Shown piece by piece: positions 1 through 36,498 of a stretch of 36,498 nucleotides of DNA (position 1 is its first letter; the number at the start of each line of letters is the position of its first letter). The position numbers were made by a program, and so were the translations under genes. Below the pieces are notes generated by a model. It did not search any database. It had not been told where the DNA came from and saw only the letters and a program-made list of their open reading frames with translations. Where the stretch lies: the NCBI GenBank assembly GCA_024653905.1, contig JANLGZ010000036.1, positions 1-36,498 on the forward strand. The letters run 5' to 3'. This DNA comes from an archaeon. GTDB taxonomy: Archaea > Iainarchaeota > Iainarchaeia > Iainarchaeales > Iainarchaeaceae.

Positions 1-633
1 ATTAAAGCAGATGATTTTGAAAAAGTTAAAGGAAATTTAAGGGAAATTGATAAGTGGATTTTGAGCAGATTTGCGAAAGTAAAAAAAGAAGCAACTGAAT
101 CATTGGAAGAATATGAATTTTCAAAAGCACTTAGTGCAGTTAGGAATTTTTTCTGGTTAGAGTTTGCTGATTATTATATTGAAATGGTAAAGCACAGGGT
201 CTACGATGAGGAACAAGAAACTGAAAATGGAAAAGCAGCAAAAGTTGTTCTTGTGAAAATCATTACTGAATTATTGAAAATGCTTGCTCCGTTTGTTCCG
301 CATATTGCAGAGGAAATTTTCCAGGAAAACTTTAAGGAAACTGCAAAGAAAAAATCAATTCATTTGGAGAAATGGCCTTTGTTGGATGAAAAATTGATTA
401 ATGAGAAATCTGAAAAAGCAGGGGAAATTGCTAAAGAAATTATTGCTGGAATTAGAAAATATAAATCTGAGAATAATCTTTCAATGAATGCTGAACTTGC
501 AAGTGTTAAGGTTAGTTTTAAGGAACCTGAATTAATTGAAAAGGTTGCTGAAGATATTAAAGCAACAATGAAAGTCAAGGAACTTAAATCTGAAAAAACT
601 GATTCTGAAGAACTAAAAATAGAAGCTAACTAA
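1..633 (+). CDS. valS: Valyl-tRNA synthetase, C-terminal part (5' truncated by window edge)
   Basis: Frame 1 is open from base 1: IKADDFEKVKGNLREIDKWILSRFAKVKKEATESLEEYEFSKALSAVRNFFWLEFADYYIEMVKHRVY...; matches the class I ValRS anticodon-binding region. Confidence 0.9.
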   Translation: MKADDFEKVKGNLREIDKWILSRFAKVKKEATESLEEYEFSKALSAVRNFFWLEFADYYIEMVKHRVYDEEQETENGKAAKVVLVKIITELLKMLAPFVPHIAEEIFQENFKETAKKKSIHLEKWPLLDEKLINEKSEKAGEIAKEIIAGIRKYKSENNLSMNAELASVKVSFKEPELIEKVAEDIKATMKVKELKSEKTDSEELKIEAN

Positions 634-673
634 ACTTTAATAAACCAGAAAAACCTATTTAGAACTGGTTTTA

Positions 674-1192
674 ATGAGCAAATTCAAAAAAATTATTTTT
701 GCAATATTCTTTATAACTATTGTTTATTTTAGTTTACAGCAACTTGGTTTTATAGGAGGCCTTGAGCAGGTTAAAGCAATTGATGATAAATACAGTGTTG
801 GTGAAGGGAAGCTTATTCCTGCTACTTCAGAAGAACTTGAACAATATGAAAGGGAATTGCGAAATTTGAATGTATCAGGAGATACAAAAGATGTTGTTGC
901 TGTAAAATTAGAGCTTATTGAAATGCAAAAATCACTTCTTGAATATCAAGCGAATATTTCTCAAATAGATTTTGAAGCACTAAATTGCAGTGTTTCAGGA
1001 CCAATTGCAAAAGCAAGGAATGCTGGAGAAAAAGCAATTCAGCATGCGGAACTTGCATTGCAGAAAAGCAAAAGCCTTTCAAAAAATATTTCAGGGTTTG
1101 GGTATTTTATTAAAAGCGATTTTGAAGAAGGAATAAAAGCTGTAAAAGATGCACTCAGCGGACCTATCAACACTCTTAAAACAATTTGTTAG
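674..1192 (+). CDS. Hypothetical membrane-anchored or secreted protein with N-terminal TM and helical/coiled body
   Basis: ORF with N-terminal KKIIFAIFFITIVYFSL hydrophobic segment; followed directly by bud32. Confidence 0.7.
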   Translation: MSKFKKIIFAIFFITIVYFSLQQLGFIGGLEQVKAIDDKYSVGEGKLIPATSEELEQYERELRNLNVSGDTKDVVAVKLELIEMQKSLLEYQANISQIDFEALNCSVSGPIAKARNAGEKAIQHAELALQKSKSLSKNISGFGYFIKSDFEEGIKAVKDALSGPINTLKTIC

Positions 1193-1204
1193 CGAAACTT
1201 TTTC

Positions 1205-1816
1205 ATGGAATTAATTAAACAGGGAGCTGAAGCAAAGCTATACAAAACAGAATATTTAGGAAGAGAATGTGTTGTAAAGCAAAGGCAGAGGAAAAAATAC
1301 CGTGAAAAAATTCTTGATGAAAGAATCCTCAAAGAAAGAATAAGGACTGAATGTAATTTACTTTCAAAAGCAAAAAAAGCAGGAATACGAACACCAATAG
1401 TATGGAAGATTAACCTCAAAGAAATGGAAATTATTTCAGAGTTCATTTCAGGAAAAACACTCAAAGAAGAATTTTTATCAGAAAATAAAAACGCGGAAAA
1501 ATTGTGCAAACAGGCAGGAAATTTAATCGGAAAAATGCATTCACGGGATTTAATCCACGGAGATTTAACAACAAGCAACATTATTCTGCATAACAATGTT
1601 TTGGTTTTTTTAGATTTTGGATTGGGGAGCATTTCAAGTAAAATAGAGGATAAAGCAGTTGATTTGCTTGTTTTCAAAAAGACTTTTATGGCAACACATT
1701 ACCAACTAATTGATTTGTGGAAAACCATTGAAAAAGAATACCAAAAATCTTTTAGCAATGGAAAAAATGTTTTAAAACACCTTTCAGAGGTGGAAGCAAG
1801 GGCAAGGTACTATTAA
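1205..1816 (+). CDS. bud32: Bud32/PRPK-type KEOPS kinase (stand-alone, not fused to Kae1)
   Basis: ELIKQGAEAKLYK, R-x-KYR, HGDLTTSNIIL, FLDFGLG, EDKAVDLLVFKKTF motifs. Confidence 0.92.
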   Translation: MELIKQGAEAKLYKTEYLGRECVVKQRQRKKYREKILDERILKERIRTECNLLSKAKKAGIRTPIVWKINLKEMEIISEFISGKTLKEEFLSENKNAEKLCKQAGNLIGKMHSRDLIHGDLTTSNIILHNNVLVFLDFGLGSISSKIEDKAVDLLVFKKTFMATHYQLIDLWKTIEKEYQKSFSNGKNVLKHLSEVEARARYY

Positions 1817-1906
1817 AACAAACCTAACCACAGATGTGCATTGAATGATACATCAAATATACATTATTTATATACTTTAAGGTACATTAAATATACAGGT
1901 GATTTT

Positions 1907-2143
1907 TTGAATGCAGATCTTGGGGTTCCTTACGAAACAATAATGAAAAAAGCAATTGAGAAAGGCTATGCCGGAAACCAGACTGAGGTACTCAGACAGG
2001 CACTTCTCAACTATGAAAGAATGATAGAGGAGGAAGAAAAAGAACTTGTCACTAAGGCAGTTAAAATAGAAATGGGAGAGGTAAAAGCCGGCACCATAAA
2101 AACAAAACCATTTGGTGAAGTAAAGAAAAAGTTTGGGTGGTGA
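1907..2143 (+). CDS. Antitoxin-like protein (possible ribbon-helix-helix); start revised to TTG
   Basis: NADLGVPYETIMKKAIEKGYAGNQTEVLRQALLNYERMIEEEE; TTG at 1907 preceded by aggtgat SD and a tttatata TATA element ~35 bp upstream; overlaps the downstream toxin ORF. Confidence 0.65.
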   Translation: MNADLGVPYETIMKKAIEKGYAGNQTEVLRQALLNYERMIEEEEKELVTKAVKIEMGEVKAGTIKTKPFGEVKKKFGW

Positions 2144-2406
2144 AAGTGGAAATACTAATCCTTAAAACCGCCGAAAAGGAACTCGAAAAAATAGCAAACC
2201 CGCTGAACAAACAATTTGGAAAGCACATTGAAAAGCTTGCCTCGGCAGAAACCAACAAACATTTAAAACGCGGAATCCCTTATTTCACGGAAAATGTTAC
2301 AAAACAGGCAAGAATCATTTATTACATCGAAGAAGAAACCATTTACATAATGCATTGTTTCGCAACGCACAAAGAATACGAAAGATGGTATAAATCATTC
2401 AAATGA
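2137..2406 (+). CDS. RelE/ParE-family toxin
   Basis: VEILILKTAEKELEKIANPLNKQFGKHIEKLA...RIIYYIEEETIYIMHCFATHKEYERWYKSFK; short gene directly behind the antitoxin. Confidence 0.75.
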   Translation: MVKVEILILKTAEKELEKIANPLNKQFGKHIEKLASAETNKHLKRGIPYFTENVTKQARIIYYIEEETIYIMHCFATHKEYERWYKSFK

Positions 2407-2486
2407 ACAGTATTTGGCTTTAACAAACCCCTAAAATAACCCAAAAACTAAGCTTTTTAAAGCTTCCACAGGAAGAATTACTAGTA

Positions 2487-2529
2487 CTTTTTCATTCAGA
2501 AAAAGCTCTCTCATGCCGTTAGGGTGAGA
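2487..2529 (+). promoter_or_regulatory. Structured 5' leader of rpsO: two consecutive hairpins
   Basis: CTTTTTC-ATTCA-GAAAAAG (2487-2505) and TCTCAT-g-CC-GTTA-GG-GTGAGA (2509-2529), located between a TATA-like element (ctttttaaa ~2450) and the rpsO start. Confidence 0.45.
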
Positions 2530-2575
2530 TGGTAACAAAAACAGAATAAATTAGATTTTAAAAAAAGTGATTTTT

Positions 2576-3031
2576 ATGGCAAGAATGCATTCAGGCGCAA
2601 AAGGAAAAAGCGGTTCTACTCCACCAGCATCTAAACAGAGCGCTAGCTGGGTAGAATACAAACCTGCTGAAGTCGAGCAAATTATTATCGAATTAGCTAA
2701 TTCTGGTTTAACCGCAAGCGAAATAGGAATGACTCTCAGAGACCAATACGGAATTCCGAGTGTTCATAAATTAAGCGGAAAAAAGATTGAACAAATTCTT
2801 GAAAAAAACAAACTTGGTTCTGATATTCCAAGAGATATTCTTAATCTAATCAAAACTTCTGTTAAACTTATAAAACACATGGAAAAAAACAAGAAAGATA
2901 TGACCTCAAAAAGAGGTTACCAATTAACTGTTAGTAAAATCAGAAGGCTTACAAAATATTATGTTGGAAAAGGAAAACTGCCAAAAGGATGGAGATACAC
3001 TCCTGAGAAAGCAGCTCTACTGGTGAAGTGA
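2576..3031 (+). CDS. rpsO: Ribosomal protein uS15
   Basis: MARMHSGAKGKSGSTPP...EVEQIIIELANSGLTASEIGMTLRDQYGIPSVHKLSGKKI...; start revised to ATG 2576. Confidence 0.95.
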   Translation: MARMHSGAKGKSGSTPPASKQSASWVEYKPAEVEQIIIELANSGLTASEIGMTLRDQYGIPSVHKLSGKKIEQILEKNKLGSDIPRDILNLIKTSVKLIKHMEKNKKDMTSKRGYQLTVSKIRRLTKYYVGKGKLPKGWRYTPEKAALLVK

Positions 3032-3035
3032 TAAT

Positions 3036-3656
3036 ATGGCTAAGGACAAAAAAGATAAGAAAGAAGAAAAAACAAAAGCACCACCAAAGAAAAAAACCAA
3101 AACCACTGATAAGTGGAAGAAAAAATCTTGGTATGCGATTATTGCACCTGAAGAGTTTGAAAGAAAACAACTTGGAGAAACAATTGTTGAAAAACCTGAA
3201 AACTTAATTGGCAGAGTTATTCATGTTACTGGCAGAGAACTTGCAAACCAGCCAAAGAAACAGCACATCCAATTGAAATTTAAAGTAAGGGACATTACAG
3301 GCAATAAAGCAAATACTGAAGTAGTCGGACATGAAGTAAAAGACAGTTATTTGAAAAGAATCATCAGAAGAAGAGCAAGTAAAATAATGACTGTAAAAAA
3401 TTACACTACAAAAGATAATAAAATTTACAAAATTAAAATAATTATTATTACAGAAAATAAAGCATCAAGAAATCAGAAAACAAGCATTATGAAACAAACT
3501 GAAGAAGCAACAAAGAAAATTATTTCAGAACTTGATTCAAGAAAGGTTATTGATGAAATTGTTTTCGGCACAATTCCTAACAAAATTTATGGAAACCTGA
3601 AAAGCATAGTGCCGGTAAAAAGAATTGAAATAACAAAATCCGCATTAGTTGTGTGA
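3036..3656 (+). CDS. rps3ae: Ribosomal protein eS1 (S3Ae)
   Basis: KWKKKSWYAIIAPEEFERKQLGETIVEKPENLIGRVIHVTGRELANQPKKQHIQLKFKV; adjacent to uS15. Confidence 0.93.
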   Translation: MAKDKKDKKEEKTKAPPKKKTKTTDKWKKKSWYAIIAPEEFERKQLGETIVEKPENLIGRVIHVTGRELANQPKKQHIQLKFKVRDITGNKANTEVVGHEVKDSYLKRIIRRRASKIMTVKNYTTKDNKIYKIKIIIITENKASRNQKTSIMKQTEEATKKIISELDSRKVIDEIVFGTIPNKIYGNLKSIVPVKRIEITKSALVV

Positions 3657-3660
3657 AACA

Positions 3661-4350
3661 ATGCTTGATGCATTCCCCCCTACAATAACTGCACTAAATT
3701 TTAGTGTGACAATTTTAATTTTAGCAGGATTTTCATTCTTTTCTTACAAAAAAAAACTACTTAATAATACAGGTATTATAATAGCAGATATTGTCGGAAT
3801 AATTGCTTTTGTTTTAGGCGGGTTTTTGGCATTCCTAACCCTGGTTGTTTTTTACATAATAGCAGAGACAGCAACAAAAATAGCAAGGAAAGATGGTCAA
3901 AAACATGAGCAAAGAACAACAGCCAACATTATAGGTAACTCAGGAGCCGCTATAATAGCACTCTTTTTAGGGCAGGGAATCGCATTTTTTGGGGCAATCT
4001 CAGCGGCTTTGGCGGATACAGTTTCCTCAGAGATAGGAATGCTTTCCAAAAAAGATCCTGTTTTAATAACCAATTTTAAAAAAGTTGAAAAAGGAACAGA
4101 TGGCGGAATAACCTTTCTCGGAATAGTATCAGGAATAGCAGCAGCAGTATTAATCGGAATAATTTACTACTTTACAATCAATCCTAACAAAGCAATAATA
4201 ATTGTAATTGCCGGAATAATAGGAACATTAATCGATAGTATTCTTGGCGCAACACTCGAAAGAAAAGGAACCCTGAATAATACGCAGGTTAATTTTCTTG
4301 CAAGTGCATCAGGAGCAATAACTGCTTTTTTACTTTCAGGAATAATTTAA
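3661..4350 (+). CDS. DUF92 (TIGR00297-type) integral membrane protein
   Basis: LADTVSSEIGMLSKKDPVLITNFKKVEKGTDGGITFLGIVSGIAAA and LIDSILGATLERKG motifs typical of DUF92; start revised to ATG 3661. Confidence 0.85.
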   Translation: MLDAFPPTITALNFSVTILILAGFSFFSYKKKLLNNTGIIIADIVGIIAFVLGGFLAFLTLVVFYIIAETATKIARKDGQKHEQRTTANIIGNSGAAIIALFLGQGIAFFGAISAALADTVSSEIGMLSKKDPVLITNFKKVEKGTDGGITFLGIVSGIAAAVLIGIIYYFTINPNKAIIIVIAGIIGTLIDSILGATLERKGTLNNTQVNFLASASGAITAFLLSGII

Positions 4351-4433
4351 ACCAAATTTAACTCATTTTTTAGTATTCAAAAACAACTATACATTAAAAT
4401 ACACGCTTCCACAAATAAGATTGAGGCGAATTA

Positions 4434-4949
4434 ATGGAAGAAGACCTGATAATTAAACTCATAATTTATCTTGCGCCAATGTACTTTGCAAACAGTTCAG
4501 CAATGCTTTTTGGCGGAAAAACACCGATAGATTTTGGTAAAAATTTTCTGGACGGAAAACGTCTTTTCGGAGACGGGAAAACCTTCAAAGGGCTTTTTTT
4601 TGGAACTTTAATTGGAACAATAATTTCTGCAATCATTCTTACTTTTCTTCCTGAGCTGACATTATTATTAACTCCAAATTATCTGCTCCTTGGATTTTTG
4701 CTTTCAGGCGGGGCACTTATAGGAGATATTGCTGGAAGTTTTTTCAAAAGAAGAAATGAAATAAAGCAAGGAGGAGAAGTTCTCTTTCTTGACCAATTGG
4801 ATTTTGTTATAGGCGGAATGATAATTGGAAGTTTAGTTTACGTTCCAACTTTTTACGAGATTATTTATGCAATTATAATAACACTTATTGTTCACAGGGC
4901 TTCTAATTTTGTCGCATACAAAATAAAACTCAAAAAGGTGCCATGGTGA
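4434..4949 (+). CDS. carS: CDP-archaeol synthase
   Basis: YFANSSAMLFGGKTPIDFGKNFLDGKRLFGDGKTFKGLFFGTLIG...GDIAGSFFKRR...FLDQLDFVIGG motifs. Confidence 0.92.
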   Translation: MEEDLIIKLIIYLAPMYFANSSAMLFGGKTPIDFGKNFLDGKRLFGDGKTFKGLFFGTLIGTIISAIILTFLPELTLLLTPNYLLLGFLLSGGALIGDIAGSFFKRRNEIKQGGEVLFLDQLDFVIGGMIIGSLVYVPTFYEIIYAIIITLIVHRASNFVAYKIKLKKVPW

Positions 4950-5431
4950 AATTTGATAAAAGATATTTAATTTTTCTTTTGAAATTCTTTGTAATTTTTC
5001 TTTTTTTGGAATTTTTTATTTTTGCAACTAATTTAACTTTTTTACAAGAATTTATTGCAAAAACCCAGGCAGAATTTTTCGGATTAAGGTACGCAGGTAA
5101 TTTTGTTTTTGTTTCTGATGGTATTTTTGAAATAGTTCCTGAATGCACAGGCATTGTAAGCACAAGCATTCTTGCTTCAATAATTTTTTCCCTGAAAAAA
5201 CCTGAAATGAAAAAGAAACTATTGATTTTTGGATTAGGTTTTGTGCTTTTATTTATTGTAAATTATTTAAGAGTTTTAAGCATTATCTGGATTGGAATGG
5301 AATATGGAATAGAAAATGCTGAAATCCTGCATGTTACAAGCTGGTTTGCTTCATCAGGATTGGTGATTGCATTATGGTATTATTTCACAAAAAGGATTAC
5401 AGGAGCAAAGAACTTCAAAGGTTTTTTGTGA
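4943..5431 (+). CDS. Archaeosortase/exosortase-family transpeptidase, minimal form
   Basis: Multi-TM protein with PECTGIVSTSI (Cys), NYLRVLSIIWIG (Arg) and HVTSWFASSGLVI (His), the Cys-Arg-His arrangement of the exosortase/archaeosortase superfamily. Confidence 0.82.
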   Translation: MVKFDKRYLIFLLKFFVIFLFLEFFIFATNLTFLQEFIAKTQAEFFGLRYAGNFVFVSDGIFEIVPECTGIVSTSILASIIFSLKKPEMKKKLLIFGLGFVLLFIVNYLRVLSIIWIGMEYGIENAEILHVTSWFASSGLVIALWYYFTKRITGAKNFKGFL

Positions 5432-5494
5432 AGATGAACACCCAAGCCGAAAAACTTATAGTGTTATTATAGAATAGTCCGAAAATTAAATTTT
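5432..5494 (+). repeat. 63-bp direct repeat R, copy 1
   Basis: agatgaacacccaagccgaaaaacttatagtgttattatagaatagtccgaaaattaaatttt, identical to 6032-6094. Confidence 0.95.
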
Positions 5495-5505
5495 CTGAAA
5501 CTTAA

Positions 5506-5751
5506 TCAGTAAACGTGTCCCCTGTCATCAATCCATGCGAATTTTATGGTCTTACCGATTATCAAGTAAATAATTCTGAGTTTTTCAATTCTCTCACTTT
5601 TATAATTTTGGAGCGGAGCATGAAGTGGTTTTCCAAGCAAAGGGTTTTCAATGATTTTCAATAATTTCTTGTCAACAAGTTCCTGCTGATGACCATCCAG
5701 CTTCTTGTACTCTTTCTTGAAACGGTCGGAACGAAAATAAACGTAACCCAT
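5506..5751 (-). CDS. RelE-family mRNA interferase-like toxin
   Basis: MGYVYFRSDRFKKEYKKLDGHQQELVDKKLLKIIENPLLGKPLHAPLQNYKSERIEKLRIIYLIIGKTIKFAWIDDRGHVY. Confidence 0.82.
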   Translation of the reverse strand: MGYVYFRSDRFKKEYKKLDGHQQELVDKKLLKIIENPLLGKPLHAPLQNYKSERIEKLRIIYLIIGKTIKFAWIDDRGHVY

Positions 5752-5957
5752 TATTTTTTCAGCTCTGCAAGGAATTCATCAACAGAAGAAAAAGCCTTCC
5801 CCTTATTGCTTTCGGTATCATTAATTGCCACCCAAAACTCAGGGTTGGAGTACATTCGCAAATCATCCATATATTCCTGCAAATCACCCCTTATTTTAGC
5901 CGCTTCTTTAGTCAATTCCTTGATAGCCTTTTTTTGAATCAAAGTAGTGGAAGTCAA
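5751..5957 (-). CDS. RelB-like antitoxin; TTG start proposed
   Basis: LTSTTLIQKKAIKELTKEAAKIRGDLQEYMDDLRMYSNPEFWVAINDTESNKGKAFSSVDEFLAELKK; SD aggtga just upstream of TTG at 5957; abuts the toxin ORF. Confidence 0.7.
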   Translation of the reverse strand: MTSTTLIQKKAIKELTKEAAKIRGDLQEYMDDLRMYSNPEFWVAINDTESNKGKAFSSVDEFLAELKK

Positions 5958-5963
5958 ACAAAT

Positions 5964-6011
5964 CACCTAACAATATACTGATTTGCAAAGAATTTATTCC
6001 TTTTGGTCAAC
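5964..6011 (-). promoter_or_regulatory. Shared promoter element P, copy 1 (drives RelBE-like module)
   Basis: 48-bp block matching 6563-6610 at 45/48 positions; minus strand gives ccaaaaggaataaattc (BRE/TATA-like) and a taggtg SD. Confidence 0.75.
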
Positions 6012-6031
6012 TCCTTTAGAACCGTTAATTG

Positions 6032-6094
6032 AGATGAACACCCAAGCCGAAAAACTTATAGTGTTATTATAGAATAGTCCGAAAATTAAATTTT
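6032..6094 (+). repeat. 63-bp direct repeat R, copy 2
   Basis: Identical to 5432-5494, offset exactly 600 bp. Confidence 0.95.
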
Positions 6095-6112
6095 TTTGAA
6101 ACCAATAATCCA

Positions 6113-6334
6113 TTAAAGCAATTTAATGAATTCTATTCTTGATAATCCAAAATCTTGTTTGATAATCTTATTTAATAATCCTGGCGGAATCGGTGTTGAA
6201 TGAACTGCGATTGTAAGAACTCTGCCATCTTTGTGCTTAAATGTTTTATGAGCCCCTTTTTGCCTCACTTCTACAAATTCAAGTTTAATTGCTATTTTAA
6301 CCAAATCCTTACCGCTAACCACGGGAAGCTTCAT
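6113..6334 (-). CDS. hicA: HicA-family toxin
   Basis: MKLPVVSGKDLVKIAIKLEFVEVRQKGAHKTFKHKDGRVLTIAVHSTPIPPGLLNKIIKQDFGLSRIEFIKLL, dsRBD-like HicA signature. Confidence 0.9.
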   Translation of the reverse strand: MKLPVVSGKDLVKIAIKLEFVEVRQKGAHKTFKHKDGRVLTIAVHSTPIPPGLLNKIIKQDFGLSRIEFIKLL

Positions 6335-6555
6335 ACTACAACCTTAACCATGCCTATAACAGAACTCGAATCAACTTTGATTTTCTCACTTTTCAAAACA
6401 CTTAAATGCAATTCAATAGCCTCTTTAATTCCCTTCATTAAAGCCTCAATGGAGCCTGCATACGAATAACAACCCGCCAAAGCAGGCACAGAAGCATAAA
6501 ACTGGCCAGATTCATTATCCTTCTCAATAACAACATCAAATTCCTTAACCTTCAC
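6331..6555 (-). CDS. hicB: HicB-family antitoxin; GTG start proposed
   Basis: VKVKEFDVVIEKDNESGQFYASVPALAGCYSYAGSIEALMKGIKEAIELHL; 4-bp overlap with hicA; aggtgg SD. Confidence 0.88.
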   Translation of the reverse strand: MKVKEFDVVIEKDNESGQFYASVPALAGCYSYAGSIEALMKGIKEAIELHLSVLKSEKIKVDSSSVIGMVKVVV

Positions 6556-6562
6556 AAAAAAC

Positions 6563-6610
6563 CACCTAATAATATACTTACTTGCAAAGAATTTATTCCT
6601 TTTGGTCAAC
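6563..6610 (-). promoter_or_regulatory. Shared promoter element P, copy 2 (drives HicBA module)
   Basis: Matches 5964-6011 at 45/48; the 29 bp ttgcaaagaatttattccttttggtcaac are identical. Confidence 0.75.
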
Positions 6611-6750
6611 ATTTCTGGCAAGTGAAATGAAGACTCGCCGAACTATACCTATATTTCATAAAGATTAATTTAAGAATTTCTGACTGTTTTTGATTGGCAT
6701 ATAATTGATTTGAAGTCTAAATTTAAATACTGAAAAATAGCAGTAATTCT

Positions 6751-7008
6751 ATGGATTTGAAAAAACTTCTAAAACCAAATATTGGAAAAATCATATTCAC
6801 CCTTGTCGCATATGGACTCATCAAAGTCTTATTCACAGGCATTGGTGGCATGGTTTGCCCAACAGGAACAATTGCATATTATACAATACTAGGGCACACA
6901 GGAACCTGTCTTGCACAAGGAGAAGCAGTAGTCTACAATATAATTGACAACCTATTTTTGATTGCTGCAACATACCTAATCTCTTGTGGGCTGCTCAAAA
7001 ACAAATGA
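6751..7008 (+). CDS. Small hypothetical membrane protein
   Basis: 85-aa ORF with two hydrophobic segments; TATA-like aaatttaaatac ~30 bp upstream. Confidence 0.65.
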   Translation: MDLKKLLKPNIGKIIFTLVAYGLIKVLFTGIGGMVCPTGTIAYYTILGHTGTCLAQGEAVVYNIIDNLFLIAATYLISCGLLKNK

Positions 7009-7093
7009 GTTCATTTTTTCTTAGAATCCATAGTAGATATGAAAATCTCGCCGAAGAATAGTTCCAGTCACAATGAATTTTTTATAAAAAAAA

Positions 7094-8746
7094 TTAAGCT
7101 TCAGCTGACTGCTTCTTCTTAAGAACATGTTCCGCCAGTATTGAGAATGCTGGTCTTGTGATTAAAACACCGATAAGAACTCCGACAACAATGGTTATTG
7201 CAAAACCCCTTAATTTTCCAAGACCAAAACTGAAAATAATAATCGGAAGCATTGTAACTATTGTGGTTGATGCAGCAGCCATTATTATGAAAAATGCTTT
7301 TTTGGTTCTATTAACAAAGCTTCCGCCTGCAACCAATTCACCCCTCAAAAGTTCATCAGTAATTATAATCTGATGATCAACTCCAGTTCCAACCGCTGCA
7401 AGAATTCCTGCAACAGCTGCTAAATCAAGATTGTATCTTATAAGTGAAGCAAACCCAAGAATCAAAATTATTTCACTTGTGCCTGTAATAAGAATTGGAA
7501 TAACCAAACTGAAATTTCTATATCTAAAAAACACAACAAGTGCAACAATAATCAAACCAATAATACCAATCATTAAAGCACTGTTCAGGAATTCGTTTCC
7601 AAGCAAAGGAGAAATGGTTTCTTTAGAAATACTCTTAATTCCAATAGGCAAAGAACCTGTATCAAGCAGTACTTCCAAAGCTTTTAGTTCATTAGCTGCA
7701 TCTTCGCTTGAAATTGCTGAGCCTGTAATTAATAATTGTGAGAAAATTTTTGCATTTGCAATATTCTCAACTCTTGGTTCAAGATTAGCAATTCCTGGAG
7801 TTAAAGCAATAACCTGTCTAGCGCCTGTAACAGTCCAAATCCACGGAACTGTTTCCTGTTCACTTACCTCAATAATATCATAACCTAATCCAATTAATAT
7901 CTGTCTTTGCTCTGCAGAAACAGAATTATGGACAATAGCAACAGGATTTTCTTCCACTAAATTTTCAAGCTCTGTTAATTGAGCAGAGGTAAAGTTAGTA
8001 TCATTAACAATAAAGTGTTGTAAACCTGCATTAGTTAATAATTCTTCAATTGATGTTCCCTGAGGAATGTTTTCAAAACTATTCCCTGCAATTAATAAAG
8101 CAGTGTCATCTGAAAAAACTCTTTGTGGAATAATTATTACTGAATTTGCAGGTCTATCAATGAAAAAGTAAGTGCTTTCACAATCATAAGAGCCTCCTGT
8201 TTTAACATCAAAAGAAATCTGAGAACATTTATGGAAAGTTTTCCTTGAAAAGTTTTCAGCCGCTTTCTGATTCATTAAAAAAGGTAATTGCCAAGTAAAT
8301 GATTCTTCTCCTTGAGCATTCACCTGCCCAGAATTTACAATACCGTAACCATTAGAAGCGGATTTGTAAATCTGAATAATGTCACTACCCTCAAATAAAA
8401 TTTCTCCATTAATAGTCGATTCAAACTTCCCCTGAGTTCTTAATAATGATTCTAAATGCTCTATTTTTTCAGGATCAGTTTCTGCAATCTGAGCCGAAAC
8501 AAAATCCTCTCCAAGGGAATTAACTTTAGTGTCCTTTAAACCAAAAGCATCTAAACGCTCGCCTATAATTGCTACAATGGTTTCCATTTTATCAGGAGTA
8601 ACTTTTTCATCCAACTGAACTTGGAAAAGTGTTCCGCCTTTAAAATCAATTCCGAATTCAAGGCCGGTTAAACTGATTGAAAGCAATGAAATAAGCACTA
8701 AAGCAATTAGAAGCAATACTCTTGGTTTTGTAATTGCATCTCTCAT
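7094..8746 (-). CDS. secD: Protein-export membrane protein SecD
   Basis: LTGLEFGIDFKGGTLFQVQLDE..., IGERLDAFGLKDTKV, GVDHQIIITDELL; 4-bp overlap with secF. Confidence 0.93.
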   Translation of the reverse strand: MRDAITKPRVLLLIALVLISLLSISLTGLEFGIDFKGGTLFQVQLDEKVTPDKMETIVAIIGERLDAFGLKDTKVNSLGEDFVSAQIAETDPEKIEHLESLLRTQGKFESTINGEILFEGSDIIQIYKSASNGYGIVNSGQVNAQGEESFTWQLPFLMNQKAAENFSRKTFHKCSQISFDVKTGGSYDCESTYFFIDRPANSVIIIPQRVFSDDTALLIAGNSFENIPQGTSIEELLTNAGLQHFIVNDTNFTSAQLTELENLVEENPVAIVHNSVSAEQRQILIGLGYDIIEVSEQETVPWIWTVTGARQVIALTPGIANLEPRVENIANAKIFSQLLITGSAISSEDAANELKALEVLLDTGSLPIGIKSISKETISPLLGNEFLNSALMIGIIGLIIVALVVFFRYRNFSLVIPILITGTSEIILILGFASLIRYNLDLAAVAGILAAVGTGVDHQIIITDELLRGELVAGGSFVNRTKKAFFIIMAAASTTIVTMLPIIIFSFGLGKLRGFAITIVVGVLIGVLITRPAFSILAEHVLKKKQSAEA

Positions 8747-9804
8747 TTTGAACCCTCTTTTTTCTCAACATACCAAAGAAGTATTGGAGCATTCATTAAC
8801 CATGTTGAAAGAATATCAGCAAACAAACCAAACAACAAAACAGCAGAGATTTCATAAATAACCTGAATCTGGCCGAAGTATGAAAGTACAATCATTGAGG
8901 TTAAAGCTGCTAGTGTTGTAAAAGTCATTGTTAAACCGGTTATCATTGATTCATGAGCTCTTTCTCTTGCAGAACCTTCTCTTCTTTTCAGTAACCTTGT
9001 TGTTAACATTAAGTCTGTGTCAACACTGTAACCAATCAGCATTAATAGCGCTGGAATTGTTGCAAGTGAAAGCGGAATTTCAAACAAAGCCATTAAAGCT
9101 AAGGCTCCTGCAACGTCAAACAAAACAGCAAATACAATTGCTGCTGATGGAACAACTTCTCTGAAGAAAATGAAAATCACGATTATTACTAAAAGTAAAC
9201 CAACTAATGCAACAGTTATACCTGTACTGAAAAAGTTTTCTCCGAGTGATGGGCCTATTTCTCTTTTTTGGAATTTTAAATCTCCTTTAAGATGATAAGT
9301 TTGTGAAATTGTATCCTGTAAATCCTTATTGAATGTTTCCTCTGCTTTTGTTAAAGCTTTATCAGCAACACTGATTGTTTGCTGTGCATTAAGAGCGGAA
9401 GTATTTTCAACTTCAGTAAATTTTTGTGAATAAACAATCGATTCTAATGCAAACTGCTTTGCACTTTCCGGATTTGATTCCAGAGAATCTTTAGCCTGAT
9501 TCAAAAGGTTTTGTGCCGCAACAATATCAGCATTTTCTGAAAATTGTAAAAATAACCCGAAACTATTAGGGCTTGAAACAGAACCAACCTGCAATTCATC
9601 AAGAGAATACTTTTCCTCCAAAATTGGGATTAAAAGATTAGGGTCAAGCTCAGAATCAGCCCTTACTATAATACTAGTGCCTCCTTTGAGGTCTATGCCC
9701 TGTGGTACGCCTGGAGTAATAAAAATTAAGAACAAAAATACAATGAAAAGTACTGCTGGAATCAGCAAATACCTTTTATAGTCTCCCAAATACAAATTGT
9801 TCAT
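8743..9804 (-). CDS. secF: Protein-export membrane protein SecF
   Basis: GVPQGIDLKGGTSIIVRADSEL, VALVGLLLVIIVIFIFFREVVPS, IGYSVDTDLMLTTRLLKRR. Confidence 0.93.
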   Translation of the reverse strand: MNNLYLGDYKRYLLIPAVLFIVFLFLIFITPGVPQGIDLKGGTSIIVRADSELDPNLLIPILEEKYSLDELQVGSVSSPNSFGLFLQFSENADIVAAQNLLNQAKDSLESNPESAKQFALESIVYSQKFTEVENTSALNAQQTISVADKALTKAEETFNKDLQDTISQTYHLKGDLKFQKREIGPSLGENFFSTGITVALVGLLLVIIVIFIFFREVVPSAAIVFAVLFDVAGALALMALFEIPLSLATIPALLMLIGYSVDTDLMLTTRLLKRREGSARERAHESMITGLTMTFTTLAALTSMIVLSYFGQIQVIYEISAVLLFGLFADILSTWLMNAPILLWYVEKKEGSK

Positions 9805-9835
9805 AATAAAAAACCATTAAACAGATGATTATAAG

Positions 9836-10891
9836 ATGAAAAAAGCCAGAAAACCTTTAAATAGCCATGGTTCAGAACTAAAAAATTACTTTCCGAGTTC
9901 TAAAGAAATAATGGAGCTTGCTTATGGTAAGCTTCGAAAAGTTGATGTGGGCAAAAAATACAGAGATCCTCTTTACAAAAGAAAAAAGCTGAACAGTGAA
10001 AAACTAAAAGCATTCGGGAATTTTTTACAAAAAAAGCTTTTTGAACTCGGGCAATTGTTTCCCAATATTGATGAAATGAATCCTTTCTTCAGAGATTTGC
10101 TTGGAGCCTTGGTTAATATTGATAAATTAAAAATGGCACTGGGAAAAATTAATGCTTCTTCTAAAGTACTGAAAAAAATCAGATTTGAATACGGTGAAAA
10201 AATTTATTCAAGCAAAACTCCGGATGCAGCTAATAAACATTTGAAATCATTTGAAGGAAGAGCAGGGTCTGTAATAAAAAAATTGAATTCAACACTTAAA
10301 ACCCTAAAAGAATATTCCAAATTATTGAAAGAAGTTCCAACAATCGATTTTAACCTTTTCACCATGGTTCTTGCTGGTTTTCCGAATGTTGGAAAAACAA
10401 CTCTTTTGAAAAGGCTGACAAAAGCTAAAGCAAAAATTTCTTCTTACCAATTCACAACAAAGCAAATTAATGTGGGTTATTTTGAATTAAAATACAGAAA
10501 AGTTCAGGTGCTTGATACTCCGGGATTACTGGATAGGTCTGAATTAAATGATATTGAAAAAAAAGCTTTAGCAGCAGTAAAGCATTTAGCATCAGTTATT
10601 GTTTTTGTAATAGATCCTACAATGAACTGCGGTTTTACACAAAAAGAACAGTTTGATTTACTAGCACATATGAAAAAAGAATTCAAAGGAACAACAATAA
10701 TTGGAGTTATTAACAAAGCAGATTTGGCAACTGAAGAAGAGCTTAATTCTGCTAAGGAAAAATTAAAAGATTTTGTTCTTGAAGGAGAAAAAGAAAACGG
10801 AAATAATTTACGAGAAGCCCTGATTAAAGAAATGGGACCAATGGTTTATCCTGCTACTGGAAAATATCTTACTCCGCCAAAAAAAAGCTAA
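9836..10891 (+). CDS. NOG1-family GTPase
   Basis: AGFPNVGKTTLLKRLTKAKAKISSYQFTTKQINVGYFELKYRKVQVLDTPGLLDR...VFVIDPTMNCGFT...NKADL; helical N-terminal domain as in NOG1. Confidence 0.9.
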   Translation: MKKARKPLNSHGSELKNYFPSSKEIMELAYGKLRKVDVGKKYRDPLYKRKKLNSEKLKAFGNFLQKKLFELGQLFPNIDEMNPFFRDLLGALVNIDKLKMALGKINASSKVLKKIRFEYGEKIYSSKTPDAANKHLKSFEGRAGSVIKKLNSTLKTLKEYSKLLKEVPTIDFNLFTMVLAGFPNVGKTTLLKRLTKAKAKISSYQFTTKQINVGYFELKYRKVQVLDTPGLLDRSELNDIEKKALAAVKHLASVIVFVIDPTMNCGFTQKEQFDLLAHMKKEFKGTTIIGVINKADLATEEELNSAKEKLKDFVLEGEKENGNNLREALIKEMGPMVYPATGKYLTPPKKS

Positions 10892-10982
10892 GAGTTGCTA
10901 CATAATTATTTCTTTCCCAAGTTTTATATAAAGAATTGATTACAATTTATTCAAGCGCTTTTAATTGGGCGTGGTTCAGGTG

Positions 10983-11028
10983 GTAAGATGGATGCTTACA
11001 AGCTAATTGTGAAAGGTGAGAACCTTGG
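10983..11028 (+). promoter_or_regulatory. Structured leader of the UPF0147-DP1-DP2 operon, second hairpin overlapping the SD/start
   Basis: GTAAG-ATGGATG-CTTAC (10983-10999) and AAGGT-GAGA-ACCTT just before the TTG start; TATA (tttatataaag) at ~10921 implies a leader of ~70 nt. Confidence 0.4.
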
Positions 11029-11300
11029 ATGACGAAATAAAACAGCAGGTAGAATATACTGTTGAATTAATGGAAGCTATTATAGAAGACAATTCTGTTC
11101 CAAGGAATATCAGAAAAACCATTGATGACGCAAGACAAAAAATAACCTCAAAGGAAGATACTTTGAGCGTGAATTTAAGCAATGCGATTTACTTAATGGG
11201 AGACATCAGCAATGACATAAACATGCCCTCGCATACTAGAACCGAAATCTGGACCATAATCTCTGAATTGGAAGCCATACGGGAAAAGTACAAGGGATAA
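11025..11300 (+). CDS. UPF0147-family protein; TTG start proposed
   Basis: LDDEIKQQVEYTVELMEAIIEDNSVPRNIRKTIDDARQKI...NDINMPSHTRTEIWTIISELE; SD aaggtgag. Confidence 0.88.
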   Translation: MDDEIKQQVEYTVELMEAIIEDNSVPRNIRKTIDDARQKITSKEDTLSVNLSNAIYLMGDISNDINMPSHTRTEIWTIISELEAIREKYKG

Positions 11301-11301
11301 C

Positions 11302-12819
11302 GTGGAAACTCAAGTTGATGAAAAGAAAAAGAAAATAGTTGACTTTTGTAATGATAAACATCAGTTTATTGACAAGAAATCAGTTGATTTACTTGAAAAA
11401 GAAGAAAACTGGGAAGAAATTCTTAATGAAATCAAAGACCAAATGATTTCTGCTGAAAAAGTAAAAAGCATGATTGCTAACCGTGAATCAAAACTAAGCA
11501 ATGTTAAACGCGAAACAATAGTAAAAAAATCCGGTTTCAAAGCAATTGCAAAAGAAGTTGATCCTGATTTCAGAATAATGACCGAATATGAGGTTACTGG
11601 CCAGAGCAAAAGTGAAGGTAAAGTAAAAGATTTTCTGAATTATTTTTCTGATAAATATGCCTTCCTTAGTGGTTTGCTGAAAAAAAGAGTCGGCTTTAAC
11701 CCAAAACCTTTGAATAAATTAAAAACTGCGGCAAAGTATGAAGAAGTTGATCTTATTGGAATGGTTGTGAGAAAATGGGTAAGTAAAAAAGAAAATCTTA
11801 CTATTGAAATTGACAGCCCTGAAGGAAGGTGCATTGCAATTGTTTCTAAAGATGACGCTGAAATAAACAGAGAAGCAGGAAAAATTTTGATTGATGATGT
11901 TATTGGAATTAAGGGGAAAAAGTTTGCTGACGAGGTTGTTATTGTTCAGGGTTTTTTGTGGCCTGATTTAATGCAGAGAACTCCAAAAACTGCTGAACGA
12001 GATTTGAGCGTGATGCTGATTTCAGATATGCATATTGGAAGCAAACTTTTCATGGAAAAAGAATTCAACAAATTTTTATCATGGATTAATGGAAATGCTA
12101 ATACTGAAAAGGAACTTGAAAGAATTGGGAAAATAAAATATTTAGTTGTTGCAGGGGATAATGTTGATGGAGTTGGAGTTTATCCTTCGCAGTTTGATGA
12201 ACTTGCAATTAAAGATATTTATGGTCAGTACAATAAGTTTACTGAATTAATAAGGCAGATTCCTGAACACATTGAAATTTTTATCTGCCCAGGGCAACAT
12301 GATGCTGTGAGAAGAGCTGATCCACAACCGGCTATTCCAAGGGAATATGTGAAAGAATTATATGATTCTAAAAATGTTCATTTTGTCGGAAGCCCAAGCT
12401 GGGTCGAAATGGAAGGATTGAAAGCAATGATTTATCACGGGGCATCGCACCATGACATGTATTCTGCAATGAGTGGTTTGGATGCAAAAAAACCAGAAAT
12501 GGCAATGATAGAGCTTTTGAGGAGAAGGGATTTATCAACGGGTTTTGGGCAGATTCAGCCTTATGTTCCGGAAAAATTTGATTACATGCTAATACGCGAA
12601 GAACCTGATTTTTATTTTGCGGGAGATATGCACCACAAGGGTTATGCTCAATACAGGGGCTGTTTGAATGTTAATGCGGGCTGCTGGCAATTAAGAACTG
12701 ATTATCAGGTTAAAGAAGGTCATGTGCCAACTCCTGGAATTGCTATTGATATTAATCTAAAAACAAGAAAAATAACTGAAAATAATTTTTATGGTGGGGA
12801 AGATGGAAATATTAGCTGA
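11302..12819 (+). CDS. polB: DNA polymerase D small subunit DP1 (calcineurin-like exonuclease)
   Basis: LISDMHIGSKLF, VVAGDNVDGVG, ICPGQHDAVR, YHGASHHDM, FAGDMHHKGYAQYRG motifs. Confidence 0.95.
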   Translation: METQVDEKKKKIVDFCNDKHQFIDKKSVDLLEKEENWEEILNEIKDQMISAEKVKSMIANRESKLSNVKRETIVKKSGFKAIAKEVDPDFRIMTEYEVTGQSKSEGKVKDFLNYFSDKYAFLSGLLKKRVGFNPKPLNKLKTAAKYEEVDLIGMVVRKWVSKKENLTIEIDSPEGRCIAIVSKDDAEINREAGKILIDDVIGIKGKKFADEVVIVQGFLWPDLMQRTPKTAERDLSVMLISDMHIGSKLFMEKEFNKFLSWINGNANTEKELERIGKIKYLVVAGDNVDGVGVYPSQFDELAIKDIYGQYNKFTELIRQIPEHIEIFICPGQHDAVRRADPQPAIPREYVKELYDSKNVHFVGSPSWVEMEGLKAMIYHGASHHDMYSAMSGLDAKKPEMAMIELLRRRDLSTGFGQIQPYVPEKFDYMLIREEPDFYFAGDMHHKGYAQYRGCLNVNAGCWQLRTDYQVKEGHVPTPGIAIDINLKTRKITENNFYGGEDGNIS

Positions 12820-15800
12820 TCCTGCAACCAAAAAATATTTCAAACTGCTAAAAGAAAAAGCAGATGCGCAATATGAAATAGCTTCAAAAGCTAAAGCAAA
12901 AGGAAAAGATGTGAGTTTAGAAGTAGAGTGTCCACCAACATTGGATTTGGCTGATAGAACAGAACAAATTATTGGCCCAAAAGGGGTTGCTAAAAGATAT
13001 AGAGAACTTTATGATGAAAATAAGCGGGACAGGAATAAAACAATTTTTCAATTATTCAAAGAAATCATTCAAGGAGATTTGGGGAATATTCCTGATGATG
13101 AAAAAAGATTAGAACAAGCTGTAAAAACTGCGCTGGTTCTTGTAACAGAGGGGGTTGTTGTTGCTCCGTTAGATGGTGTGCCGAAAATAAAAATAAGCAA
13201 AAATAGTGATGGTTCAAAATATGTTGATATTTATTTTGCAGGCCCTATAAGAGCTGCGGGCGGAACAGCAACTGTGTTCCCTTTGATTTTGGGGGATTAT
13301 GCAAGGCAATTAATGAATCTTGATGTTTACAAACCAACCAATGATGAAATTGAAAGGTATGTTGAGGAAATTAATCTTTATGATGAAATAATTACAAGGC
13401 AATACAAACTGAAGGATGATGATGTTAGAAAAATCATCAGGGGCTGTACTGTTTGTGTGAATGGAGAACCAACGGAGGACCGAGAAGTAACTGCACATAA
13501 AGATTTGGAGAGAATTCCTACAAATAAAGTAAGGGGCGGAATGTGTCTTGTTATTTCTGAGGGGGTTGGTTTGAAGGCAATGAAAATAATGAGCCTTGCA
13601 AAATTATTAGGCCTTAATTGGAACTGGCTGGAAGACATAATAAAAATTGGCAAAGGCACAGGAAAAGACAAGGAAATAAAACCGAATTTTAATTACTTGG
13701 GAAGAATTGCAGCAGGAAGACCTATTTTTTCTTATCCCTCAAGGTACGGTGGTTTCAGGCTTAGGTATGGCAGGGCAAGAAACACATGCATAATGGCTAA
13801 GGGCACTCATCCTGCCACAATGCATGTGCTGGATGGGTTTATTGCGGTTGGAACCCAAACTAAAGTTGAGAGACCTGGTAAAAGTGCAGAAATGTTTCCA
13901 GTGGATACAATAGAGGGCCCGATAGTTCTTTTGAAAAGCGGAGAAGTGAGAAAATTTACTTCTTCAAAAGAAGCTGAAGAAATGAATCATCAGGTAAAAG
14001 AAATTCTTTTTATCGGAGATATTTTAATTGCTTTAGGAGATTTCAGAAAAACTGCACATCCTTTGATTCCTGTTGGTTATTGTGAGGAATGGTGGAAACT
14101 TGAACTTAAAAAATATGCTGAAGGAAACACTAATTTTGATATTGAAACAATGGTGAAAAATCCTGAACTTGTGGAACAAAACACAGCAATAGAACTCTCA
14201 CTTCAATTAGGTGTTCCTCTGCATCCAAAATACCTGCATTATTATACTGCATTAACCCCTGAGGAAACAGTTGTTCTTGTAGAAAAAGTCAGGAAAGCTG
14301 AAAAGAATTTTGCAGGAGATGAAATGGATGAATTGTTGTTTGAAAAAAACAGTGAAACAAAATTAATGCTTGAAAAAATCGGTCTGCCCCATAAAATTGA
14401 TGAGGATAAAATTGTTGTTGAAAAAGAATTTGCTTATTCTTTTTTCAAAACTTTTGGAGGCGCAAGCAGTGAAAAACCAGATTCTTCAAAAACAGTATGC
14501 AAAATACTTACAAGAATTTCAGGAATGAAAATACGAGACAAAGGCGGAAGCTTTATTGGAGTAAGAATGGGACGACCAGAAGCGGCTAGGCCTAGAAAAA
14601 TGATCGGAGACCCAATGACTTTGTTTCCAATAGGAACTTATGGAGGCGCCACAAGATCAATAAATAAAGCAATGGAAAATCCTGTTCTTGAAGGAGAAAT
14701 TGCATATTTTCTTAACCCCAAAACAAAAGAAATTGAAGAACAGCAATATTCTCTGGAAACTGGTGAAAGAAATGAATTTGTGCGAAAATGTTCAAAGTGC
14801 GGTTTATTTGGCCAAAATGAAACCTGTGAGAAGTGTTTTTCACAAACAACTGCTTTTGAAAAAAGAAAATTTAATTTGAACAAAATGATTATACAAGCCG
14901 CAAAAAACCTGAGAGTTACAATGCCTCCACTTGTGAAAGGAGTAAAAGGATTAATTAATGCAGATAAAATTCCAGAACCGCTTGAAAAAGGAATTCTTAG
15001 AGCAAGACATGATTTGCATATTTTTAGAGATGCAACAATTAGGTTTGAATTATTGAATGCACCAATAACTCATTTTAAACCTAAAGAAATTAATCTGAGT
15101 ATTGAAAAAGCAAAGGAACTTGGGTATGAATTAGATTTTGAAGGAAGAGAACTTGTAAGTGAGGATCAAATTTGTGAAATCTTTCCGCAGGATATGATTG
15201 TGAATGAGGACGCAGGAAACTTTTACATAAGAGTTTGCAGATTTATTGATGAGGAATTGGAAAGATTTTATGGAATGGAAAAACACTATAATTTCACTTC
15301 AAAAGAAGATCTTGTGGGAGAATTATTTTTGGGTTTGGCTCCACACACTTCAGCCGGGGTTGTGGGAAGAATTATTGGTTATACAAAAGCAAAACTGAAT
15401 TTTGCACATCCTTATTTTCACTTAGCCAAAAGAAGAAATGCTGACGGAGATCAGGATTCAATAATGCTTCTGATGGATGCTCTTTTGAATTTTTCAAAAA
15501 GTTATCTGCCATCATCAAGAGGAGGAAGAATGGATGCACCATTAGTTTTTACAATAGTTATTAATCCTTCAGAGATTGATGATGAGGTTTATGATGTTGA
15601 AACCTGCAGAGAATACCCTCTTGAACTTTATGAAAAAGCAGCTTTGATTTCAGATCCCGATCTTGATTCTATTCCTATAATTAAAAATAAAATAGGAAAA
15701 AATACACAATACTCAGGTTTTGGCTTTACTCATGATACTTCTATTTTTGATGAAGGGCCAAAAGAATCAACCTATGTAACCCTGAAATCAATGGAAGACA

Positions 15801-16189
15801 AAATGGAAGCACAGGCAAAAGTACAGAACAAAATAAGAGCACTTGATAAAAAAGATGCTTTAGAAAGAGTTCTTGCATCACACTTTCTGCCAGATATTAT
15901 TGGAAATACAAGATCATTTTCAAGACAGGAGTTTAGGTGCACTAAATGCAACACCAAATACAGAAGAGTTCCTCTTGTTGGAAAGTGCACATCTTGCGGA
16001 GAAGACAAATTAATACTTACAATTGCACAAGGTTCTGTTAGAAAATACTTAGATATTGCAAAGAAACTAATCAAAAATCACGGGCTGAGCAGTTACTTGA
16101 GCCAGAGGATTGAATTAATAGAAAAAGAAATAGATTCTGTTTTTACTAATGATAAAGTACAGCAAAAAAGTTTGTCGGAGTATATGTGA
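12803..16189 (+). CDS. polC: DNA polymerase D large subunit DP2 (no intein)
   Basis: ECPPTLDLADRTEQIIGPKGVAKRYRE, GPIRAAGGTATVFPLILGDYAR, RNADGDQDSIMLLMDALLNFSKSYLPSSRGGRMDAPLV, C-terminal CTKC...CTSC; start overlaps the DP1 end by 17 bp. Confidence 0.96.
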   Translation: MEILADPATKKYFKLLKEKADAQYEIASKAKAKGKDVSLEVECPPTLDLADRTEQIIGPKGVAKRYRELYDENKRDRNKTIFQLFKEIIQGDLGNIPDDEKRLEQAVKTALVLVTEGVVVAPLDGVPKIKISKNSDGSKYVDIYFAGPIRAAGGTATVFPLILGDYARQLMNLDVYKPTNDEIERYVEEINLYDEIITRQYKLKDDDVRKIIRGCTVCVNGEPTEDREVTAHKDLERIPTNKVRGGMCLVISEGVGLKAMKIMSLAKLLGLNWNWLEDIIKIGKGTGKDKEIKPNFNYLGRIAAGRPIFSYPSRYGGFRLRYGRARNTCIMAKGTHPATMHVLDGFIAVGTQTKVERPGKSAEMFPVDTIEGPIVLLKSGEVRKFTSSKEAEEMNHQVKEILFIGDILIALGDFRKTAHPLIPVGYCEEWWKLELKKYAEGNTNFDIETMVKNPELVEQNTAIELSLQLGVPLHPKYLHYYTALTPEETVVLVEKVRKAEKNFAGDEMDELLFEKNSETKLMLEKIGLPHKIDEDKIVVEKEFAYSFFKTFGGASSEKPDSSKTVCKILTRISGMKIRDKGGSFIGVRMGRPEAARPRKMIGDPMTLFPIGTYGGATRSINKAMENPVLEGEIAYFLNPKTKEIEEQQYSLETGERNEFVRKCSKCGLFGQNETCEKCFSQTTAFEKRKFNLNKMIIQAAKNLRVTMPPLVKGVKGLINADKIPEPLEKGILRARHDLHIFRDATIRFELLNAPITHFKPKEINLSIEKAKELGYELDFEGRELVSEDQICEIFPQDMIVNEDAGNFYIRVCRFIDEELERFYGMEKHYNFTSKEDLVGELFLGLAPHTSAGVVGRIIGYTKAKLNFAHPYFHLAKRRNADGDQDSIMLLMDALLNFSKSYLPSSRGGRMDAPLVFTIVINPSEIDDEVYDVETCREYPLELYEKAALISDPDLDSIPIIKNKIGKNTQYSGFGFTHDTSIFDEGPKESTYVTLKSMEDKMEAQAKVQNKIRALDKKDALERVLASHFLPDIIGNTRSFSRQEFRCTKCNTKYRRVPLVGKCTSCGEDKLILTIAQGSVRKYLDIAKKLIKNHGLSSYLSQRIELIEKEIDSVFTNDKVQQKSLSEYM

Positions 16190-16248
16190 AGAAACATATT
16201 CAGCCGGTTTATCTTTGAGCATAAAAAAATCGTTTATGCGTTGAATCA

Positions 16249-17016
16249 TTACAGATACGCAACCCAAAGGATTACGAGTATTGCAATTATTGCAAGAATA
16301 AGAATCAGAACATCTGGATTTGAAAAGCTCAGAGAATAATCTGGTTTTCCATTGGTTTGATTGAATCCTTTTGATACTTTTGACACGAGTTCCACAGAAT
16401 ACTTAATCCATTCTGACGGATTAGACAGTTCCTCAAATGCCTCCGAGGTCAGTTCGGAAAATCCTTTATCCCTAAAAGGCACAGAACTTTTATTTACAAT
16501 GTTTCCTGTTGTTGCATTAATACGCAGATTTAATTCATGAGCTTCACTAACATTTGATTTTACTTCAATTTTTGCAATCCAAAAAGGAACATAAAACATT
16601 TCCAAACCTGAAATCATAACATTTTTTTTAGAAGTATTTTCCAAAGAAGCAGTTTTTATAAGAAGAATCTCTTTTGCTTCAGATTCATTCATTTTAGAAA
16701 CTAAAACCCTTGGATCATCCTCCTCGCTAACTTCATTACTTCTTGAAACATTCTCCAACAAAATAAGATCTGCAACAGCAGAATCAAATTCTTTGTTAAA
16801 AGCATTAAATGCTTTTGAACCGCTGAAAACATGATTTGTTTTCTTTTCCGTTTCCTCAACAACATCATAAGAATAGAAATAATACGGAACATAAATCAAA
16901 TTAGTTGAAGAAAACGTAAATCCGTTCCAGTGTTTTTCTTTAAGTAGGTTTGAAACCTTTTCCCCTGCTTCACTCAAATCAACTGAAACAGGGAATGCGG
17001 GTTTCTCTATAAACAT
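16249..17016 (-). CDS. Hypothetical protein with two related modules and a C-terminal TM anchor
   Basis: Two NLIYVPYYFYSYDV / EMFYVPFWIAKIEV motifs; C-terminal NPDVLILILAIIAILVILWVAYL; co-directional with sepF. Confidence 0.7.
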   Translation of the reverse strand: MFIEKPAFPVSVDLSEAGEKVSNLLKEKHWNGFTFSSTNLIYVPYYFYSYDVVEETEKKTNHVFSGSKAFNAFNKEFDSAVADLILLENVSRSNEVSEEDDPRVLVSKMNESEAKEILLIKTASLENTSKKNVMISGLEMFYVPFWIAKIEVKSNVSEAHELNLRINATTGNIVNKSSVPFRDKGFSELTSEAFEELSNPSEWIKYSVELVSKVSKGFNQTNGKPDYSLSFSNPDVLILILAIIAILVILWVAYL

Positions 17017-17020
17017 TGTT

Positions 17021-17380
17021 TCACTGGTTTTCTCGTCTTTTTATTATTTTAACTCTGCTTGGAGTAATTAAAATTCTGTCTGATGAAATTCTTGCCATAT
17101 CGCCATCTATTCCATCAATACCTTGCTTTATTCCTCCAACCAAATCCTTTAATTTTATTGCATTTCTTTTTGAAAGCGCCTCAATATTCAACAGAATAAT
17201 GTTGCCTTTCTTTGCTTCCGCAACAACCAAGTCTCTATCTTCCTCTGATTGTAAAACTATTGGTTTTACAAACGCATCTGCGTTTTCATAAGGATCTTCT
17301 TCTTCTGACTCAAGATTGTTAAGGAAATCCTCAATATTAATTCCCTCATCCTTGCCGACAAGCTTCTCCAAAAAAGCCAT
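17021..17380 (-). CDS. sepF: SepF (DUF552) cell-division FtsZ anchor
   Basis: MAFLEKLVGKDEGINIEDFLNNLESEEED...AFVKPIVLQSEEDRDLVVAEAKKGNIILLNIEALSKRNAIKLKDLVGGIKQGIDGIDGDMARISSDRILITPSRVKI; start revised to ATG 17380. Confidence 0.88.
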   Translation of the reverse strand: MAFLEKLVGKDEGINIEDFLNNLESEEEDPYENADAFVKPIVLQSEEDRDLVVAEAKKGNIILLNIEALSKRNAIKLKDLVGGIKQGIDGIDGDMARISSDRILITPSRVKIIKRRENQ

Positions 17381-17661
17381 TATCAAATCACCCCTTCATA
17401 AACAAGAACTGTTAGTTTACAATAATTGCTCATGACCATCTTAAAAATCCTTTTGCTAAACTCCTGTACATAACACTGCAGAAACCTGCAATGAACCATA
17501 CAAGCACTATCAAACCACGCAAAAAATCTGACAGAAATAATACTATCCTCACTCAAACACTGGAAAGTATACATAAAAAATATTTGAATTTCGAATACTA
17601 ATACCGGAAGAAGTTAACTTCCACAACTACTAGATTTTTTAACAACTTACATCTTACTCAC

Positions 17662-18882
17662 TTGTGGGTTGATTTATTGCAGATACAGAATATTTTCGAA
17701 AAAGAATTTGCAAAAGAAACTATTTTTCTTGATAGGAACATGATAACCCCGCATTACACCCCAAAAGTACTTCCTTTCAGGGAAATTTACATTGGAGATA
17801 TTTCAAACCTTGTTTCTAAAACATTAAGAGGCCAAAAAGCAGATAATCTTTTCATTTATGGTAAAACAGGCACGGGTAAAACATCTGTTACTAAGCATGT
17901 GATAGAGCAATTATTGGAATTTGCTTCACAAAAAAACCTCCCTGTTGAGGGAAATTATGTTAACTGCAGAAATCATAACTCAAAATACAGAGCTCTTGTG
18001 AAAATTGTGAAGGAGTTTTATCCCGAAGAAAATTTTCTGGGTTTTTCTGCTGCGTTTGTTTATGAAAAATTGCTTGATTATGCAAGGAAAGGAAAACACC
18101 TTATTCTTGTTCTGGATGAAATTGATAAAGTAAAGGATTTGGACGAACTTGTTTATGGTTTGACAAGATGCAATGATGAACTTGATAAAGGAAGCATTTC
18201 AATAATCGGGATTTCTAATAATTTAATGTTTAAAGACAGATTAGACCCAAGAACAAAAAGCAGTTTGTGCCAGCATGAAATGATTTTCCCGCCTTATAAT
18301 GCACAGGAACTTTCAGAAATACTTGAACAAAGAACAGCACTGGCTTTTAAAGCGAATTCTGTGGAAAGTTCAGCAATTCATCTTGCTGCTGCAATTGCAG
18401 CACAAGAATCAGGAGATGCAAGAACTGCAGTAATGCTTTTGCTTCACGCAGGAGAAATCTCAGACAAAAAAGGAAGCGGAAAAGTAACTGATGTTGAAGT
18501 TAAAAAAGCAAAAAAGCATGTGGAGGAAGAACTTATTTTCAATATGGTTTCTACGCTTCCTGAACAACAGCAATTAGTTTTGTATGCAATCGCTTCTCTT
18601 TCTCTTGAAAAACGACCAATGCACAAAATAACAGGCGCAATAGAAGTTGGAGTTTTATTTTCAGGGGAAATTTATGATGAGTACTGCAGGCTTTCTAAAA
18701 AATATAAAGAAACAACAGTTTCAGCAAGATGGTACAGGCAATATATTTCTGAATTGGAAATGTATGGTTTGATTGTTTCAACTAATTCTGGAAAAGGAAT
18801 TAAAGGCCAGACAAGATTAATCAAGCTTGGTTTTGATGCTGATAAAATTAAAGGTTTGATTGAAAAGGAACTTGCAGGCTAA
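17662..18882 (+). CDS. cdc6: Orc1/Cdc6 replication initiator (start may be TTG 17677)
   Basis: FLDRNMITPHYTPKVLPFREIYIGDIS, Walker A IYGKTGTGKTSVTKHV, Walker B LILVLDEIDKV, winged-helix C-terminus. Confidence 0.94.
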   Translation: MWVDLLQIQNIFEKEFAKETIFLDRNMITPHYTPKVLPFREIYIGDISNLVSKTLRGQKADNLFIYGKTGTGKTSVTKHVIEQLLEFASQKNLPVEGNYVNCRNHNSKYRALVKIVKEFYPEENFLGFSAAFVYEKLLDYARKGKHLILVLDEIDKVKDLDELVYGLTRCNDELDKGSISIIGISNNLMFKDRLDPRTKSSLCQHEMIFPPYNAQELSEILEQRTALAFKANSVESSAIHLAAAIAAQESGDARTAVMLLLHAGEISDKKGSGKVTDVEVKKAKKHVEEELIFNMVSTLPEQQQLVLYAIASLSLEKRPMHKITGAIEVGVLFSGEIYDEYCRLSKKYKETTVSARWYRQYISELEMYGLIVSTNSGKGIKGQTRLIKLGFDADKIKGLIEKELAG

Positions 18883-18916
18883 ACATTAAATACCCAAAAG
18901 AACACTTATTCTAACT

Positions 18917-19429
18917 ATGAAAGGACAAGGCGCTTTAGAATATTTACTTCTCATCGGAGGCGGAGTGCTTATTGCAGTTATAGCAATAACAATAATACTC
19001 ACGCTTGCAGGAACAGGAGATGAACAAGTAAACAACAGTGGCACAGACACCTTTGATGCTATTCAAAATATTGCTGCTGAATCATCAGAACTTACAGGAG
19101 GAAATGTTGGTTCACCTTTAACTCTTATTATTGATGACACCGATAGACCTAATGTATCCGTAACTGTTGGAGGATTAGACATAGTTAAAATGGAAGCCCA
19201 AATAAACCCTGAACTTATATGTTCTAAAGTAACTGGAACGTGGAAATGTAACTTTCCCACTGGACAAGGCTCACTTGAAATTGGAAGAAGTTATACTCTA
19301 ATAGTAAAATGTTGGGTGAATGGAACTGCTCTTGATGGAGATCCAACCAAAATAATAACCAAAGATTTTATAGTTGGAGAACAAACTGAAATCCACACTA
19401 GTATCGGTTCAACAACCAATAGAGGCTAA
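18917..19429 (+). CDS. Pilin-like protein with class III signal peptide
   Basis: MKGQGALEYLLLIGGGVLIAVIAITIILTL, the K-G-QGALEYLL class III signature. Confidence 0.82.
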   Translation: MKGQGALEYLLLIGGGVLIAVIAITIILTLAGTGDEQVNNSGTDTFDAIQNIAAESSELTGGNVGSPLTLIIDDTDRPNVSVTVGGLDIVKMEAQINPELICSKVTGTWKCNFPTGQGSLEIGRSYTLIVKCWVNGTALDGDPTKIITKDFIVGEQTEIHTSIGSTTNRG

Positions 19430-19457
19430 TGCAATAGACACAGCGTGCCAAATTAAA

Positions 19458-22400
19458 CTATTTTTTCATCAAAAGCTGTTGTTTCACACTTATTGCTATT
19501 TTTGGACTCAGGATTTTTTCCAAATCCTTAACATCAATTTTTTTCACATCAGAAATGCTTTTAATTCCAGAATTGAATAATCTTCTTGCCCTAACTCTTC
19601 CTATTCCTCTTAATTCACAGAGCATTACAAGTTCTTCTTTAATTCCGTTTTTGAGGCGCTTTCGCATTTTATTTAAAGGAGAAAAATGTTCCTGCAAACC
19701 AATAATTTTTGCTAATTCTAAGGCAGAGTAAGCAAGCCAGTCAGCATTCTGAAGTTTTGCTCTTAGAATCCCGGGCTGTACTTTAAAAGAATCAACCAAA
19801 TCCTGTTCTTTAACTTCCTCAACCCAATCTTTAAGCAAGAAGCTTGTCCAGAGTTTGGAAAGAATATTATTATCAGTGAACATTTCAACATCTGCATTAA
19901 TTGGAAGAAGTTCTTTATTTTCCTGTAATTGTTCCCAGAGTTCAGCTTCCTTGGAAGCAGGAGAAGAAACTAAAGGAGTAAATTCAGAAGTGTTAGTAAT
20001 CGTGAATAAGTAAGCAAGGTCATTGAATTTGTTCTGCTTTAAGGAAGTTATTATTGAAAATGCAGACATTGGATCAAGGTAAAGTTCAGTGACTCTTTTT
20101 CCCAAAGGAGTAGCATCTATTCTGTTTTCATCAGCATCAACAAAACCCATTTCTTCTAATTCTTTTACAATAGAAATTATTTTTCTGAATAAACTTGAAA
20201 GGTTCCCTGTTTGAGCAGCATAAAAGGTTTGCGAAAAAAACTTTTCAGCAGATTCCAAATCAAAAACAAAACCTGTTGAAATAACAGCCAATAAATGAAA
20301 TCTCAACGCTGTTTCTGAAGCTAATTTTGAATCCATGTTTTCTATTTCGCCATTAATAAAATAATCAAAATAATCATCCTTCTCAAATTCAGTTTTTGCA
20401 AGGAGTATTGCCTGACCTTCAGAATCATATTTGGGTCTGCCACTGTTATGGATAACCAATCCGTTGGCAATAAAATTATGCCCTGTTTCAAGCGTAAAAT
20501 CATAGACATACTCATCCACGAGTATTTTTCTCATGCACTTTATTTGGTCGGGGCACACTTGCCCAACCATGTTTTTATTGGAAACGCCATTAAACTGGGA
20601 TTTGGTCACGCTAACTTCCCATATGTGACTTTGCCTAAATGAATTGGGTTTTTTCCTACAAATCCTTGGAATCCACCCAAGCTTTGAAAACATGAGGCAG
20701 AAGTCGCGTGCGAGACGTTCGCTACTTGTAATCAAAAAGTATGAGTTTCCGGTTTCCCAACCATCACAATCACTGTACTCTTTGACAAATGCCTTTGCCA
20801 TTTCGTCAGGCAGATAAAACAACACCTCAGGCAATTTCAGAATAAAAGCCTTTTTCCCGGAAGGAACGCCCAGATTGGCAAGAAAATCACCTATCGGAAG
20901 AGATTTGAAACCGCAACAATAAGAGCCACGCCTCCATTTTGCTTTGGTTTTCTTGCCAAAAAGCGAATAAACCATTGAAGAATATTCCTCCTGAACACCA
21001 CGATTCTTGTTATAATACCTAATCAGATAAGAGTTGTCTTTTTTATTATAGTAAATCGAGCCATCAGACATTATTTTTGCGATGAACCTGCACAGATTTA
21101 CAGACCATTCAAGAGGGAATTTGTGTGCTTGATGACCAGTTTTGTTCATCAGCAAATCTTCTTTCCTCACAAATTTTTCCGAAGAAACATACTCAATCGG
21201 GGCACTTACTTCCCCCATAACACTAAATGCCACAGGGCAAGACAGGTAATCCGAAACTTTATGTGTTTCACCCACCTCCAAACTTTGGGCTTCACGCCAC
21301 TCATAAGGGTTTGGAAACGGTTTCGAACCATCATAAAACCAGTGCTGCAATTGTCTTGATTTTTCTGGCACCCCAAGCACCATAGCTGCTTTAGTCGGAC
21401 CAAACCCCTGCTCGTTTCTAAGCCTAAAGGATTCTGCGTAAAGTTCTTGGGCATTGGAAAAAGGCGAAATTCTCGGTTTTCCCGCGGCTATTTTGGTAAA
21501 ACAAAGCATGGGGTGTTCAGGAGTAACCCTTATTCTTTTCCCCCCACGGGTCTCTATCTCAATCAATTCTTGTGCCTTCCTTTTCCACAAAGAACGGACA
21601 GAAAAAATTTTTACAGACCCAGTTTCAAGTTCAACTCCAAGTAACTCCAACTTGCCATCTGCCTCTTTTTTCCCGACCTCGTCCGAACCAAAAAAGCGGG
21701 AAAAAATTTCCTCAACCCTTTTTACTCCATTGTTAGTGTATACCACGGTGTCTCCAGAAACACAACGCCCAGCCATTTGCTTCCATTCCGAAACTGGAAT
21801 TCTGTCCATCCCATAACCGGTGTAACGATAAGGGGTTTGTAGAATTACTCTATAAGCAGGAAGATTTACCCCCGCGGCTAAAGTTGGCGTTGAAGCAATA
21901 AATTTCAAATAATTTCTCCTGAACAAATCCTCGACAATTTCTCTTTGTTTCTGAAGCAAACCAGCATTGTGAAAACAACTCCCTTTCTTTATTAGTTCAG
22001 CAATTGTTCTGCACTGAACAGTGGGTTGTTCCAATACACTTAAAACTTTTTCAGCAGAATCATTCAAAACATTTTTTTCCTTTTCTGTGAGGACTTTTTC
22101 GGTGATATTCGCAAGTTTTTTTGCAGTAGCCTCACTGCTTCTTTTTGTGTTAGAAAAAACCAAAGCCTGTTTTCCTTTCTTAAGAGTATCAAGGCAAATA
22201 GAAATAGTTGGATCAGTGCTTAGAGTAACATCCTGAGAAGTTTCACCAAAATCAATTTTATCATCTAAAAAAACCCCTTCCTTTAATTCAACAGGCCTGT
22301 AATCGCTTTCAACTAACTCAGCACCAAGCCATTTGGAAAGATCTTTTGCATTTGGAATAGTTGCACTTAAACCAAGAACCTGAATATTCTTGTTCAGAAA

Positions 22401-22877
22401 ACGGAGCTTTGTAATAAGCATTTCTAAAGTAGCCCCTCTATCAGAACCAATGGAATGAATCTCATCCACCACAAGCAAACCTATTTGGGAGAGCCAATCC
22501 GCACGATGGTTCAGAAGCGAATTTAGTTTTTCATAAGTAGTAAAAATAATGTCTTTTTGTGAAAGATATTTTCCAGCAGAATCAAAATCACCAGTGCTTA
22601 AAACAGTTTTAATTCCGAGTTCGGCTGAATATTTATTTTTAAAATCATTAGAATGCTCAGAAGCCAATGCTCTTAATGGACAGGTGTAAACAACTTTTTT
22701 TCTGTTTTTTAAAATTGAATTTAAAGAAGCTAATTCAGCAACAACTGTTTTGCCTGAAGCTGTGGGAGAACTAACCACAATACTTTTTTCCAAAACACCC
22801 GCATCAATTGCTTTTTTCTGCATTGGATTGAATGAATCAAAACCATTGTGATGTTTTACTAATTCAATTATTTCCAT
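19458..22877 (-). CDS. hel308: Hel308-type DNA helicase interrupted by an in-frame intein
   Basis: SPTASGKTVVAEL, DEIHSIGSDRGATLE, LSATIPN, STPTLAAGVNLPAYRVI, QMAGR[intein]SGRPKYD, C-terminal GIGRVRARRL helix-hairpin-helix. Confidence 0.95.
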   Translation of the reverse strand: MEIIELVKHHNGFDSFNPMQKKAIDAGVLEKSIVVSSPTASGKTVVAELASLNSILKNRKKVVYTCPLRALASEHSNDFKNKYSAELGIKTVLSTGDFDSAGKYLSQKDIIFTTYEKLNSLLNHRADWLSQIGLLVVDEIHSIGSDRGATLEMLITKLRFLNKNIQVLGLSATIPNAKDLSKWLGAELVESDYRPVELKEGVFLDDKIDFGETSQDVTLSTDPTISICLDTLKKGKQALVFSNTKRSSEATAKKLANITEKVLTEKEKNVLNDSAEKVLSVLEQPTVQCRTIAELIKKGSCFHNAGLLQKQREIVEDLFRRNYLKFIASTPTLAAGVNLPAYRVILQTPYRYTGYGMDRIPVSEWKQMAGRCVSGDTVVYTNNGVKRVEEIFSRFFGSDEVGKKEADGKLELLGVELETGSVKIFSVRSLWKRKAQELIEIETRGGKRIRVTPEHPMLCFTKIAAGKPRISPFSNAQELYAESFRLRNEQGFGPTKAAMVLGVPEKSRQLQHWFYDGSKPFPNPYEWREAQSLEVGETHKVSDYLSCPVAFSVMGEVSAPIEYVSSEKFVRKEDLLMNKTGHQAHKFPLEWSVNLCRFIAKIMSDGSIYYNKKDNSYLIRYYNKNRGVQEEYSSMVYSLFGKKTKAKWRRGSYCCGFKSLPIGDFLANLGVPSGKKAFILKLPEVLFYLPDEMAKAFVKEYSDCDGWETGNSYFLITSSERLARDFCLMFSKLGWIPRICRKKPNSFRQSHIWEVSVTKSQFNGVSNKNMVGQVCPDQIKCMRKILVDEYVYDFTLETGHNFIANGLVIHNSGRPKYDSEGQAILLAKTEFEKDDYFDYFINGEIENMDSKLASETALRFHLLAVISTGFVFDLESAEKFFSQTFYAAQTGNLSSLFRKIISIVKELEEMGFVDADENRIDATPLGKRVTELYLDPMSAFSIITSLKQNKFNDLAYLFTITNTSEFTPLVSSPASKEAELWEQLQENKELLPINADVEMFTDNNILSKLWTSFLLKDWVEEVKEQDLVDSFKVQPGILRAKLQNADWLAYSALELAKIIGLQEHFSPLNKMRKRLKNGIKEELVMLCELRGIGRVRARRLFNSGIKSISDVKKIDVKDLEKILSPKIAISVKQQLLMKK
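20445..21764 (-). mobile_element. Intein (440 aa) with LAGLIDADG-type homing endonuclease domain, inserted in Hel308 motif VI
   Basis: N-terminal block CVSGDTVVYTNNGVKRVEEIF; C-terminal VYDFTLETGHNFIANGLVIHN followed by Ser+1; endonuclease motifs LCRFIAKIMSDGSIYY and AFVKEYSDCDGWE; excision restores QMAGR-SGRPKYD. Confidence 0.95.
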
Positions 22878-22929
22878 AAAAAAAATACGAAAAAATACCT
22901 TTTCTCAAAACTAAACCATTTATTTCAAA

Positions 22930-23109
22930 TTATTCTGGGTGAAAGCGAGTCTTTTTTCTTACAACGCAAAAAACATTTTCTTCAAGAATAATTTGCTGAG
23001 ATTTATGCCTGCCGGTTTTTACAATAATTTTTGGTTTTTTTATTTTTCTGGCTTCAGCCACAATTAAATCACCTTTAATTGCATCCCCTACTTCATAAAG
23101 GATTGTCAT
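22930..23109 (-). CDS. Small basic hypothetical protein, 59 aa (absent from ORF track)
   Basis: MTILYEVGDAIKGDLIVAEARKIKKPKIIVKTGRHKSQQIILEENVFCVVRKKTRFHPE; ATGA overlap with the upstream RHH gene stop. Confidence 0.65.
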   Translation of the reverse strand: MTILYEVGDAIKGDLIVAEARKIKKPKIIVKTGRHKSQQIILEENVFCVVRKKTRFHPE

Positions 23110-23447
23110 TCAATAACCTCTACTTTCTTTTCCTTGATTAATTCATCCACAATTTTAACAGTCATCTCCAAATCCAACCTAAGTTCATTTGCAATTTCCT
23201 CATAATACGCTTCATTATTTTTCTTATAATACTCCAAAATTTCCTTTTTAGCAGTACCATAATCAACATCCCTAAGGTATATGACTTCTGTTCCTTCTAA
23301 TTTTTCTCTTACTGCCCCCCGAATGAAATCAGAAACATTCAAAAAAACACCTGCATTAACCATTTGTTTTATTTTTCTATACTCAAGAGGAGTCAATTTT
23401 ACCCCTACTGCTTTTGCTTTTAAAGTTTCCTGCTTTGTTTTGAACAT
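23106..23447 (-). CDS. RHH (CopG-like) regulator with C-terminal helical domain; start revised
   Basis: VGVKLTPLEYRKIKQMVNAGVFLNVSDFIRGAVREKLEG RHH pattern; ATG 23447 lies ~30 bp from TATA ttatatat. Confidence 0.75.
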   Translation of the reverse strand: MFKTKQETLKAKAVGVKLTPLEYRKIKQMVNAGVFLNVSDFIRGAVREKLEGTEVIYLRDVDYGTAKKEILEYYKKNNEAYYEEIANELRLDLEMTVKIVDELIKEKKVEVIE

Positions 23448-23460
23448 ATAAAAATTATAC

Positions 23461-23472
23461 ATGGTTAACCAT
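23461..23472. promoter_or_regulatory. Perfect 12-bp palindrome between TATA and start of the RHH gene; candidate operator
   Basis: ATGGTTAACCAT directly next to TATA-like ATATATAA (minus strand ttatatat). Confidence 0.55.
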
Positions 23473-23478
23473 ATATAA

Positions 23479-23733
23479 CTAAGTTATTTGTGTAACTGCA
23501 ACCAGTTCATCTTTCAAAGCAAGATGTTCATATGCTTTTTGCAGGGCTAAAATTGCTTTTGGAATCTCATTTATATTAAGAGAATTGGTGGATTTCCATT
23601 GCTCTCCTATTTTGTAATTTTTCTGTATTGAAACGCTCTTAAAATGCCTTCCTTCTTTAGCATCATTTTCCCATACAGAAACACTCACGTTCCCTGCCTG
23701 AAATTTTGCAATCGGAGTTTTGTTTTCAACCAT
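23479..23733 (-). CDS. Small conserved hypothetical protein
   Basis: AKFQAGNVSVSVWENDAKEGRHFKSVSIQKNYKIGEQWKSTNSLNINEIPKAILALQKAYEHLALKDE; resembles a recurrent small archaeal family seen from memory, not checked by search. Confidence 0.7.
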   Translation of the reverse strand: MVENKTPIAKFQAGNVSVSVWENDAKEGRHFKSVSIQKNYKIGEQWKSTNSLNINEIPKAILALQKAYEHLALKDELVAVTQIT

Positions 23734-23751
23734 GATTTTACCACCTGCCCA

Positions 23752-23835
23752 CTAATAGGTTCTCCACACTTTCTGCCTTGGATTTTGTGTTGGTTCCCTT
23801 GTTTCTACAAACCTTACTAATCTAAACGCATACAT
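23752..23835 (-). CDS. Possible 27-aa Arg-rich small protein in operon with 23479..23733
   Basis: MYAFRLVRFVETREPTQNPRQKVWRTY; strong SD aggtgattta immediately upstream of ATG. Confidence 0.5.
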   Translation of the reverse strand: MYAFRLVRFVETREPTQNPRQKVWRTY

Positions 23836-23895
23836 TAAATCACCTCTGAAATAAATGAGATCTGAGAGTTTATAAAGAACTGGAAGGGGTGGGTT

Positions 23896-23951
23896 GCCGG
23901 TGCGAATACGGATGAGCGCCGGTGCGAATACGGATGAGCGCCGGTGCGAGA
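23896..23951 (+). repeat. 22-bp tandem repeat, ~2.5 copies, GC-rich
   Basis: (gccggtgcgaatacggatgagc)x2 followed by gccggtgcga. Confidence 0.95.
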
Positions 23952-23963
23952 AATGCGAAATAT

Positions 23964-24827
23964 TCATTTCCTGAACAAATTCTGAACTTCTGCTTCTGAA
24001 AACCCTGGAGGCAAAATACCCTGATCAGCATATAAATAAAGAAGCGTTTTGTAAATCTGGCTAATTGCTGATTGTATAAGAATCATTATCAGGAAACCAA
24101 AAACAAAGAATAATGCGACTGCAACACCAATAAGTGGTTCGATTGCAATTGCAGAAATAATCGCAACAGCCCCAATAATTACCCAGATTAAAAACATTGC
24201 AAAGAAAATTAGGCCTGTGCTGAAACCAATGAACAATGCTTCTTTCCAAGTGGCTTTGAGAGTTTCTCCTGATTTTTTTATTGTATCAATAACTCCTAAA
24301 TTTTGGTAAACAATAACCGGAATAATAAAAAAAGTAAGCAAACCCCATGCAAGACCAATGATTCCTCTTAAAATTCCGAGTAATAAAGGGCCTATTCCTT
24401 TTACTTTTCTTGCGGCACTTTCAATAGCATTCATTATCAGACCCACAAGAGCTGAAAGTACAGCCCACTGTAAAATAACTCCAAATCGCGAGAATGCAAA
24501 ACTAATTGATGAACTCATTGATTCTCCACTGCCTTCAATTCTTGATTTTACGGCATGAACCAGAGCTACATTGAAAAAAATTGCTAAAAAGGATGTTCCG
24601 ATATAATAAGCAAAAAGAACAGCCAAATAAAGAACATTTCCAAACGATTCAGTGTCAGTGTTTACTGATAAAGCACCTGTAATAACGAACGGGGCAAAAA
24701 AACCAACCAAAAGAAGAATAGAAAAGAATGCAGAAAGGAAAGGAAAAATCATTAACTTTTTTTCTTCCATCAACATTGCAAAAGAAACCTTGGTTAATTT
24801 CCAACCAGCTTTAATAGATTCAAACAT
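23964..24827 (-). CDS. DUF6159-like multi-TM membrane protein
   Basis: MFESIKAGWKLTKVSFAMLMEEKKLMIFPFLSAFFSILL... with ~6 hydrophobic segments. Confidence 0.75.
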   Translation of the reverse strand: MFESIKAGWKLTKVSFAMLMEEKKLMIFPFLSAFFSILLLVGFFAPFVITGALSVNTDTESFGNVLYLAVLFAYYIGTSFLAIFFNVALVHAVKSRIEGSGESMSSSISFAFSRFGVILQWAVLSALVGLIMNAIESAARKVKGIGPLLLGILRGIIGLAWGLLTFFIIPVIVYQNLGVIDTIKKSGETLKATWKEALFIGFSTGLIFFAMFLIWVIIGAVAIISAIAIEPLIGVAVALFFVFGFLIMILIQSAISQIYKTLLYLYADQGILPPGFSEAEVQNLFRK

Positions 24828-24894
24828 TAAAGAAATAATATGCCTTTTTTGAATTTAAAGCTAACGGGCAGAAATAACTTTTTAATCCAAGGCA

Positions 24895-24990
24895 AAAAAA
24901 ATGATTTAATAAAAAAAAGCCAATGAAAAAATTAAAAATGATTTAATAAAAAAAAAGTTAATGAAAAAAAGTTAATGAAAAAATATTGCT
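24895..24990 (+). repeat. Very AT-rich imperfect tandem repeat
   Basis: aaaatgatttaataaaaaaaagccaatgaaaaaatt followed by aaaaatgatttaataaaaaaaaagttaatgaaaaaaagttaatgaaaaaat. Confidence 0.8.
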
Positions 24991-25072
24991 TATAAAAAAA
25001 GACAAAGTAAAAATATTGATTGATTTAAGATTAATGAAAAGAATTTGATTTTATTTTTTTTGGATGTTAATT

Positions 25073-25579
25073 TTATTTTTTATACTGCGCCCAATTCGCA
25101 AAAGCCCCTAACTCTCGCGGAGTTGGGTCTGCCTCATGCCCATTTGGAAGAATCTTGATTATCTTTATTCCCCGTTTATTTGACCGCTCGTATTCAAAAA
25201 CCTGTCTTACAAACGTAAAACCATTCAATTTCATTGCACGAAATCGCATATTAAACTCGTTTGCTTCCTCGACAGTAGCGGTCCTTGGTTTGCCTTTCCC
25301 GTTTTTGTCCTGAACCATTACTACTCTCCGCCCTTTATCTACACTGTTTTCAAAGACAGTTGCACCACTAGAAAGAGTCAGTCTATCCCCATTAGAAGCA
25401 CGGGCTTCTCTCGAAGGCGGCAATCCGCTATGATCACGGGGCCTGGAATTAACCTTTGATTCAACTGCAGGCTTAGAACTTGGTTTAGCGAGAGGCAAAG
25501 ATTTGGACTTAACCGCAGGTGCAGGTCTGGGCTTAGGCTTAGGAGGCGATTTTTTTGGCGGTGTTTTTACGTGAACCAT
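25073..25579 (-). CDS. Hypothetical protein with Pro/Lys/Ser-rich disordered N-terminus
   Basis: MVHVKTPPKKSPPKPKPRPAPAVKSKS... then a compact C-terminal region. Confidence 0.7.
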   Translation of the reverse strand: MVHVKTPPKKSPPKPKPRPAPAVKSKSLPLAKPSSKPAVESKVNSRPRDHSGLPPSREARASNGDRLTLSSGATVFENSVDKGRRVVMVQDKNGKGKPRTATVEEANEFNMRFRAMKLNGFTFVRQVFEYERSNKRGIKIIKILPNGHEADPTPRELGAFANWAQYKK

Positions 25580-25587
25580 TTTTCATC

Positions 25588-26226
25588 TTACTCCTTTGCC
25601 CATTTTTTGATTAATTGCAAAGATTTTATTTCTTCCTCGAGTTTGGAAACTTTTTTACTCAAATCATCAATTTTGGAAGTTGAAATTTCACTCCGAAAAT
25701 CCTGCAAAATATCAGCATACTTTCCTACTTTTTTATCATCTTTGTAAACAATACTGTTTTGTACAGTTTCAACAAGATTTTTTCTGTATTCTAAATCATC
25801 AACAAACATTTTCACCATGGGTTTCCATTTCGGGTCAGCAACTAAATGAACAGGTAATGAAACCGAACCTGCATCGCTTTTGTAATCAGGATCTGAAATT
25901 GTTTTTGCAACATGTTTCCAGTACAATGGTTCTGCGAATTTTTTAAATTGATGCCTTTGATGATAGGTTTTTGCTTGTGAAAGTTTTTCTTTCCAAGTAT
26001 TATTTTTTTTAGAATAAACATCCTTCAATTCTTCAAGTTCTTTTATCTGAACATCAATTCTCATAGGGGAAGGATAAGCTAATTTTGGCCAGGGTTTTCC
26101 GGATTTTACCGCACTAATAACCCCGCCTCGAATGAAGTACTTTTCTAAAGCTTGGTAACGCTCATCTTTAGTGACTTCAAAATTTTCATCAAAAGCCCGC
26201 ATAGAGCTTATAATATTGCTTGCCAT
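25588..26226 (-). CDS. Hypothetical protein with C-terminal coiled coil
   Basis: Long ORF, 8-bp gap to the next gene; C-terminal IDDLSKKVSKLEEEIKSLQLIKKW. Confidence 0.7.
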   Translation of the reverse strand: MASNIISSMRAFDENFEVTKDERYQALEKYFIRGGVISAVKSGKPWPKLAYPSPMRIDVQIKELEELKDVYSKKNNTWKEKLSQAKTYHQRHQFKKFAEPLYWKHVAKTISDPDYKSDAGSVSLPVHLVADPKWKPMVKMFVDDLEYRKNLVETVQNSIVYKDDKKVGKYADILQDFRSEISTSKIDDLSKKVSKLEEEIKSLQLIKKWAKE

Positions 26227-26454
26227 AAGAAGAAGAATGATTCAAGGATTAATAAATGTTACAGAAAACAATTGAATTGGTTTTTAGATGGTTTCAGGCC
26301 CGCACACTAACTTTTGAACTAAAAAAACAAAATCAGGTTTTGTGAAAATCATTTATAAATATGTAAAAGTACCATTATAAGCAAAACAACAATTCTATCC
26401 TCTTTCCAATTTGAAACAAAAAACCTTAAATTCTGGTTGAATATCAATAATACT

Positions 26455-26598
26455 ATGGAAACTGTTACTATTTCAAAAAAAGAGTATGAACTACTCAAAA
26501 GAAACGCAACCGTAGACAATGAACTTGTGCAAAGCATTAAAAAAAGTCTGAAAGACATTAAGGAAGGAAGAATAAGCGAATGGACGCCTTCTAAATAA
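26455..26598 (+). CDS. Small antitoxin-like protein, 47 aa (absent from ORF track)
   Basis: METVTISKKEYELLKRNATVDNELVQSIKKSLKDIKEGRISEWTPSK; resembles small archaeal antitoxins normally paired with RelE-type toxins. Confidence 0.65.
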   Translation: METVTISKKEYELLKRNATVDNELVQSIKKSLKDIKEGRISEWTPSK

Positions 26599-26932
26599 GT
26601 TTTTTGTTTTTCAAAGTTTCAAAAACAAATCTTTGATAGTCAGATAAATCTCTTATAATCTGATTAATCGTGGCTTGCTGTGTTTTTTTATTGCTCAATG
26701 CCACTGCAAGTATAACAAAATAAGTTTCATAAACTAAATAGTAAAGTCTCTTTCCTCCAAACTTCTTCTCCCTGAAAAAACTCAAACCAGATAAAGGTTT
26801 ACCAACTAAATCACCTTTTTCATACAATTGCAGCAAAATTTTATTTACCTGAATTTTTTCTTCAGAAGAAAGCCTTTCAAACTGCTTATCAAACTCATTA
26901 GTTTTAAAAACCTTGAATTTTTGATTATTCAT
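26591..26932 (-). CDS. RelE-type toxin-like protein
   Basis: KVFKTNEFDKQFERLSSEEKIQVNKILLQLYEKGDLVGKPLSGLSFFREKKFGGKRLYYLVYETYFVILAVALSNKKTQQATINQIIRDL; ATG start at 26932. Confidence 0.75.
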   Translation of the reverse strand: MNNQKFKVFKTNEFDKQFERLSSEEKIQVNKILLQLYEKGDLVGKPLSGLSFFREKKFGGKRLYYLVYETYFVILAVALSNKKTQQATINQIIRDLSDYQRFVFETLKNKKLI

Positions 26933-26993
26933 AATGAAAATAGCCATTACTATTAAAAAAAGCTTTCAAAGTAAATATTTTTGGTGATGTGGA

Positions 26994-27329
26994 ATGTTTC
27001 CTGGAATGGGTGGAATGGACCCAAGAAAAATGAAAATGATGATGAAGCAACTAGGCATTAAAAATGAGGATATTGATGCCAAAAGAGTAATATTCGAACT
27101 TGAAAATGGAAGATTAATTATTGATAACCCTCAGGTTTCAGCTATTGATATGCAGGGACAAAAAACTTACACTGTAATGGGAGAAGCTCGTGAAGAACAG
27201 GGTGGAATTCCTGAAGAGGACATAAAAATGGTTTGCGAACAAGCGGGTGTTTCTGAAGAAGAAGCTAAAACCGCACTGGAAGAAGCAGACGGGGATATTG
27301 CCGAGGCAATAAGCAAACTAAAAAAATAA
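26994..27329 (+). CDS. nac: Nascent polypeptide-associated complex protein (archaeal NAC)
   Basis: MFPGMGGMDPRKMKMMMKQLGIKNEDIDAKRVIFELENGRLIIDNPQVSAIDMQGQKTYTV... plus C-terminal UBA domain. Confidence 0.94.
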   Translation: MFPGMGGMDPRKMKMMMKQLGIKNEDIDAKRVIFELENGRLIIDNPQVSAIDMQGQKTYTVMGEAREEQGGIPEEDIKMVCEQAGVSEEEAKTALEEADGDIAEAISKLKK

Positions 27330-27351
27330 TGCCAAAAGGTCTGAAAGGTCA

Positions 27352-27378
27352 GAGGCAATTTCTAAATTAAAAAAATAG
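27352..27378 (+). pseudogene. Residual second copy of the NAC C-terminal codons (EAISKLKK-stop)
   Basis: GAG GCA ATT TCT AAA TTA AAA AAA TAG versus the NAC end GAG GCA ATA AGC AAA CTA AAA AAA TAA; same peptide, different codons. Confidence 0.45.
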
Positions 27379-27382
27379 TTCT

Positions 27383-27859
27383 TTACCCGTGCAGTTGCTT
27401 CAGATTTTCTTCTAAATAAGAGGCACGGTTATACCCGTCTTCCATGAGTTGTTCAAAGTGTTTCATTGTATCAGTATAATTTACAATCATAGCCCTGCAC
27501 TTGTTCAAACCTGGTTCGCCACCATGGGTTTCCAAAAAAGCATGAAGATGCACCAAGGCTTGTTTATACAAAGTTATCTGCCTTTCCCTTAGAGCATTTA
27601 TCGAAGCAATGCACTCAAAAAGAAGCTTTTCCCTTAAGGCATTTCTTCCTTCACTTTCAAAAATCTGTGACTCAAGCGATTCGGCTTTTCTGTCGGTTTT
27701 ATCTAATGACCCAAACAACGATTTCAATTCATGTTCTATTGGCTCGAGTTCTGCCTTGAAAAAGTTTTCAAATTTCTTTTCCATTACTCTTTTTCTTTCT
27801 TCAAGTTTTTTTTTCCCGCCTTCTATAACTTTAAACTTAAACGGTATTTTTGGACGCAT
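27383..27859 (-). CDS. Hypothetical coiled-coil protein
   Basis: Long charged helical ORF with no recognised family. Confidence 0.65.
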   Translation of the reverse strand: MRPKIPFKFKVIEGGKKKLEERKRVMEKKFENFFKAELEPIEHELKSLFGSLDKTDRKAESLESQIFESEGRNALREKLLFECIASINALRERQITLYKQALVHLHAFLETHGGEPGLNKCRAMIVNYTDTMKHFEQLMEDGYNRASYLEENLKQLHG

Positions 27860-27890
27860 AAAAGAAAAAGGGTTTCAAACATTAATAAGT

Positions 27891-29237
27891 TTAACTTTCG
27901 ATTTGTACAGGAGCAACTTCCTGTGCCTGAACATCAGTTATTCCGCTTCTTTCGTTTGCAAATACAACCAATGAAAGATTTACTGTTTCTCCTTGGATTT
28001 TTTCAAGGTTTACGAATGCTTCAAAAGAACCAGAACTTAATGAAAATGAAGTGTTTGCATCGAGAATAAAAATCGAGTCTGCTTTGATTATTGCTTTTTG
28101 TAAAGGTTCAATATCAATGTTTGTTTGTGTAATGCTTGCAAGCAAAGCTTCTTTTGATTCTGCTTGAATTGTTCCCTGTAAACTAACTTTTGGTTCTTCG
28201 ATTCTATCAACTTCAAAACCAAACGAATTGAGCCCTTCTTCTAAAGAATCTTTGAAAGAACCAAAATCTGTTCCCGGATTAAACTCAACTACTGCGAAAC
28301 TATTATCAGACGCAATACTGCTGGAAACAGCTCCGTCAAAAGAACTCAAAAAGAAATTCAAATCCTCTGGAAAAAAACTGTTGGCATCAGAAAAATAAAC
28401 ATTTATGCTTGTACTAAGAGGAGAAACTTGAATAGTGGATGTTTCTGCATTATTATTTTCTTCGAGGATTGTTTTTGCATTCTCAAGTACTGCTTTTTTT
28501 GAATAATCAGCAGAAGCTTTTACAAAAAACTCGTTTTCAACAGAATCAATTGGAAAGGAATCTTCTGTAAAGTAAATCTGAGGAGAACTTGAATTATTGC
28601 GCAATTCAAAAGCGGTTAAACTGACTAAATTTTGCCCTTCAAAAGAAGCATTTAATGAAACAATTAAATCATCTCCTTTGAGAGTGTCCATTGTAACATA
28701 TGCCTGTGCCTGAGGCTCGGTAAAAGTATATTCCTGTGTTAGGTCAAGGTCTTCGTTTCGAAATTCTACTGTTTCAGGAATCGAAACTAATGCCTGCGGA
28801 AAAATCTGAACATTGGTTAATGATTCAATTGCATTTATTGATTCAAATGCAGTTCTTATTGCTTCTGGAGAATCAATCCTTAAATCTGCCCTGAAGTTTT
28901 CATTCCTTGCAGAATCATCAAAAAACTGCGGATTATTAACAGAAACAACTTCCTTAATTGCTAATATTTTTGAGGTAGTTTCACTTAATTCAAAATCCCC
29001 TGATTTTGCAAGCAAAACAACTGTGGGAAATAGGTCTATTACAGTAGCCTGAATCTGAGGAACCTCATAAGCAATAGTGGTTGGTGTTTGATTTATTGGA
29101 ACATCTGGAACATACCCCTCAGGAGGAATATTGTTTGAATTATTAGTGTTATCCTGTGAAGCAAATAGCCCAAGTACTGAGCCGAACATTACAATAGCTA
29201 AAAAAATGGCTCCAAGCTGGTTTTTTGTCAATCCCAT
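27891..29237 (-). CDS. Hypothetical secreted/membrane-anchored protein
   Basis: N-terminal MGLTKNQLGAIFLAIVMFGSVLGLFA TM segment then a repetitive beta-rich extracytoplasmic region; start revised to ATG 29237. Confidence 0.75.
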   Translation of the reverse strand: MGLTKNQLGAIFLAIVMFGSVLGLFASQDNTNNSNNIPPEGYVPDVPINQTPTTIAYEVPQIQATVIDLFPTVVLLAKSGDFELSETTSKILAIKEVVSVNNPQFFDDSARNENFRADLRIDSPEAIRTAFESINAIESLTNVQIFPQALVSIPETVEFRNEDLDLTQEYTFTEPQAQAYVTMDTLKGDDLIVSLNASFEGQNLVSLTAFELRNNSSSPQIYFTEDSFPIDSVENEFFVKASADYSKKAVLENAKTILEENNNAETSTIQVSPLSTSINVYFSDANSFFPEDLNFFLSSFDGAVSSSIASDNSFAVVEFNPGTDFGSFKDSLEEGLNSFGFEVDRIEEPKVSLQGTIQAESKEALLASITQTNIDIEPLQKAIIKADSIFILDANTSFSLSSGSFEAFVNLEKIQGETVNLSLVVFANERSGITDVQAQEVAPVQIES

Positions 29238-29332
29238 TCGTATCACTACTTTTATAATATTATTCAAAGTTAATTGATTAGTTAATCAAGCTGAAAAAGG
29301 CTTTTAAAACAACTTTTTTCGGAAGTGTTTTT

Positions 29333-30082
29333 ATGAAAGAAAAATCATGTATTTTGATTGAGTTTACAGGAAAAGTCAGTGAAAGTGGAAAAATATTTGA
29401 CACAACAGATGAAAAAACCGCAAAAGAAGCAGGTTTGTACAAAGAACAAGCTGTTTTCAAACCAGTTCCAGTCATAATAGGCAACGGAGATGTCCTTAAA
29501 GGTTTAGATATTGCTTTGAGAGAAATGAGTGAAGGCGAATCCAAAAATATTAAACTTTCTCCTGAAAAGGCATTTGGTCAGAGGCAAAAAGAATTAATTG
29601 TTGTTATTCCTGTAAAGCAATTTACTGAAAGAAAAATCAAACCATTCCCTGGATTGATTGTTGATTTGAATGGCCAATATGGAAGAGTTCAGACAGTTTC
29701 TGGAGGAAGAGTTAGAGTTGATTTGAATAATGATTTAGCCGGGAAAGATGTTGAATATTCTGTTAAAATTATTAAAGAAATTAAAACCACTAAAGAGAAA
29801 GCTGAGGTTTTAACTGAAAAATATTTTCCAATGAAGGATAAGAAAGTTGAAACCAAATTAGAGGAAAATATTTTGAAGGTTAAGTTTCCAAAAGAACTGG
29901 CTTCACAAATCGGAGCATTATTGGTTCCTTTTACTAAAACCATAAAAGAAGCGATTCCTGAAATCAAATCAGTTGAATTTGTGGAAAGCTTTGAAGGAAA
30001 AACTGTAAAAGAAAAAGAGAGCAAATCTGGAACGCATACTCACACACATGCTGATGGCACAGTACATCACCATGAGCATTAA
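29333..30082 (+). CDS. FKBP-type peptidyl-prolyl isomerase with His-rich C-terminal tail
   Basis: CILIEFTGKVSESGKIFDTTDEKTAKEAG...PVPVIIGNGDVLKGLDIALREMSEGESKNIKLSPEKAFGQR; tail GTHTHTHADGTVHHHEH. Confidence 0.92.
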   Translation: MKEKSCILIEFTGKVSESGKIFDTTDEKTAKEAGLYKEQAVFKPVPVIIGNGDVLKGLDIALREMSEGESKNIKLSPEKAFGQRQKELIVVIPVKQFTERKIKPFPGLIVDLNGQYGRVQTVSGGRVRVDLNNDLAGKDVEYSVKIIKEIKTTKEKAEVLTEKYFPMKDKKVETKLEENILKVKFPKELASQIGALLVPFTKTIKEAIPEIKSVEFVESFEGKTVKEKESKSGTHTHTHADGTVHHHEH

Positions 30083-30120
30083 AATCTGATTAAAGAAAAC
30101 CGACAAACAGCAGGTTGAAC

Positions 30121-30156
30121 GTGACGTCCTCCCACGCCTAAAGGTGTGGGTTTCCC
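30121..30156 (+). mobile_element. IS200/IS605-like terminal hairpin scar (no transposase present)
   Basis: gtgacgtcctCCCACGCC-TAAA-GGTGTGGGtttccc; 8-bp stem (one G.T) resembling the subterminal hairpin found downstream of tnpB. Confidence 0.6.
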
Positions 30157-30190
30157 TGTATTTTCAAGAAACCCAGTTGGTTAGTTTGGT

Positions 30191-30690
30191 TTGATAGATG
30201 TTGCCTTGTTCTCTGACATATCTGTGTTGATGGAAAATCAAAATGCGTTAGTTGTTTTTCAAAACAAGAAAATAAGGCGAATATGGCACGAAAATGATTG
30301 GTTTTTTTCAGTAATAAATATTGTAAGCGCCTTGGAAGCGAGCACCCTGCCTAAGAGATATTGGTCTGACTTAAAAGCCAAACTTTCAGAGAAAGGTTTT
30401 GAACCGTACGATAAAATCGTACAGTTGAAAATGCCTGCGGAAGACGGGAAATCAAGGGAAACTGACTGTGCTAACACAAAAAATATGTTTAGAATCATAC
30501 AGTCGATTCCCTAGCCAAAGGCCGAACCATTCAAGCGCTGGCTCGCACAAGTTGGATATGAGCGCGTCCAGGAAATTGAAAATCCCGAACTGTCGCAGGA
30601 ACCATGAAAGAACTTTACAGGGCTAAAGGCTATTCGGACGAATGGATTGAAAAAAGAGTCCGGGGATAGCTGTCAGGGTTTTATAGGTAA
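30191..30690 (+). pseudogene. Decayed Bro-N/DinD-like (phage antirepressor-type) gene
   Basis: ALVVFQNKKIRRIWHENDWFFSVINIVSALEAS...YDKIVQLKMPAEDGKSRETDCANTKNMFRIIQSIP* then PKAEPFKRWLAQVGYERVQEIENPELSQE after the TAG at 30512, a frameshift, MKELYRAKGYSDEWIEKRVRG, and a further frameshift. Confidence 0.85.
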
Positions 30691-30939
30691 AAACAAAAAA
30701 AAAGAATAAAGTTCCTTTAAAAAAACGGCTCCCGAAAAAAATCTTTTTAATTCAATTTTCTCAAATTAAGCCAAATAACCGAACAGCAACACCAATAAAG
30801 AAAGTAATATATATATGAGAAAACATTAATTACTAAAAATATTCCGGGGTGTTTTTGCTTCAGGAAACCGCGACCCAAAAAAAAACAGCTAACAATAAAC
30901 ACGCAAAAAAAAACACAAGGAACCTAAAAGGGATTTTGG

Positions 30940-32736
30940 ATGAAAAAGACACTATTAATTTTACTTCTCTTAACAGCAATGATTTCATATGGCTTTGCCG
31001 CAACCGGACCTGTTTATGAAATCAGCAATTTATTGATTAAAAATGCGGCAGGGATAGAAAAATTAAGAGTAGATGGAATAGTGAACAGTCCAGGTTACAC
31101 TGCACAGAGCATCGACCTTTCAAATGCAAATGACAGAACTTTAACGGTATCTTATGCAGTTAAGAATATTGGTGATGCGGATGGAAGTGGTTTTACTGTT
31201 TCCTATACTGGCTTTCGAGCGGCTTATAATTATTATTTGCCAGAAGTTGGTGTTCTCCCTAACATTGTATACGAAAAAAGAGCAGATTCAGCATCTACCT
31301 CTCCTATTCCTCCAGCAAATATAAATATGGGTGCAACTCAAATAATTTCTTTTGAAATACCCGTTTATGAAAACCTACCTGATTACACCTCATTAGGATT
31401 GAATTTTTACCCTACTGATGTTTATATCACAAATAGCGCAAGTACAGGAACATTCACGGCAGCATCATTTTACATAAAAACACCTATTACCCCCCAAAGC
31501 GACAAATGGGAATTTATTCACCCTGAAATAAGATTTGACCCTGCTGTTCCTTCAGCAACAGACAAGTTTGATATTTACATAAAAGCCACTAATTTAGGCC
31601 CTACTCCCCTGACTACAGTTCTTATTGATACCACAAGTAATATCAGCTGTGCAACTCTTGACACAGCCAACAAAACAGTTTATTTGCCTGCTAACGGTGG
31701 CAACACTGAAGTCAAAATAGGACAGGACTGTGAAAGGACAGATGTGTTAAGCTACTGGTCAAGAGTGACTCTGACAAGCGTACACGTTCCGAATTTTTAC
31801 TCCAGAACAACAGCAACGATGCAGTTTGAACCTGCATCAGGACCTGCTTTTATATTTGTTACTTCTCTTTACCCTACAAAAACTTATTTGCAAAGTGACA
31901 CTCCAGATACAATGAAATTATGCACTAATTATACTCCCTCTTCAGGGTCAAATATTAAACTTGGAAAAATAAATTTTAAATTGACTGAACTTACCACTAA
32001 CCATGTAAAATATACAGAAGACATTTCAATGGGGGGTTTAGCACTCGTCCCAGGAACAAATTATGACATTTGTTCGCCTCTTTTTTCATACTCCGCCTTG
32101 GCAGGCGAACCGCCTCTTCTTTCAAACTTTAAGATAGAAATAAAATTTTATGATGATGCAGATAGCTTAATTTCAACAGGTGGCACGAATACGGCAATAA
32201 TAAAAGATTATGATACTTTAACCTGTAACATTTCCCAGGCAATTGGACCATCTCCAACCACTTGTCAGTGTAGCACAACCACCGTTGGTTTGCAAACAAA
32301 ATACACTTGCAATACAACAAGCCCGCAGACCAAAATCATTGTTGTGTCTTTTACAAATTTAGAACAAGGAGAATATGTCTTCTTTGATACATTTGCTGTA
32401 CCAGGCCAAACCTCTCTGACTTATTCTGTGAGCAGCACTTCGCCTCTAATTCTGCAAAACCTGATTAATCCGGATAACAAAACCTTCGAAATCACGATGA
32501 GTTCAATAGCCCCAGTTACAACTCCAAAAACATTCTATGTTTATGCTTACGGTGCAGGTCTCACGGACCCGCTTGTGATAACCGCAAATGGGCAAACTGT
32601 TTCCCTGACGCCAAGTAACGGCAGTATAAACGGCCAGACTGCAACATTTAACCTTGTTCCAGGCACATTATATGATTTTGGTCTTGCTTGGTCAACTTTT
32701 AGTGACATCCTCACCCGCCTGGTAAGTGGGGGATGA
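30940..32736 (+). CDS. Large secreted protein with Sec signal peptide; no obvious C-terminal anchor
   Basis: MKKTLLILLLLTAMISYGFAATGP... signal; Thr/Ser/Asn-rich beta-type body; TATA tatatatatg at ~30810. Confidence 0.78.
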   Translation: MKKTLLILLLLTAMISYGFAATGPVYEISNLLIKNAAGIEKLRVDGIVNSPGYTAQSIDLSNANDRTLTVSYAVKNIGDADGSGFTVSYTGFRAAYNYYLPEVGVLPNIVYEKRADSASTSPIPPANINMGATQIISFEIPVYENLPDYTSLGLNFYPTDVYITNSASTGTFTAASFYIKTPITPQSDKWEFIHPEIRFDPAVPSATDKFDIYIKATNLGPTPLTTVLIDTTSNISCATLDTANKTVYLPANGGNTEVKIGQDCERTDVLSYWSRVTLTSVHVPNFYSRTTATMQFEPASGPAFIFVTSLYPTKTYLQSDTPDTMKLCTNYTPSSGSNIKLGKINFKLTELTTNHVKYTEDISMGGLALVPGTNYDICSPLFSYSALAGEPPLLSNFKIEIKFYDDADSLISTGGTNTAIIKDYDTLTCNISQAIGPSPTTCQCSTTTVGLQTKYTCNTTSPQTKIIVVSFTNLEQGEYVFFDTFAVPGQTSLTYSVSSTSPLILQNLINPDNKTFEITMSSIAPVTTPKTFYVYAYGAGLTDPLVITANGQTVSLTPSNGSINGQTATFNLVPGTLYDFGLAWSTFSDILTRLVSGG

Positions 32737-33410
32737 TTTTGATGAAGAAAGCAGGGGTGTTTTTTCTCCTTCTTTGCCTGATTTTTCTGGCTTTACAATC
32801 CTTTGCAATAGCCCCCGGCCAGATTGATTGCAGCAAACCTTATGTGTGCATTAGTGAAGAGCCGGCACCATGCGTGAATAATGGAAGCAGTATTGTATGC
32901 ATCCTTGAAAACGGCGATGAGTGCCTTGATGCAGAATTAGTCAGTTTGATTTGCGGCGGCACTGCAGGAGATAATTATGTGAAAATTGAAATTACAACTG
33001 ATAAAGATGAGTACACGCTTGCGGACACTCTTATAACAGCAACGATTGTTGTCACACGCTTTGAATCTTTTGTGGAATCTGTTAATGTAACAGTGAAAAC
33101 AACAAACGCAGAAAGTGTGATTGTTGAAAGACCTCTTACGCTGACTTTTTCAGGAACGGACGCAACCCAAACAGGAGAAGTTACTTTTGACACAGCAGAC
33201 CTTGGGGAAGGCATGAAAACAATTATTGCACAAATAGACACTGTAAACACAAGCGGAACAGTGCCAGATGAAACGCAATTGTATGACAACACGGATTACA
33301 AAAACATTATACTGAACACAGGACTGGCAACAACAGCAACCCCAGAAATACCACCAGTATTTATTGTGCTTATTTTAATCAGCGTGTTTTTGCTTGTGAA
33401 CAAAAACTAA
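32733..33410 (+). CDS. Secreted protein with C-terminal PEIPP-TM-K tail, translationally coupled to the upstream gene
   Basis: ATGA overlap; signal KKAGVFFLLLCLIFLALQSFA; C-terminus TPEIPPVFIVLILISVFLLVNKN. Confidence 0.78.
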   Translation: MILMKKAGVFFLLLCLIFLALQSFAIAPGQIDCSKPYVCISEEPAPCVNNGSSIVCILENGDECLDAELVSLICGGTAGDNYVKIEITTDKDEYTLADTLITATIVVTRFESFVESVNVTVKTTNAESVIVERPLTLTFSGTDATQTGEVTFDTADLGEGMKTIIAQIDTVNTSGTVPDETQLYDNTDYKNIILNTGLATTATPEIPPVFIVLILISVFLLVNKN

Positions 33411-33496
33411 AAACAAAAATCGATTCTAAACCAAAAATACACAATTCTGATTTTTGAAGAAAAGAAATATATACTTCCGCAGAGTTTTATTTTATT

Positions 33497-33724
33497 ATGG
33501 CTGGAACACACAGAGAACGTCGTAAAGCAGTAAAGCAACACACTACAGAGGATAGAAAAAGCAGACGAGGTGGCAAGGATGCCCATCCTCTTTTTAGAAT
33601 TCCTCCTGAGGTGTTTCGGAAAAAAGTTGATGCTTTAATGGAAGAAGGAATGGGCGAAGCAGATGCAACAGCAAAAATCAGTGATTTGTTTGAAATAGAT
33701 TATAGGGTTAAAAAACCCAATTAA
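33497..33724 (+). CDS. Small basic hypothetical protein
   Basis: MAGTHRERRKAVKQHTTEDRKSRRGGKDAHPLFRIPPEVFRKKVDALMEEGMGEADATAKISDLFEIDYRVKKPN; own upstream TATA (aaatatatac). Confidence 0.65.
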   Translation: MAGTHRERRKAVKQHTTEDRKSRRGGKDAHPLFRIPPEVFRKKVDALMEEGMGEADATAKISDLFEIDYRVKKPN

Positions 33725-33802
33725 CACACTCTAAAATACCTTTATAAAGGTTTAGGAAGCGTATTAGTTTAGGCTCAATAAAACTATTTTTGGGATTTTT
33801 TT

Positions 33803-34438
33803 ATGATTCAGGATATTAAAACAGGCACTACTACTGTAGGAGTAATATTTGATGGTGGCGTTGTACTAGCGGCAGATCAAAGAGCAAGCATGGGGCATAT
33901 TGCTTATGATGATGAATCTGAAAAAATTTACAAAATTAACAGTAAATTAGCAGTTACAAATGCAGGAAATGTCGGGGATAGTTTAGCAGTAATAAGGTTT
34001 TTGAAAAGCCACTCAAGAATTTATGAACTTGAAAGAAACGAAACAATGACTGCAAGAGCAGCAACAACATTTTTATCAAACATTTTGAATGGGAATAGAT
34101 ATGCTCCTTATATTGTTCAGTTAGTAGTTGGCGGTTTTAATGGAAAACCAGAATTATTTGATCTTACTCCTTACGGCGGAATTCTCGAACGAGATAAGTA
34201 CGCTGTTTCTGGTTCAGGCACAGAACAGGCTTTGAACACTCTTGACCTTGGATACAAAAAAGGCATGAATGAAAAAGAAGCAATTACTCTTGCAATAAGG
34301 GCAATTGAATCAGGAAAGAGAAGGGATCTTTACTCTGGAGGAGTTAGTGTAACAGCATTTGTTATTGACTCAAAAGGTGTAAGGCAACTTTCTAAGGAGC
34401 AGGCAGAGAAAGTATCCAAAGAAGTCAAAACTGCTTAA
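33803..34438 (+). CDS. psmB: Proteasome subunit beta
   Basis: Short propeptide MIQDIKTG then TTTVGVIFDGGVVLAADQRASMGHIAYDDESEKIYKINSKLAVTNAGNVGD. Confidence 0.95.
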   Translation: MIQDIKTGTTTVGVIFDGGVVLAADQRASMGHIAYDDESEKIYKINSKLAVTNAGNVGDSLAVIRFLKSHSRIYELERNETMTARAATTFLSNILNGNRYAPYIVQLVVGGFNGKPELFDLTPYGGILERDKYAVSGSGTEQALNTLDLGYKKGMNEKEAITLAIRAIESGKRRDLYSGGVSVTAFVIDSKGVRQLSKEQAEKVSKEVKTA

Positions 34439-34503
34439 TTGCTTTTGAATTAAATTACTGATCAAAAAATTTTTTTTCTTAAATACATTTTAGGGATTAA
34501 TTC

Positions 34504-36411
34504 ATGGAAAACACAGACTATTTGAAAGAAGTAAAAGACACAATAAATGCTATAGTTCCGAAAGAAGCAGAAATAACCTCAATAGACCTTGAGGGCCCGG
34601 AAGTAGCTATTTACACGAAAAAGCCAAAAATGTTTCACGAAAACGAAGATTACGTGAAAAATATTGCTTTCCAGTTAAAGAAAAAGGTAAACATCAGAGC
34701 AGATAAATCATTATTGATTGATCAGAAAGAGGCAAAAGAAGCAATAATGAGAATTGTTCCGGAAGATGCACAAATAACTGAAATACAATTTAGTGAACCT
34801 TTCAGTGAAGTTGTGATTGAATGTTTAAAACCAGGATTGGTTATTGGAAAAGGCGGACAAACAAGTAAACAAATTATTCTTGAAACAGGATGGACGCCTA
34901 ATATTCTAAGAGCTCCAACTCAACCAAGTGATGTTTTGAGAGGGGTAAGAAATCATTTGAATAAATATGCTGCTGAAAGGAAAAAAATCCTGCAACAAAC
35001 TGCTAATAAAATTTATTCTGAAAAATCAAGCCCAAGCTGGATTAGATTAACTCCATTAGGAGGTTTCAGACAGGTTGGAAGAAGTTGTATTCTTTTGGAA
35101 ACAAGAAAAACTAAAGTATTATTGGATTGCGGAATCAATGTAGCAGCACAGAATAATGAAGATGCTTTTCCTTTTTTAGATGCAATAAGGTTTCCAATTG
35201 ATGAACTTGATGCAGTTATTTTAAGTCATGCTCACATGGATCACTCTGGATTTATACCATATTTATTCAAACTTGGTTACAGGGGACCTGTTTATTGTAC
35301 GGAACCGACAAGGGATTTAATCGCGATTTTGCTTTTTGATTACATTGATATTAATGCCAAAGATAACAAAGACGGGCCTTATCAGGAAAGAGACGTTAAA
35401 GAAATGCTGAAATACTGCATTACAAGAGAGTATAGAGAGGTTACTGATATTGCACCAGATATGAGATTGACATTCCATAATGCGGCGCATATTCTTGGAA
35501 GTGCTTCTGTACATTTGCATATTGGAGAAGGTGCCCATAATCTTGTTTATAGTGCGGATATAAAATACGGTTTTACAAGGCTATTCAATAATGTTGATAG
35601 TAATTATCCAAGGCTTGAAACTCTGATAGTTGAAAGCACTTATGGTGGAAGGGATGATATTCAAACCCCAAGGGAAGATTCTGAGGTTCAGTTTTTGAAA
35701 GTAATACAGGAAACAATAAGGCAAGGCGGTTCGATTTTAGTTCCAAGCTTTGCTGTAGGAAGAGCACAAGAGATTCAGCTTATTATTGAAAATTTTTACA
35801 GACGCGGTTTAATTGATCAGGATGTGAGGGTTTACATTGATGGAATGATTAAAGAGAGTTCAGCAATTCACACTGCTTACCCTGAATATTTAAGAAATGC
35901 AGTACAGAAAAGGGTTTTACAGAACGATAGTCCTTTTACATCAGATATTTTTGAAGTTGCTACACCCGATCAGAGAGATGAGATTATAAAAAACGGAAAA
36001 GCGATTATAATTGCTTCAAGCGGAATGTTAACTGGAGGAGCAAGTGTACAGTATTTTTACAAAATGGCAGAAGACCCAATCAATACAATGGTATTTGTTG
36101 GTTACCAAGGAGAAGGTTCTTTGGGAAGAAAGGTTCAATCTGGGTTGAAAAGCATTCCAGTAACAATGGATAATGGAAGAACAAGAAGACTAAACATTAA
36201 TATGCGCCTTGAGACTTTAGATGGTTTTTCAGGACACTCAGATAGGAAGCAATTACAGGCATATGTAAGAAATTTGAAGCCAAAACCAAAAAGAATCCTA
36301 ACAGACCACGGAGAAGCATCAAAAACAATAGAACTAGCTAAATACTTCTCACAAAAGTTCGGAATAAGCTCACAATCCATAAATAATTTGGACAGCGTAA
36401 GATTACGCTAA
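34504..36411 (+). CDS. KH-domain beta-CASP ribonuclease (archaeal CPSF, aCPSF1-type)
   Basis: N-terminal KH domains (LVIGKGGQTSKQI), LTPLGGFRQVGRSCILLET, SHAHMDHSGFIPYL, ILGSASVHLHI, VESTYGGR, IIASSGMLTGG, GFSGHSDRKQL. Confidence 0.96.
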   Translation: MENTDYLKEVKDTINAIVPKEAEITSIDLEGPEVAIYTKKPKMFHENEDYVKNIAFQLKKKVNIRADKSLLIDQKEAKEAIMRIVPEDAQITEIQFSEPFSEVVIECLKPGLVIGKGGQTSKQIILETGWTPNILRAPTQPSDVLRGVRNHLNKYAAERKKILQQTANKIYSEKSSPSWIRLTPLGGFRQVGRSCILLETRKTKVLLDCGINVAAQNNEDAFPFLDAIRFPIDELDAVILSHAHMDHSGFIPYLFKLGYRGPVYCTEPTRDLIAILLFDYIDINAKDNKDGPYQERDVKEMLKYCITREYREVTDIAPDMRLTFHNAAHILGSASVHLHIGEGAHNLVYSADIKYGFTRLFNNVDSNYPRLETLIVESTYGGRDDIQTPREDSEVQFLKVIQETIRQGGSILVPSFAVGRAQEIQLIIENFYRRGLIDQDVRVYIDGMIKESSAIHTAYPEYLRNAVQKRVLQNDSPFTSDIFEVATPDQRDEIIKNGKAIIIASSGMLTGGASVQYFYKMAEDPINTMVFVGYQGEGSLGRKVQSGLKSIPVTMDNGRTRRLNINMRLETLDGFSGHSDRKQLQAYVRNLKPKPKRILTDHGEASKTIELAKYFSQKFGISSQSINNLDSVRLR

Positions 36412-36425
36412 AAACCTATTTCTTT

Positions 36426-36452
36426 TTCTAAAAGAATTTTAGAACCCCTATT
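36426..36452 (+). terminator. Possible hairpin and U-tract downstream of the beta-CASP gene
   Basis: Perfect inverted repeat TTCTAAAA-GAA-TTTTAGAA followed by cccctattttt. Confidence 0.35.
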
Positions 36453-36498
36453 TTTAACTCAAACTAATCAAATTCAGCACACAAACCATGTTATACAT

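Follow-up and report, generated by a model that had tools for sequence, protein, structure and literature searches.

The interval between the artE and secD genes in the DNA analysed here is occupied by a tandem array of small cassettes separated by copies of a short core that reproduces the end of the coding sequence of scpA, which encodes the kleisin of chromosome segregation. The same format recurs in related genomes: the cores are followed by coding tails, the units are homologous from core to core, both empty and occupied alleles of the targets exist, and the cargo, in units of about 0.4–2.2 kb, is mostly of the toxin-antitoxin (TA) or defence type. Small cassettes moved by site-specific recombination at the scpA-derived core, with a recombinase supplied in trans, are probably the correct explanation. 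The window, by which we mean the whole stretch of 36,498 nucleotides (positions 1–36,498 of JANLGZ010000036.1, assembly GCA_024653905.1), is contig C24 of G000, a 1.15-Mb MAG of a small archaeon belonging to Ca. Diapherotrites. Of the genomes compared, G001 represents a sister species and G005 a different genus of the same family; the comparison set consists of MAGs throughout, and some contigs break off within arrays.

Based on the alignment with G001, the 1662-bp array of the window is a clean insertion between secD and artE: identity is 84% up to about 7092 and again from about 5429, and the two flanks are contiguous in G001 (between positions 1703 and 1704). The features of the array are as follows.

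5430..7091, no strand assigned: whole insertion, 1662 bp, between the 3' ends of artE and secD (from the alignment with G001)
5432..5454, minus: core 1, within R1, TTTTTCGGCTTGGGTGTTCATCT; degenerate copy of the scpA 3' end, frame shifted
5455..5505, minus: r arm of cassette 1, from the ParE stop to core 1 (R1 scores 69 bits in the model for 5432–5499)
5506..5751, minus: toxin of the ParE/RelE superfamily, 81 aa, 54% identical to the ParE of the G005 cassette
5751..5957, minus: partner antitoxin in the ParD position, 71 aa, 52% identical to the G005 partner
5958..6031, minus: P1, promoter/ribosome-site stretch plus ScpA-like tail of cassette 1 (..GVDQKE, then a stop at 5994–5996)
6032..6054, minus: core 2, within R2, identical to core 1
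6055..6112, minus: r arm of cassette 2, from the HicA stop to core 2
6113..6334, minus: HicA toxin, 73 aa (PF07927, 54 bits, cut-off 27)
6331..6555, minus: HicB antitoxin (PF15919, HicB_lk_antitox, 36 bits, cut-off 27)
6556..6629, minus: P2, promoter stretch plus ScpA-like tail of cassette 2 (SLARNVDQKE, then a stop)
6626..6646, minus: core 3, TTCGGCGAGTCTTCATTTC; degenerate, with a one-base deletion; outer bound of the HicBA cassette
6751..7008, plus: predicted membrane protein, 85 aa, encoded on the strand opposite to the TA genes as cargo of the third cassette; no family match
7036..7055, minus: core 4, intact, TTCGGCGAGATTTTCATATC, followed in frame by FFGEIFISTMDSKKK and a stop; end of the array beside secD

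All four TA genes lie on the minus strand, so that in gene direction a unit consists of P, antitoxin, toxin and R. The antitoxin of cassette 1 has a probable TTG start at 5957, preceded by GGTGAT, and a GTG start at 6555 is likely for HicB, judging from AGGTGG and from G005, the start at 6621 in the ORF table being too far upstream. HicA and HicB form one operon, and both domains exceed the Pfam gathering cut-offs that were used throughout. The toxin of cassette 1 falls below them (ParE-like_toxin, 23.8 bits against 28; ParE_toxin, 20 against 23), and its partner belongs to no family. The array adjoins an archaeosortase/exosortase-family gene at 4943–5431 (TIGR04178, above cut-off).

An earlier note on this DNA had described two unrelated TA modules between matching flanks, and its measurements were reproduced: R1 (5432–5494) and R2 (6032–6094) are identical at 63 of 63 positions, with their starts 600 bp apart, P1 (5964–6011) and P2 (6563–6610) match at 45 of 48, and the coordinates give 580 and 579 bp from the start of R to the end of P. 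The likeness of P1 and P2 in fact stretches to 55 nt (91%). Profile searches also bore out the difference in cargo, ParDE-like in one unit and HicBA in the other, and no significant similarity was found between the DNA of the two interiors (the best hit, on opposite strands, has E = 0.026). As the interiors are unrelated, simple tandem duplication was rejected. An assembly artefact is unlikely, because an exact 63-bp repeat is beyond chance and because a MAG assembled independently (PCWY01000077.1) contains four copies of R in the same layout as in the window. What the note did not mention is that R contains a copy of the 3' coding end of scpA, that scpA anchors two arrays, and that a third cassette exists at 6637–7050.

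R and P, which the note had treated as independent flanks, are parts of one junction that runs, along the direction of the toxin genes, through r arm, core, tail and promoter; the mobile cassette that it had offered as one option is supported. In an alignment of all copies, R is divided into an r arm of about 45 bp after the toxin stop, reading …TATTCTATAATAACACTATAAG, and a core of about 20 bp, reading TTTTTCGGCGARRTNTTCAT. The core (TTCGGCGARRTNTTCAT) duplicates the last coding part of scpA (…FFGEIFI…); native ScpA ends in ..WQDEFFGEIF followed by I or L across the order, and in each of two arrays (contig C45 of G000 and C64 of G005) one of the cores belongs to scpA itself (SMC_ScpA), forming its 3' coding end. 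Core copies also exist without r, and those in R1, in R2 and at 6637 are slightly broken. P begins inside the ScpA-like C-terminal tail that follows the core and is mostly open up to a stop codon, the first part of P (..GACCAAAAGTAA) being the end of this tail. At 22 core copies outside scpA, no stop interrupts the frame for at least 10 codons from the core, and 18 of them reach one within 10–17 codons, as in the tails FGEIFISTMDSKKK, FGEVFISLAKRTDQK and FGEVFISINGSEKRDQK, each ending at a stop. The copies vary as codons do, with a mean entropy of 0.53, 0.17 and 1.01 at codon positions 1, 2 and 3, respectively. The r arm is on the side of the core that faces the cassette, and directly after the scpA core in G005 the r model finds an inverted match (23 bits, E = 7e-6); near-inverted arms around the core are what a recombinase site would be expected to have.

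A sequence model of r plus core, run over 80 genomes of the order, found nine sites of 61–75 bits, spread over four genomes (G000, G002, G005 and G006), all of the window's family, to which strong matches were confined; matches of 16–19 bits in other genomes are taken as chance or bare cores. Both R and P recur, with other cargo, in the window's own genome and in relatives, where the note had suggested looking for them, and the same R-cargo-P units speak for the mobile TA format that it had offered as one possibility. The window's genome carries a third such unit on C45, with an R-like site at 1054–1101, a ParDE pair and P at 1544–1613. On a single contig of G005 there are four R, each located after the stop of a toxin gene (YoeB/RelE-like, ParDE, PemK/MazF and HicBA). 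In G002 a YoeB/RelE-like unit is found behind the NAD synthetase gene, and in G006 a unit with DUF1428 cargo appears to lie behind secY once contigs C3 and C5 are connected end to end. Beyond scpA, copies are thus found directly behind the ends of other genes, among them secD/artE (in the window), NAD synthetase and secY. Other families of the order have inserts at the scpA end with different arms (Fic, DUF6036). Because the cores of G028 and G029 differ at synonymous positions from those of the window's family, these elements and the window-family cassettes may be several types that share one target by convergence.

Orthologous cassettes define what moves. The ParDE cassettes of C45 and G005 are 84% identical over 655 bp with a core at both ends, and the YoeB/RelE-like cassettes of G002 and G005 are 82% identical over 758 bp, an identity that ends exactly at TTTTTCGGCGA. 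Homology thus extends from core to core, and the moving unit is the whole core-bounded cassette. The RelE-like pair is 89–92% identical between G002 and G005 while ScpA is only 69% identical, which points to horizontal transfer of this cassette between genera. Whole cassettes common to different genera, together with the empty site described below, are what a mobile format predicts. The note's other suggestion, that cargo was replaced by homologous recombination in the shared R and P flanks, would account for the 91% likeness of P1 and P2 over 55 bp and for the tail and P types, which ParDE and HicBA carry the other way round in G005 than in the window; this swap suggests some later shuffling near P. 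Yet orthologous cassettes are homologous along their full length from core to core, other cassettes, the YoeB/RelE-like ones, have a different promoter with the same r plus core, and single insertions with a core at both ends exist. Such replacement is therefore insufficient alone and secondary at most, and we consider it improbable as the explanation of the arrays.

Empty and occupied alleles were found at two kinds of target. In the G029 MAG, an empty scpA end is present on C22 and an occupied one on C21, in which a 20-bp core is duplicated around a 2.1-kb insert and the native tail is displaced by 2.1 kb. This insert carries a gene for a 547-aa DUF6036 nucleotidyltransferase-like protein. 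At secD/artE, no core was found in the empty sites of G001, G002, G004 and G005, and the cores at both ends of the window array are thus left unexplained by conservative site-specific integration alone; an earlier solitary core, or the capture of an array already bounded by cores, are possibilities. An empty NAD-synthetase site could not be found in the relatives, none of which carries the gene. The secD–artE gap has been used independently in G006, in which an AbiEii/AbiEi pair lies between two cores whose orientation is opposite to that in the window (C22, 2958–5160).

These sites also bear on a transposon-like origin, in which r would be a terminal inverted repeat and the core a long target-site duplication, with casposon-like targeting of 3' ends. 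The inverted r beside the scpA core in G005 and the direct repeats that bound single inserts are in keeping with it. But the sequence after the left core is coding and element-specific, with no copy of the target, and nothing like r is seen at the left end of most cassettes. The window insert, moreover, has cores where the empty site has none, so that its repeats are not copies of the target, and neither a transposase nor Cas1 is present within the TA units. We regard such an origin as quite improbable.

Arrays begin at scpA in C45 of G000 and C64 of G005, with every core in the same orientation. In both, scpA bears a cassette tail, and it is the last core that is followed by a tail of the native type (FLSLN.., the form in G001 and G006; G002 has FLCLN..). 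In 7 of 57 genomes, the 6 kb or so that follow scpA contain core copies on its strand, 11 in all, where the background frequency of the same core pattern would give about 0.2 by a hand estimate. A single displacement step is seen around AAA_14/DUF4143 ATPase genes in G004 and in C44 of G006, around a Fic gene and others in G039, and around a small insert in G028. Between the two scpA ends of G039 (C12, 1388–3492), a 213-aa protein without a family is encoded in addition to the Fic protein.

We therefore prefer site-specific recombination at the core. A complete cassette is arranged as the right half of the core, a ScpA-like tail usually with its stop, a promoter, the TA genes, the r arm and the left half of the core. 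In circular form it would be recombined at a core by a trans-acting recombinase, most likely a tyrosine recombinase. On insertion at scpA, the last ten or so codons would be exchanged for the tail of the cassette and the native tail pushed downstream; since the cassette supplies its own tail, scpA would stay intact. Repeated insertion would then build an array, which the toxins may stabilise.

No recombinase was found near any cassette, in MAGs that are incomplete. The only tyrosine recombinase found in G000 is XerA (NF040815, 274.8 bits, cut-off 220; the integron-integrase model gives 200.9 bits, below its cut-off of 265), a single PF00589 match is present in G002, and both genomes carry cassettes; no serine recombinase was found in 11 genomes, likewise incomplete MAGs. 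As the units have no recombinase gene of their own, the enzyme, if recombination at the core is correct, acts in trans, and would be XerA or a visiting integrase. Integrases of about 410–450 aa in G003, G005, G006, G007 and G039 have neither core nor r around them, and a cassette-borne integrase was rejected. A viral carrier was rejected too: two scans of viral contigs gave no match to the r-plus-core or core patterns. One virus- or plasmid-like contig of G005 (C68, 411–5067) could be where a trans-acting recombinase comes from: it encodes a tyrosine recombinase of 442 aa and an ATPase-like replication protein of 512 aa, but no core is nearby.

A special case of the preferred explanation is that the host XerA recombines the core/r site, the cassettes being an archaeal counterpart of dif modules. 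Their sites would then be expected to resemble the chromosomal dif, an 11-6-11 inverted repeat; the site seen here matches the scpA end. The recombinase content of G000 and G002 would agree with this special case, as would the fact that dif modules of Acinetobacter are small, contain no recombinase, are bounded by recombination sites and in some instances carry TA pairs (PMC6449649). The cassettes resemble such modules, presumably moved by host recombinases, in lacking their own enzyme in a host that has Xer, but dif modules are bacterial, mostly plasmid-borne and flanked by dif-like sites. Since a viral or plasmid-borne integrase could equally act in trans without its gene remaining in the genome, a role of XerA is possible, although we would not call it likely.

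The r-plus-core sites have no conserved fold (consensus, –0.45 kcal/mol; no compensatory pair), and a function of R as an RNA structure is unsupported. The same result weighs against true integron cassettes of the CALIN type with attC sites. Integron cassettes and CALINs are known from archaea (PMC9668308), and the tandem, single-operon cassettes in one orientation, the co-oriented sites, the TA cargo and the lack of a nearby integrase are indeed like theirs. Nevertheless, an attC fold is missing, the RYYYAAC/GTTRRRY pair was not seen by eye, and the anchor is scpA, whose coding sequence forms the core, in place of attI and intI. We hold integron cassettes in the strict sense to be very improbable here.

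Two other systems are similar in their target. SCC-type elements insert at the 3' end of a conserved protein gene, restore its C-terminus and form composite arrays of units without a recombinase. The scpA cassettes share these three traits, but SCC units are larger and depend on Ccr serine recombinases, of which none was found here. The islands at ssrA in Dehalococcoides are arranged in tandem and separated by direct repeats, about 20 bp long, of the 3' end of a single-copy gene; about half have no integrase, and half have a serine recombinase module (PMC3146451). As in these islands, or in CIMEs formed by accretion, the units described here have direct repeats of a single gene's 3' end, that of scpA, as their bounds, and empty target alleles exist (C22 against C21 in G029; G001 against the window); the window array is itself located at secD/artE, yet bounded by scpA-end copies. 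The differences are that the Dehalococcoides islands are much larger and target a tmRNA gene, whereas a protein gene is the target of the 0.4–2.2-kb units, for which no recombinase was found.

To our knowledge, little is known of how DPANN archaea with tiny genomes gain and exchange genes, and the cassettes bounded by scpA ends suggest a little-known, integron-like way to collect and swap stability and defence genes. The proposed recombination site is coding sequence of a chromosome-segregation gene, and each cassette would supply a replacement C-terminus. In a bolder form, which we consider doubtful, this would be a cassette system specific to Diapherotrites, in which the host XerA acts at the scpA-derived core and each cassette brings a new kleisin C-terminus, an integron-like platform tied to chromosome segregation. 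In the papers searched, scpA is nowhere described as a site of integration in archaea, although this does not prove that no such report exists. A surplus of scpA ends is a simple marker by which such cassettes can be recognised in any related genome, and the system offers a concrete test of whether TA pairs are kept for the stabilisation of arrays. On C45 of G000, the ParE gene of the third unit, at 1102–1355, carries a frameshift and a stop codon that disrupt it; the partner gene is intact. On the same contig, a small cysteine-containing ORF (2353–2547) starts at the GTG of GAGGTGTTCATC, within a core, and this core may thus have become the start of a gene.
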